Source: an uncultured Alphaproteobacteria bacterium
GTDB lineage: Bacteria; Pseudomonadota; Alphaproteobacteria; HIMB59; GCA-002718135
DNA: 64,000 bases
NCBI GenBank assembly: GCA_902602885.1
Contig: CACKSM010000003.1
Coordinates: forward strand, 1-64,000
Reading direction: 5' to 3'
The position numbers were made by a program, and so were the translations under genes. Of this stretch, positions 1 to 64,000 are shown piece after piece. Below the pieces are notes generated by a model that was given only the letters and a program-made list of their open reading frames with translations, did no database searches and was not told where the DNA came from. Positions within the stretch are counted from its first letter, which is position 1, and each line of letters starts with the position of its first letter.

Positions 1-94
1 ATTTTATGTCTTAATTAGTAACAATTTTTTTTTTTAATTGCTAGGTTTCAAGACAAAACTTTCAAGTATAATTAGTTTAAGGTATAATGAAAAT

Positions 95-173
95 GTTGCT
101 TTGCAACTAAGATAATAAATGCTTTGTGCAATAAGTTATTCGGACCCGGGGGCGGTACCCGGCGTCTCCACCA
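95..173 (+). ncRNA. ssrA: Permuted tmRNA acceptor-piece-like RNA (possibly partial or pseudogene)
   Basis: T-arm CCGGG(146-150)/GGCGGTA loop/CCCGG(158-162), acceptor 3' strand CGTCTCC (163-169) and ACCA (170-173). The 3' strand pairs over 7 bp with GGGGACG at 178-184, giving G3:U70 (Ala identity). A 5' hairpin GTTGC-TTT-GCAAC (95-107) follows a TATAAT at 83-88. The expected coding/tag piece is not visible because thyA starts at 202. Confidence 0.6.
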
Positions 174-201
174 ATATGGGGACGAAATAGGTTTGGGAAA
201 G

Positions 202-1032
202 ATGAAACAATACCTAGATGCTCTGAGATATTGTTATGATAATGGCTCTGATGTTGAAAGTAGAGCGGGTGGTGTTAGAAAGTCTTTTGGTTATCAAATG
301 CATTATGATCTATCAAAAGGTTTTCCTGCTATAACGACTAAAAAACTAGCATGGAAATCTGTAGTTTCAGAATTATTGTGGTTCATCGAAGGTTCAGATG
401 ATGAAAGAAGACTTGCTGAAATTTTATACAATGATTCAAGAGGAAATTTAAAAGATAAAAAAACTATTTGGACACAAAATGCTGAAGCAGATTATTGGAA
501 ACCAAAAGCAAGGTTTGAAGGTGATGTTGGTAAAATTTATGGAGTTCAATGGAGAAATTTTAATGGAGAAGATCAAGTCTTAAATTTAATTAAAGGACTC
601 AAAGAAGATCCAAATGGAAGGCGTCATATAATTTCTGCTTGGAACCCTCCAGAAATTAAAAATATGTCATTGCCAGCATGTCATGCATTTTCACAATTTT
701 TTATTTCTAATAACAAATTAAGCTGCCAATTATATCAAAGGTCATGTGACATGTTTTTGGGAGTTCCATTTAATATAGCTAGTTATAGTCTTTTAACTCA
801 CATGTTGGCTAGAGAGTGTAAATTAGAAGTTGGAACTTTTATTCATTCTTTAGGAGATTTTCATATTTATAAAGAACATTTTGAGCAGGTTAGAATCCAA
901 TTAGAAAGAGTGCCTAAAAAATTACCTGAGCTTCAATTCGAAACAAAAGATTTTTTTAAATACAACGTAAATGATTTTAAATTAATAAACTATCAGCATC
1001 ATGAAAAAATTGATGCTCTGATGAATGTTTAA
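202..1032 (+). CDS. thyA: Thymidylate synthase ThyA
   Basis: MKQYLDALRYC... start like other ThyA; LPACHAFSQFF catalytic Cys region, QLYQRSCDMFLGVPFNIASY. Start trimmed from the ORF track (124) to ATG 202. Confidence 0.95.
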   Translation: MKQYLDALRYCYDNGSDVESRAGGVRKSFGYQMHYDLSKGFPAITTKKLAWKSVVSELLWFIEGSDDERRLAEILYNDSRGNLKDKKTIWTQNAEADYWKPKARFEGDVGKIYGVQWRNFNGEDQVLNLIKGLKEDPNGRRHIISAWNPPEIKNMSLPACHAFSQFFISNNKLSCQLYQRSCDMFLGVPFNIASYSLLTHMLARECKLEVGTFIHSLGDFHIYKEHFEQVRIQLERVPKKLPELQFETKDFFKYNVNDFKLINYQHHEKIDALMNV

Positions 1033-2072
1033 TCCAGAGATTTTTTTAAATTTTTAGCAATTGATATAAATTTTTTTGAAATTTCACCATCTGGATTATC
1101 TATCAAAGCAGGTATTCCCTTATCAGATAGAATTCTTAAATTTGTATCAATAGGAATTTCTCCTAAGAAAGGTATGTTAAACTCTTCAGCTTCTTTTTTC
1201 ACACCATCTTTTGAAAATATATAATGTTTTTGATTACAATTATCACATATGAAATAACTCATATTTTCAACAATACCAAGAATATCAACATTTACTTTTT
1301 TAAACATATTTATTCCTTTTCTAGCATCAGTAAGAGCTACATCTTGAGGTGTAGAGATTACAATTGATCCTGAAAGTTTTGAACTTTGAGCCAATGTAAG
1401 CTGAGCATCTCCAGTGCCAGGCGGTAGATCTATTATAAGATAATCTAATTCTCCCCATTCAACTCCATTAAACATTTGCTCTAATGCTTTCATGACCATT
1501 GGTCCTCTCCAAATTGTAGGAGCCTCAGAGTCAAGAATAAAGCCAATAGACATTAATTTTATTCCATAATTTTCTAAAGGAACAAGTTTTTTGTTTTCAT
1601 TCATTATAGGTTTTTTTGAAATACCCATCATTCTAGGAATGCTAGGACCATAAATATCTGCATCAAGTAAACCAATTTTAAGATCTAGTGAGCTTAATAC
1701 AGTAGCGAGATTTACAGAAAATGTTGATTTGCCAACTCCGCCTTTACCACTAGCAATTGCAACAATATTTTTTGCATCAATTTTAAATCTTTTATTATCA
1801 TTATTATTTGTTTTAGTACTCTCTACATCTGAGTTTATAATTACATTCACAGAAAGTACTCCAGAAATTTGCTCAACATTATTTTTAAGCAATCTTGCGA
1901 TATTTAGGTATAAATCTTCTTTTTGACCTTTCACAAGTAAAGAAATGTTTACATTCCCCTCTTTTACTATTGCTGAAATATTTTGATTTTTAGGATCAAA
2001 ACTAAGATTTGTTTCAGGATCACTAAATTTCTTAGAAAATGTGAAAATTAAAGATAAAATTTCATCAGACAT
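1029..2072 (-). CDS. mrp: Mrp/ApbC/NBP35-type P-loop Fe-S carrier ATPase
   Basis: GKGGVGKSTFSVNLA Walker A, DADIYGPSIPRMMG, CDNC motif near the C-terminus, N-terminal MIP18-like region. Confidence 0.93.
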   Translation of the reverse strand: MSDEILSLIFTFSKKFSDPETNLSFDPKNQNISAIVKEGNVNISLLVKGQKEDLYLNIARLLKNNVEQISGVLSVNVIINSDVESTKTNNNDNKRFKIDAKNIVAIASGKGGVGKSTFSVNLATVLSSLDLKIGLLDADIYGPSIPRMMGISKKPIMNENKKLVPLENYGIKLMSIGFILDSEAPTIWRGPMVMKALEQMFNGVEWGELDYLIIDLPPGTGDAQLTLAQSSKLSGSIVISTPQDVALTDARKGINMFKKVNVDILGIVENMSYFICDNCNQKHYIFSKDGVKKEAEEFNIPFLGEIPIDTNLRILSDKGIPALIDNPDGEISKKFISIAKNLKKSLD

Positions 2073-2158
2073 ACTTGATTTTTCCAGATTTACCCAAATA
2101 TTAGTTATTAAATAATATAATTAGTGTTAGTAGATAGAGCCAATATTATCAATAATAT

Positions 2159-3265
2159 ATGAACTGGAATAAAAATAACAACGACAATAATCCTTGGGGA
2201 TCAGGTGGAAATAACAACCCTTGGGGCTCAGGAGGGTCTGGAGACGGTCCAAACAGAAGAGATTTTGAAGATTCAATAAGAAAAGCAAAAGATAGATTTG
2301 GAAACTTTAAATTTGGTGGAAGGCGTAATCTTTCAATTTTTATAATTGTAGCTGTTTTACTGTGGTTAGCTACTGGTTTTTATAGGGTTGAACCTGATGA
2401 ACAGGGTGTAGAACTTTTATTTGGAAGATGGAATGGTCAAACAACTGAGCCTGGATTACATTACTTTTTTCCTACTCCTATCGGTCAAACTGTTACACCT
2501 AAAGTTGAAGTAATTAGAAAAATCAATGTTGGATTTAGAAGCGCAAGTGATCTTGGTTTTGGCTCAAATTCAAATGCAGAGAGAAAAGTTATTGAAGAAA
2601 GTTTAATGCTTACGGGTGACCAAAACATAGCAGACGTTGCATTCACAGTACTCTTCAAAATTAAAGATGCTGGAAATTTTCTATTCAAGCTTAGAAATCC
2701 AGAACTTACCGTAAAGGATATGTCTGAAAGTGTTGTACGTGAAGTCGTCGGTCAAAGAGATCTTCAATTCTTACTTACAGAAGGTCGACAAGAGGTTGAA
2801 CAAGTTGTAAGAAATGAATTACAAATAGTTTTAGATTCTTATGAAAGTGGTGTTTTAATTCAATCAGTTCAGCTTCAAAGTGTTGATCCGCCTGATCAAG
2901 TTATTGATGCTTTCGATGAAGTTCAGAGAGCACGACAAGATAAAGAAAGATTAGTTAACGAAGCAAACACTTACTTGAATAGAATTGTGCCTAATGCTCG
3001 TGGTGAAGCAGCCAAACTTGTTGAAGCTGCTACAGCATATAAAGAGCAGGTAGTTAAACAAGCTGAAGGTGTGGCACAAAACTTTATAGATGTTTACAAT
3101 AGTTATAAAGATGCGAAAGAAGTAACTAAGAGAAGAATTTATTTAGAAACTTTAAGAGAAGTTCTAGAGGGTAAGAACAAAATAATTTTAGATGACACTG
3201 GAAATGGACAAGGTGTAGTTCCTTACCTTCCATTAAATGAACTTAAAAAGTCAGGAAATAATTAA
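2159..3265 (+). CDS. hflK: FtsH protease activity modulator HflK
   Basis: Asn/Gly/Pro-Trp-rich N-terminus, one TM segment, SPFH/band-7 domain; followed by hflC. Confidence 0.93.
   Translation: MNWNKNNNDNNPWGSGGNNNPWGSGGSGDGPNRRDFEDSIRKAKDRFGNFKFGGRRNLSIFIIVAVLLWLATGFYRVEPDEQGVELLFGRWNGQTTEPGLHYFFPTPIGQTVTPKVEVIRKINVGFRSASDLGFGSNSNAERKVIEESLMLTGDQNIADVAFTVLFKIKDAGNFLFKLRNPELTVKDMSESVVREVVGQRDLQFLLTEGRQEVEQVVRNELQIVLDSYESGVLIQSVQLQSVDPPDQVIDAFDEVQRARQDKERLVNEANTYLNRIVPNARGEAAKLVEAATAYKEQVVKQAEGVAQNFIDVYNSYKDAKEVTKRRIYLETLREVLEGKNKIILDDTGNGQGVVPYLPLNELKKSGNN
2183..2236 (+). repeat. Short tandem repeat in HflK N-terminus (DNNPWGSGG/NNNPWGSGG)
   Basis: Two consecutive 9-codon units with diverged synonymous sites. 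Confidence 0.75.
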
Positions 3266-3266
3266 G

Positions 3267-4142
3267 ATGAGATTTAGTGCAAGAAATTTACTAATAGTTT
3301 TATTTTTATTTATTATTTTCCTTACTTTTACTGGAGCTTTTTTTATTGTAAATGAAACTAAGCAAGCTTTAGTGCTTCAATTTGGTGACCCAAGAAAAGT
3401 TGTTACAAAACCTGGCCTTCAATTTAAAATTCCATTTATTCAAGATGCTGTTTTTTTAGATTCTAGATTACTTAATCTCGATCCCCAACCTGAAGAAATG
3501 ATTCTTTCAGATCAAAAAAGGATCATTGTTGATTCATTTGCTAGATACAACATTGTTGATCCTCTAAAGTTTTATCAGACAGTTAGAAATGAAACAACTT
3601 TTTCAGATAGATTTGGAAGAATTATAAATGCGGCAGTTAGAGGTGTAATTGCACAATACTCTTTAACCTCACTATTGAGTGATGAACGTATCAACATTAT
3701 GAATGAAATTGAAAAACAAATCAAAGTTAATGAGGAATCTTTTGGTGTTAAAATTGTAGATATTAGAATTGGAAGAACAGATTTAACCGAACAAGTATCT
3801 AATAACGTTTATCAAAGAATGCGTTCTGAACGTGAAAAAGAAGCAAATTTATTAAGAGCAGAAGGTGAAGAACTTTCTAAAGAAATTGTTGCATCAGCGG
3901 ATAGACAACAAACAGTTATTTTAGCTGAAGCTGAAAGAACATCTTCAATACTAAGAGGTGAAGGAGATGCTGCAAAAAATAGAATACTAGGTGATGCTTA
4001 TAGTCGTGATGAGGAATTTTTTGATTTCTTAAGAACAATGCAAGCTTGTAAAGATACTTTTGGAGATACAGAGATGTCCATGGTAATTGCTCCTGGGGAA
4101 GTTTGTGAAAAATTTTTTGGTGAAATAGATATCCAAAATTAA
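3267..4142 (+). CDS. hflC: Protease modulator HflC
   Basis: MRFSARNLLIVLFLF TM start, band-7 domain, adjacent to hflK. Start trimmed to the ATG after the hflK stop. Confidence 0.93.
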   Translation: MRFSARNLLIVLFLFIIFLTFTGAFFIVNETKQALVLQFGDPRKVVTKPGLQFKIPFIQDAVFLDSRLLNLDPQPEEMILSDQKRIIVDSFARYNIVDPLKFYQTVRNETTFSDRFGRIINAAVRGVIAQYSLTSLLSDERINIMNEIEKQIKVNEESFGVKIVDIRIGRTDLTEQVSNNVYQRMRSEREKEANLLRAEGEELSKEIVASADRQQTVILAEAERTSSILRGEGDAAKNRILGDAYSRDEEFFDFLRTMQACKDTFGDTEMSMVIAPGEVCEKFFGEIDIQN

Positions 4143-4342
4143 TGTTTACAATATTACTAATAAGCATAGGTCTAGTGCTGATCATTGAAGGTGTACTCTA
4201 TTTTTGCTTGGCGAACAATTTAAAGAAATATCTTGATATGCTTTCTCTTATTAATCCACAAACTGTAAAAAATATTAGTTTATTTTTTGCACTACTTGGG
4301 CTTTGCCTTATTTATTTCACGTTCAAATACTATGACAATTAA
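4142..4342 (+). CDS. DUF2065 family small membrane protein
   Basis: 66-aa two-TM protein between hflC and degP, the usual position of DUF2065 in alphaproteobacteria. Confidence 0.75.
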   Translation: MFTILLISIGLVLIIEGVLYFCLANNLKKYLDMLSLINPQTVKNISLFFALLGLCLIYFTFKYYDN

Positions 4343-5705
4343 TATGAGAATTAAATTTATATTCTTAATTTCTATTTTATTTTCGAAACCATTACTTGCA
4401 GTACCTGAGAGTTTTGCTGATTTAGTAGAACAATTATCTCCCGCAGTAGTTAGCATTGCATCAACCACTATTGTTGAAAATAATAACCAAAATCAAATAC
4501 CACAATTTCCAGAGGGATCTCCTTTTGATGATTTTTTTAAAGAATATTTTGATCGTGATCAAAGACGATCACAACGACCAATGACAGGACTTGGCTCAGG
4601 TTTTATAATAAGTGAAGATGGTATAGTTGTTACAAATAATCATGTAATTGAAGGAGCTGATGAAATAACTGTTATTCTAAATGATGAAACAGAGTTTACA
4701 GCTGAATTACTTGGAAGAGATCCTAAAGCAGACATAGCAGTATTGAAAATTGATCCAAAAAACAAAAAACTTACATATGTTGGTTGGGGAGACTCAGATA
4801 AGATGAGAGTTGGAGATTGGTCAATTGCAATTGGAAACCCTCTTGGTTTGGGAGGAACTGTCACAGCAGGAATTATATCTGCAATCTCAAGAGATTTAGG
4901 TAGTGGGCCATATGTTAAATTTTTACAAACTGATGCATCTATCAATCGTGGTAATTCCGGTGGACCATTATTTAATTTAGATGGAGATGTAATAGGAATC
5001 AATACGGCAATTGTTTCGCAAACAGGTGGAAGTATTGGTTTAGGATTTGCAATACCTGCGAACAGTGCCAAAAAAATAGTACAACAATTAAAAGATTTTG
5101 GAAAAACTAAGAGAGGTTGGTTAGGTGTACAAATTCAACCTGTTACAAAGGATTTTGCGGAAAGTCTTGGTTTACCTGATCAAAAAGGTGCATTCATATC
5201 CAATGTCAATCCTAATGGTCCTTCAAAAACTGCTGGATTAGAACCGGGCGATGTAATTTTAAAATTTAATAATATAGAAATTAAAAAGATGCCTGATCTA
5301 CCAAGAGTTGTTGCAGAGTCAGATGTAGGCTCGACTGCAATATTAGAAGTTTGGAGAAAAAATAAAAAAATCCGTATTGAGGTAATATTAGGAGAATTAC
5401 CTGGAGAGGTAGTTACGGAAAGAAAAATAACTACAAAAATTGAAAAAAATTTAAAAATTGAATCTTTAGGAATTACTATTGAAGATCATGAAAGTGGAGT
5501 TAAAGTAATTTCAATTGACGATACTGATAGTAGTTTACAAAATGGAGACATAATCGCAGAAGTTAATAGAGAGGTTATTAGCAATATGAATTCATTTGAA
5601 GAATTGGTAAATTCCTTAGAAAAAACAGGCAGATCCTCATTATTACTAAAAATAATTAGAGATGATGAGCAAAATTGGGTAACAATTAAATTTAAGAATA
5701 ATTGA
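4332..5705 (+). CDS. degP: DegP/HtrA-family periplasmic serine protease (DegQ-type)
   Basis: Signal peptide, GNSGGPL catalytic Ser motif, TNNHVIEGAD, two PDZ regions. Start chosen at MTINMRIKF. Confidence 0.93.
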   Translation: MTINMRIKFIFLISILFSKPLLAVPESFADLVEQLSPAVVSIASTTIVENNNQNQIPQFPEGSPFDDFFKEYFDRDQRRSQRPMTGLGSGFIISEDGIVVTNNHVIEGADEITVILNDETEFTAELLGRDPKADIAVLKIDPKNKKLTYVGWGDSDKMRVGDWSIAIGNPLGLGGTVTAGIISAISRDLGSGPYVKFLQTDASINRGNSGGPLFNLDGDVIGINTAIVSQTGGSIGLGFAIPANSAKKIVQQLKDFGKTKRGWLGVQIQPVTKDFAESLGLPDQKGAFISNVNPNGPSKTAGLEPGDVILKFNNIEIKKMPDLPRVVAESDVGSTAILEVWRKNKKIRIEVILGELPGEVVTERKITTKIEKNLKIESLGITIEDHESGVKVISIDDTDSSLQNGDIIAEVNREVISNMNSFEELVNSLEKTGRSSLLLKIIRDDEQNWVTIKFKNN

Positions 5706-6625
5706 AAACTCAAATCTATTTTATATTAGGCCCAACTGCATCAGGAAAATCAAAATTTGCTTTAAGTCTAGCGAACAAACTAAATGGTGAAATTATAAAT
5801 GCAGATAGTATGCAGATTTATAATGAGTTAAATATCTTAACTGCTAGACCAACTATAAATGATCAAAAAAAAATTAATCATCATCTTTATGGATTTGTAA
5901 AAGGTGATGTTAGATTTAATGTTCAAAAATGGTGTGAGGAAGCATCAAAAAAAATTAATTATTTAGTTGATAAAAATATAACACCTATTTTAGTTGGGGG
6001 GACAGGTCTTTACATAGAATCTTTAATTAATGGAATAGTTTCAATTCCATCTATTCCAGAAAAAGTAAAAATAGAATCAGAAAAAATGATTTTAAAAATT
6101 GGTAAGGAAAATTTTTATAATTTAGTTAAAGAGCTTGACAGTGATGCAATGATTAATATTGCGCCTAACGATATTCAAAGAATAAGAAGAATATGGGAAG
6201 TAAATATTTTTACTAAGAAAAAATTTAGTTACTGGAAAAAAAGTAAAAATAAAAATTTTATTAATTTAAAAAATTACAAAATATTATTATTTCTTCCAGA
6301 TAGAAAAGAAAACTATAGAAGAGTAGATAATAGAACACACTTAATGATGGAAGATGGTGCGATAGAGGAAGTCAAAAATTTGCTAAAATTAAATTATAAT
6401 AATAGTTTACCAATAATGAAAGCGCACGGAGTTCCTGAAATTCAATCTTATCTTAATAACGAAATATCAATGGCGGAATGTATTTCTAAAATACAGCAAG
6501 TAACAAGAAACTATGTAAAAAGACAACATACTTGGTGGAGATCTTCAAATCTTAATATTTTTAAAAAATTTAATCAATTTCCTGATGAAATTGACTTAAA
6601 ATCCATTAATTTAGAGCAAAATTGA
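5702..6625 (+). CDS. miaA: tRNA dimethylallyltransferase MiaA
   Basis: GPTASGKSKFAL P-loop, NADSMQIY; TTG start overlapping the degP TGA stop. Confidence 0.93.
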   Translation: MKTQIYFILGPTASGKSKFALSLANKLNGEIINADSMQIYNELNILTARPTINDQKKINHHLYGFVKGDVRFNVQKWCEEASKKINYLVDKNITPILVGGTGLYIESLINGIVSIPSIPEKVKIESEKMILKIGKENFYNLVKELDSDAMINIAPNDIQRIRRIWEVNIFTKKKFSYWKKSKNKNFINLKNYKILLFLPDRKENYRRVDNRTHLMMEDGAIEEVKNLLKLNYNNSLPIMKAHGVPEIQSYLNNEISMAECISKIQQVTRNYVKRQHTWWRSSNLNIFKKFNQFPDEIDLKSINLEQN

Positions 6626-6633
6626 ACTAATTT

Positions 6634-6674
6634 ATTGATTTTATTTTATCCACAGCCTATGAGCTAAAATCAAT
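6634..6674 (+). promoter_or_regulatory. Hairpin enclosing the ilvB start codon (10-bp stem)
   Basis: ATTGATTTTA (6634-6643) is the reverse complement of TAAAATCAAT (6665-6674); ilvB ATG is 6673-6675. Confidence 0.4.
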
Positions 6675-8438
6675 GAATAATGAAATAACAGGTGCTGAAA
6701 TTGTCTTAAAAAGCTTAGCCGAACAAGGCGTAGAAGTTGTATTTGGATATCCTGGTGGCGCGGTATTACCCATATACGACACTTTATTTAAACAGAATTC
6801 AATTAAGCACGTTTTAGTAAGACAAGAGGGTGGTGCTATACATGCAGCTGAAGGTTATGCTAGGTCGACTGGTAAAACTGGAGTAGTTCTTGTTACATCA
6901 GGACCTGGTGCAACTAATGTTGTAACTGGTTTAACTGATGCAATGATGGATAGTGTACCTATTGTATGTATAACTGGACAGGTACCTCAACACTTAATTG
7001 GCAGTGATGCATTTCAAGAATGTGACACGACAGGCATAACGAGACCATGTACTAAACATAATTACTTAGTTAAGGATGTTAATAAATTATCTTCTGTATT
7101 TCATGAAGCATTTACCATTGCTCAAAATGGAAGACCAGGTCCTGTATTAATTGATATACCTAAAGATGTTCAATTTGCTTCAGGAACTTATGAAGAAAAA
7201 AATAAAATTATTATTCCCTCTCATAGATTGTTTGAACCAAGTCCTGATTTTGAAAAAAATAAAATTGAAGAAGCAGTAGAATTAATCTCAAAAGCTAAAA
7301 AACCAATTTTTTATATTGGTGGTGGATGTATTAATTCTGGTCCAACAGCTTCAAAATTAGTTAGAGAATTTATAAATATGGTTGGGTCACCAGTAACAAT
7401 GACATTAATGGGTCTGGGAGTTGTAGGTTCATCAGATAAATACTCACTTGGTATGCTTGGAATGCATGGAATGTACGAAGCTAATATGGCTATGCATGAA
7501 TGTGATGTAATGATTAATATCGGTGCAAGATTTGATGATAGAGTTACAGGAAGACTTGATGCTTTCTCACCTAACTCAAAGAAAATTCATATTGATATTG
7601 ATGAAAGTAATATCAACAAAACAATAAATGTTGATGTTCCAATAATAGGTGATGTTAAACAAGTTGTCGAAAAAATGATTTCGATTTGGAAAGACAAAAA
7701 ATATAAAATAGATATTGATTCATTAAAATTGTGGTGGGATAAAATTAATAAATGGAAAGAAGTAGACTGCTTAAACTACAATAATGAAGGTAAACAGATT
7801 AAACCTCAGTATGCGGTCCAAAGACTCTATGAATTAACAAAAAATACAAAAACATTTATTACTACTGAAGTGGGTCAGCATCAAATGTGGGCTGCTCAAT
7901 TCTATAAATTTGAGGAACCAAACAGATGGCTTACATCAGGTGGTTTAGGAACTATGGGATATGGTTTTCCTGCTGCTATTGGAGCTCAAATTGGACATCC
8001 AGATGCTCTAGTAGTAGATATAGCAGGAGATGCCTCTATACTAATGAACATTCAAGAAATGAGTACTGCTGTTCAATATAGATTACCTGTAAAAATATTT
8101 ATTTTAAACAATGAATACATGGGAATGGTAAGACAATGGCAAGAACTTTTACATGGTGGAAGATATTCTGAAAGTTATACTGATAGCTTGCCTGATTTTG
8201 TTAAATTAGCTGAAAGTTATAAAGCTGTTGGTTTAAGAGCAAAAACAACTGATGAACTTGATGATGTTATAACTCAAATGATAGAAACAAAAAATACAGT
8301 AATAGCAGATATTTGGGTTACTAAAGAAGAAAATTGCTTCCCAATGATTCAAAGTGGTTCTGCTCATAATGAAATGATGTTAAGTAAAGATCAAAAACAA
8401 GATAAAAAATCAGCCGAAAAAGGAAAAATTTTAGTTTA

Positions 8439-8439
<1 letters not shown>
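6673..8439 (+). CDS. ilvB: Acetolactate synthase large subunit
   Basis: TPP-enzyme; EGGAIHAAEGYARSTGKTGVVLVTSGPGATN, GDASILMNIQEM. Confidence 0.96.
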
Positions 8440-10000
<1,561 letters not shown>

Positions 10001-10029
10001 ATGAAAGTTTAATAAAATTTTTATTAGTG

Positions 10030-10035
10030 TATAAT
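10030..10035 (+). promoter_or_regulatory. Candidate -10 box (TATAAT) directly before leuA
   Basis: TATAAT followed by 6 nt then ATG; predicted leaderless start. Confidence 0.4.
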
Positions 10036-10041
10036 TATTAA

Positions 10042-11598
10042 ATGACTGAAAAAATTTATATTTTTGATACAACCCTTCGAGATGGAGAGCAGTCTCCAGG
10101 AGCATCAATGAATTTAGATGAAAAGCTTCAGATAGCTGAAGTACTTGATTCAATGAGAGTTGATATTATTGAAGCAGGTTTTCCAATTGCTTCAAATGGA
10201 GATTTTGAAGCAGTTTCTGAAGTTAGTAAATGCGTAAAAAATTCAACCATAGCTGGTTTAGCAAGAGCAAGCTTTAAGGATATTGATCGTGCCTGGGAGG
10301 CAGTAAAGAATGCTAAATCACCAAGAATTCATACTTTTATTGCAACAAGTCCTCTACACATGAAATATAAATTAAAGAAAACTGAAGAAGAAGTTTTAGA
10401 AGCTATTCAAAAGACTGTTTCTCATGCAAGAAACCTTTGTGATAATATTGAATGGAGCTGTGAAGACGGTGGAAGATCAGAATTAGAATTTTTATATAAA
10501 TGTATTGAGCTTGCAATTAATTGTGGTGCATCAACTATTAATATCCCTGATACAGTAGGGTATACACTACCAGAAGAGTTTGGAAAAATTTTTAAAAATG
10601 TAAAAAATAATGTTCCTAACATAGATAAAGCAATCCTTTCAACTCATACACATAATGATTTAGGTTTAGCTACTGCAAATAATGTTGCAGCCATTAAAGA
10701 AGGGGCTAGACAAGTAGAGTGTACTATTAATGGTATGGGAGAAAGAGCTGGAAATTCTTCATTAGAAGAAATTGTAATGACTTTAAAAGTAAAAAAAGAT
10801 CTTATGCCTTATCATACAGATATTAAAACTGAGTCCATTATGAAAGCTTCTAGATTAGTATCATCTATAACAGGTTTCCCAGTTCAGCCAAACAAAGCGA
10901 TAGTTGGCGCAAATGCTTTTGCACATGAAGCGGGAATACACCAAGATGGTATGCTTAAACATGCTGGCACTTATGAAATCATGACTCCTGAGTCTATTGG
11001 ACTAAACAAATCTTCATTAGTTCTTGGCAAACATTCAGGAAAACATGCTTTTTCAGAAAAATTAAAAGAACTTGGTTATGAGGTTGGAGATAATACTTTA
11101 ATGGAATTATTTGGAAGATTTAAAGATTTAGCTGATAAGAAAAAAGAAATTTTTGAGGAGGATTTAATTGCATTAGCAGAAGATAGAACCTCGTCATACG
11201 ATGAACACATTAAATTTGTATCTTTAGAAGTAAATGCTGGGTCTGTTGAAAAAGCTGAAGCTAAATTAAAGATAGAAATTAACGATAAATTGGAAAATAC
11301 AAAAATTAATGGTAATGGTCCTGTTGATGCTACCTTTAACGCAATAAAAAAACTTACTAACACTGAATTTAAACTTAAACTTTATCAAGTAAATGCAATC
11401 ACAGCAGGGACTGATGCACAAGGAGAGGTAACTGTCAGACTTGAAGACGATAATCTATCATCCCAAGCAAAAGGAAGTGATCCTGATATAATTGTCGCTT
11501 CAGCAAAAGCTTATATAAATGCTGTAAACAGATTGATATTTAAAAAAACTAAATCTATTAAGGAGAATACAGCAAGTTTAAAAATTGAGGGAGTTTAA
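10042..11598 (+). CDS. leuA: 2-isopropylmalate synthase
   Basis: FDTTLRDGEQSPGASM, HTHNDLGLATAN, C-terminal LeuA regulatory domain. Confidence 0.95.
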   Translation: MTEKIYIFDTTLRDGEQSPGASMNLDEKLQIAEVLDSMRVDIIEAGFPIASNGDFEAVSEVSKCVKNSTIAGLARASFKDIDRAWEAVKNAKSPRIHTFIATSPLHMKYKLKKTEEEVLEAIQKTVSHARNLCDNIEWSCEDGGRSELEFLYKCIELAINCGASTINIPDTVGYTLPEEFGKIFKNVKNNVPNIDKAILSTHTHNDLGLATANNVAAIKEGARQVECTINGMGERAGNSSLEEIVMTLKVKKDLMPYHTDIKTESIMKASRLVSSITGFPVQPNKAIVGANAFAHEAGIHQDGMLKHAGTYEIMTPESIGLNKSSLVLGKHSGKHAFSEKLKELGYEVGDNTLMELFGRFKDLADKKKEIFEEDLIALAEDRTSSYDEHIKFVSLEVNAGSVEKAEAKLKIEINDKLENTKINGNGPVDATFNAIKKLTNTEFKLKLYQVNAITAGTDAQGEVTVRLEDDNLSSQAKGSDPDIIVASAKAYINAVNRLIFKKTKSIKENTASLKIEGV

Positions 11599-12642
<1,044 letters not shown>

Positions 12643-12650
12643 CAATTAAA

Positions 12651-13472
12651 ATGGCTCCAAAGTTCCAAATAAAAGTTTTTCAATTATCAAGATTTGTAAA
12701 AAACTTTACTATTATTTCTGTCGTAACACTTTCGTTTCTTTTAGTATTTTTCTCTAAAACCGACTACTACCTTATAAGTGGAATTAAAAATTTATCTAGT
12801 TCTGTAATCATTCCTATTACGAGATTTATATCAGCACCAGTAAATGTTTTTTCAAATTTTATTGATGAATATAAACAATTTAGAAGTTTAAAATTTGAAA
12901 ACAAAATTCTTCAAGAAGAAATAATTCGTTTAAAAAAATGGCAAACATTAGCTATTCAAAATTCAAGAGAGAATAAAGTTTTAAAAAAATTGTTAAATGC
13001 AACTGATAATAATTTAATTTTGGTTAAGACTGCATCACTAATTAATAGAAATGATACAATTTATAGTAAATTAATAAATTTAAATGCAGGTTACGAAGAT
13101 AACATTAAAATAAATATGTCAGCTATTAATGAACGAGGATTAATAGGTAAGGTAATTGATACAACTTCAAATAATTCAAGACTAATTCTTTTGACTGATC
13201 CTAATTTATCTATTTCAGTAAAATCTATATCTGATGGAATTTTTTCTTTACTTTCTGGAAGTGGAGATGGAAAATATCTAGTAAGTTCATTTGTTAAAGA
13301 AAATAAAATGCCTAGATTAGGAGATATTGTAGTTACAAGTGGTACGGCACAAATATTTCCTGTAGATCTCTTAGTTGGAAAAGTAGCTAAAGTTGAAAAA
13401 AATAGATTTTTTGTTTTACCATTTGTAGATTTTAAAAATATAGATTATGTACAAATCGTTACTTCAAAATAA
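12651..13472 (+). CDS. mreC: Rod shape-determining protein MreC
   Basis: N-terminal TM, coiled coil, beta domain (SISDGIFSLLSGSGDGK...), after mreB. Confidence 0.9.
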   Translation: MAPKFQIKVFQLSRFVKNFTIISVVTLSFLLVFFSKTDYYLISGIKNLSSSVIIPITRFISAPVNVFSNFIDEYKQFRSLKFENKILQEEIIRLKKWQTLAIQNSRENKVLKKLLNATDNNLILVKTASLINRNDTIYSKLINLNAGYEDNIKINMSAINERGLIGKVIDTTSNNSRLILLTDPNLSISVKSISDGIFSLLSGSGDGKYLVSSFVKENKMPRLGDIVVTSGTAQIFPVDLLVGKVAKVEKNRFFVLPFVDFKNIDYVQIVTSK

Positions 13473-13957
13473 TGGAGTTTTCCAAATTTTTTAATTCCAC
13501 TATTAAATTAAATATCATTTTAATTATAAGTTTTTCAATTTCTGTAAACTCTTTTATTCTACTGCCTAATATCAATAATTCATTCTATGTATTATTTCAT
13601 TTAACTTATATTTATATAATTTTTTACCATTATCATTATTATCTTTATATAGTTGCCCTGATATTCGGAATTTTGTTCGATATATTGCTATTAAATAATA
13701 TAGGAGCACATATAATAACTTTTTTATCTCTATTAATGTTATTTGTATTATTGAGAAAATATTTAATTAGATTATCGTCGTTTCAAATAATTGTTATTTA
13801 TTTTATAACTTTAGTTGTTTTGTTTTTTATTGAGCAATTTTTAGCAAATCTAATACACAATTATAAATTTAATATGAGTTCAATTTACAATTTAACTTTA
13901 ATTGCTTTAATTATTTTTATTCCTTCTGTATTTTTGCTTATTAAGTTGGATAAGTGA
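13472..13957 (+). CDS. mreD: Rod shape-determining membrane protein MreD
   Basis: Polytopic 161-aa protein between mreC and mrdA. Confidence 0.75.
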   Translation: MEFSKFFNSTIKLNIILIISFSISVNSFILLPNINNSFYVLFHLTYIYIIFYHYHYYLYIVALIFGILFDILLLNNIGAHIITFLSLLMLFVLLRKYLIRLSSFQIIVIYFITLVVLFFIEQFLANLIHNYKFNMSSIYNLTLIALIIFIPSVFLLIKLDK

Positions 13958-13958
13958 A

Positions 13959-15761
13959 ATGTTTTATTCGGATGATAAAAAACAATACTCAGTTTTAAAC
14001 AGAAGAACTTTTTTATTATATTTATTAAAAGTATCTTTTTTTGGTATTGTGGGCTGGAGATTGTATGATATTCAAATAAAAGATTCACAAAAATATAAAA
14101 CTCTTTCAAAAAACAATCAAATAGACGTTGAAATTATTTACCCTATTAGGGGTAAGATTTATGATACTAATAACAAAGTTTTAGCATCTAATATAAAAGT
14201 ATTTGATGTATACATAATTCCTGAAAATACAAAGAATATTAATAAATCCCTAAATGAATTAAATCAAATTATAAAAATAAATTTTAGTGACAGAAGGAAA
14301 ATAATACAATTATCTAAAAAGGTTAAGAAATTTGAAAAAATAAAAGTTTTAGAAAATATTAATTGGTCACAACTCGAAAAAATAGAATCAAACAAACTTA
14401 ATATTGAAGGTATATTTATTTCTCAAGATTATATGCGAACTTATCAGTTTGATAATACTTTTTCACATTTAATTGGTTATACAAACAAACCCAATCGGGA
14501 AGAAGTTGAATTACCTTTTATTTCAAATATGCCTAATCTAGAGATAGGGAAAGATGGTATTGAAAAAAGTTTTAATCCTAATTTAATTGGCAAATCAGGA
14601 AAGAGAGAAATTGAAGTCAATTCCTATGGAAGAGTAATTCGTGAAATATCAAGGCAAGATAGTCAAAAAGGAAATGATATTCAGATAACTATTGACCTTA
14701 GAATTCAACAATATGCTTTAAATTTATTAAAAGAACACAAAGCAGGGTCTGTAGTACTTATGGATATTAAGAATGGTAACATATTATGTATGGCTTCAAC
14801 TCCATCTTATAATCCAAATAAAATTATACAAAAACCGAATAAGGAATATTGGGATTCAATTTTAGAAAATGAACTTTCGCCACTTACTTATAGATGTATT
14901 CAAGGTTTGTATGCTCCTGGCTCAACTTTTAAAATGGTTGTTGCCATAGCGGGTATAGTCCATGGCATTATTGATACAAATACTAAACATTTTTGTAGTG
15001 GAAAAATTAGTTTAGGTGAAAGACTTTATCATTGTTGGAAAAATAATGGTCATGGCTCGATGAATGTTAGTGATGCTATTAAAGAATCATGCGACGTTTT
15101 TTTCTATGAAATATCAAAAAAAATTGGGATAGATAAAATTTCTATAGTTGCTCAAGATTTTGGTTTAGGTAAAATATATGACATTTCTTTACCTAATCAA
15201 AAAAAAGGAATTATTCCTTCACGGGATTGGAAAAAGAAAAAATACGATGAAAGTTGGTATCCTGGAGAGACTCTAATATCTGCTATTGGTCAAGGATTTG
15301 TATTAACTAACCCACTACAACTGGCTGTAATGACTTCAATTATTGCTTCTAATGGAAAAAATATTAAACCAAATATTATCAAACAAAATAGTGAAATAGA
15401 GTTTGAAAAATTAGAAAAATACCAAAATGCTATTAAAATTATTAAAAATTCAATGTTTAAAGTTGTTAATGAGAGTAAAGGTACAGCTTATAATTCGAGA
15501 TCTGAATCTGCACCTTTTGCAGGTAAGACAGGAACTTCTCAAGTTAGAAGAATAACTGTAGCTGAGAGAGAAAGTGAAGATTTTAGGAAAAAAGAAGTAG
15601 AGTGGAAAAAAAGAGATCATGCTTTATTTGTTGGATATATGCCGGTCGAAAATCCTAGATATGCTGTTTCTGTTGTTATTGAACATGGAGGCTCAGGCGC
15701 ATCAACTGCAGCACCCATAGCTAAAGAAATTTTTCAATTTACAAAAAATTTAGAAATTTAA
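13959..15761 (+). CDS. mrdA: Penicillin-binding protein 2
   Basis: YAPGSTFKMVVAIAG (SxxK), KTGTSQVR motif, PBP dimerisation domain. Confidence 0.94.
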   Translation: MFYSDDKKQYSVLNRRTFLLYLLKVSFFGIVGWRLYDIQIKDSQKYKTLSKNNQIDVEIIYPIRGKIYDTNNKVLASNIKVFDVYIIPENTKNINKSLNELNQIIKINFSDRRKIIQLSKKVKKFEKIKVLENINWSQLEKIESNKLNIEGIFISQDYMRTYQFDNTFSHLIGYTNKPNREEVELPFISNMPNLEIGKDGIEKSFNPNLIGKSGKREIEVNSYGRVIREISRQDSQKGNDIQITIDLRIQQYALNLLKEHKAGSVVLMDIKNGNILCMASTPSYNPNKIIQKPNKEYWDSILENELSPLTYRCIQGLYAPGSTFKMVVAIAGIVHGIIDTNTKHFCSGKISLGERLYHCWKNNGHGSMNVSDAIKESCDVFFYEISKKIGIDKISIVAQDFGLGKIYDISLPNQKKGIIPSRDWKKKKYDESWYPGETLISAIGQGFVLTNPLQLAVMTSIIASNGKNIKPNIIKQNSEIEFEKLEKYQNAIKIIKNSMFKVVNESKGTAYNSRSESAPFAGKTGTSQVRRITVAERESEDFRKKEVEWKKRDHALFVGYMPVENPRYAVSVVIEHGGSGASTAAPIAKEIFQFTKNLEI

Positions 15762-16858
15762 TGTTAAATAAAATTCAAAACTTAAATTATTTATTGATTT
15801 TCTTAATAATATTAATTTCTTTTATTGGTGCAGCAGGTTTATATTCTGCAGCAGGAGGATCATATAATCCTTGGGCATCAAGACACTTAATTAGATTGGT
15901 ACTTTTTATATTTTTAGCAATTATCTTAGCTTTTATAAATATAAAATTTATTTATCAATATGCGTATATTTTTTTTATATTATCATTATTACTTTTGCTA
16001 TCAGTTGAATTAATAGGTGTTTTTGGCAAAGGGGCAACTAGATGGATAAACGTATTTGGTTTTAGTATCCAACCATCAGAATTAATAAAAATAACTATAA
16101 TACTAGCACTAGCTAGATTTTATCATGATTTAAAATTTGATGAAATTAAGCGAATAAAAAATTTATTTTTTCCAATATTAATTTTATTTTTACCATTTAC
16201 TTTAGTTGTTATACAGCCAGATCTTGGAACCGCTTTAAGTATAGCAATGCTTGGAATTTTTATTTTATTTGCAAGTGGAATAAGAATATGGAAGTTTATA
16301 TTAGGGTTTTTTGTTTTAATTCTCTCCATTCCTTTGGCATTAAATTATCTACAACCATATCAAAAGGATAGAATTTTCTCTTTTTTAAATCCTGAGGCTG
16401 ATGCACTTGGAAGAGGATATCAACTTATACAATCAAAAATTGCTTTAGGATCTGGTGGTCTAACTGGTAAAGGTTTTTTAGAGGGGTCTCAATCATATCT
16501 TCAGTATTTACCTGAAAAACAAACTGATTTTATTTTTACATTAATTGGAGAAGAATTTGGTTTTATTGGTACTATGTTTATAATTTTACTATTTTTATTA
16601 TTAATATCAGTCTGTTTTTATATAAGTATTAAATCAAACCATATTTTTGGTAGAATTCTCTCTATCGGTGTTGGCAGCAATTTATTTATATATGTGATAA
16701 TGAACATATCTATGGTATCTGGTTTAATGCCTGTTGTTGGGATTCCATTGCCTTTAGTTTCTTATGGGGGATCAGCAATGCTTGCTATAATTATATCTCT
16801 GGGGTTAGTTCTTAATGCAGAATTAAATGGAAATTTAAAGAAATTACATAATGCTTGA
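15761..16858 (+). CDS. rodA: Rod shape-determining protein RodA (SEDS)
   Basis: Polytopic SEDS; GGLTGKGFLEGSQSYLQYLPEKQTDFIFTLIGEEFG, PLVSYGGSAML. Confidence 0.95.
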   Translation: MLNKIQNLNYLLIFLIILISFIGAAGLYSAAGGSYNPWASRHLIRLVLFIFLAIILAFINIKFIYQYAYIFFILSLLLLLSVELIGVFGKGATRWINVFGFSIQPSELIKITIILALARFYHDLKFDEIKRIKNLFFPILILFLPFTLVVIQPDLGTALSIAMLGIFILFASGIRIWKFILGFFVLILSIPLALNYLQPYQKDRIFSFLNPEADALGRGYQLIQSKIALGSGGLTGKGFLEGSQSYLQYLPEKQTDFIFTLIGEEFGFIGTMFIILLFLLLISVCFYISIKSNHIFGRILSIGVGSNLFIYVIMNISMVSGLMPVVGIPLPLVSYGGSAMLAIIISLGLVLNAELNGNLKKLHNA

Positions 16859-17618
16859 AATAAATAAGGTTAATAAATTTTTTGGAGGACTAAAAGCAGT
16901 CCATAACGCATCAATGAAAGTTGAAATGGGTTCAATTACAGGCTTAATCGGTCCAAATGGAGCAGGAAAAACAACATTATTTAATACTATTGCAGGATTA
17001 TATGATCCAGATGAGGGAAATATAATTCTTAATAATGAAGATATTTCTTTTTTAAAACCTCACGAATTATTTTCTAAAGGAGTTCTAAGAACCTTTCAAA
17101 TTGCCCATGAATTTTCAACATTAACTGTTCTTGAAAATTTAATGATGGTACCACCAAATCAATTTGGTGAAAAATTATCATATGCTTTATTAAGTAATGC
17201 TAAAGTAAAACAACAAGAAGAAGAAATAAGACAAAAAGCTATAGAAGTAATAAATTTTTTAAATTTAAGTCATTTAACTCAAGAACTTGCGGGTAACTTA
17301 TCTGGCGGTCAGAAAAAACTACTTGAGTTAGGGAGAACAATGATGGTTGATCCTCAAATCGTTTTACTTGATGAAGTAGGAGCTGGAGTTAATAGAACAC
17401 TTCTCAATGAAATTACGGATGCAATTTTAAGATTAAATAAAGAAAAGAATTATACTTTTTTCGTTATTGAACATGATATGGATCTTATTGAAAAAATTTG
17501 TGATCCTGTAATTGTAATGGCAGAAGGTTCAGTTTTATTTAAAGGAAATTTTAATGAGGTAAAAAATAACGATACAGTTATAGAAGCTTATTTAGGAAAA
17601 GGTATTAATAAAAATTAG
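16851..17618 (+). CDS. livG: ABC transporter ATP-binding protein, branched-chain amino acid type (LivG)
   Basis: GPNGAGKTTLFNTIAGLY, LSGGQKKLLELGRTMM; overlaps rodA by 8 nt. Confidence 0.88.
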   Translation: MLEINKVNKFFGGLKAVHNASMKVEMGSITGLIGPNGAGKTTLFNTIAGLYDPDEGNIILNNEDISFLKPHELFSKGVLRTFQIAHEFSTLTVLENLMMVPPNQFGEKLSYALLSNAKVKQQEEEIRQKAIEVINFLNLSHLTQELAGNLSGGQKKLLELGRTMMVDPQIVLLDEVGAGVNRTLLNEITDAILRLNKEKNYTFFVIEHDMDLIEKICDPVIVMAEGSVLFKGNFNEVKNNDTVIEAYLGKGINKN

Positions 17619-17624
17619 AATTCT

Positions 17625-18329
17625 ATGAATAATTTAATTGGTAAAAATTTAACAGCTGGATATGGAGGGGTTGATATCATTAAAGATATTAATATAGAAG
17701 TAAACGAGGGTGAAATTGTTGTCATTGTTGGTCCAAATGGAGCAGGTAAATCAACAGCAATGAAAGCATTGCTAGGAATGTTAAGTTTAACTTCAGGTTC
17801 CGTAGAATATTCAAATAAGGAAATTTCTTCAATGCTACCTCAAAACAGAATTAATTTAGGATTGGCATTTGTTCCTCAAACAAACAATGTGTTTACTGGT
17901 ATGACAGTAGAAGAAAATTTAGAAATGGGAGGGTTTTTAAGAGAGGATGACATTATTCATACTATTAATGATGTTTATGACCTTTTTCCTATTTTAAAAG
18001 AAAAAAGAAATCAAAGTGCAGGAGAATTATCTGGAGGTCAAAGACAACAAGTGGCTTTTGGAAGAGCACTTATGACTAAACCTAAAATTTTAATGTTAGA
18101 TGAACCGACTGCAGGAGTATCACCAATAGTAATGGATGAGTTATTTTCAAGAATCATAGAAGTTCGTAAAACAGGTGTAGGTATACTAATGGTTGAACAA
18201 AATGCAAAACAAGCACTTGGTATTGCTGATAGAGGATACGTATTAGTAAATGGTAAAAATAGTAGAGAAGGTTCAGGAGAAGAACTATTGAATAATCCAG
18301 AAGTTAGAAAGTCTTTTTTAGGAGGTTAA
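17625..18329 (+). CDS. livF: ABC transporter ATP-binding protein, branched-chain amino acid type (LivF)
   Basis: GPNGAGKSTAMKALLGML, LSGGQRQQVAFGRALM. Confidence 0.88.
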   Translation: MNNLIGKNLTAGYGGVDIIKDINIEVNEGEIVVIVGPNGAGKSTAMKALLGMLSLTSGSVEYSNKEISSMLPQNRINLGLAFVPQTNNVFTGMTVEENLEMGGFLREDDIIHTINDVYDLFPILKEKRNQSAGELSGGQRQQVAFGRALMTKPKILMLDEPTAGVSPIVMDELFSRIIEVRKTGVGILMVEQNAKQALGIADRGYVLVNGKNSREGSGEELLNNPEVRKSFLGG

Positions 18330-18330
18330 A

Positions 18331-19344
18331 ATGATTGATTTTCTAAATTCTATAATTGTACTTCTAAATTTTATTATTATTCCAGGCATTTCTTATGGCT
18401 CCCAACTTGCACTCGGCGCACTAGGAGTTACATTCGTGTATGCCATACTTCGTTTTGCAAATTTTGCACACGGTGAAATTATGTCATTTGGAGCGATGAT
18501 AACAATTTTATTTACGTGGTTTTTTCAATCACAAAATATTGGTTTAGGAATTCTGCCAACTGCCTTGTTAGCTTTACCTGTAGGAATTATAGCAACAATT
18601 ATCCTATGTATTATTTCTGATAAATTTGTTTTTCAATATTACAGATATCAAAAAAGTGTTCCTGTTGTTTTAGCAATGGTTTCAATAGGGGTTATGTTTG
18701 TAATAAATGCAATAATAAGAATTATAATTGGAACAGAAACTATAAAATTTTCTGATGGGCAGAAATTTATAATGAAAGCGAAACAGTTTAAAGTAATGAC
18801 AGGTTTAAATGAAGGATTAGCATTAAAATCATCTCAAGTTATTACAATATTAATTACTATTTTACTTTTAACTTTTACTTTTTGGTTTTTACAAAAAACA
18901 AAAACTGGAAAATCAATGAGAGCATTTTCTGATAATGAAGATTTAGCATTATTGTCTGGTATTAATCCTGATAGAGTAGTCTTTACTACATGGGTTATTG
19001 TAGGCGTCTTGGCATGCGTTGCGGGTACACTCTACGGTTTAGATAAAAGTTATAAACCAATTATTTATCTTAATTTAGTCTTGCCAATATTTGCATCAGC
19101 AATTGTCGGAGGAATTGGTAGTCCTTTTGGAGCTGTAATAGGTGGTTATGTCATCGCGTTTTCAGAAATTATGGTAACGTATGCTTATAAGAAATTCTTT
19201 GTATATATACTTCCAAGTTCTATTGAGCCAACAGGTTTAGTTCAATTACTTTCAACAGATTATAAATTTGCTGTATCATTTTCAATTTTAGTCATCGTCT
19301 TATTGATTAGACCATCAGGTATATTTAAAGGAAGAGTCTTATGA
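18331..19344 (+). CDS. livH: ABC transporter permease, LivH type
   Basis: Polytopic permease; ALGALGVTFVYAILRFANFAHGE. Confidence 0.88.
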   Translation: MIDFLNSIIVLLNFIIIPGISYGSQLALGALGVTFVYAILRFANFAHGEIMSFGAMITILFTWFFQSQNIGLGILPTALLALPVGIIATIILCIISDKFVFQYYRYQKSVPVVLAMVSIGVMFVINAIIRIIIGTETIKFSDGQKFIMKAKQFKVMTGLNEGLALKSSQVITILITILLLTFTFWFLQKTKTGKSMRAFSDNEDLALLSGINPDRVVFTTWVIVGVLACVAGTLYGLDKSYKPIIYLNLVLPIFASAIVGGIGSPFGAVIGGYVIAFSEIMVTYAYKKFFVYILPSSIEPTGLVQLLSTDYKFAVSFSILVIVLLIRPSGIFKGRVL

Positions 19345-20714
19345 TGAAGTTTGAAAGATATGAATGGGTAGCTATTATAATAATGATCTCCCTCTTTATT
19401 TTTGTAGGCTTCATTCAAGGGTGGTCAGTAAGTTTAGTAATTTTAAATATGTGTATTATCTCAGCAATAATGACAATGGGAGTTAATATTTCTTGGGGTT
19501 ATGCAGGAGTAATTAATTTTGGTGTGATGGGCTTTCTTGCCATGGGTGGATTAGCAGCAGTGCTTGTTTCTTACCCTCCCATTGTTGAGTCATGGCAGGC
19601 CGGAGGTAGAGGGTTAGGTATCAGTTTTGCTTTGCTTGTCGTATTAGTAATAGCTGTAATGTATATTAATAAAACGGTAATCCAAAAAAGAAATAGGTAT
19701 ATTTTAAATTCTCTTATAATTTTTTTTGGTATTCTAATTATCAGACATTTTTATTTAAACGCCACACATAATATTGAAGATGTTAATCCTGCAATAGCAG
19801 GGTTTTTAGGTGGTCTTGGACTACCAATAATTTTTTCTTGGATAGTAGGAGGTTTATTTGCTGCAGGTGTTGCATTTGTAATTGGTAAAGTAGCTCTTGG
19901 ATTACGATCTGATTATTTGGCAATTGTAACTCTAGGAATTTCAGAAATAGTTGTTAGTGTTTTGAAACATGAAGAATGGTTATCTAGAGGGGTAAAAAAT
20001 GTAATTGGTTTAAAGAGACCAGTTCCTTATGAAATTGATTTACAAAATGCTGATTGGTTTATAAATTTAGTTACATATCTTAATTCATCAAAGTTAAATA
20101 ACATTGTTGATGTAAGTGATAGACAACAAGTTTTAAACAATCTTATAATTGATGGTTCGGGAATATTTGTAAAGTTATCATACGCTATTTTGTTTCTGAT
20201 TGTTATGTTGATAATTTTTTATTTTGCGAACAAAGCTCAATTATCTCCATGGGGAAGGATGATGAGAGCTATAAGAGATAATGAAACTGCTGCAAATGCA
20301 ATGGGTAAAGATGTTGTGAAACAACATTTAATTATTTTTGTCATAGGAGCTGCAATTGTAGGTGTTGCAGGCGCAATGCTTGTTACTTTGGATGGATTAT
20401 TTACACCTTCAGGATATCGACCACTTCGTTTCACTTTTATTATTTGGATTATGGTTATTGTGGGCGGTAGTGGAAATAATTTAGGCGCTATATTTGGCGG
20501 TTTTGTCATATGGTTTTCTTGGATTGAAGCTGCGCCACTTACAACATTTATTATTAATCAAATTACTGTCGGATTAGAGCCAACTAATTCTTTAAAATTA
20601 CATTTACTCGATAGCGTTCCTTACTTTAGATACTTATTTATGGGCTTAATATTATTATTAATATTACGTTATAGGCCTAAGGGAATTATTCCAGAGAAAG
20701 TAAGACACTCATAA
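19341..20714 (+). CDS. livM: ABC transporter permease, LivM type
   Basis: Polytopic permease; GLRSDYLAIVTLGISEI, AIRDNETAANAMGKDV. Confidence 0.88.
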   Translation: MMKFERYEWVAIIIMISLFIFVGFIQGWSVSLVILNMCIISAIMTMGVNISWGYAGVINFGVMGFLAMGGLAAVLVSYPPIVESWQAGGRGLGISFALLVVLVIAVMYINKTVIQKRNRYILNSLIIFFGILIIRHFYLNATHNIEDVNPAIAGFLGGLGLPIIFSWIVGGLFAAGVAFVIGKVALGLRSDYLAIVTLGISEIVVSVLKHEEWLSRGVKNVIGLKRPVPYEIDLQNADWFINLVTYLNSSKLNNIVDVSDRQQVLNNLIIDGSGIFVKLSYAILFLIVMLIIFYFANKAQLSPWGRMMRAIRDNETAANAMGKDVVKQHLIIFVIGAAIVGVAGAMLVTLDGLFTPSGYRPLRFTFIIWIMVIVGGSGNNLGAIFGGFVIWFSWIEAAPLTTFIINQITVGLEPTNSLKLHLLDSVPYFRYLFMGLILLLILRYRPKGIIPEKVRHS

Positions 20715-20717
20715 AAA

Positions 20718-20740
20718 AACCCCAGCTAAATGCTGGGGTT
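20718..20740 (-). terminator. Intrinsic terminator for the binding-protein gene
   Basis: AACCCCAGC-TAAAT-GCTGGGGTT 9-bp stem; on the minus strand followed by TTTTTTTAT. Lies between the convergent livM and livK stops. Confidence 0.85.
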
Positions 20741-20762
20741 AAATTAAAATAATTTTTAAGTA

Positions 20763-21944
20763 TTAAAGAGCGCCAACAGTAACGAATTCGCCACCACTAA
20801 CTTCTAGTTCTTTAAACGCACCAGCAGCATCACCAAACGCATTAAATTCTACATCTGTTGCACCTTGGTAGTCAATATCTTTACCAGCAGCTAACATTTG
20901 TAAGCCGTATGATAATTGACCAGGGTTAATTACAATACCTGGAGCGTTAGATACTTTAGCGATATTGTTTAGGATTGATTGCTTATCAGCAGATCCACCA
21001 GCTTGAATTGCAAGAGCAATAATTGCTGCAGCATCATAAGACTCTCCAACATATGGAGCACTTCCATCCATGCCATTTGCAGCAGCTAGTTCTCCGAACT
21101 TAGCTGAACCTTTTGAAATTGCACCTGGCATAGAGCCAAATGATCCTTCAAGATCAGCACCGATATTATCTACAATTGATTGACCAATCATACCATCAGA
21201 AAGAACAAAAGTGTCAAACGCACCTGAATCTAAAGATGCTTCGATCATTCCTTTTCCACCATCATCGATATAACCAATTACTAGTAGTGCGTCTCCACCA
21301 GCTGATGCAAGAACACCAACTTCTGATGAATAATCTGCTTTACCATCTTCGTGTGCAGCTGATGCTGTAATAGTTCCGCCACCACGAGCAAATGAAGCTT
21401 CAAATACTTCAGCTAAACCTTTTCCGTAGTCATTGTTAGTATACGTTACAGCTATACTTTCAATTCCTCTGCTTAAAGCAAGTTTAGCTAATACTTGACC
21501 ACCTTTTGCATCAGATGGTGCAGTACGCCAAAAAGTTCCATTATCAGGAACTTTACTTAGACCTGGTGAAGTTGCAGATGGAGATACCATTAAGATACCA
21601 TTTGGTACCGCAACGTTTGCATTAATTGCACCTGTTACACCTGAACAGTCAGCACCCATAATAGCAGTTACACCTTGTGCAACTAGATCCTCAGCAGCAG
21701 CAGTTGCAGCAGCAGAGTCTACACAAGTTGAGTCAGCTTCTAAGATAGTAATTGATTCACCACCTAAAAGATTTCCAGAGTTTGATGCTTCATCAAATGC
21801 CATTCTAGCACCATCTCTCATAGCAGGAGTTAAAGATTCGATTGGTCCTGTAAAACCAAGAATAATTCCTACTTTAATTTCTGCTAATGCAGCAGTCGTT
21901 ACAGTCGACAAACTTACAATAACAGCTAGAAGTAATTTTTTCAT
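20763..21944 (-). CDS. livK: ABC transporter substrate-binding protein (LivK/LivJ type)
   Basis: Signal peptide MKKLLLAVIVSLSTVTTAALAEIKVG, type I periplasmic binding fold; strong SD (AGGAGGAAAT-ATG). Confidence 0.88.
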   Translation of the reverse strand: MKKLLLAVIVSLSTVTTAALAEIKVGIILGFTGPIESLTPAMRDGARMAFDEASNSGNLLGGESITILEADSTCVDSAAATAAAEDLVAQGVTAIMGADCSGVTGAINANVAVPNGILMVSPSATSPGLSKVPDNGTFWRTAPSDAKGGQVLAKLALSRGIESIAVTYTNNDYGKGLAEVFEASFARGGGTITASAAHEDGKADYSSEVGVLASAGGDALLVIGYIDDGGKGMIEASLDSGAFDTFVLSDGMIGQSIVDNIGADLEGSFGSMPGAISKGSAKFGELAAANGMDGSAPYVGESYDAAAIIALAIQAGGSADKQSILNNIAKVSNAPGIVINPGQLSYGLQMLAAGKDIDYQGATDVEFNAFGDAAGAFKELEVSGGEFVTVGAL

Positions 21945-22094
21945 ATTTCCTCCAAAAAAGTATACTTTTTATATACGCTACCTCATATACTAGTTCCAAA
22001 AATCAATCATGCAGTTTTTTCATAAAAATACCCAAGATTTTAGCCAAAAACCATAAATTGACTTCATTTGCCTCACCGGATAAAGATCAAACGT

Positions 22095-23075
22095 ATGACA
22101 ATTGGAATTTTAGGTGGAGGAGTTTGGGGTAGTGCACTTGCCCGAGTATTAAGTAATAATAAAGTTATCATCTATGCTCGAGATGAAAAAATTGTTAAAT
22201 CAATAAATGAACATAAAATTAATCCAAAATTAAAATACAGTTCATTTAATGAAAATGTCACTGCTACTATCTCTTTAAAAGAATTTAGAAATGTTAAATT
22301 TTTATTTATAACTTTACCAGCACAAAGCATTAGGGAGGTAATTAAGGATTCGTCATTACATAATAAAAATCATCATATTATTATATGTTCTAAAGGCATT
22401 GAAATATCGTCATCAAAATTTTTAACAGATGTATTTCAAGAAATGATGCCTTTTAAATCAATTAGTATTTTATCAGGGCCATCTTTCTCAAATGAAGTAT
22501 CTCAAAGTTTACCAACTGCAGTAACGCTTGCAACAAAAGATAAAAAAGATTTTGAAAATATTTCTAAACTTATACCTAATAAAGAGTTTAGAATTTATTA
22601 TTCAAATGATTTAATCGGAACCCAAATAGGTGGTGCTTTAAAGAATATTTATGCAATAGCTGCGGGCATTGCAGAAGGTTTAAACTTAGGCGAAAATGCT
22701 AAAAGTGCACTCATTTCAAGATCTTTTGCAGAAATGGCACGATACGCAAAAAAATTTAAAGCTGATAAAAATACATTATTTGGTTTATCTGGGCTTGGTG
22801 ATCTAATTTTAACATGTAGCTCTAAAAATTCACGTAATACACAGTTTGGTATAAAATTAGCTTCTTCAAAATATGATAATTTTTTAGATCTTTTAAAATC
22901 GCAAGAAGTAACAGAAGGTTATTATACAGTTAAAGCAGTCTATAATATTTCACAAAAAAAAAATATTGATATGCCAATAATGGAGTCTGTATACAATATA
23001 CTTTATAAGCAACATGATTTAAAAGAAGAACTAAGTAATTTACTAAGTAGACCAATAAAAGAAGAAAAAATTTAA
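22095..23075 (+). CDS. gpsA: Glycerol-3-phosphate dehydrogenase [NAD(P)+]
   Basis: ILGGGVWGSALARVLS, GGALKNIYAIAAGIAEGLNLGENAKSALISR. Start trimmed to MTIGILGGG. Confidence 0.93.
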   Translation: MTIGILGGGVWGSALARVLSNNKVIIYARDEKIVKSINEHKINPKLKYSSFNENVTATISLKEFRNVKFLFITLPAQSIREVIKDSSLHNKNHHIIICSKGIEISSSKFLTDVFQEMMPFKSISILSGPSFSNEVSQSLPTAVTLATKDKKDFENISKLIPNKEFRIYYSNDLIGTQIGGALKNIYAIAAGIAEGLNLGENAKSALISRSFAEMARYAKKFKADKNTLFGLSGLGDLILTCSSKNSRNTQFGIKLASSKYDNFLDLLKSQEVTEGYYTVKAVYNISQKKNIDMPIMESVYNILYKQHDLKEELSNLLSRPIKEEKI

Positions 23076-23076
23076 T

Positions 23077-24024
23077 TTGATGACAAAGAAAACATTTTAT
23101 AACTTAGATACAAGCTGGGTTAACAACACGCAAATTAATTTGAGTGCGGTAGAACGTCGAACATCTACCTTAACTAAAAGAAGAACTGTAAAAAAGGAAT
23201 TTCAAGTCGCTTGGTTGTTAAAAGCTATTACTTTAATTGATCTTACTACGCTAAGTGGTGATGACACTTTTGGAAAAGTCGAAAGACTGTGTAATAAAGC
23301 CCTTAATCCGATTGATGATTATATTCTTCAGGATTTAGGAATAGAAAATAATGCAGTAAGAGTAGGAGCTGTGTGTGTCTATCACCATCTAATAAAAAAT
23401 TGTACAAAGCTAATTCAAAACAAAATCCCAATTGCAGCAGTTTCTACGGGTTTTCCTGCAGGTTTATCATCATATACGACTAGAAAAAAAGAAATTTCTG
23501 ACTCTATTAAAGATGGTGCTGATGAAATCGATATTGTTATCAATAGAGGATACGTTCTCCAAAATAATTGGAAAAAATTATATGATGAGGTTCGCAGTTT
23601 TAAAGAAACTGCAGGTAAAACAAAAATTAAAGCTATTCTTGGTGTTGGTGATCTTGAGACTCTTCGAAATGTAGCAAAAGCTTCTTTGGTTTGTATGATG
23701 GCTGGTGCCGATTTTATTAAAACATCAACAGGAAAAGAAAGTATAAATGCAAATCTTAATAATAGTCTTGTCATGTTGAGAATGATTAGAGATTTTCATA
23801 CAAAAACTGGAAAAAAAATTGGTTTTAAACCTGCAGGTGGAATATCAACGGCCAAATCTGTTTTAGAATTTTTAATATTAGTAGCTGAAGAACTAGGATT
23901 TGAATGGGTTAATCCTAAATTATTGCGAATTGGTGCTTCTAGTTTATTAATTGATATAGAAAGACAACTTTATCACTACACTAGTGGCAGATATGCAAAT
24001 AAAGAGAAACTTGCAATAGGATAA
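23077..24024 (+). CDS. deoC: Deoxyribose-phosphate aldolase
   Basis: DEIDIVINRGY, KAILGVGDL, DFIKTSTGK (catalytic Lys), GFKPAGGIST. Confidence 0.93.
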   Translation: MMTKKTFYNLDTSWVNNTQINLSAVERRTSTLTKRRTVKKEFQVAWLLKAITLIDLTTLSGDDTFGKVERLCNKALNPIDDYILQDLGIENNAVRVGAVCVYHHLIKNCTKLIQNKIPIAAVSTGFPAGLSSYTTRKKEISDSIKDGADEIDIVINRGYVLQNNWKKLYDEVRSFKETAGKTKIKAILGVGDLETLRNVAKASLVCMMAGADFIKTSTGKESINANLNNSLVMLRMIRDFHTKTGKKIGFKPAGGISTAKSVLEFLILVAEELGFEWVNPKLLRIGASSLLIDIERQLYHYTSGRYANKEKLAIG

Positions 24025-24025
24025 T

Positions 24026-26386
24026 ATGGATAAAGTTATTAAAAATTTTCAAAATATATCTTATGGGCCAGCACCAGAAGACAGCAAAGAAGTTAATAAC
24101 TGGATAAAAAATTTAAAAAATCCAAATAATCATTTTATTAATGGTAAATTTGTAAAATCGTCTAGCTCAAAAAAATTAAATATAATTAACCCTTCTACAA
24201 ATAAAAAAATAGCAACATTGTCTGTTGCTTCAAAAAAAGATGTAAATATTGCTGTTAGTGCTGCCAAAAAAGCTCATGCCAAATGGTCAAAACTTTCATC
24301 GTTTGATCGATCAAAATATTTATATGCACTTGCACGTCTCATACAAAAAAATTCAAGGTTTATTTCTGTTTTAGAGACCATTGATAATGGTAAGCCTATA
24401 AGAGAAACAAGAGATATAGATATTCCGCTTGTTGCTAGACATTTTTATTATCATGCTGGGTGGGCTGCTAGGAATACAAACAACTCTGATAACTCTATAG
24501 GTGTTGTTGGGCAAATTATACCGTGGAACTTTCCCTTATTAATGTTAGCGTGGAAAATTGCTCCTGCAATTGCTCTTGGCAATACAGTAGTCTTAAAGCC
24601 TGCAGAGTATACTTCTTTAACAGCGCTTTATTTTGCTGAACTTTGTGAAAAAGCTAAAATTCCACAAGGTGTAATTAATATTATTACAGGAGACGGTTCT
24701 ACTGGTGAACATATAACATCGCATAAAGATATTAAAAAAATTGCCTTTACTGGATCAACTGAAGTTGGAAAAAAAATAATTCAAACAAATACTAATCCAG
24801 ATAAAAAAATGACAATGGAACTTGGGGGCAAATCACCTTTTATTGTTTTTGAAGATGCTGATTTAGATAGCGCGGTAGAAGGTGTTGTTGATGCGATTTG
24901 GTTTAACCAAGGTCAAGTATGTTGTGCAGGATCAAGGCTCTTGGTACAAGAAAGTATTGAGAAAAAATTTATTCAAAAACTTAAGAAAAGAATGGAAAAA
25001 CTTCGTGTTGGTGATCCATTAGATAAGTCTATTGATATTGGCGCTATAGTTGCACCAGTCCAACTTAAAAAAATTAATTCTTTGGTAAATAAGGCACAAA
25101 AGGATGGAAATAAATTATGGCAGCCTTCATGGTCATGTCCAAAAAATGGTTTATTTTATCCTCCATCTTTATTTACAAATGTAACACCGTCATCTTTTAT
25201 TGCTCAAGTAGAAATATTTGGACCAGTTTTGACAACAATGACATTTAGAACACCGAGTGAAGCTGTATCCATTGCAAATAATACACCATATGGACTTGCG
25301 GCAAGTATTTGGTCGGAAAATATTAACTTAGCTTTAGATATTGCTCCAAAAGTAAAAGCTGGAGTCATTTGGATAAATTCTACAAATTTATTTGATGCTG
25401 CCTGTGGTTTTGGCGGTTACAAAGAAAGTGGTTTTGGAAGAGAAGGTGGTTCAGAAGGTATCAGAGCATATTCAAAATTACCACTTCCTCTTACTAAATC
25501 AAAAAGAAGAAAAAAATTATCTAAAGGTCAATCATCTAACTCTATCGACAGAACTCCAAAATTATATATTGGAGGTAAACAAAAAAGACCTGATAGTGGT
25601 TATTCCTTTTCTTCATATGATGCTCATAATAATTTTATTTGTGATGTTCCAAACGCAAACCGTAAAGATGTAAGAGATACAGTCGAGATCGCATCGAAAG
25701 CAGTTAGCAAATCTTCAACTAATTTTAATAGAGCTCAAATTCTTTATTACTTAGCTGAAAATTTACAAGACCGAAAAAATACCTTTTCTAGTTTACTATC
25801 ATCTCTAATTGGTATTTCACAAAAAGATGCCGAAAAAGAATTTGATCAATCAATAGAAAGATTATTTTATTATGGTGCTATGGCTGATAAGTTTGAAGGC
25901 TCTATACATAATCCTCCTATAAGAGGTTTAACACTAGCCGTTAAAGAACCGATAGGTGTTGTGGCAAATATTTTAAATGATGATTATCCACTATTAAGTT
26001 TAATTACAACATTAGGAGCAAATTTTGCTGCAGGAAATGCTAGTATTATTGTTCCAGGTCAAAATACGTCTCTTTTAGCAACAGAATTATACCAACTACT
26101 TGAAACCTCTGATGTTCCAGCAGGCTATATTAACATCCTTACAACTAAACAAAATAGTTTGAATAAAATCTTAGCAGAACATGAAAATATCGATGGTATT
26201 TGGTATTTTAGTGAAAATAATAATGAGCGTTTAAAAGTTATTCAAAGTACAACATCAAATTTAAAGAGAAGTTGGTGTCCACAATCAAAAAATCTTGATT
26301 GGTCTTCGAAAGAAAAAGATTTCTTAGAAGAGTTTTTATATCAAAGTACACAAGTAAAAAATATTTGGATCCCATACGGAGAGTGA
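24026..26386 (+). CDS. ALDH16-like aldehyde dehydrogenase with two ALDH domains
   Basis: N-terminal domain complete ([22 protein letters not shown]-like, [28 protein letters not shown]). The C-terminal second ALDH-like domain is truncated and lacks a catalytic Cys motif. Confidence 0.85.
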   Translation: [786 protein letters not shown]

Positions 26387-26392
26387 TATACT
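26365..26392 (+). promoter_or_regulatory. Candidate sigma70 promoter inside the ALDH 3' end
   Basis: TTGGAT (26365-26370), 16-nt spacer, TATACT (26387-26392), 6 nt before the rbsD ATG. Confidence 0.4.
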
Positions 26393-26398
26393 AAAAAT

Positions 26399-26857
26399 AT
26401 GTTAATTAACGTCGATCCTATTTTAAGTCCTGATATATTAAAAACACTGCGTGAAATGGGTCATGGTGATAGACTCGTTATATCGGATATTAATTATCCT
26501 GCGCATTCGAACCACAATAGAGTTCATCGATTAGATGGCTTAGATATGACAACTGTTATGAGAGCTGTTTTATCTGTTTTTCCATTAGATAGTTTCGTAG
26601 ACTCAGCTGTTCACCGAATGGAAGTTGATAATCAACCAAATGAAATTAATGACGCTAATAAAGAAGTAATTGATGCAATTAAGGAAGTATCAGGAGATAA
26701 TTGGAAAATAGGTTCATACGAAAGACAAGAATTTTATAAGCAATCAAGATCAACCTATGCTTATGTTACAACAAGTGAAAGACGACCTTACTGCAATTTT
26801 ATTTTAACAAAAGGTGTTATCAAACCAGATGGAACTGTTTGGATAATCGATAAATAA
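26399..26857 (+). CDS. RbsD/FucU family sugar mutarotase/pyranase
   Basis: MGHGDRLVISDINYPAHS motif, YAYVTTSERRPYCNFILTKGV. Confidence 0.88.
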   Translation: MLINVDPILSPDILKTLREMGHGDRLVISDINYPAHSNHNRVHRLDGLDMTTVMRAVLSVFPLDSFVDSAVHRMEVDNQPNEINDANKEVIDAIKEVSGDNWKIGSYERQEFYKQSRSTYAYVTTSERRPYCNFILTKGVIKPDGTVWIIDK

Positions 26858-26859
26858 TT

Positions 26860-27774
26860 ATGTCGATTAGTATTCTTGGAATTTTTGTTGCCGATCTCGT
26901 TTTTTTTGGAGAAAAAATTCCAGCAGAGGGAGAAACTATTCTTGGTAAAAATTTTGTTATTGGTCCTGGCGGCAAAGGATCAAACCAAGCTGTAGCTGCA
27001 GCTAAGGCTGGTTCAAAAACTTTTTTCATTTCAAAGATTGGTGATGATCAATTTGGCTCGATGGCAACAGAGATTTATGAAAATTCTGGTGTTGATTATA
27101 GCAATGTTATTATTTCAAAAGATCATTCAACAGGTGCAGCTGGCATACTTGTTAATGAAGGAACAGGAGCTAATGCTATTAATGTTTTTCCAGGTGCAGC
27201 AGGTGCAATTACTATTGAAGATATAGATAAAGCAGAAGAGGCAATTAAAAACTCAAGTATATTTCTTACACAACTAGAGGCACCAAAGGATGTTGTTACC
27301 TATGCATTAAAAAAAGCACATAGTTTAAATGTAAAAACAATTTTAAATCCTGCTCCAGCTGCTGAAATAGATGAATCTTTATTTTCTATGATTGATTATT
27401 TTACACCAAATGAAACAGAAGCAAGTTTTTATGTTGATCACAATGTTGAAACACACGAGGATGCTGAAAAAGCTGCAATGCAATTATTAGAAAAAGGAAT
27501 TAAAAATGTTGTTATTACTCTTGGAGAAAAGGGAGCTTTCTTTGCAAATAGTAATGAAAAATTTTCTTTACCTATAGTTAATCTTTCAAATCCAGTAGTC
27601 GATACAACTGGTGCTGGCGATGCATTTAATGCAGGTTTTGCTGCGGCACTAACTGAGGGTCAAAATATTAAAGATGCGTTAAAATTTGCTAGTGCTACAG
27701 CTGGTTTATCAACAACAAAAATTGGAACAGCAAATTCCATGCCTTCTAGAGAGGAAATTGATAAACTTCTATAA
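26860..27774 (+). CDS. rbsK: Ribokinase / PfkB-family sugar kinase
   Basis: GPGGKGSNQAVAAAKAG, DTTGAGDAFNAGFAAAL. Confidence 0.9.
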   Translation: MSISILGIFVADLVFFGEKIPAEGETILGKNFVIGPGGKGSNQAVAAAKAGSKTFFISKIGDDQFGSMATEIYENSGVDYSNVIISKDHSTGAAGILVNEGTGANAINVFPGAAGAITIEDIDKAEEAIKNSSIFLTQLEAPKDVVTYALKKAHSLNVKTILNPAPAAEIDESLFSMIDYFTPNETEASFYVDHNVETHEDAEKAAMQLLEKGIKNVVITLGEKGAFFANSNEKFSLPIVNLSNPVVDTTGAGDAFNAGFAAALTEGQNIKDALKFASATAGLSTTKIGTANSMPSREEIDKLL

Positions 27775-27786
27775 TTATTGTATAAT
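27758..27786 (+). promoter_or_regulatory. Near-consensus sigma70 promoter
   Basis: TTGATA (27758-27763), 17-nt spacer, TATAAT (27781-27786); ATG of the next ORF at 27796. Confidence 0.6.
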
Positions 27787-27795
27787 AGAATTAAT

Positions 27796-27975
27796 ATGCA
27801 ATTATTTTTAGAAAGACTGATCTATTTTTGGGCTGGGATAACAGCTATTGGTCTTTTAATAGCTGTAGCTTACTGGGCAATCGCAACTATAATTTATGTA
27901 GCTTTTATCTCTCTTTTTGTTGCCATTGCAGCTACTATTTTCTATCATTTTTATTGGTCCAAAAGAGATAATTAA
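27796..27975 (+). CDS. Small membrane protein, function unknown
   Basis: 59 aa, MQLFLERLIYFWAGITAIGLLIAVAYWAIA..., two TM-like segments. Confidence 0.65.
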   Translation: MQLFLERLIYFWAGITAIGLLIAVAYWAIATIIYVAFISLFVAIAATIFYHFYWSKRDN

Positions 27976-28007
27976 TAGTCTATAAATACCAATAAGGTTA
28001 TTTATCA

Positions 28008-29519
28008 GTGTCAAAATATATATTTTACGATTTAGAAACATCAGGAAGAGGTAAGAAAGAATATCCAACTGCATTTGGTACTACTCCAAAATGGGAGCAG
28101 ATAATGCAAATCGCTGCAATAGTTACTGACTCTAAGTTTAATCAAACAAATCAAAATATGAATGAGTTCTGCAGACCTCGAACATCAGTGATTTCTCAAC
28201 CTGGTGCATTAATAACAACACTTAAAGGTATGAGAGAGGCACTTGATGCCCCTCAATCATCTTACGAATTAATGAAAAAAATTAATGAAACTTTTGATGA
28301 ATGGAAAAAAGATGATCCAAGTTCTACTTTTATTGGTCATAATATAATCGAATTTGATGAATCTGTGCTCGAATACAATTTGTTTAGTCATATGTTTTAT
28401 CCTTATGTAACAAGAAAGAGTAGGGGCGATACATTAAATTTAGCGAGAGGTTTATATGCCATAAACCCATCAAGTATAAAAACACCTTTAACAGAAAGAG
28501 GCAATCCTAGTTTTAAATTAGAAAAAATTGCCGAGATGAACAACTTACCTGTTGAATTTGCTCACGATGCATTTTCAGATGTTAAGACATCAATTGCTTT
28601 GACAAAATATATTAACGAAGCAGACAAAACTAATTGGAATCAGCTTCAAATGACAATGAGTAAAGAAGATGCAATTGAATATATAAACAAAAATAAAGGC
28701 TTCTGTTTTATGACAAGCTTTGGAGGAAGAATTAAACTTCAAGCTTTGTCGATGGTATGTGAGTCTCAGTACAATGGTTGGTTTCATACAATTGATTTAG
28801 CTCATGATCCGACGCCATTACTAGAAGCTAATTCTGAAGAATTTAAAAAACTTATCAAAAGAAAAAATAGATACGTTATTACTAATCAGCATCCTATTAT
28901 TCTACCAGGTAAAATTGCTTCTAATTATGAGCCATACAATGAGATTGGCTCAGATGTACTAAATGAAAGAGCAAAAATAGTTTTTAAAAATAAAGATTTA
29001 GCAGACAAGTTTAAACTAATGGAAATAGATAAACGTATTGAAAAAGAAGATGAAAAATCGCAAGATAATATATTTCCTGAAAGTGCAGCAAATGCCTTTC
29101 TTGATTTTAAACAATCTTCGGAAATAGCTAAATTTCACGAACAAAATGATTGGAATGAAAAATATAAAATTGCTCTTTCAATTAAGGAGCCAAGAGCAAA
29201 CTTTATTTTAAAAAGACTTATATTTGATGAAAGTCCAAAAACTTTATCAAAAGAAGATTTTAAAATGGTTCACCGGGAGTTACATGAAAGGTTGGTTATT
29301 AATCAAGAAAGACCCTTTACAACGATACCAGAAGCAATGTCTCAAACTGATACTGAATTGGTTAAAATGGAAGAAAGTGATGATGAAAATAAAGCTCAAA
29401 AAATGCAAATTTTAAAAGATTACAATGTCTATTTAAATTTTATGGAGAAATATTTTTCTAATAAAAATGCTGAACCCCTTCCAAGTGGTAAAGAACTGAG
29501 CAAAATAATCTTTGGTTAA
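28008..29519 (+). CDS. sbcB: Exodeoxyribonuclease I
   Basis: DEDD motifs FYDLETSG, GHNIIEFDESVLEYNLF, HDAFSDVKTSIAL; ExoI C-terminal region; GTG start. Confidence 0.88.
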   Translation: MSKYIFYDLETSGRGKKEYPTAFGTTPKWEQIMQIAAIVTDSKFNQTNQNMNEFCRPRTSVISQPGALITTLKGMREALDAPQSSYELMKKINETFDEWKKDDPSSTFIGHNIIEFDESVLEYNLFSHMFYPYVTRKSRGDTLNLARGLYAINPSSIKTPLTERGNPSFKLEKIAEMNNLPVEFAHDAFSDVKTSIALTKYINEADKTNWNQLQMTMSKEDAIEYINKNKGFCFMTSFGGRIKLQALSMVCESQYNGWFHTIDLAHDPTPLLEANSEEFKKLIKRKNRYVITNQHPIILPGKIASNYEPYNEIGSDVLNERAKIVFKNKDLADKFKLMEIDKRIEKEDEKSQDNIFPESAANAFLDFKQSSEIAKFHEQNDWNEKYKIALSIKEPRANFILKRLIFDESPKTLSKEDFKMVHRELHERLVINQERPFTTIPEAMSQTDTELVKMEESDDENKAQKMQILKDYNVYLNFMEKYFSNKNAEPLPSGKELSKIIFG

Positions 29520-30304
29520 TGTTTGAGCTTCAATATTTTATCATTGGCATTGTCCAAGGCTTTACTGAATTTTTACCAGTTAGTTCTTCTGGGCATTTAG
29601 TTCTTGTATCACAATTAACCAGTTGGCAAGATCAAGGTCTTTTTACTGATGTTGCCGTTCATGTTGGAACATTATTAGCAGTTATAATTTATCTAAGATC
29701 TCATATAACAACTTTAATTAAGAGCTTTTTCTCCTTTCAGCTTGCAGACAATGATAACTTATTTAAAATTATTATTGCAACTATACCTGCGGTTATAGTT
29801 GGATTCTTTATTTTTGATTTTGTTCAATTATATTTTCGAGATATCAAAGTTGTTGCAGTATCAAGTGTTGTTTTTGCTGCTTTATTATTTGTAGCAGATC
29901 ATTTTAAGATGAAAATATCTTCTTGGGAAAATATGAGTTACGTGCAAGCCTTTATCATTGGTGCATTTCAAATATTAGCATTTATACCTGGGGCAAGTAG
30001 AGCAGGAGTTACAATTACTGGCGCACGTTTTCTGGGTTTTGATAGATCATCTGCAGCAATTTTTTCTATGCTTTTATCTATACCCCTTATTTTAGCATCT
30101 TTAGTTTTAACAAGTTTAGATTTAATAAGTAGCTCTGAGACTAATATAAATTTATACAAATCTTTATTTGCAGCATTTGTCGCTTGTATTACTGCTCTAT
30201 TTTCAATTAACATCATGATGCGAATAATACAAAATTCAACCTTTAACATTTTTATTATTTATAGAGTTTTACTAGGATTTATTTTATTATATTTTTATGC
30301 ATAA
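29519..30304 (+). CDS. uppP: Undecaprenyl-diphosphatase
   Basis: GIVQGFTEFLPVSSSGHLVL, PGASRAGVTITGARFLGFDR. Confidence 0.95.
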   Translation: MFELQYFIIGIVQGFTEFLPVSSSGHLVLVSQLTSWQDQGLFTDVAVHVGTLLAVIIYLRSHITTLIKSFFSFQLADNDNLFKIIIATIPAVIVGFFIFDFVQLYFRDIKVVAVSSVVFAALLFVADHFKMKISSWENMSYVQAFIIGAFQILAFIPGASRAGVTITGARFLGFDRSSAAIFSMLLSIPLILASLVLTSLDLISSSETNINLYKSLFAAFVACITALFSINIMMRIIQNSTFNIFIIYRVLLGFILLYFYA

Positions 30305-31226
30305 AATATCTGGAGTCTTTAGCGCTGCTCTAACACCGGTAACAAGTGATTTATCAATAAATAAAGACCTCTATCTTCGTCATTGTCAGTATTTAATGAG
30401 AGAAGGGCACGATGGTCTTGCTATTTTCGGCACAACAGGTGAAGCAAATAGTTTTTCTGTTCAAGAAAAAAAAGATCATATAGATTTTTTGATTTCAAAT
30501 CGAATAGATCCCAAAATTCTTATGCCAGGTACAGGTTCATCTTCATTGAAAGAAGCAATTGATATGACAAAGCATGCTTCCTCTCATAAAGTAAGAGCAG
30601 TCCTTTTACTACCACCATTCTATTATAAGAATGTAACAGATGAAGGTGTGATAAACTACTATCGTCATTTAATTGAAAATGTTGGTGATAGTGAACTTCA
30701 TTATGTTTTATATCACATACCGCAAAATACATATGTTCCCATAAGTTTCAAAACTATTGAAACACTATTAAAATTGTATCCTAATAATATTGTTGGTTTA
30801 AAAGATTCAAGTGGTGATGGTGAACGTATGATGAAGGTTATAAAATATTTCAATAATTTTTCAGTATTTTGTGGTCATGATAGTCTAGCTTTAAGTATAA
30901 GCAAAAGGGGAGGTGCTGGAGCAATTACTGCAGGTACAAATGTTTGTGGAAAATTACTTAACTTTATTTTAAAAAATTATAAAAACGAAAATTCAATTAA
31001 AAATTTTAATGAATTACAGAGTCTTTTAGAAAAAATAAGACAAGTTATTACGACACATGAACCTATTAGTTTAATGAAGGCTTATTTTTCCATTGTAGAT
31101 AATATTTCTGAATGGAATAATGTATTACCACCATTAAAAAAAATTGATGATCCTGAAAATCATAAACTTGTTTTAATATTAAAAGAATTAGTAAAAAAAA
31201 TAGATCCGTTAATAGCGAATACGTGA
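30297..31226 (+). CDS. Dihydrodipicolinate synthase/N-acetylneuraminate lyase family protein
   Basis: GTTGEANSFSVQEK, YYHIPQ-type motif (VLYHIPQNTY), GLKDSSGD Schiff-base Lys. Substrate not resolved. Confidence 0.85.
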   Translation: MHKISGVFSAALTPVTSDLSINKDLYLRHCQYLMREGHDGLAIFGTTGEANSFSVQEKKDHIDFLISNRIDPKILMPGTGSSSLKEAIDMTKHASSHKVRAVLLLPPFYYKNVTDEGVINYYRHLIENVGDSELHYVLYHIPQNTYVPISFKTIETLLKLYPNNIVGLKDSSGDGERMMKVIKYFNNFSVFCGHDSLALSISKRGGAGAITAGTNVCGKLLNFILKNYKNENSIKNFNELQSLLEKIRQVITTHEPISLMKAYFSIVDNISEWNNVLPPLKKIDDPENHKLVLILKELVKKIDPLIANT

Positions 31227-31568
31227 GTTAAAATACTTTTTTGCTTGAGTAGCAATTAAATTTTGGACAGGTTTTAAAAAGACAGCAAAACCAATACAAT
31301 CAGTAAAGAAACCGGGAGTAATCAATAATAATCCTGAAACTAATAGAAAAATACCCCCTTTAATTTCTTCTGTGGGCATTACACCTTGTGATAAGTTTCG
31401 TTGTGCATCAAATAACAATTTGATCCCTTGTCTACGCACAAGAAATATTCCTACTAAAGCAGTGGTTAGTATTATTGCTATAGTATTTAAAATTCCAATA
31501 TTAGATCCGATTGTTATAAAAATACTTATTTCAATTATTGGAATAATAATAAACGCTAGAAAAATCAC
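31209..31568 (-). CDS. fxsA: FxsA family membrane protein
   Basis: IIEISIFITIGSNIG...GIFLLVSGLLLITPGFFTDCIGF. Confidence 0.88.
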   Translation of the reverse strand: MIFLAFIIIPIIEISIFITIGSNIGILNTIAIILTTALVGIFLVRRQGIKLLFDAQRNLSQGVMPTEEIKGGIFLLVSGLLLITPGFFTDCIGFAVFLKPVQNLIATQAKKYFNSRIRY

Positions 31569-32569
31569 TAACGTACTATACCAGTTTTTTCATCCTGTAT
31601 GTTTTTTTCTATTTTATTCTCAAATTCTCTTAATCTTTTATAGACACTAGCAAGTTCTATGATTGTAGGCCATGCTCTGAATAAATATTGTAGTGAACCT
31701 TCTACTCTTCCAAACGCTCTTATGATTTGTTGCATAACACCAAGTGTCATTACCCCAGCAACAATTGCTGGTGCTAAAAAAATATACGCTGCTAGAACGT
31801 TAGCTTGTAGATAGGCTAATCTTCCAATACTAAAATAGAGATAATACAAATAACTCTTAAAATGAATTTCTCTAACACCTTGGAAAAGTTCTTCTAATGA
31901 TTTTGGTCTAATACTTCCATCATCCTCTGCAATAACTAAAATTTTTCTATAAGCAGCTTCTTTTTTTTGAAGATCATATTCAATACCAACTAGTCTTAGT
32001 AACCATGCTAGTACAATCATTAAAATTGTACCACCGACAGCCCATATAAATGCTCCAGACACTAAACCGTACTGCCAATCACCAAACCACAAGATTGGTA
32101 TACCAACTGATAGAGTCATTAAGAGAGGGAAGAACTCTACTAATACTAGAACAGATTCAATTAAACTGGTTCCAAGACCTTCCATAATTCTACTAAACTT
32201 TATGGTATCTTCCTGAACCCTTTGACTTGCACCTTCGATAGTTCTCGCTTGATCGTAAACACTATGGTACCACTCAACCATTGCTGTTCTCCATCTAAAA
32301 AGAAAATGGGAAGTTAGGAATGAAATTGCTAGTCCTAATGCAATTGAAATAGCAGCAAGTTGAGCAAAACTAAATAAAGCACCCATGTATTCTTGCATAG
32401 TTATAGCATTTGGTGTCCCAAGTGCTTTTTGGATCATGTCATAAAATTCACCAAACCATTCGTTGATTTGAACATCAATCTGAACTTGGACCCATATAGA
32501 AGTAAGAATGACTACTGAGCCTACATAAGCCCATACATACCACTTTGGTTCAGTGAAAAATTTAAACAT
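31568..32569 (-). CDS. SbmA/BacA-family peptide antibiotic transporter
   Basis: Six-TM; NEWFGEFYDMIQKAL, FRWRTAMVEWYHSVY, GASQRVQEDTIKFSR, WPTIIELASVYKRLREFE. Confidence 0.85.
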   Translation of the reverse strand: MFKFFTEPKWYVWAYVGSVVILTSIWVQVQIDVQINEWFGEFYDMIQKALGTPNAITMQEYMGALFSFAQLAAISIALGLAISFLTSHFLFRWRTAMVEWYHSVYDQARTIEGASQRVQEDTIKFSRIMEGLGTSLIESVLVLVEFFPLLMTLSVGIPILWFGDWQYGLVSGAFIWAVGGTILMIVLAWLLRLVGIEYDLQKKEAAYRKILVIAEDDGSIRPKSLEELFQGVREIHFKSYLYYLYFSIGRLAYLQANVLAAYIFLAPAIVAGVMTLGVMQQIIRAFGRVEGSLQYLFRAWPTIIELASVYKRLREFENKIEKNIQDEKTGIVR

Positions 32570-32618
32570 TGTATATATATATGTTCAATTAGATTTTAAA
32601 AAAGAAGGCGGTTATTAA

Positions 32619-32702
32619 TTATTTCTTCTTTTGACGCTTTTTGTTTCTTCTATATTTAGAGCCTCTTTTACGTCTGCCTCTATGTTTTTTTGGATATCCC
32701 AT
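32619..32702 (-). CDS. 27-aa hyper-basic micro-ORF MGYPKKHRGRRKRGSKYRRNKKRQKKK
   Basis: ATG to TAA reading frame between LysR and SbmA/BacA genes; 16 of 27 residues Lys/Arg; own promoter-like TTGACT-N16-TATACC upstream. Below the ORF track cutoff. Confidence 0.5.
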   Translation of the reverse strand: MGYPKKHRGRRKRGSKYRRNKKRQKKK

Positions 32703-32713
32703 AATGTAGATAC

Positions 32714-32741
32714 GGTATACAAAAATAAAAAATTAAGTCAA
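32714..32741 (-). promoter_or_regulatory. Candidate sigma70 promoter for the micro-ORF
   Basis: Minus strand TTGACT (32741-32736), 16-nt spacer, TATACC (32719-32714), start codon about 11 nt further. Confidence 0.45.
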
Positions 32742-32744
32742 AGA

Positions 32745-33632
32745 CTAATAATGCCAATCTTTAGCTTCATTAAATAAAAAATCCCTAAAAACTTCAAGTC
32801 TTCTATCGTTTTTAAAAGATTCAGAATAAACAAAGTATGTTTGATATGATGGACCTTCTAGGTTTGGTAGAACACGTACAAGCTGAGGTTTGTCTGCAAC
32901 CATGTAATCAGGTAAAGATGCTAAGCCTCCACCTTTTTCAATTGCAAGTGACATCGCGTAAATACTATTTACTCTAAATTTAGGTCGTCTTTTTGTTCCT
33001 TCTTTTCCAATTTTTAATATCCAATCAATATTAGAAACAGGAGAAGGTAATCCAGCTCCAAAGCAAATTAAATCATGCTTATCTAAATCATTTACATTTC
33101 TTGGTATGCCACTTTTTTGCAAGTAATCTGAAGAACCATAAATATGGTTATGAAAATTAACAAATTTTTTAAAAATTAAATTTGCTTGCGTTGGTTTCTT
33201 TACTCTAACTGCAACATCAGCAACTCTTGCAGATAAATCAACTTCTTCATCACTCATAATTAAATTTACATCTATCTCTGGATATTGATTAGCAAATTTG
33301 GTTATTCTTGGTGTGAGCCAAGCTGATCCAAAACCAACAGTTGTGCTTACTGTTAATTTTCCTACTGGTTTAGTTTTTTTATCTAATAATTTTTTTTCAA
33401 AATCAGAAATTGAAAAATTAATTTGATTTACAGTATTAAATAAATTTTCACCTTGTTCTGTTAACCTTACACCTTTTTGATGTCTTATAAACAGAGGTGT
33501 CTTTAAATCGTATTCAAGATCTTGTATTTGTCTACTAAGTGCAGATTGACTGATATTTAGTTTAGCACTTGCCTTAGAAATGCTTCTTGAGATTGCAATT
33601 TCGTAAAATGATTTTAATTTATCCCAGTCCAT
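32745..33632 (-). CDS. LysR-family transcriptional regulator
   Basis: N-terminal HTH FYEIAISRSISKASAKLNISQSALSRQIQDLE; substrate-binding domain. Confidence 0.93.
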   Translation of the reverse strand: MDWDKLKSFYEIAISRSISKASAKLNISQSALSRQIQDLEYDLKTPLFIRHQKGVRLTEQGENLFNTVNQINFSISDFEKKLLDKKTKPVGKLTVSTTVGFGSAWLTPRITKFANQYPEIDVNLIMSDEEVDLSARVADVAVRVKKPTQANLIFKKFVNFHNHIYGSSDYLQKSGIPRNVNDLDKHDLICFGAGLPSPVSNIDWILKIGKEGTKRRPKFRVNSIYAMSLAIEKGGGLASLPDYMVADKPQLVRVLPNLEGPSYQTYFVYSESFKNDRRLEVFRDFLFNEAKDWHY

Positions 33633-34279
33633 TATCTTAAGGAATTTATAATTTCATTATAGTTTTTTTGGTTTTGAGATAATAAATAAGATCCTACCGC
33701 TAACACATCAGCTCCATTATCTTTACATATTTTTGCATTTTCATTATTTACTCCACCATCAACAGCTATCTCATAGTTATAATTATTATTTTTTCTAATT
33801 TCATCTAAATCTTTAATTTTTTGCACCTGATCATGCATAAATTTTTGACCGCCAAAACCAGGTGTGACCGTCATAACTATTATTTGCTGAACTTTACTAA
33901 ATAAATGATCAATATCTGCAATATTTACCTCAGGGTGAATTGCAATTCCTGCTTTAATTTCAGAATCACTTATCATTTTAATAATTTCTTCTGGGTTATC
34001 ATCAGCCTCAGGATGAAAAGTAATGATATCTGAGCCAGAGTCTATAAATTCTTTAATATATTGCTTAACTGGTTTAATCATTAGATGCACATCTAATATT
34101 TTAGAGGTAACCTTTCTTAATGATTTAACTATATTTGGTCCAAAAGTAATATTGGGGACATAGTGACCATCCATGATGTCTATATGAATATATTCAGCTC
34201 CATTTAGATCTAAACATCTAACTTCTTCTTCTAATTTAAGAATATCCGCTGATAATATTGATGGTGATATTTTTATCAT
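33632..34279 (-). CDS. rpe: Ribulose-phosphate 3-epimerase
   Basis: ISPSILSADILKLEEEV, HIDIMDGHYVPNITFGP, VDGGVNNENA. Start trimmed to MIKISPS. Confidence 0.95.
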   Translation of the reverse strand: MIKISPSILSADILKLEEEVRCLDLNGAEYIHIDIMDGHYVPNITFGPNIVKSLRKVTSKILDVHLMIKPVKQYIKEFIDSGSDIITFHPEADDNPEEIIKMISDSEIKAGIAIHPEVNIADIDHLFSKVQQIIVMTVTPGFGGQKFMHDQVQKIKDLDEIRKNNNYNYEIAVDGGVNNENAKICKDNGADVLAVGSYLLSQNQKNYNEIINSLR

Positions 34280-34317
34280 TTGTAAACAGATATATAATAT
34301 ATAAATACACATTCATA

Positions 34318-34662
34318 ATGAATTCTATAATAGAAAAACCTTGGGGATCATTTGAGATACTAAAATCTGGTAAAAAATTCCTAGTAAAAAAAATTTTTGT
34401 AAAACCGGGAGGAGTTCTATCTCTTCAAAGTCATGAACATAGATCTGAGCATTGGATTGTGGCTGAAGGAGAAGCAGAAGTCACAATTGACAAAAAAGTA
34501 ATTAATTTAAAAGAAAATGAGAACATTTTTATTCCAAAAGGGGCAATTCATAGAATGGCTAATAGAAAAGATCGTGATTTAGTTATTATAGAAATGTGGT
34601 ACGGTGATAATCTTAATGAAAATGATATTAAAAGGTACGAAGATATTTATGAAAGAATTTAA
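34318..34662 (+). CDS. Cupin, type II mannose-6-phosphate isomerase-like domain protein
   Basis: EKPWGSFEIL, LSLQSHEHRSEHWIVAEGEAEVTI, IFIPKGAIHRMAN. Confidence 0.88.
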   Translation: MNSIIEKPWGSFEILKSGKKFLVKKIFVKPGGVLSLQSHEHRSEHWIVAEGEAEVTIDKKVINLKENENIFIPKGAIHRMANRKDRDLVIIEMWYGDNLNENDIKRYEDIYERI

Positions 34663-35045
34663 TGCTTATTAATACTCCTATTTCGCTTGGCGAACTTGTA
34701 GATAAAATTTCTATATTAATTATTAAACAGAAAAATATAACTGATGAAACTAAGCTTGATCATGTCAAAAAAGAACTAGATTTTCTCCAAAAGACATTGA
34801 TGAATTATGTCCAACAAGAAGAAATAAATAATTATTTAGAAAATTTGATAAACATTAATTCTAAACTCTGGAATATAGAAGATGATATTAGAGAGTGTGA
34901 AAGAAAAAAATTATTTGATCAATCATTTATTGATTTAGCTAGAAGTGTCTATTTTACAAATGATGAAAGAGCAAAAGTAAAAAATGATATTAATAAAACC
35001 TTTGGTTCTGAATTAGTAGAGGTAAAATCTTATGAGGAATATTAA
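34662..35045 (+). CDS. DUF6165 family protein
   Basis: PISLGELVDKISILIIKQKNI...LWNIEDDIRECE; coupled to the cupin by start/stop overlap. Confidence 0.7.
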   Translation: MLINTPISLGELVDKISILIIKQKNITDETKLDHVKKELDFLQKTLMNYVQQEEINNYLENLININSKLWNIEDDIRECERKKLFDQSFIDLARSVYFTNDERAKVKNDINKTFGSELVEVKSYEEY

Positions 35046-36083
35046 TTAATAAATTCTTGAAACACTTTTAGTAACAAGAGATACTAATTTTTCTTTGTAA
35101 ATGTTATCTTTAAATATATCAACTGAGTCTACTGCTACACTTGAAAAGTGATTTGCTCTTGTAAGTGTATCTTCAATACATTGATACTTATTAATTATTT
35201 CTAATGCCATTTCAAAATCACCATCATTTTGGTTAAGATCAGATATTGTTCTTTCCCAAAATTTTTTTTCTTTATCATTTGATCTTCCATATGCTAATAT
35301 TATTGGAAGAGTAATTTTACCTTCTTTAAAATCATCTCCAGTATTTTTTCCTAATATTTTTTTGTTTGAAGAATAATCAATAGCATCGTCAATTAATTGA
35401 AAAGTCATCCCAAAGTTTGTTCCAAATGATTTTAATGCATTAACCTCAGCTTCTGTTCCAAGAGCACTAATTGATCCAACTTGACATGCTGCACTAAATA
35501 AAGAAGCAGTCTTTGCATTTACAACTTCAAAATAAATATTTTCATTTATTTCTAAATTTTTATCATTAGCAAGTTCTAAAACCTCTCCTTCAGAAATAAC
35601 AACACTAGTATCAGCTAATATTTTTAATGTTTCGGTATTGCCATATTTTGTCATTAATTGGAAAGCCCTACTGAATAAAAAATCACCAACTAATACACTA
35701 GTTTTATTTTTCCATTTCTCATTTGCTGTAGGTTTTCCTCTTCTTTGTTTACTTTCATCTATTACATCATCATGTAATAGTGTTGCTGTATGAATAAATT
35801 CTACTGCTGCAGATAGACCGATATGATTCATTTTATTTTCAATTTCACTAGTTTCATTTCTTGTCATATGAAAACTTGAAACAGTTAAAAGAGGTCGTAA
35901 TCGCTTTCCCCCTGATAAGATAAGGTATTTTCCAACTTCATGAACTAAAGGTACATTGCTATCTAATTTATCAAGGATTATAGTATTTACAGATACCAGG
36001 TCTTCTTTGCATAGATCTGTTAATTCTCTGATTTCATCTTCAAATGAAAAATCTTTTTTTCTAAGTGGAAGAACATTATCCAT
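35046..36083 (-). CDS. ispB: Polyprenyl synthetase (octaprenyl/decaprenyl diphosphate synthase type)
   Basis: HDDVIDESKQRRG (FARM/first DDxxD-type), GGKRLRPLLT, QLIDDAIDY. Confidence 0.9.
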   Translation of the reverse strand: MDNVLPLRKKDFSFEDEIRELTDLCKEDLVSVNTIILDKLDSNVPLVHEVGKYLILSGGKRLRPLLTVSSFHMTRNETSEIENKMNHIGLSAAVEFIHTATLLHDDVIDESKQRRGKPTANEKWKNKTSVLVGDFLFSRAFQLMTKYGNTETLKILADTSVVISEGEVLELANDKNLEINENIYFEVVNAKTASLFSAACQVGSISALGTEAEVNALKSFGTNFGMTFQLIDDAIDYSSNKKILGKNTGDDFKEGKITLPIILAYGRSNDKEKKFWERTISDLNQNDGDFEMALEIINKYQCIEDTLTRANHFSSVAVDSVDIFKDNIYKEKLVSLVTKSVSRIY

Positions 36084-36212
36084 ATTGTTTAACTATTAGA
36101 ATATTATGTTAATTCATTAACTTAATTGACGCACTTAAACTCAAATTACTAAAATTACAAACAAATGCTACATAACGCTTTAAGAAAAGATTAACATTTG
36201 TTATTAGATATT

Positions 36213-37028
36213 ATGTTTAAAAGGTTATTTTCGAAGAGTACTACAATACCGGTTTTACGTTTATCTGGCATTATATCATCACAGTCAGGCTTAACAGGCT
36301 CTGGTTTAGCAATCAATAATTTAGAAAAGTTAATTGATAAGTTATTTGCTGATAAAAAATCTCCTGTTGTAGGTTTGGTCATTAATTCACCTGGAGGTTC
36401 TCCTACACAATCCTCTTTAATAGCAAAAAGGATCATTGATCTGGCAAAGGAAAAAAACAAAAAAGTATTAGCATTCGTTGAAGATGTTGCAGCTTCTGGT
36501 GGTTATTGGTTAGCATGTGCTGCTGATGAAATATATATTGATCAAAACTCTGTTATTGGATCAATAGGTGTTATTTCACCAGGTTTTGGTTTTGTTGATC
36601 TTTTAAAAAAAGTTGGAATAGAAAGAAGAGTGTATACATCTGGAAAAAGTAAAAGTTTTCTTGATCCTTTCAAAGAAGAAAAACAGGAAGACATTGATAG
36701 ATTAAAAAATATTCAAGAACAAATTCATGATAATTTTATTAATTATGTAAAAGATAGAAGAGGTTCAAAACTTGATCAGAATAAATTAGATGACATCTTT
36801 TCTGGTTTATTTTGGGTTGGTAATAAAGCTATCGATTTAGGTTTAGCAGATGGTATTGGTGCAATAAAACCAATTTTAGAAGAGAAGTTTGGAAAAAAAA
36901 TTAAAATTAAAATAATCAGTCAAAAAAAATCATTTTTACAACGTAGATTTTCTTCTTCAATATTTAATTCTGATGAAATTTTAAATAAAATTGAAGAACG
37001 AATTATGTTTTCTAGGTTTGGTTTGTAA
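36213..37028 (+). CDS. S49 family signal peptide peptidase (SppA/SohB-like)
   Basis: INSPGGSPTQSSLIAKRI, EDVAASGGYWLACAADEIY. Confidence 0.92.
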   Translation: MFKRLFSKSTTIPVLRLSGIISSQSGLTGSGLAINNLEKLIDKLFADKKSPVVGLVINSPGGSPTQSSLIAKRIIDLAKEKNKKVLAFVEDVAASGGYWLACAADEIYIDQNSVIGSIGVISPGFGFVDLLKKVGIERRVYTSGKSKSFLDPFKEEKQEDIDRLKNIQEQIHDNFINYVKDRRGSKLDQNKLDDIFSGLFWVGNKAIDLGLADGIGAIKPILEEKFGKKIKIKIISQKKSFLQRRFSSSIFNSDEILNKIEERIMFSRFGL

Positions 37029-37189
37029 TGAAATTTCTAGTTTTATTTGTAATTTTAGCTTCTATTTTATTAATTTTAAGATTTAAGAAAAAAAAACAAG
37101 ACAAATTCACTAATAATAAAGTAAATAATGACTCAGTAATCGATTTAGAGAAAGATCCAAGAACGAAAGAATATAAACCAAAAGATTAA
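37028..37189 (+). CDS. 53-aa single-TM protein with C-terminal [15 protein letters not shown] tail, unknown function
   Basis: [58 protein letters not shown] coupling to the S49 gene. Below the track length cutoff. Confidence 0.7.
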
Positions 37190-37196
37190 GAGTTAT

Positions 37197-38558
37197 ATGA
37201 CTGCACAAACAATGGAAGAGTTAGTTTCTCTTTGTAAAAGAAGAGGTTTTCTATTTCAATCAAATGACATCTATGGCGGTATTAAGGGGTTGTATGATTA
37301 TGGACCAATGGGAGTCGAGTTCAAAAATAATCTTAAACAAGCTTGGTGGAAATCAATGGTATATGAGCGAGATGATACCGAAGGTTTGGATGCCTCAATT
37401 TTAAGTTCTCCAGTAGTTCTAAAACATTCAGGCCATGAAGATACTTTTACCGATCCTCTCGTTGATTGTCGGGCATGTAAGTCAAGGTGGAGAGCAGATC
37501 AATTATTTGAAAATAATAAATGCCCAAATTGTAAATCGGAAGATCTTACTGAGCCAAGACCTTTTAATTTAATGTTTAAAACTGCAATTGGACCAGTAGA
37601 TGATGGTTCGTCATTTGCATACTTAAGACCAGAAACGTGTCAGCAAATTTTTACTAATTTTAAAAATATATTAGATTCAACTTCTAGAACTGTTCCTTTT
37701 GGTATCGCACAAATGGGAAAAGCATTTAGAAATGAAATAACACCTCGTAATTTTATTTTTAGAGTTAGAGAGTTTGAACAAATGGAATTAGAGTTTTTTG
37801 TTAAACCAGGCACTGATGATGAATGGCATGAATATTGGATAAATAAGAGAATAGAGTGGTGGGTTAATCAAGGAATAAAAAAAGAAAATTTAAAAAAAAT
37901 TGAAGTAGAAAAAGATGAGCTAGCTCACTACTCAAAAAGAACCGTTGATATCAATTATGTGTTTCCTCACGGTGAAGAGGAACTAGAAGGGGTAGCCAAT
38001 AGAACTGACTTTGACTTAGGTTCTCATACTAAAAATCAAAACGATTTTAAAATTACATCAGAAGTTATGAAAAACTCCTCTTCAACTACAAAACTAGCTG
38101 TTCAAGATTTAGAAGAAAAAAAATGGTATATTCCTTACGTAATTGAGCCATCAGCTGGTGTTGATAGAGGAGTTCTTGCTTTGTTAAATGAAGCTTATCG
38201 TGAAGAAAATGTAGATAAAGATAATAAAAGAATTCTTTTATCTCTAAAACCTCATCTTTCACCTATTAAAGCTGCAGTTATTCCTCTCAAAAAGAATAAT
38301 GAGGAATTAGTTAATTTATCTAAAGAAATAAAATCTAATCTACAGAAATTGGGATTAGGTAGAGTTGTTTTAGAAAATTCAGGAAACATTGGTAAGAATT
38401 ATAGAAGACATGATGAAATAGGAACACCAATTTGTTTAACTGTAGATTTTGAAACTCTAGAAGATAAAAGTGTTACTGTTAGGGATAGAGATACTATGAA
38501 ACAGGAAAGAGTTTCTATCGAAAATTTATCTGAATATTACAAAAAATATTTCAACTAA
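37197..38558 (+). CDS. glyS: Glycyl-tRNA synthetase, single-chain (homodimeric) type
   Basis: [42 protein letters not shown] zinc motif, [10 protein letters not shown], class II motifs. Confidence 0.94.
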
Positions 38559-38567
38559 TATAATTGT

Positions 38568-39716
38568 ATGAAAAAAGTTAGTGATATTCATGCTATTAAA
38601 ATTATTTTTTTTATAACTGCTTGTTATGTAGGTTTATGGGCTATTAGGATACCTACCATAAAGGATCAACTTCAAACTGATTATGTCGGTGTTGGATATA
38701 TTATGTTGTCATTTGCAATTGGTTCAATTGTTGCAATGATTTTTGCAAATGCTCTTATTCTGAAAACTTCTACAAAATCTATTTTAACATGCACCTTAAT
38801 TGCTGAAGGTTGTTTGTGGTTGCCAGTACCTTTCATTCAAGAGTTATGGCTTTTTATGGTTTTCTCATTTGTTTTTGGTATGAGTTATGGTGCATTCGAA
38901 ATAGCATGCAATGTTTATGCATCAAATTTAGAAGTTAGGGAAAAAAAATCAATGATGTCAGGGTTTCATGCATTTTGGAGTCTTGGAGTTTTATTTGGAT
39001 CTCTAATTACAAGCTTTTTACTAGAGTTGAATTTTTCTTTTATTTTTAATATACTTTTGTATGTCATCATTCTTCTTCCTTTGAGTTTGTATTTTGTACT
39101 TTGTTTAGAGTCACAAGTTGAAACAAAATCAGAAGACGCCAGTAAAAAAAATATATTTTTTATTTGGCCCTTACTGATTTTTTTATTAGCATTAATTGCA
39201 ATGGCAAATGCTCTAACGGAAGGAAGTGTTGATGCATGGGGAGCTCTCTATATGAGAGATTTTATTCAAGTTGATGGTTTTTATATCGGCTTAGCAACTC
39301 TAAGTTTTAATATTTTTATGGTTATCGGAAGATTTAGTGGTGATTGGGTAAGAGATAAAATTGGAGTTTTTCTTTTGATTTTCTTTTTATTTTTATCGAC
39401 GATTATAAGTTTAATAATTTTATCTAATTTCAGCAGTATTTATGCAGCTATTATTGGTTTTTCATTATTAGGTATCGGAGCATCTTCAATTGTTCCTATC
39501 GCATATAGTTTAGCTGGAAAAATTGAGGGAATTGACAGTGGAGTAGGGATAACAATCATTTCAATTGCAGTTTATGGAACATTTATAGGGGCTCCAGCTT
39601 CATTAGGATTTATAGCAAACAACTATGGAATTAATAATATATTTGTTCCAATGCTAATAATTTTTATGATTTTAATAATTCCAGTAAGTTTTTATAGAAA
39701 AAAATTTTCAGTTTAA
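38568..39716 (+). CDS. MFS transporter
   Basis: About 12 TM, fucose-permease-like family layout. Confidence 0.85.
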   Translation: MKKVSDIHAIKIIFFITACYVGLWAIRIPTIKDQLQTDYVGVGYIMLSFAIGSIVAMIFANALILKTSTKSILTCTLIAEGCLWLPVPFIQELWLFMVFSFVFGMSYGAFEIACNVYASNLEVREKKSMMSGFHAFWSLGVLFGSLITSFLLELNFSFIFNILLYVIILLPLSLYFVLCLESQVETKSEDASKKNIFFIWPLLIFLLALIAMANALTEGSVDAWGALYMRDFIQVDGFYIGLATLSFNIFMVIGRFSGDWVRDKIGVFLLIFFLFLSTIISLIILSNFSSIYAAIIGFSLLGIGASSIVPIAYSLAGKIEGIDSGVGITIISIAVYGTFIGAPASLGFIANNYGINNIFVPMLIIFMILIIPVSFYRKKFSV

Positions 39717-40538
39717 AAAATCAAAAGATAATGAATCATTAATTACTAAATTTTGATTTTTATTTTTTATTTCATTAACAAAATTAATGTTTAATACTGC
39801 AAAAATATTTGAATTTGCTTTTGATACAATTGTACCTATTTTTTTATTATCTACTATCAACTCATCTCCCTCTAGAACATCTCCACTTTTTATTTTTAAA
39901 GCGTAAAGTTTTTTCTTGAGTAATCCACGGTATTTCGTCCTTGCAGTAATTTCTTGACCCACATAGCATCCTTTATCCCAATCAATAGCATTTAAATTAT
40001 CAAAATTATTTTCTAATAATAAAGATTTATTTTCTAAAATATCAAATGGTGAATACGGTGTTGTATGATTAATTAAAATTTCATGATATTCTGTTTCATT
40101 AATTTCTTTCAATCGCTCTTTTTCAATTAAAATTTTTTTATTCGTTATAAGTTTTTTTCCTAAGTTTATATTTCTAGGGTCATTTAAATAAACATTATAA
40201 TCACCTTCATAATCTATATTAAATAATGAATAAGAATTTAGATTATTAATTTCTTTAATTTCTATATCAGAGCGAAGTTTATAAATTTTTAATCGTCCTA
40301 ATAAATTACTATAAAATTTATCATTAGTTTCAAAGATATAGTTTTCACTTATATTGAATATAAAAAAATCTGCTAAAAATTTACCCTGAGGTGTTAATAG
40401 ACATGAATAAATAATTGATCCATCGTTACATTTTTCAATGTCATTAGTAATTAAATTTTGAATAAATGATTTACTATCTTTTCCAGAAATCTCAAAAAAT
40501 CTTGAATTCAGATGATGAAAAAAGTATTTATCTTTCAT
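39708..40538 (-). CDS. ygfZ: YgfZ/GcvT-domain folate-binding protein
   Basis: DWDKGCYVGQEITARTKYRG signature. Confidence 0.92.
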   Translation of the reverse strand: MKDKYFFHHLNSRFFEISGKDSKSFIQNLITNDIEKCNDGSIIYSCLLTPQGKFLADFFIFNISENYIFETNDKFYSNLLGRLKIYKLRSDIEIKEINNLNSYSLFNIDYEGDYNVYLNDPRNINLGKKLITNKKILIEKERLKEINETEYHEILINHTTPYSPFDILENKSLLLENNFDNLNAIDWDKGCYVGQEITARTKYRGLLKKKLYALKIKSGDVLEGDELIVDNKKIGTIVSKANSNIFAVLNINFVNEIKNKNQNLVINDSLSFDFLN

Positions 40539-40583
40539 AATTATCTAAATATATATTGAATATATTAAAAGTGTAATATTTCT

Positions 40584-41507
40584 GTGAAAATTCTTGTTAT
40601 TTCGTCAAATCTTATTGGAGATACTATTCTATCAACTGGAGTAATAAATTATTTTAGTCAAAAATATCCTGAAACTAAATTTACATTTATAATTGGTCCA
40701 TCTGCTAAATCAATTTTCAAAAACTTTAAATCTGTAGAAAACATAATCACTGTTTCAAAAAAAAGATACAATATGCATTGGTTAGATATAATTTCTAATT
40801 GTTATGGAAAGAAGTGGGATATAATTATTGATTTTAGAAGTTCGTTGTTATCATATTTTTTAAAACATAAGCAAAAATTTATTTTTAAAAAAAAATCTAA
40901 TCTAAACCATGTACAGCAATTATCTAATTACTTTAAATTTGATTGTTCAGATTTGTTTATTGAGACAAATACAGAAGAAGAAGAAATAGTTACAAAACAT
41001 TTGACCGATGAATTTAAATATTTTGTTATATTTCCAGGTGGAAATTGGAAACCAAAAATTTGGAGTATTAAAAATTATAATTCACTATTAATCAAAATTT
41101 TATCTCAAAATAAAAATATTAAATTTATTTTAGTTGGTTCAAAGTCGGAAGAAGAAAATTATTTAAATGAAATAACAAAAAATATTGATAGTAATAAGAT
41201 AATTAATTTATTTGGTGCATCATTGACTCAAACTGCTGCTTATATGAAGAAATCAAAATTATTTATTGGAAATGATTCAGGATTATCACATATGGCTTCA
41301 GCCACAAAATTAAAGTCTATAGTATTATTTGGCCCAACAAATGATATGATTTATGGTCCATTTATGCAAGATTCACAAGTTATAAGAACAAATGAAAGCT
41401 ACGACCATTTTAAAAGTATAAATATTGATAAAAGAAAGTCCTATATGGACTCTATAAGCGTAGAAAAGATTTATTCTATATTACAAAAAAATAATTATTG
41501 TGAATAA
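40584..41507 (+). CDS. Glycosyltransferase family 9 (heptosyltransferase-like)
   Basis: ISSNLIGDTILSTGVINYF, FPGGNWKPKIW, FIGNDSGLSHMASA; GTG start. Confidence 0.9.
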   Translation: MKILVISSNLIGDTILSTGVINYFSQKYPETKFTFIIGPSAKSIFKNFKSVENIITVSKKRYNMHWLDIISNCYGKKWDIIIDFRSSLLSYFLKHKQKFIFKKKSNLNHVQQLSNYFKFDCSDLFIETNTEEEEIVTKHLTDEFKYFVIFPGGNWKPKIWSIKNYNSLLIKILSQNKNIKFILVGSKSEEENYLNEITKNIDSNKIINLFGASLTQTAAYMKKSKLFIGNDSGLSHMASATKLKSIVLFGPTNDMIYGPFMQDSQVIRTNESYDHFKSINIDKRKSYMDSISVEKIYSILQKNNYCE

Positions 41508-42534
41508 AAATATTGAAATAATTCAGCCTGATGATTGGCATGTACATTTTAGAGAAGGTGACATGTTAGAAATGGTTACTAATTTCTCCTCAAGAATAAA
41601 TAATAGATGTGTGGCAATGCCAAATACAGAAATTCCCATAACAGATACTAATAAAGCTTCTGCTTATAAAGAGCTTTTAAATAAAGCATCTAGTAATAAT
41701 TTTGAACCACTTATACCTTGTTATTTAAATGAAAATTTAGATTTAGAAGATTTTAGAAAAGGTATACAAAATAAAGTTTTCTTTGGGTCTAAACTTTATC
41801 CCTCAAATGCAACTACAAACTCAAGTCATGGGGTGAATGACATTTCAAAAATCTTTAAATTTTTAGAGATTTTAGAAGAAGAAAAAAGTCCATTACTAAT
41901 ACACGGTGAAAAAGTAGCTGAAGATATAGATATTTTTGATAGAGAAAAATATTTTATAGATGATGAATTAAGCATTATTAGAAAAAAATTCCCCCTTTTA
42001 AAAATCACACTTGAACATGTATCAACTTCATATGGAGTTAATTATGTGAAAGAAAATGAAAATATTGCAGGAACAATTACACCTCACCACATGCTTTTAA
42101 CAAAAAAAGATGTATTTCATGATGATTCTATTAATCCTCATCATTTTTGTATGCCAGTTGTTAAAAACGAAACAGATTTAATAGAATTAAGAAAAGCTGC
42201 ATGTCACAATAATTCCAAATTTTTTTTAGGTACGGACTCAGCACCACATCCAATTCAAGAAAAAAAACCAGATATGTCATCTAAGCCAGGCATATTTTCA
42301 TCTCCTTGCTCAATAGAATTATATGCAGAAATTTTTGACCAAGAAAATGCAATTGATAAGTTAGAGATATTTTGTTCAATTAATGGTGCAAAACATTATA
42401 GTTTTCCAATCAATGATAAAAAAATTAAATTAGAAAAAAAAGAATGGATTATGTCAGAATTATCTAGTTATAATGACATTCAGGTTAAGAATTTTTATGC
42501 TAATAAAAAAATTAATTGGAAAGTAGTCCATTAA
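41500..42534 (+). CDS. pyrC: Dihydroorotase
   Basis: QPDDWHVHFREGDML, AMPNTEIPIT, GTDSAPHPIQEK; GTG start. Confidence 0.94.
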   Translation: MNKNIEIIQPDDWHVHFREGDMLEMVTNFSSRINNRCVAMPNTEIPITDTNKASAYKELLNKASSNNFEPLIPCYLNENLDLEDFRKGIQNKVFFGSKLYPSNATTNSSHGVNDISKIFKFLEILEEEKSPLLIHGEKVAEDIDIFDREKYFIDDELSIIRKKFPLLKITLEHVSTSYGVNYVKENENIAGTITPHHMLLTKKDVFHDDSINPHHFCMPVVKNETDLIELRKAACHNNSKFFLGTDSAPHPIQEKKPDMSSKPGIFSSPCSIELYAEIFDQENAIDKLEIFCSINGAKHYSFPINDKKIKLEKKEWIMSELSSYNDIQVKNFYANKKINWKVVH

Positions 42535-42551
42535 TCTTTATAGAAATATTA

Positions 42552-42908
42552 ATGTCATTAGGAACAAAAATCTATACTTGGCTTAAGGGAAACTTAGTTG
42601 GTAGTGATGAATTAGGAAATAAATATTACTGCAGTTCTAAAGATTCTAAAAATTTAAAAGCAAAAAGATGGGTGATTTTTAAAGGCGAAATAGAAGCTTC
42701 AAATATACCACCACACTGGCATGCCTGGCTTCACAAATCGATTGATAATCCTCCACTTGACTATTCGCATAAATATAAATGGCAAAAAAATCATAAACCA
42801 AATATGACTGGTACTAGTGATGCATATTTCCCATCATCTCATCCTCTTTCAAAAAATTATGACCCAGAAAAAAAAGAAGAAGAATATAAATCTTGGACTC
42901 CTAATTAG
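42552..42908 (+). CDS. NADH:ubiquinone oxidoreductase subunit NDUFA12 family
   Basis: VGSDELGNKYYCSS, RWVIFKGEIEASNIPPHWHAWLH. Confidence 0.93.
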   Translation: MSLGTKIYTWLKGNLVGSDELGNKYYCSSKDSKNLKAKRWVIFKGEIEASNIPPHWHAWLHKSIDNPPLDYSHKYKWQKNHKPNMTGTSDAYFPSSHPLSKNYDPEKKEEEYKSWTPN

Positions 42909-43263
42909 AGTAACATTTTTTTTTCTTCTACCGTTAACTGTTTCTGCTGAGACTATTGAAAAAAAATATGCTTCTTTTAAGTTATTAAACAAGACTACTA
43001 ATAAAGTTTCTACTAAGGATATTTTGGTAAGATCGAAAATATCATGGGAAACTTTAAATATTGAAGTTTTGTATTGCGGTAGCACTCCTCCAACTGAAAT
43101 TCCTGAAGACTATGTTTTGATAGATGTATACGATACTATCAATAATGAAAATACTAATATTTATAAAGGCTGGATGATTTCTTCTTCCCCCGATGTTACT
43201 CCTTTAGAAAATCCTATTTATGATCTTTGGTTAGTTGGTTGTAGTAACGATAAGACTTCTTGA
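42859..43263 (+). CDS. DUF2155 domain-containing protein
   Basis: Signal-peptide-like N-terminus from MTQKKKKKN; FKLLNKTTNKVSTKDI...YKGWMISSSPDVTPLENPIYDLWLVGC; conserved neighbour of NDUFA12 and aat. Confidence 0.85.
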   Translation: MTQKKKKKNINLGLLIRVTFFFLLPLTVSAETIEKKYASFKLLNKTTNKVSTKDILVRSKISWETLNIEVLYCGSTPPTEIPEDYVLIDVYDTINNENTNIYKGWMISSSPDVTPLENPIYDLWLVGCSNDKTS

Positions 43264-43871
43264 AAATTATTAACTTCCTTAAAAAAACTTTCAATCTCTA
43301 AACTTTCTTTTAGTTTATTTTCATAAATTTCAGTTTCCATCTCATACGCTCCAAACTGAACTAAATGAGGATTGAAAAACTGTGAATCTAAAATAGAAAA
43401 ATTATTTTTTTTTAATATTGCCAATAAATAAAGTAGACAAAACTTACTTGTATTGGTCTTTAAACTAAACATGCTTTCACCAAAAAAACATGATCCTATA
43501 TGTAAACCGTATAAACCACCAATCAGATTATCATCTTCATAACATTCTACACTGTGACATTTACCTATTTTGTGTAATTCAATATATGTATCTAAAATAA
43601 TTTCATTAATCCAAGTATCTTGATCTTTTCTTTTAATTTCTTTGCATAACTCTATAACTTTTGCAAAATTTTGATCAATTTTAAAACTATATTTTGTTTT
43701 TTTAAACTCACTAAAAAGTTTCTTTGGATAATGAAAATTTGAAATTGGAATGATAAATCTTAATTTGGGTTTATAAAATTTTATTTCTTCAGAATACTTA
43801 CTATCAGCCATCGGAAAGTAAGCTTTTTTATAAAATTCTATTAAGCTGTTTAAATCAATTATTTTACTCAA
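43218..43871 (-). CDS. aat: Leucyl/phenylalanyl-tRNA-protein transferase
   Basis: GGLYGLHIGSCFFGESMFS, LDSQFFNPHLVQFGAYE. Confidence 0.9.
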   Translation of the reverse strand: MSKIIDLNSLIEFYKKAYFPMADSKYSEEIKFYKPKLRFIIPISNFHYPKKLFSEFKKTKYSFKIDQNFAKVIELCKEIKRKDQDTWINEIILDTYIELHKIGKCHSVECYEDDNLIGGLYGLHIGSCFFGESMFSLKTNTSKFCLLYLLAILKKNNFSILDSQFFNPHLVQFGAYEMETEIYENKLKESLEIESFFKEVNNFQEVLSLLQPTNQRS

Positions 43872-45195
43872 TTAAATTTGACATAAAATTAATGTTGTAA
43901 CTTCCTCTTTTAAATTCATCAGTTTGAATAATTTTTTGATGTAGTTGAATATTAGTATTTATTCCCATAATTACATATTCTTCTAGTGCTCTATTCATTT
44001 TTTTTAGAGCTTCTGATCTTGTTGCGCCATAGGTAATTAGCTTACCAATCATGCTATCATAGTGGGATGGAATTGAGTATCCATCATAAACCGCTGAATC
44101 TACTCGAATGCCTAGTCCTCCAGGTTGATGATATTGTGTTATCTTACCAGGTGATGGTATAAAACTCTCTGGATGTTCGGCATTAATTCGGCATTCAATT
44201 GAACTACCTTTAAGTTTTATATCCTCTTGTTTGATTGTAAGTTTTTCACCATTAGCAACAAGAATTTGTTCCTTAACAAGATCTATTCCGGTAACCATTT
44301 CTGTTACTGGGTGCTCAACTTGTAATCTTGTATTCATTTCCATAAAATAAAATTCATTATTTTCATATAAAAATTCTAATGTTCCAACTCCTTCATATCT
44401 GATTTCTTTCATAGATTTTCTACAAAGTTCGGAAATTTTTTCTCTATTTTCATTTGTTAAAACTGAACTTGGACTCTCTTCAATAAGTTTTTGATGTTTT
44501 CTTTGAATTGAGCAATCTCTTTCTCCAAGAGTAACAACATTTCCAAATGAATCACAAAGAACTTGAATTTCGATATGTTTTGGAGATGTTAAAAATTTTT
44601 CTAAATAAACATTTTCATCATTAAATGATTTTTTTGCTTCAATTTTTGCTTCATTTATAGCTTTATTCAAATCATCTTCTTCTGTGACAATTCTCATTCC
44701 TTTTCCACCACCACCACTCGCTGCTTTTACTATAATTGGGTATTTTACTTTTTTTATAAATTCTTCAATTTTAATTTTATCACTTAAATCATTTATTCCT
44801 TTTACTGTGGGCACTCCAGTTTCATCCATTATTTTTTTTGCATCAATTTTGTTACCCATCATTTTAATATGTTCTGATTTTGGTCCAATAAATTTAATAT
44901 TGTGTTCTTCAATAATTTCGGCAAACCTTTGATTTTCACTTAAAAAACCATATCCAGGATGAATTGCATCTACATCAGTTAATGTTGCAGCAGTTATAAT
45001 TGCAGGTATGTTTAAATAACTGGATTGTGCAGAAGCTGGTCCAACACAAATACTTTCATCTGCCATTCTTACATGCATTGCATTTTCATCAACATCAGAG
45101 TGAATGGCTACAGTTTTTATTCCTAATTCCCTGCAGGCTCTAAGAACACGTAAAGCAATTTCACCTCTATTAGCTATCAGTATTTTTTTGAACAT
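43864..45195 (-). CDS. accC: Acetyl-CoA carboxylase biotin carboxylase subunit
   Basis: FKKILIANRGEIALRVLRACRELGI, ASGGGGKGMRIV, EMNTRLQVEHPVTEM. Confidence 0.97.
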   Translation of the reverse strand: MFKKILIANRGEIALRVLRACRELGIKTVAIHSDVDENAMHVRMADESICVGPASAQSSYLNIPAIITAATLTDVDAIHPGYGFLSENQRFAEIIEEHNIKFIGPKSEHIKMMGNKIDAKKIMDETGVPTVKGINDLSDKIKIEEFIKKVKYPIIVKAASGGGGKGMRIVTEEDDLNKAINEAKIEAKKSFNDENVYLEKFLTSPKHIEIQVLCDSFGNVVTLGERDCSIQRKHQKLIEESPSSVLTNENREKISELCRKSMKEIRYEGVGTLEFLYENNEFYFMEMNTRLQVEHPVTEMVTGIDLVKEQILVANGEKLTIKQEDIKLKGSSIECRINAEHPESFIPSPGKITQYHQPGGLGIRVDSAVYDGYSIPSHYDSMIGKLITYGATRSEALKKMNRALEEYVIMGINTNIQLHQKIIQTDEFKRGSYNINFMSNLIE

Positions 45196-45641
45196 TATTC
45201 AAAAATTATAAGAGTGTCACCATATTCAACGGGCTGGCTATTCAACGCGACTATTTTTTTGATAACTCCAGATCTAGGAGCTTTAATTTCATTAAAAGTT
45301 TTCATCGCCTCAATTAACAATAAAGTATCACCGGCTTTAACATGTTGACCAACTTTAATATAAGGCTGCGAATTTGGATCAGCAGAAAGATAAGCTACTC
45401 CTACCATTGGAGATTTAACAATATTATCTTCATTTACAACATCATTTTTATTTTCAACCTCTTTAACTTCAGTATTTTTTTCTATTTTTTGAACGGAAAC
45501 ATTGTTTTCAATGAAGTCATTTGAAGTAATCTCAATTTCATAATCATTTTTTTTTATTTTTATTTTAGCAACACTATTGATTTTTGATTCTTTAACGATT
45601 AACTTTATATTCTCTAAATCTGTTTTATCTATTTTAGTCAT
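45195..45641 (-). CDS. accB: Acetyl-CoA carboxylase biotin carboxyl carrier protein
   Basis: LLIEAMKTFNEIKAP biotinylation motif. Confidence 0.95.
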   Translation of the reverse strand: MTKIDKTDLENIKLIVKESKINSVAKIKIKKNDYEIEITSNDFIENNVSVQKIEKNTEVKEVENKNDVVNEDNIVKSPMVGVAYLSADPNSQPYIKVGQHVKAGDTLLLIEAMKTFNEIKAPRSGVIKKIVALNSQPVEYGDTLIIFE

Positions 45642-45643
45642 AC

Positions 45644-46081
45644 TTATTTATAAATTAATTTGCATAATGCTTCAATTCCTAGAAGATAACTATTTCCACC
45701 AAATCCGCATATCAAACCATGCACTCCTTCGGAAGTAATACTTTTTTTTCTATAATCCTCTCTTGAATAAATATTTGAAAGATGAATTTCTATCTTGGGC
45801 TTATTTATTGCTCTTAATGAATCTAGAATGGCTATTGATGAATGAGTAAATGCTGCTGGATTGATAATTAGACCATCAAATTTATCATTTACTTCATGAA
45901 TTTTATCAATTATCTCGCCTTCGTTATTAGATTGGAAAAAAATAATTTCTAAGTTCTTCTCTATACCTTTTTTTTCACAATCAGATTTAATCTTATCTAA
46001 ACTGTCTTTGCCATAAATATCATCTTCTCTATTACCTAATAGATTTAGGTTAGGGCCATTAATAATTATTATTTTTTTCAT
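45644..46081 (-). CDS. aroQ: 3-dehydroquinate dehydratase, type II
   Basis: IINGPNLNLLGNRE, NEGEIIDKIHE, INPAAFTHSSIAILDSL. Confidence 0.95.
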   Translation of the reverse strand: MKKIIIINGPNLNLLGNREDDIYGKDSLDKIKSDCEKKGIEKNLEIIFFQSNNEGEIIDKIHEVNDKFDGLIINPAAFTHSSIAILDSLRAINKPKIEIHLSNIYSREDYRKKSITSEGVHGLICGFGGNSYLLGIEALCKLIYK

Positions 46082-46082
46082 T

Positions 46083-47141
46083 CTATTTAAAATGCTTACT
46101 TAATTTTAAACCTTGGTTCTGATAATTTGATTTAATATCTTTTCCGTATACAATATTACTATTTTTGTTCAACTTTTCATATTTAATTCTAGCTATAGTT
46201 TGACCATCTTCTAACAAAAAAGGCACTTCATTTGTTTTTACTTCCAGAACTGCATATGATCCTCTACCTAGACCAAAACCAGGATCAAAAAAACCTGCAT
46301 AATGTGCTCTGAAGTCTCCAATGCCTGTATCGTATGGTATCATTTCTCCAGCTAAATTTGATGGTATTACTACTTTCTCTTTTGATCTTAAAATATAAAA
46401 CTTGTTTTTTTCAATTACTAATTTTTTATTGTCTTTTTTAATTATATTCCAAAAATCATTTATTTTATGAGATTTAATTTTAGAAAAATTAAGCACTGGA
46501 GTATGTTTTTTGGCTACGTAAGCAACTATATTTGATCCAGCTAGTTCAACTGATAACTTTAATCCGTTATCAATTTTAACATTGTCTCTAGTTTGATTTG
46601 AAATTTTTCGTTTTTTATTCAGGTTAATTAGTTGTTTATCAGTCAAATAATTATGATTTTTACTCACAAGTCTCAATTGATTTAAAGAATTATTTTTTTT
46701 AAAAGATATATCAAATGATCTTGATGTTATTTCTAAAAAAATCTCACCTTTATAATTTTTAGGAATTTTTTCGTATTCTTCTGCATAATCAACAAGTGTT
46801 CTGCAAAAAATATCTAATCTCCCGGTGCTACTTTTAGGGTTGCAGTGACCAAATATATTATTTTTCAAGTAAAGACTTTCATTCAGTTTAACAATGTAAG
46901 TCTTGTTTTTTCTAAATATAAATTCTTTACTTAGATTTATTTTTTTAATAGCTAAATCTTTTAATTTATCTCTAACTTTTGAATTATAGGATAAAAAGCT
47001 ATACTTAATTTCATAGCATTCCTCACTTAATGACAAATCCATGCTTGATGGTTGTATTTGATTATTTTTAATATTTTCAGTGATTATTAAATTTTTATTA
47101 ATTAAATTTATATAATCTTGATATACTAGAGATCCACTCAT
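46083..47141 (-). CDS. 2'-deoxycytidine 5'-triphosphate deaminase, double-domain alphaproteobacterial form
   Basis: GHCNPKSSTGRLDIFCR, GIGDFRAHYAGFFDPGFGLG; two dUTPase/dCTP-deaminase-like halves. Confidence 0.82.
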   Translation of the reverse strand: MSGSLVYQDYINLINKNLIITENIKNNQIQPSSMDLSLSEECYEIKYSFLSYNSKVRDKLKDLAIKKINLSKEFIFRKNKTYIVKLNESLYLKNNIFGHCNPKSSTGRLDIFCRTLVDYAEEYEKIPKNYKGEIFLEITSRSFDISFKKNNSLNQLRLVSKNHNYLTDKQLINLNKKRKISNQTRDNVKIDNGLKLSVELAGSNIVAYVAKKHTPVLNFSKIKSHKINDFWNIIKKDNKKLVIEKNKFYILRSKEKVVIPSNLAGEMIPYDTGIGDFRAHYAGFFDPGFGLGRGSYAVLEVKTNEVPFLLEDGQTIARIKYEKLNKNSNIVYGKDIKSNYQNQGLKLSKHFK

Positions 47142-48442
47142 TAATTTACATTCTCAATTATATTAACAAGTTTTAATAAGTCACTATCATTAGTACTTTT
47201 AAAATTTTTAATTTCAATATCAACAACTTCTTTTTTTATATCATTAATTGATAAAAAAAACTTAAAGAAATCCAACCATTCATTTTTATTTAATTTTTGT
47301 GCTAGTTCAAAATATTTAAATAGAACATTTTTATTATTGTAAAATTTATATAAAAGATTTTTATTATTTTGAAAAATTATTTCTGTGTCACTATTAGATA
47401 AATTTTTTATTTCTATATTTTCAAATATTCTAATTTGAGCATAATAATTTAAAGGATATTTTTCTAAATTTTTTTTATAGAATTTTTTAGCTTCTTTAGT
47501 ATATCCATAAGAGAATAATATATCTGCTTTAGTTTCTAGTAAAAAATTATTATTATTGTTTTTGATTATTTCATTTAAATTCTGTAGGGACATTTTTAGA
47601 TTTCCACTTCTAGCTAATTTAATTGATTCTGCATAAGTTTTAAAAGGTTCATTTAATTCACTTAAAACTTCCTCATTATCACTATAACCTAAAAATTTTG
47701 CTTTTATGTAGTTAAATCTTTTATTATATCTTTCATTAAAATTATTAGTTTTATTGTCTTCGAAGTTTTTTATTAATAAAATCCTATCCTCAAAATATGG
47801 ATGAGTACTAACTCTTTGATCATCTTTTGAAAAACCTTTATTTAATAATTTTTGCTCTATTGTTTCTAATAATGTTTGAATAGATTTAGAATTAGTTCTA
47901 AGTAAACTTAGTGTTTTCAAGGCATATAAATCTGCTTCCATTTCTTGATCTTTACTAAAAATAATATATTGATTTGATAAAGCTCCTGAAGTAAGAATAT
48001 TGCCTTGTAACAATTGAGAATTCTGAGTTAATGCTGATCCAGCTATTACAGATAAAAGCCCTAACGTATTATATTTTTTAATATTTTCTATTGTTTTTTT
48101 TCTAAGTGCAATATGATTGAGATCTATATGGCCAACTTCATGAGCTAATACTGACAATAATGCAACATAATCTGAGCAATGAATAATTAAGCCTGAATTA
48201 ATATGTATTACATTATTAATATCTACAAAAGCATTTATTTCATTACTATTATTTAATTTAAAATTAATTTTTTTATTTATTTTATTTACTTCAATAATAT
48301 CTTCAATAATTTCTTTAACAAATTCTTCTGTTTCGTAATCTAGTATTTGTGAACTATAACAAATGTTTGAAGAAAAAATAAAAAATAACAAATATATTGA
48401 TATTTTTTTAAGACCACCATCCAGTTTTTTCTTCATCTTCAT
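47141..48442 (-). CDS. M48 family metallopeptidase with TPR-like C-terminus (BepA-like)
   Basis: Signal peptide, VLAHEVGHIDLNH, DQEMEADLYALKTL. Confidence 0.88.
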   Translation of the reverse strand: MKMKKKLDGGLKKISIYLLFFIFSSNICYSSQILDYETEEFVKEIIEDIIEVNKINKKINFKLNNSNEINAFVDINNVIHINSGLIIHCSDYVALLSVLAHEVGHIDLNHIALRKKTIENIKKYNTLGLLSVIAGSALTQNSQLLQGNILTSGALSNQYIIFSKDQEMEADLYALKTLSLLRTNSKSIQTLLETIEQKLLNKGFSKDDQRVSTHPYFEDRILLIKNFEDNKTNNFNERYNKRFNYIKAKFLGYSDNEEVLSELNEPFKTYAESIKLARSGNLKMSLQNLNEIIKNNNNNFLLETKADILFSYGYTKEAKKFYKKNLEKYPLNYYAQIRIFENIEIKNLSNSDTEIIFQNNKNLLYKFYNNKNVLFKYFELAQKLNKNEWLDFFKFFLSINDIKKEVVDIEIKNFKSTNDSDLLKLVNIIENVN

Positions 48443-50330
48443 TTATTTCACTCTCGATTAAATTTAGATCCTTTTCAGTATCAATTTTATTATCTTCTTT
48501 TATTTCATTATCATTTAAATCATTTTTCTTAATACTCTTTTTTGTTTTTTTAGTTTTTATTATTTTCTTTTTTTTAGTAACTTTAGTAGTTTTATTTTTC
48601 TTTTTTTCACTTATTTTTTCAGGACCTTTGGAATGATTATTTTCATCAATTTCAATTAAAGGATCGTGCAAAGAATATTGTGGATCAAAATAAAAATTGA
48701 TTTTTGATTCAAATTTATTTTCTAATGAATTTATCTCAATCTTTTTATTATTTAATAAATATTCTGCTAATCCACTATTACATTTAACGTTGATTATTGA
48801 ATTTTTGTTTTCAGAGATTTTTTCTTTAATCACTTTTAATATTTGATCTATTATTGAAGAAGAATTTAAAATTAAACCTGATCCTTTACAATAATTACAT
48901 CTTTCAAAAGATTTATCTATTAAACTGGATCTTAATCTTTGTCTTGATAACTCCATTAATCCAAACATACTTATTCTTCCAATTTGAACTCTCGCTCTAT
49001 CTCTTACAAGGGCAGTTTTTAAACTTTTTTCTACTTTAAAATTATTTCGATAATCATCCATATCAATGAAATCTATAACTACTAAGCCTCCGAGATCCCT
49101 CAATCTTAGTTGTCTTGCTATCTCTACTGCAGCTTCTAAATTTGTTTTTAATGCTGTATTTTCAATATTTCTCTCAGAGGTATTTTTACCAGAATTTACA
49201 TCTACAGCCACTAATGCTTCAGTTGTGTTAATTACAATAGAACCTCCAGATTTTAATTTTACATTTAGACTAAAAAGATCATTAATTTGAGTTTCAATAT
49301 TATTGGAAGCAAAAAGTGAGTTTTCATCGGATTTGTATTGTTTTATTTTTTTTACAAATGTCGGTGCTAAATTTTTTGTAATTTTTTTAACTTTATCGTA
49401 TCCATCTTTACCTTCAACTAAAATTTTTTCTACATCTTCACTTAGCATATCTCTGATTGCTCTTTTTAAAATATTGCCTTCTTCATGAATCATTTCGGGT
49501 GCTTCTGATTTTAAAGTAATTTCTCTAATTTTATTCCATTGGCTTACAAGGAATGATAGATCTTTTGAAATTTCTTTTTTTGTCCTTCCAATCCCAGCTG
49601 TTCTTACAATTACAGACATTTTTTCTGGTATTTCTACTGATGATAAAATCTGCTTTAATTTTTTTCTTTCTTCTATATCTCCAATTTTTCTTGATATTCC
49701 ATCACTATTCATACTATTTGGCATTAGGACACAATATCTTCCTGCAAAAGATAAATATGTTGTTAGTGCTGCACCTTTTAAACCTCTTTCTTCCTTGTTG
49801 ATCTGAACAAGTAAAACTTGTTTAGGTCGAATTACATCTTGAATTTTATATTTTCTAAAAAAATTGAAATATTCTTTTCTTGGACTTAATTTTTTATTTT
49901 TTCTTTTTCTTATAGAAATAGTTTTTTCATCTGTGTTGTCTTGTTGTTCTTCAGATTTAGTTTCAATATTGTCATTCTCAGATTCATCTAACTCATTATC
50001 ATTTTCAGAGTTTTGTAAATCATCATCTTCTTTTTCATTATTTATTTTATCGTTAAGTTCTTTTATTTTTTCTTCATCTACAGCAGGAATCTTAAAATAA
50101 TCCGGGTGTATTTCTGTAAGTGGTAGGAAACCGTTTCTATTTGCTCCAAAATCAACAAATGCCGCTTGAAGAGAGGGTTCTATTCTTGTAATTTTTGCTA
50201 GATAAACATCCCCTTTAACTGCATTTTTTTTATTTGTTTCAATTTCAAAATCGTCAAGTTTACCGTCGTCTGTAACTGCAATTCTTGTTTCAATGTTATT
50301 TGTTGTATCGATAAGTATATTTTTTGACAT
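48408..50330 (-). CDS. rne: Ribonuclease E/G
   Basis: S1 domain with acidic insert, LVVIDFIDMD, QIGRISMFGLMELSRQRLR, CNYCKGSG Zn-link; C-terminal ...GWWS. Confidence 0.94.
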   Translation of the reverse strand: MSKNILIDTTNNIETRIAVTDDGKLDDFEIETNKKNAVKGDVYLAKITRIEPSLQAAFVDFGANRNGFLPLTEIHPDYFKIPAVDEEKIKELNDKINNEKEDDDLQNSENDNELDESENDNIETKSEEQQDNTDEKTISIRKRKNKKLSPRKEYFNFFRKYKIQDVIRPKQVLLVQINKEERGLKGAALTTYLSFAGRYCVLMPNSMNSDGISRKIGDIEERKKLKQILSSVEIPEKMSVIVRTAGIGRTKKEISKDLSFLVSQWNKIREITLKSEAPEMIHEEGNILKRAIRDMLSEDVEKILVEGKDGYDKVKKITKNLAPTFVKKIKQYKSDENSLFASNNIETQINDLFSLNVKLKSGGSIVINTTEALVAVDVNSGKNTSERNIENTALKTNLEAAVEIARQLRLRDLGGLVVIDFIDMDDYRNNFKVEKSLKTALVRDRARVQIGRISMFGLMELSRQRLRSSLIDKSFERCNYCKGSGLILNSSSIIDQILKVIKEKISENKNSIINVKCNSGLAEYLLNNKKIEINSLENKFESKINFYFDPQYSLHDPLIEIDENNHSKGPEKISEKKKNKTTKVTKKKKIIKTKKTKKSIKKNDLNDNEIKEDNKIDTEKDLNLIESEINEDEEKTGWWS

Positions 50331-50439
50331 AATGCCGAAACTCCGTAAAAATTTTTATATATTAAAGTCATTTTTGAATATCTGTATAATATTTGCCTAA
50401 TGTCACATTTTTAACTATTTCACAATGTAGTTTATAAAT

Positions 50440-52791
50440 ATGAATAGATTATTTTCTTATATAAAATTATTGCTAATTTTACTATGCATTTTTGCATTTA
50501 TATCAATTTCATCAATTTTCTACACACTTTGGCGATACTCACCAGAATTACCATCATATAATAGTATCGTAAATTATAAACCAAATTTGTCTTCAAGAAT
50601 TTATAGTTCAGATGGATTACTATTGAAAAGCTTTTATACGGAAGAAAGAATATTTATTCCTGAAAGTAGAATACCTCAAACTATCAAATTAGCTTTTTTA
50701 TCATCTGAGGATAAGAATTTTTATCAACATTATGGCGTTGACTTTATTGCAATATTTAGAGCAATTTTTACTAATATCCTGAATACTTATTCTAATAAAA
50801 GGGTAGTTGGAGCCTCAACAATTACACAACAAGTAGTTAAAAATCTCTTATTAAGTAATGAATTAAGTTACTCTAGAAAAATTAAAGAAATTATTTTATC
50901 TATTAGAATTGAGAATATATTAGATAAAAATTCTATTTTAGAATTATACTTAAATGATATTTATTTAGGATATGGTTCTTATGGAATTGGTACAGCAAGT
51001 TTAAACTACTTTAATAAATCTATTTATGATCTAGAACTTCATGAAATAGCTTTCTTAGCTGCATTACCAAAAGCACCAAATAATTATAACCCAAAAACGA
51101 ATTATTTAAAAGCCATTGAAAGAAGAAATTGGGTAATTGATAGAATGTATCAAAATGGATATATAAAAAAAGAAGATCTAATTTATAAAAATAAACCACT
51201 TCAAGTTTTCAAACGTAATGATAGAAAGTTTTTAGATGCAGATTATTTTTATGAAGAAATTAGAAAAGAACTATATTTAAAATTTGGAAAAGAAAAACTT
51301 TATTCAGATGGTTTAATAATTAAGACGGCACTTGATTCAGAAATTCAAAAAAATGCAAACCTCAGTTTAGTTGAAGGATTAATGGAATACGAAAAAAAAC
51401 AAGGTTGGCATGGTTTGATTGAAAATACTGATTTTGATAATTTTTTTAAGAATCAAGATTATTATAAAAAAATAAATCCTTTTTTCCCAAATTGGGAAAC
51501 TGTTATAATTAATAAAATTTATAATTCTAAAATAGAAGTTTATAATAACTCTAAAGTAAAATTAATCGTAAATTTAAATAGCCCCAATAATAATTGGCTT
51601 TCTAATGAGGACTTCAATGAGGGTGATGTAATTTACATTGAAAGAAATAATAATTCTTACAATATAAAACAAGAACCGTTAGTAAATGGTGCAATAATTG
51701 TTATGGACCCTCATAATGGAGATATATTAGCTCTTTCTGGAGGATATAGTTTTCACAAAAGTGAATTTAATAGAGCCACACAAGCTAAAAGACAGCCTGG
51801 ATCAGCATTTAAGCCCATTGTTTACTTAACAGCATTGAATGAAGGTTATTCTCCTTCAACATTAATTCTTGACGCACCTTATGTAGTTGATCAAGGCCCA
51901 GGCCTTCCAAAATGGAAACCATCAAATTATACAGATGAATTTTATGGATTAACAACAATGAGAACAGGCATTGAAAAATCTAGAAACTTAATGACCGTAA
52001 GACTTGCTAATAGAATTGGTATGGACAAAATTTTAAATATGGCTAGTAAATTTAATATCAATGAAGGTTTTGATGATAAACTTTCAATGTCACTTGGTTC
52101 TGGAGTTATTACTTTAAGAGACCTTACTAATGCTTATGCTATTATTGCCAATGGAGGTAAAAAAATTGAATCTAAATTTATTACAAGTATTTATAATCGA
52201 AATGGAAATAAGATACGTGATACTAGTTTAAAAAAATGTAATGAATGTATTGTTGACTCATTTACATCAAAAATAAAAATTCCAAATTTAGATGAAGAAC
52301 AGAGCTTGGTAGTTGATCCACGTTTGGCTTATCAAATTACTTCGATGATGGAAGGTGTAATCCAAAGAGGTACAGCAAAAAGATTAAAAGATTTAGATGT
52401 ACCGATAGCTGGCAAGACTGGAACAACAAATCAAAATAAAGATGCCTGGTTTATTGGATATACTCCTGATTTAGTCATAGGAGTTTATGTTGGCTATGAT
52501 CAACCAAAATCTCTTGGATACAAGCAAACTGGTTCTAGTGTAGCTGTTCCTATATTTAAAAAGTTTGCTCAAAAAATAAAAATTAATAAAAATAAAAAAC
52601 CATTTAGAATTCCTTCAGGAATAAGTTTTGTAAGAATTGACCCAAGAAATGGAATGATATCAAATAAAGAGGGAAGTATAAGCGAACCTTTCATTTTAGG
52701 TTCTGAGCCATATTCTGGGAATATAAACATTATTGATGGATTAGAAAATTTTAATAATAATTCCATTTCTGGAACAGGTGGTTTATTATAG
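50440..52791 (+). CDS. mrcA: Penicillin-binding protein 1A
   Basis: Transglycosylase SSEDKNFYQHYGVD, GASTITQQVVKNLLL; transpeptidase RQPGSAFKPIVYL, KTGTTNQNKDAWF. Confidence 0.95.
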   Translation: MNRLFSYIKLLLILLCIFAFISISSIFYTLWRYSPELPSYNSIVNYKPNLSSRIYSSDGLLLKSFYTEERIFIPESRIPQTIKLAFLSSEDKNFYQHYGVDFIAIFRAIFTNILNTYSNKRVVGASTITQQVVKNLLLSNELSYSRKIKEIILSIRIENILDKNSILELYLNDIYLGYGSYGIGTASLNYFNKSIYDLELHEIAFLAALPKAPNNYNPKTNYLKAIERRNWVIDRMYQNGYIKKEDLIYKNKPLQVFKRNDRKFLDADYFYEEIRKELYLKFGKEKLYSDGLIIKTALDSEIQKNANLSLVEGLMEYEKKQGWHGLIENTDFDNFFKNQDYYKKINPFFPNWETVIINKIYNSKIEVYNNSKVKLIVNLNSPNNNWLSNEDFNEGDVIYIERNNNSYNIKQEPLVNGAIIVMDPHNGDILALSGGYSFHKSEFNRATQAKRQPGSAFKPIVYLTALNEGYSPSTLILDAPYVVDQGPGLPKWKPSNYTDEFYGLTTMRTGIEKSRNLMTVRLANRIGMDKILNMASKFNINEGFDDKLSMSLGSGVITLRDLTNAYAIIANGGKKIESKFITSIYNRNGNKIRDTSLKKCNECIVDSFTSKIKIPNLDEEQSLVVDPRLAYQITSMMEGVIQRGTAKRLKDLDVPIAGKTGTTNQNKDAWFIGYTPDLVIGVYVGYDQPKSLGYKQTGSSVAVPIFKKFAQKIKINKNKKPFRIPSGISFVRIDPRNGMISNKEGSISEPFILGSEPYSGNINIIDGLENFNNNSISGTGGLL

Positions 52792-52800
52792 TATTCATAT

Positions 52801-53896
52801 ATGGAAAATGTTGATTTAATTGATGAAAATTTAAAGAAAATAAGGTCAAACTTTGATCTTATAAGGAGGGGAGTTTGACTATAATTCTCTTAAAAAAAAA
52901 TTAGAAGATTTAAAGCTTAAAAGTTCAGATCCTAACATTTGGGAAAATAATGATGCAAAAAATATTTTTCAAGAAATAAAATCTATTGAGAACAAAATCA
53001 GCGACTTTAATAAACTAAGAAAATTGCTCAATGAAAATGAAGAAATTTATAAATTTATTCAAAAAGACAATGATAAATCATTATTAGATGATTTAAAAAA
53101 TGAAGTTGATCTTACTTTAAAATTATCTGAAAAAATTCGATATTTAAATTTATTAAATGATGAAGCTGATCACCTTAATGCATTTATAGAAATTCATGCA
53201 GGTGCTGGAGGAACTGAGAGTCAAGATTGGGCAGAGATTTTACAAAGAATGTATCTAAGATGGGCAGAGGATCAAGATAGTTGTAAAGTAAATTTATTAC
53301 AAGAAATGCGCGGTGAAGAAGCAGGAATAAAATCTTGTACACTAAAAATTGTGATGGATTACTCTTATGGTTGGTTGAAAAAAGAAAGTGGCATTCATCG
53401 ACTAGTAAGAATTTCACCATTTGATAGTAATAAAAGAAGACATACAAGCTTTGCAAGTGTGTGGGTGTATCCAGAAATAGATGAAAAAATTGAAATAGAA
53501 ATTAAAGAAAATGATTTAAGAATAGATACATATAGAGCTTCTGGAGCAGGAGGGCAACACGTAAATAAAACTGACAGTGCTGTAAGAATTACACACTTAC
53601 CAACAAATATTGTTGTTCAATGTCAGAATGATAGGTCACAGCATAAAAATAGATCAAATGCTATGAAAATGATCAAATCAAGAATTTACGAAGCAGAACT
53701 TCAAAAAAGAAAAGAAAATGAAAATATCAAAAATAAAGATAAGAAAGATATTGGATGGGGTAATCAAATAAGATCATATGTTTTACATCCTTATAAATTA
53801 ATAAAAGATTTAAGAAGTGGATATGAAACTTCTAACATAAATGATGTTTTAGATGGAAAAATAAATAATTTTTTGGAAAATTCTCTTACTTTATAA
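52801..53896 (+). CDS. prfB: Peptide chain release factor 2, expressed by programmed +1 frameshift
   Basis: ATG 52801 reads MENVDLIDENLKKIRSNFDLIRRGV then in-frame TGA at 52876-52878. Shifting +1 (GAC at 52877) gives DYNSLKKKLEDLKLKSSDPNIWEN... continuous with the track ORF; SPF tripeptide and GAGGQHVNKTDSAVRITH. Confidence 0.95.
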
Positions 53897-53901
53897 ATAT
53901 T

Positions 53902-55140
53902 CTACAGTACCTTTAAAATCCCTATTTTCTTTTTGCCTATAGATATTTTTATTTCTTTTGATCCTGTGTATTCTTTAAGCGAGAAGTTGCTATTTTGATA
54001 TAATTTATCATTCACTCTTATACCATTAGATTTAATTAATCTTTTAATTTCACTTCTACTTTTAACAAGTTCTAGTTTTTCAATTGCATCTAAAATTGTA
54101 AAAATGTCATCTTGTAGATTCAATTTTTTTTCTGAAATATTTGGCAATCTCGCATCAATTTTATTTGCATTAAAAACGTTGTAAGCAACTTCAAGTGCTT
54201 CATCTGCATCTTCTTTACCTCTCACAATTTTTGTAACTTCATATGCCAATATTTTTTTTGCTTCATTTATTTCTTCGTTTCTAAGAGTTGAAAGTTTTTC
54301 TATTTCTTTCAAAGGAAGTTTAGTGAACAAATATAAAAACTTTGTAACATCATTATCATTTACATTTCTCCAAAATTGAAAAAATTCTAAACTTGATATT
54401 TTATCTTTATTTAGCCATACTGCACCATCAGCAGTTTTTCCCATTTTAGATCCATCGCTATTAGTTATTAATGGCGAAGTAATACCGAATGCATTTTTGT
54501 TATTAATTTTTTTTATCAAATCAACTCCACTTAATATATTACCCCATTGATCAGATCCTCCCATTTGTAGGACACAATTATAATTTTTATTTAAATGTAA
54601 AAAATCATATGCTTGCAAAAGCATATAATTAAATTCTAAAATTGTTAAAGGTTGCTCTCGATCTAGTCTACTTTTAACAGACTCAAAAGTTAACATTTTA
54701 TTTAAAGTAACTTTAGATCCAAACTCTCGAAGAAAATCTATATAATTTAGATTTGAAAGCCAATCATAGTTATTAATTATCAAAGAATTCTTATTTAGAT
54801 TAATAAATCTACTAAATGTTTTTTCTATATTATTTATATTTTTATCAATTTGATTTTTAGTTAATATTTTTCTAGTTTTATCTTTTCCAGAAGGATCGCC
54901 AATTAATGTAGTCCCCCCACCAATTAATGCAATTGATTGATGCCCATAAAAATCAAGCCAATGAAGTAGCATTAATTGAATTAAGCTCCCTACGTGTAAA
55001 CTATCGCTAGTAATATCAAAACCAATGTAACCAGATATTTTATTATTCAAAATTATTTTATCTAGATTTTCAATTTCTATATTTTGATAAATAAAACCTC
55101 TTGCATCAATTTCATTTAAAAAATCTGATTTGAATTTCAT
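53902..55140 (-). CDS. tyrS: Tyrosyl-tRNA synthetase
   Basis: YIGFDITSDSLHVGSLIQL, MGGSDQWGNILSGVDLI, KMGKTADGAVWL; C-terminal S4 domain. Confidence 0.95.
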   Translation of the reverse strand: MKFKSDFLNEIDARGFIYQNIEIENLDKIILNNKISGYIGFDITSDSLHVGSLIQLMLLHWLDFYGHQSIALIGGGTTLIGDPSGKDKTRKILTKNQIDKNINNIEKTFSRFINLNKNSLIINNYDWLSNLNYIDFLREFGSKVTLNKMLTFESVKSRLDREQPLTILEFNYMLLQAYDFLHLNKNYNCVLQMGGSDQWGNILSGVDLIKKINNKNAFGITSPLITNSDGSKMGKTADGAVWLNKDKISSLEFFQFWRNVNDNDVTKFLYLFTKLPLKEIEKLSTLRNEEINEAKKILAYEVTKIVRGKEDADEALEVAYNVFNANKIDARLPNISEKKLNLQDDIFTILDAIEKLELVKSRSEIKRLIKSNGIRVNDKLYQNSNFSLKEYTGSKEIKISIGKKKIGILKVL

Positions 55141-55146
55141 TATTAA

Positions 55147-55791
55147 TTATTTTATTACAATTGTTTGATTTATATAATCTTTTATTGAATCTTCAAATTC
55201 ATTTGAGAAGCTTTCATAGAAATGATCTGCTCCTTTTATAGGTTTAAATTTGATATCAACTTTTTTTTGTTGTTGTAGTTTTTCAAATAATATTTTGGTT
55301 GAATCAAATGAAGCAATATTATCTTTATCTCCATGCACAATTAAGCCTGAAGAGGGACAAGGTGCTAAAAAACTAAAATCTCTTAAATTAGCGGGAGGAG
55401 AGATGCTAACAAATCCATTTATTTCTGGCCTTCTCATTAGAAGTTGCATTGCAATCCAAGCTCCAAATGAAAATCCAGCTACCCAACATGTTTTTGAATT
55501 AGTATTATATTGCTGAAGCCAATCCAAGACGCATGCAGCATCACTTAATTCACCTTCACCATCATCAAAAACACCTTCACTTTTACCTACTCCTCTAAAA
55601 TTAAATCTAATTGTAGAAAATCCAGCCTGGATAAAAATTTTATACATTTTAAATATAATTTTCGTATGCATTGTACCACCTTTAGATGGGTCTGGATGTA
55701 ACAATATGACAATTGGAGAATCATCTCTATTATTATGAGAATATTTTGCTTCTATTTTACCTTCAGGTCCAGGTATTAATAAATCAACCAT
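55147..55791 (-). CDS. Alpha/beta hydrolase
   Basis: LLHPDPSKGGTMHTKI, GFSFGAWIAMQLLMR nucleophile elbow, HGDKDNIASF. Confidence 0.88.
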   Translation of the reverse strand: MVDLLIPGPEGKIEAKYSHNNRDDSPIVILLHPDPSKGGTMHTKIIFKMYKIFIQAGFSTIRFNFRGVGKSEGVFDDGEGELSDAACVLDWLQQYNTNSKTCWVAGFSFGAWIAMQLLMRRPEINGFVSISPPANLRDFSFLAPCPSSGLIVHGDKDNIASFDSTKILFEKLQQQKKVDIKFKPIKGADHFYESFSNEFEDSIKDYINQTIVIK

Positions 55792-55847
55792 TTGATAAAG
55801 CTATTATTGAAGTTATATGATTTTGTAAATATAGATATTTTAAATAT

Positions 55848-56942
55848 ATGAATTCTCTTGGTTTTGATAAGTCAGAAAAGGACACAAAAGTGGTTGTAGC
55901 TATGTCTGGAGGAGTAGACAGCTCAGTTGCAGCCGTAATGCTTAAAAAACAAGGATACGATGTAACTGGCATTACACTAAGGCTGTATAATAACTCCAAA
56001 GTATCTAGAACAAAATCATGCTGTGCCGGTATTGATATTGAAGATGCTAAAAATGTTGCGCTAAAAAATAATTTCAAACACAGAGTTTTAGATTATCAAG
56101 ATAAGTTTTTTGATGGAGTAATTAGCAACTTTGTTGATTCTTATGCTAATGGTGAAACTCCTTTACCTTGTGTTAAGTGTAATGAAACAGTGAAATTTTC
56201 AGATTTACTTAATGAGGCAAAAAAAATTGGAGCTGATGCGCTTGCAACAGGTCATTACGCAATAAGAAAAGGAACTTTAAATAATGCAAGTTTACATAAA
56301 GCAAAAGATTTTTCAAAAGATCAAAGTTTTTTTCTCTTTGCAACGCAACAAGAGCAATTAAATTATGTTAGATTTCCACTAGGTGATTATAAAAAATCTG
56401 AAATTAGACAATTAGCAAAAGAATATAAATTAAGTGTTAGCGATAAACCCGATAGTCAAGATATATGTTTTGTAACATCTGACTCTTATAGGGATCTCGT
56501 AAATAATTTAAACCCAAGTGTAAACAAAAAAGGTATAATCTATGACATTGATAATAATATTCTTGGAACTCATGATGGAATTAGTAATTTCACAATTGGT
56601 CAAAGAAAAGGTATTGGTATCAGCGGCTCTAAAAAAGCATTATACGTACTAGATATAAATAAAGATCAAAACTCAATCACTCTGGGTACGAAAGAAAAAT
56701 TGAGAAAAAATGTAATTAACTTTAAAAATATTAATTGGTTAGGTGGTAATATTCAACCTAAAGGACTTGTTTGTTCAGCAAAAATAAGATCAACCCAGGA
56801 GGATTTACCAGGAATTCTTGATATAAATAGCGAACATGGAACTTTTACATTTGAAACAGAATTAGATAAAACTTCTCCTGGACAAGCTTGTGTTTTTTAT
56901 AAAAATGACCAATTACTTGGCGGTGGTTGGATTACTTCATAA
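55848..56942 (+). CDS. mnmA: tRNA-specific 2-thiouridylase MnmA
   Basis: VVVAMSGGVDSSVAAVMLKKQGYDV, PCVKCNETVKF, DSQDICFV. Confidence 0.95.
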   Translation: MNSLGFDKSEKDTKVVVAMSGGVDSSVAAVMLKKQGYDVTGITLRLYNNSKVSRTKSCCAGIDIEDAKNVALKNNFKHRVLDYQDKFFDGVISNFVDSYANGETPLPCVKCNETVKFSDLLNEAKKIGADALATGHYAIRKGTLNNASLHKAKDFSKDQSFFLFATQQEQLNYVRFPLGDYKKSEIRQLAKEYKLSVSDKPDSQDICFVTSDSYRDLVNNLNPSVNKKGIIYDIDNNILGTHDGISNFTIGQRKGIGISGSKKALYVLDINKDQNSITLGTKEKLRKNVINFKNINWLGGNIQPKGLVCSAKIRSTQEDLPGILDINSEHGTFTFETELDKTSPGQACVFYKNDQLLGGGWITS

Positions 56943-56966
56943 ATTTAAAATCAGTTCTAAATTTGC

Positions 56967-56985
56967 TTAATTCTTGTTGAATTAA
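56967..56985. promoter_or_regulatory. Inverted repeat TTAATTC-TTGTT-GAATTAA upstream of the suf operon
   Basis: 7-bp perfect inverted repeat, followed after 6 nt by a T6 run; weak terminator or operator. Confidence 0.35.
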
Positions 56986-57021
56986 CTAGATTTTTTCAAT
57001 TAATGAATTAGATGATGTATT

Positions 57022-58473
57022 GTGAACTCAGAAACTCTAAATACATTAGATTCTTATAGTAAAAATAAGTACAAGTATGGCTTTGTTACAGATATAGATG
57101 AAGAAAAGCCAAAAAAAGGATTAAACGAAGATATCATTAAATTTATTTCGCTAAAAAAGAACGAGCCAGAATGGATGCTTGAATGGAGATTAAAAGCATT
57201 TTCAAAATGGAAAAAAATGAAAGAGCCAAAATGGGCAAACCTTAGTTTTCCTGAAATTGACTATCAAGATATCTATTATTATTCTGCACCTAAAGGTTTT
57301 GAAAAGAAACCCAAAGATCTAAGTGAAGTAGATCCAAAACTTATAGAAACATATAACAAACTTGGAATTCCTTTAGAGGAGCAAAAAGTATTAGCGGGTG
57401 TTGCCGTTGATGTTGTTTTTGATAGCGTTTCAGTTGCAACTACCTATAAAAGTGAATTAGAAAAGCTTGGTATAATTTTTTCTTCCATCGGAGAGGCAAT
57501 TCAGAAACATCCTGATTTAATAAAAAAATACTTAGGATCAGTTATACCAGCTGGAGACCATTCATTTTCTGCATTAAATTCAGCTGTGTTTACTGATGGA
57601 TCATTTGTATACATTCCAGAGGGTGTAAAATGTCCAATGGAGCTATCAACTTATTTTAGAATTAATGCTGAAAATACTGGCCAATTTGAGAGAACTTTAA
57701 TTATTGCCGATAAAGGCAGTTACGTTAGCTATTTAGAAGGCTGTACCGCTCCCAAAAGAGACGACAATCAATTACATGCAGCTAATGTAGAACTAATAGC
57801 CTTAGAAGATGCGGAAATAAAATATTCAACTGTTCAAAATTGGTATCCAGGAGATGAAGAGGGAAAAGGTGGTATATATAATTTTGTTACTAAAAGAGGT
57901 CTTTGTGCGGGTAAAAATAGTAAGATATCGTGGACACAAGTAGAGACAGGATCTGCTATTACATGGAAATATCCTAGCTGTATTTTAAAAGGCGATAATT
58001 CAATAGGCGAATTTTACTCTGTTGCAATAACAAACAATTTTCAACAAGCTGATACGGGAACGAAAATGACTCATATTGGTAAAAATACCAAAAGCAAAAT
58101 TATATCAAAGGGTATTTCCTTAGGTCGGTCACAAAATACTTACAGAGGTGAGGTTTCTTTTTTAAGAAAAGCTGAAAAGGCAAGAAATTATACGCAATGT
58201 GATTCTTTGTTAGTAGGAAATCAATGTGGGGCGCACACAGTTCCTTACATTGATTCAAAAAATAATACAGCTGTTATTGAGCACGAAGCTTCCACTTCTA
58301 AAATTAATGAAGATCAACTTTATTATTGCAGACAAAGAGGTTTAAGTCATGAAGAAGCAGTTTCATTAATAGTAAACGGTTTCTGCAAACAAGTTTTGCA
58401 AGAACTTCCTATGGAATTTGCTGTTGAAGCACAAAAACTGGTATCCATATCTCTCGAAGGAAGTGTAGGTTAG
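57022..58473 (+). CDS. sufB: Fe-S cluster assembly protein SufB
   Basis: SufBD family; [48 protein letters not shown] start. Confidence 0.96.
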
Positions 58474-58474
58474 T

Positions 58475-59215
58475 ATGTTTTTAGAAATCAAAGACCTATC
58501 AGTAAAAATTGAAAATAAAAATATTCTTAAAAGTCTTAACTTAAATATTAATAAAGGTGAAGTTCACGCAATTATGGGGCCAAATGGATCTGGTAAAAGT
58601 ACATTAGCAAACGTTCTTGCAGGTAAAGAGGATTATGAAATCTTAAATGGTAAAATTAACTTTAAAGATAATGATTTATTTGATTTAAATATCGAAGAAA
58701 GAGCACAAGAAGGAATGTTTTTGGCTTTTCAATATCCTGTTGAAATACCTGGAGTAAATATCACTCCATTTTTACACTCTGCAATTAATTCTAAAAGAAA
58801 ACGTATGAATGAAGAAGAAATTGATAATTTATCATTTGCCAAGCTTTTAAAATCTAAAGCTAGTGATTTAGGTATAAATATTGATATGCTTAAACGATCA
58901 GTTAATACAGGCTTCTCTGGAGGTGAAAAAAAACGTTACGAAATTTTACAAATGAGTATTCTTAATCCTGATTTAGCTATTTTAGATGAAACAGATTCAG
59001 GCCTGGATATTGATGCTCTTAAAATCGTTACCGATGGGGTTAATAAACTTAAAACAAAAGATAATTCATTTTTAATTATTACTCATTATCAAAAACTTTT
59101 GGATTATATTAAACCAGATTATGTACATGTTATGGTCAATGGTTCTATTGTCAAATCAGGAGGATCTGAAATTGCTGCTGAAATAGAAAAAGATGGATTT
59201 CAAAAATTTCAGTAA
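58475..59215 (+). CDS. sufC: Fe-S cluster assembly ATPase SufC
   Basis: GPNGSGKSTLANVLAGKEDYE, FSGGEKKRYEILQM. Confidence 0.96.
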   Translation: MFLEIKDLSVKIENKNILKSLNLNINKGEVHAIMGPNGSGKSTLANVLAGKEDYEILNGKINFKDNDLFDLNIEERAQEGMFLAFQYPVEIPGVNITPFLHSAINSKRKRMNEEEIDNLSFAKLLKSKASDLGINIDMLKRSVNTGFSGGEKKRYEILQMSILNPDLAILDETDSGLDIDALKIVTDGVNKLKTKDNSFLIITHYQKLLDYIKPDYVHVMVNGSIVKSGGSEIAAEIEKDGFQKFQ

Positions 59216-60441
59216 TGAATATCCAAGATAATTATCTAAAAAATAAAAAAAATATTTTTTTTTCAGACAACAAAGATATTCAAACTCATAGAGATAAATT
59301 AATAAATATTTTTGAAAATGATAGATTTGATAAAAAAAATAATGAAAGTCTTAAAAATATAAATCTAAAAAACTTTATTGATTTTAAGTATAAATATCTG
59401 ATCCCTGAAGAAACATCAGTAATAAACAATAATCAGGAAAATAGTTATTCAATAGTTTCTGTAAATGGACAGTGTTCGAGTTTTAAAGATGATAAAATTG
59501 AAATTACTAAAATTTTAGATGAAGATTACAATGATTTTTCTAAAAATGATACAATTGAAAATAATGATCATTTTGTAAATTTAAATTCATTATTTTTAAA
59601 TAGCGGTTTTAAGATTGTTATAAAAAAAAATAACAACATAAAAATTAAAATATCAAACATTATTACTGATGATAATTTAACCATTTTTCAAAAAAATAAT
59701 TATATTTGTGAAGAAGGATCATCCCTAAATCTTATTGAAGAATATGAAAATAAAAATAATTCTACATCGAATATATTAAATGTAATTAAATTAGAAAAAA
59801 ATTCTCAGCTAAATCATTTTCTAATTCAAGACAATTCTCCCAATCATAATTTAATAATAACAACTCATTCTTCATGTAAAAAAGATTCTACCTACACCCA
59901 AAAAGTATACAATTTTTCAGAAGGCTACGTAAGAAACTTTCATTATTCAGAATTAATAGAAGTTAATTCAGAAGCGGATCTACAAGGAATATTTTTTCTA
60001 AAAGATAATAACACATCTAACAACAAAACCTTTGTTAAGCATTTAGCTGAAGATTGCAAAAGTAATCAAGTTTATAAAGGTATTTTGAACGATCGCTCTA
60101 AAGCAACATACTTTAGTAATACTCATGTTGATCAAGTGGCTCAAAAAACAGAGGGATATCAACTAAGCAAAGGGATACTTTTATCTGAAAATGCATCGTA
60201 TTTTTCTAAACCTGAATTAAAAATATACGCTGATGATGTGAAATGTAGTCATGGCTCCACGATTGGGCCAATAGATGAAAATGCTATTTTTTATCTCCGA
60301 TCTAGAGGTATGAGTAAAATTGCAGCAACTAAAATATTGATATCATCATTTATTAATGAAGAATTAAGTAGTATTGATAATGAACAAATGTCGGAAATAA
60401 TTCAAAAGAAACTAGTTAGATACTTAAGTAAAGTGAAATGA
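59215..60441 (+). CDS. sufD: Fe-S cluster assembly protein SufD
   Basis: C-terminal SufBD signature ADDVKCSHGSTIGPIDENAIFYLRSRGMS. Confidence 0.92.
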   Translation: MNIQDNYLKNKKNIFFSDNKDIQTHRDKLINIFENDRFDKKNNESLKNINLKNFIDFKYKYLIPEETSVINNNQENSYSIVSVNGQCSSFKDDKIEITKILDEDYNDFSKNDTIENNDHFVNLNSLFLNSGFKIVIKKNNNIKIKISNIITDDNLTIFQKNNYICEEGSSLNLIEEYENKNNSTSNILNVIKLEKNSQLNHFLIQDNSPNHNLIITTHSSCKKDSTYTQKVYNFSEGYVRNFHYSELIEVNSEADLQGIFFLKDNNTSNNKTFVKHLAEDCKSNQVYKGILNDRSKATYFSNTHVDQVAQKTEGYQLSKGILLSENASYFSKPELKIYADDVKCSHGSTIGPIDENAIFYLRSRGMSKIAATKILISSFINEELSSIDNEQMSEIIQKKLVRYLSKVK

Positions 60442-61634
60442 ATATTTCAAATTTAAAATCAAGATTTCCTGTATTCAAAAAAAATCCTAATCTAGTTTTT
60501 TTAGATACTGCAGCTTCAGCATTAAAAGTTGATGAAATGATTGAAGCCACCAATAACTGTTACACAAATGAATATGCAAATATTCATAGAGGTAATTATG
60601 AATTAAGTTCAAATTTAACAAAAAAATTTGAAGATGCTCGAAAAAAAGTTGCAGATTATTTAAACACATCTGAAAACAATATTATTTTTGTTAAAAGTGC
60701 TACAGAAGGTATAAATTTAATTGCATCTTGTATGTCTAAAAGATTTTTAGAAGATGGTGACGAAATAATCTTAAGTTATCTTGAGCACCATGCTAATTTG
60801 ATACCTTGGCATCTAATTGAAAAAAAGGTAAAAATTATTCCTCTAGGGCTAAACGAAAATAGTGAGATTAATTATGATGAACTAAATCATAAAATTAATA
60901 CAAAAACTAAATTAATTACATTAACCCATATGTCAAATGTTACAGGATCAATAACGAATTTTGATACAGTAAAAGAAATTGCCAAAAAAAAGAACATACC
61001 GCTACTATTAGATGGTTGTCAATTTGCTCCTCACAAAAAAGTTGATTTAAAAGATTTAGATCCTGATTTTTATGTTTTTTCTGCACATAAAATGTATGGA
61101 CCTTCAGGCCTTGGCATATTGTATATGAAAGATAAGTGGATAGATGAATTTACTCCTTACCAAGGAGGAGGGCAAATGATTCATGATGTAGATATTGATA
61201 AAAGTACATATGCAAATGGATACGAAAAATTTGAGGCAGGTACTCCTCCTATTGCACCAGTTATAGGTTTCTATTCTTCATTAAATTTTATGGATGAAGT
61301 TGATCCAAATGTTATTTATGACCATGAAATGAAACTTCATAATTATGCTTATGAAAAACTTTCAAAATTCAATAATATTAAAATATATGGATCAAATAAA
61401 AATAAAGGTGCAATCATTTCTTTTAATATTGAAGGTGTACATAATTCTGATTTAGGTGCAATGTTAGATAAAAAAAATATAGCAATAAGAACTGGACATC
61501 ATTGTTGTCAGCCTCTTATGAAACATTTCAATGTCACTGGTACTTCTAGAATTTCATTTGGAATATATAATACAAAGGATGATGTTGATTATTTAGTAGA
61601 CAGCATACATGAAATAACAAAAATCTTACTATAA
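60438..61634 (+). CDS. sufS: Cysteine desulfurase SufS
   Basis: FSAHKMYGPSGLGILY (PLP Lys), RTGHHCCQPLM (catalytic Cys). Confidence 0.95.
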   Translation: MNISNLKSRFPVFKKNPNLVFLDTAASALKVDEMIEATNNCYTNEYANIHRGNYELSSNLTKKFEDARKKVADYLNTSENNIIFVKSATEGINLIASCMSKRFLEDGDEIILSYLEHHANLIPWHLIEKKVKIIPLGLNENSEINYDELNHKINTKTKLITLTHMSNVTGSITNFDTVKEIAKKKNIPLLLDGCQFAPHKKVDLKDLDPDFYVFSAHKMYGPSGLGILYMKDKWIDEFTPYQGGGQMIHDVDIDKSTYANGYEKFEAGTPPIAPVIGFYSSLNFMDEVDPNVIYDHEMKLHNYAYEKLSKFNNIKIYGSNKNKGAIISFNIEGVHNSDLGAMLDKKNIAIRTGHHCCQPLMKHFNVTGTSRISFGIYNTKDDVDYLVDSIHEITKILL

Positions 61635-61637
61635 CTA

Positions 61638-62024
61638 ATGGAAGAAAAAGAACTAGAAGATTTTTTACCAGATAAAAACACAAGTTATATAAAAAAATTC
61701 AATAATTCAAACTTAACGACTAAAATTAATGAAGAACAAGTTATAGAGTGTATTAGGACTGTCCTTGATCCTGAAATACCAGTCAACTTATATGATTTAG
61801 GTTTAATATACGAAATTAAGATTAATGATAATAACGACATTAAAATTAAAATGACACTAACTAACCCAAACTGCCCTGTTGCAGGAACTATGCCGGAAAG
61901 TGTAGGAAAATCTGTTGAAAAATTATCAAATCTAAATTCAATTGAAGTTTCTTTGGTTTGGGATCCAAAGTGGCATAAAGATTTAATGTCCGAAGAAGCA
62001 AAACTTGCTTTGGATATTTTTTAA
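61638..62024 (+). CDS. sufT: SUF system assembly protein SufT / MIP18 (DUF59) family
   Basis: IRTVLDPEIPVNLYDLGLIYEIKI, TNPNCPVAGTMPESV. Confidence 0.88.
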   Translation: MEEKELEDFLPDKNTSYIKKFNNSNLTTKINEEQVIECIRTVLDPEIPVNLYDLGLIYEIKINDNNDIKIKMTLTNPNCPVAGTMPESVGKSVEKLSNLNSIEVSLVWDPKWHKDLMSEEAKLALDIF

Positions 62025-62043
62025 ATTAATTTATAATATAATT

Positions 62044-62379
62044 ATGAATAGTCTAATTTCAGTTACTGCTAAAGCAGCTCATCAAATAAAAAAGATATTA
62101 TCCAAAGCTCCAGATGGGTTTGACTCAGTAATTGTAGGAGTTGATAAATCAGGTTGTAGTGGATATTCTTATAAATTAGATTTTGGAAAATCAACTGATC
62201 TAAAGGAATATGAAACTATCAAGATGAATGGTATAAAGTTATTAGTTGAACCTAAGGCTACTATGTTTTTAATTGGATCAACAATGGATTATCAAACTGA
62301 TAAACTTTCTTCAAGATTTGTTTTTGAAAATCCCAATGAGAAGTCAACATGCGGTTGTGGTGAGTCCTTTACTGTTTAG
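62044..62379 (+). CDS. sufA: A-type Fe-S scaffold/carrier (SufA/IscA/HesB)
   Basis: VGVDKSGCSGYSYKLDF, CGCGESFTV. Start trimmed to MNSLISVTAKAA. Confidence 0.9.
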   Translation: MNSLISVTAKAAHQIKKILSKAPDGFDSVIVGVDKSGCSGYSYKLDFGKSTDLKEYETIKMNGIKLLVEPKATMFLIGSTMDYQTDKLSSRFVFENPNEKSTCGCGESFTV

Positions 62380-62382
62380 TTT

Positions 62383-62772
62383 TTAATCTAAAAATATTGA
62401 TTTAGATATTTTATATTTAATTATTAAAAATACAAAAGTATTAAAAATTTGAACAAGCACATACCAAATTTTAAAATTAATAATCAGATACATATAAATT
62501 AACCAATCACAAAATCTAAAAAAAATTAGTAGAATAAAGAAATAAAAAAATTTTTTATAAATATTTTTTTTGTTATTAGATTTAAATACAACAAAAAAAT
62601 TTAATAAAAAATTTGAAATAATAAGGAAAGTTAAAGTGATTGCATAAGCTATTTCATAATTAAATAATAGTATTTCTACCAATGAGTAATTTAAAATTAA
62701 TGAAATAATATAAGTTGGTAAACCAATCAAAGTGAAAAAATAAAACTTTTTATCAATAAAAATATTATTCAT
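62383..62772 (-). CDS. GtrA-like small polytopic membrane protein
   Basis: 129 aa, four TM, GtrA/DPMS-like layout. Confidence 0.6.
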   Translation of the reverse strand: MNNIFIDKKFYFFTLIGLPTYIISLILNYSLVEILLFNYEIAYAITLTFLIISNFLLNFFVVFKSNNKKNIYKKFFYFFILLIFFRFCDWLIYMYLIINFKIWYVLVQIFNTFVFLIIKYKISKSIFLD

Positions 62773-63355
62773 TTAAAAAATAAGTTGTTTTGGCATTAAT
62801 TTCATTCTCATTATTTGAAATAATTTTTATATCACAATGAAATTTTATTGAATCTTGAATTTCAAAGTTTGATCCACTTGCAGTATGCCTTACATCAAAA
62901 CCTCTATTTTTTTTTATTTCACAATTTTTAATATTTCCTAGGAACTGATCATAGATAACAATTTGATATTCATCAAACTTAATTTTTCTAGTAAAGATTA
63001 CGTCTTTGACCCCATTTTTAAAAATCATAATCTTTCTTAGAAAAGGAAATAAATTTATATTAAGAAAACTTAAAAGTCTTAAAATTAAATGTCTTAGAGG
63101 CGATGATTTTAGTTCATATTTTTGAAATAGCGAACCTTTGATTTCGATAGAATTATTATCAATTTTTGTTTTCCATTTTCTTGAGAAGTGAAAATTTGTA
63201 TATTTTTTTTTATTTCTTAAAAATATCCAGCCATAATTATTTGAACTTAAATTTTTTGAGTAATTGTTTATAGTAAATGCACCTCCTTTGTTATTGAAAA
63301 TATTTAAGCTAATTTTATTATTGTTTTTGCTTTTAAAAGTTTTATTTATGAACAT
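62765..63355 (-). CDS. Hypothetical beta-rich protein, unknown function
   Basis: 196 aa without a recognised motif; RHTASGSNFEIQDSI near the C-terminus; overlaps both neighbours. Confidence 0.7.
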   Translation of the reverse strand: MFINKTFKSKNNNKISLNIFNNKGGAFTINNYSKNLSSNNYGWIFLRNKKKYTNFHFSRKWKTKIDNNSIEIKGSLFQKYELKSSPLRHLILRLLSFLNINLFPFLRKIMIFKNGVKDVIFTRKIKFDEYQIVIYDQFLGNIKNCEIKKNRGFDVRHTASGSNFEIQDSIKFHCDIKIISNNENEINAKTTYFLNE

Positions 63356-64000
63356 TATTTAGTCTCCAATAGCTCTAAACACCGAAACAGAGATTGACCT
63401 AAGTAATGGCATAAATATCTGTCATCCATCGAGTCAAAAAAATGATATTCATCTATCTCTTTTAAAAATAATGTTTCTACAGCTTCTTTTATAGATTTTT
63501 TATTTTGATTTTTATCCATGTATGATTTGAAAAGACCGTATGGCAAAATGTAGTTTGAATTTCTTGAATTAAAAATTGAAAAATTTTCTTTCAGAGTGTT
63601 TACTACGTATGTTATATAATCTGTTATTTTAGTTATTGCTGAATATACTCTGTGGTTTTTGGTAATATCATAAATATCCCAAAAACAATCAAGTGATACT
63701 GATAAATAGCCAATATCAGGACCGTCATACTCATTGAACCAACCATCTTTGTGCTGCTGATTTAGGACTTTATTTAATAAATTATCGTATTTTGAACTCT
63801 CTAAAGTTTGTGGATCAATATAGTTTATATAAGTCAAAGCAGCTAGCCCAGCTATTTGTTGATTCATAGCTTCTTTTTCATATCTTTTTAAAAGTTGAAA
63901 TGCTGCTTTTTCAATTCCTTTTTTTATGTTCTCTATTTCAATTACTTTTTCATTAATGAGCTTACATATGGATAATGTTGAAAAAGCTAAAGGTGCATAG
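63355..64000 (-). CDS. C-terminal part of an alpha-helical (toroid-like) protein, truncated by the window edge
   Basis: Frame is open from 63867 to 63999 upstream of the track ORF (..YAPLAFSTLSICKLINEKVIEIENIKKGIEKAAFQLLKRYEKEA-MNQQIAGLAALTYI..), so the listed ATG is internal. Helical repeats with GWFNEYDGPDIGYLSVSLDCFWDIY. Confidence 0.7.
   Translation of the reverse strand, partial: YAPLAFSTLSICKLINEKVIEIENIKKGIEKAAFQLLKRYEKEAMNQQIAGLAALTYINYIDPQTLESSKYDNLLNKVLNQQHKDGWFNEYDGPDIGYLSVSLDCFWDIYDITKNHRVYSAITKITDYITYVVNTLKENFSIFNSRNSNYILPYGLFKSYMDKNQNKKSIKEAVETLFLKEIDEYHFFDSMDDRYLCHYLGQSLFRCLELLETK

Follow-up and report, generated by a model that had tools for sequence, protein, structure and literature searches.

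A circularly permuted tmRNA gene (ssrA) from an uncultured alphaproteobacterium appears to break off soon after its coding half begins and to run directly into thyA, and the question raised by this locus is whether the cell carries a broken or divided ssrA or whether the two genes were joined outside the cell. The window analyzed here is the whole 64,000-nucleotide stretch, G000:C3:1-64000, and its base 1 is base 1 of contig C3.

The ssrA fragment at the window start

A search with Rfam models, as suggested by a first-pass annotation made from the sequence alone, returned a partial alpha_tmRNA match (RF01849) at window 95-214 (71.7 bits, E 1.5e-17), which passes the 50-bit cut-off of that family over model positions 40-193 of 355 only. 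The tmRNA_permuted model matched 116-215 at 58.3 bits. The alpha_tmRNA alignment degraded right after AUAGGUU, the bases modeled past about 195 are folA/thyA DNA, and the genuine ssrA content of the window is 95-195, comprising the acceptor half and the start of the coding half. As an RNA, 83-201 folded only modestly better than shuffled sequences (z -1.73), and the ssrA call is therefore based on homology together with the match to the family. The features of the region are as follows.

1..94, + strand: native upstream/promoter region of ssrA, with 93-99% identity to its counterpart in close congeners
95..173, + strand: ssrA acceptor half (hairpin 95-107, T arm, 3' acceptor strand, ACCA), from the alpha_tmRNA match
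174..177, + strand: spacer ATAT between the CCA end and the 5' end of the coding half (4-9 nt in congeners)
178..195, + strand: first 18 nt of the ssrA coding half (GGGGACGAAATAGGTTTG), remainder missing; nearest congeners identical to ATAGGTTTG
192..195: inverted join, TTTG common to ssrA (+) and the folA end on the other strand, from a three-way alignment
192..205, + strand: last codons of folA (TTTGGGAAAGATGA), the stop overlapping the thyA start, rest missing; from congener locus L010
202..1032, + strand: thyA, thymidylate synthase, intact (PF00303, E 7e-93); collinear with relatives through 30844

The first-pass annotation had recognized in the region a permuted ssrA acceptor half that lacks its coding half, and this was right, including the positions: ACCA ends at 173, ATAT occupies 174-177, GGGGACG occupies 178-184, and thyA begins with ATG at 202. 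The 7-bp acceptor helix formed by GGGGACG, with its G3:U70 pair, was also confirmed, and the nearest relatives share the same sequence. As in alpha_tmRNA, the circularly permuted two-piece ssrA of Alphaproteobacteria, the window holds acceptor half, spacer, and coding half in that order, and it has the T arm, ACCA, G3:U70 pair, and GGGGACGAAATAGG start of the nearest congeners. Unlike alpha_tmRNA, the window gene is cut by the inverted join after 18 nt of its coding half, and it has neither the tag reading frame nor the later pseudoknots; past 195, only the folA end and thyA are present. ARAGORN found no tmRNA in the window, and it gives a complete one in relatives.

Whole-genome searches (alpha_tmRNA, ssrA coding half, DHFR, and FtsZ) also covered the middles of the longest contigs. 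Every absence from the assembly is limited by 13 contigs shorter than 3 kb (about 33 kb) that were read as N and that could hide the native junction. Within the readable assembly, there was no second alpha_tmRNA match and no ssrA coding half elsewhere; thus, the second ssrA or stand-alone coding piece that the first pass had envisaged was not found there. SmpB is intact in the assembly, as expected if the cell has an ordinary trans-translation system.

The native locus and the inverted join

alpha_tmRNA was detected in 43 of 61 genomes, the partial match in the window counted, and all other matches were full length. Each of the ten genomes at least 90% complete carried a complete ssrA, and the genomes with no match were all less than 90% complete. 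The ssrA of congener G026 is complete and permuted and encodes the tag ANDNRLALAA, which is also found in the nearest congeners. At this locus (L010), the order is thyA at 121-951 (-), folA at 948-1436 (-), and ssrA at 1501-1786 (+), with DHFR and ThyA identified by Pfam. The native layout in congeners is likewise folA-thyA in one direction and complete ssrA in the other.

Window 1-195 was 93-99% identical to the ssrA locus of the twelve nearest genomes carrying both pieces, and window 189/192-1032 matched thyA in those relatives. All same-genus genomes with both on one contig (20/20) carry the ssrA part and thyA on opposite strands, and about 0.5 kb, occupied by folA, separates the two matches in the closest genomes. 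By position in relatives, window 1..94 starts just outside the folA start codon. The first-pass annotation had offered a truncated or duplicated ssrA, left as a recombination or integration scar, as one explanation of the locus, and the intact, divergent ssrA beside folA-thyA in all 20 informative congeners speaks against it, as does a join that is inverted, unique, and at a contig end.

The 4-nt spacer had also been flagged as unusual. It is real and normal for the genus, in which the distance from CCA to GGGG is 4-9 nt (mostly 4-5 in the nearest congeners); the distance is 10-13 nt in a neighboring family and 10-47 nt in the few other Alphaproteobacteria in which the pattern matched. We conclude that the short spacer is a genus trait and not damage, and it was dropped as a sign of damage. 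We note that, with a loop this tight (4-9 nt), the route of processing into two pieces is not obvious.

Three-way alignment of the window, native ssrA, and native folA-thyA defined the join. The window reads GAAATAGGTTTGGGAAAGATGAAACA across it, native ssrA reads GAAATAGGTTTGACGGTAATTC at the same place, and the native folA end with thyA reads TTTTGAGATTTGGGAAAGATGAAACA. The window follows ssrA forward to ATAGGTTTG and then continues with the last bases of folA and with thyA in reverse sense; in the nearest congeners, ssrA runs on past ATAGGTTTG into ACGGTAATTC. The BLAST matches of the ssrA part and the thyA part overlap at window 189-195, and the two ends of the join are about 0.68 kb apart in G026. 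The inversion is limited to window bases 1-195, and 189-30844 is collinear with G026 C4 30655-1 (30.6 kb). Allowing up to three mismatches, the junction sequence occurred only in G000 among 110 family genomes, the other 109 being other species and many of them incomplete, and it was absent from the viral contigs searched. The join lies less than 200 bases from the end of a contig in an assembly of 58 contigs that is 75% complete, and the contig start at base 1 was not visible in the first pass.

Beside the join lies a gap of about 9.2 kb: G026 C4 30656-39828 had no counterpart in the compared stretches of G000, except for the 194 inverted bases. In G026, this segment contains folA, the rest of ssrA, ftsZ, ftsA, lpxC, and a fumarase gene; we take the last four to be such from reading the starts of their proteins. 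Family searches of the whole assembly, with the 13 contigs shorter than 3 kb read as N, found neither DHFR nor FtsZ in G000. FtsZ and LpxC are hardly dispensable to a cell, and therefore the gap reflects incomplete recovery.

A scan of G000 contig ends and small contigs against about 0.9 Mb of two congeners indicated nearby inverted joins in two places only, the start of C3 and contig C45 (L152). The C45 join lies at 2145-2153 with TTTT microhomology, and congener G028 has the two parts of C45 (1-2153 and 2145-3042) about 6.3 kb from each other and in opposite orientation, with similar placement in other congeners that have both on one contig. The C45 join is likely another amplification chimera.

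Origin of the join

We conclude, with a probability of about 0.93, that the junction at 192-195 is an inverted chimera formed in vitro at a contig end, most likely during multiple displacement amplification (MDA) of a single cell. Judging from its genus-mates, G000 is probably a single-cell MDA genome: all 21 records with the exact ssrA pattern in the species genome collection are single-cell style AG-/AH- records with NODE contigs, which we take to be single-cell genomes of the GORG-Tropics type. Benchmarks of the GORG-Tropics single-cell workflow measured 1.5 misassemblies per 100 kb (PMC11247762), and read-level chimeras were as frequent with WGA-X amplification as with MDA (PMC5519541). 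Among MDA chimeras from a single E. coli cell, 85% were inverted with an intervening deletion, the segments were mostly less than 10 kb apart, and displaced 3' ends reprimed at 2 to 21 complementary bases (Lasken and Stockwell 2007, PMC1855051). The C3 join is likewise inverted with an intervening segment, joins two segments of one locus that are in opposite orientation (20/20 congeners) and less than 10 kb apart (about 0.68 kb in G026), and has 4 nt of priming homology; both its TTTG and the TTTT of C45 fall within the 2- to 21-nt range, and the C45 join agrees with the published pattern as well. The chimeras of that study were seen in single reads, whereas the C3 join is seen as a contig end.

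We infer a strand switch of the following kind. A nascent strand copying rightward through ssrA would have been displaced with the 3' end ...AGGTTTG. Its TTTG would have reannealed to the complementary single strand nearby, where folA meets thyA (a distance of about 0.68 kb), and extension would then have proceeded the other way, through thyA. The assembler would have taken the chimeric product because the true flank (about 9.2 kb, with folA, the ssrA coding half, lpxC, ftsZ, and ftsA) was unrecovered.

A real inversion in the cell mediated by microhomology would leave the same local sequence. Such an inversion or deletion in the chromosome, breaking ssrA and removing or moving folA, is compatible with the join sequence taken alone, and folA and the ssrA coding half were indeed found nowhere else in the readable assembly. 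It would also require, however, that folA was lost or relocated right beside the join and next to the missing ftsZ, ftsA, and lpxC, and a recovery gap accounts far better for the absence of all four genes. Moreover, the join is in none of the 109 other family genomes, sits at a contig end, and has a similar companion, C45, in the same assembly. We consider the chromosomal inversion very unlikely, and slightly less likely again that a true inversion in this one cell split ssrA and left an orphan acceptor RNA upstream of thyA. If the inversion were true, the cell would possibly be without working trans-translation.

The first-pass annotation had listed an assembly junction among its three options, and the inverted, unique, contig-end join bears that option out. 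Both the contig-end position and the 4-nt shared sequence would suit a computational misjoin by the assembler alone, with no chimeric molecule. Usual assembly k-mer lengths far exceed four bases. Four shared bases are thus far too short, the reads must therefore carry the join, and amplification chimeras show just such an inverted join between nearby segments; the chance of a purely computational misjoin is smaller still. Least probable, to the point of being negligible, is a trans-split or reduced tmRNA, the remaining option, in which the acceptor RNA is expressed alone and the coding RNA comes from elsewhere: the acceptor half is well preserved together with its upstream region and is the single alpha_tmRNA match in the assembly, but up to the break the sequence shares 93-99% identity with contiguous, unbroken genes in close congeners (intact in 20/20 informative ones) with no sign of independent evolution, the coding half was not found elsewhere in the readable assembly, and the inverted, unique, contig-end join comes 18 nt after the coding half begins, so that the 5' strand stays attached to thyA.

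We conclude that the ssrA fragment is real and the junction artefactual, an ordinary tmRNA gene having been cut at a false inverted join. The cell itself most likely carries an ordinary permuted ssrA that is intact, runs divergently from folA-thyA, and encodes the tag ANDNRLALAA or a close one. The locus thereby ceases to count as an example of a broken or trans-split tmRNA, and similar claims from single-cell assemblies can be checked by a simple recipe: how far the feature lies from the contig end, how its parts are oriented in congeners, whether the join has microhomology, and whether unrelated essential neighbors are missing too.

Possible insertions near ssrA and the folA-thyA pair

An integration (att) scar at the window ssrA was rejected, as the join involves no mobile element and only folA-thyA. 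Similarly, insertion of thyA into ssrA as a mobile or phage-borne gene was rejected: thyA is collinear with 30 kb of congener chromosome, and phage matches to thyA reflect distant homology only. A thyA fusion was unsupported.

At L074:2864-2940 (-), congener G012 contains a near-copy of the ssrA 3' end that matches it at 23 of 25 bases and is followed by sequence resembling the native downstream flank; the near-copy lies about 2.2 kb downstream of the intact ssrA (L074 5171-5456). It is att-like, as would remain after an integrative element had entered at ssrA; the insert has a Sel1-repeat-like reading frame, judged by eye, and no integrase was recognized in it.

In G026, the folA stop and the thyA start overlap by 4 bases (ATGA, L010:948-951). 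The overlap suggests that folA and thyA, two folate-cycle genes, may be translationally coupled.
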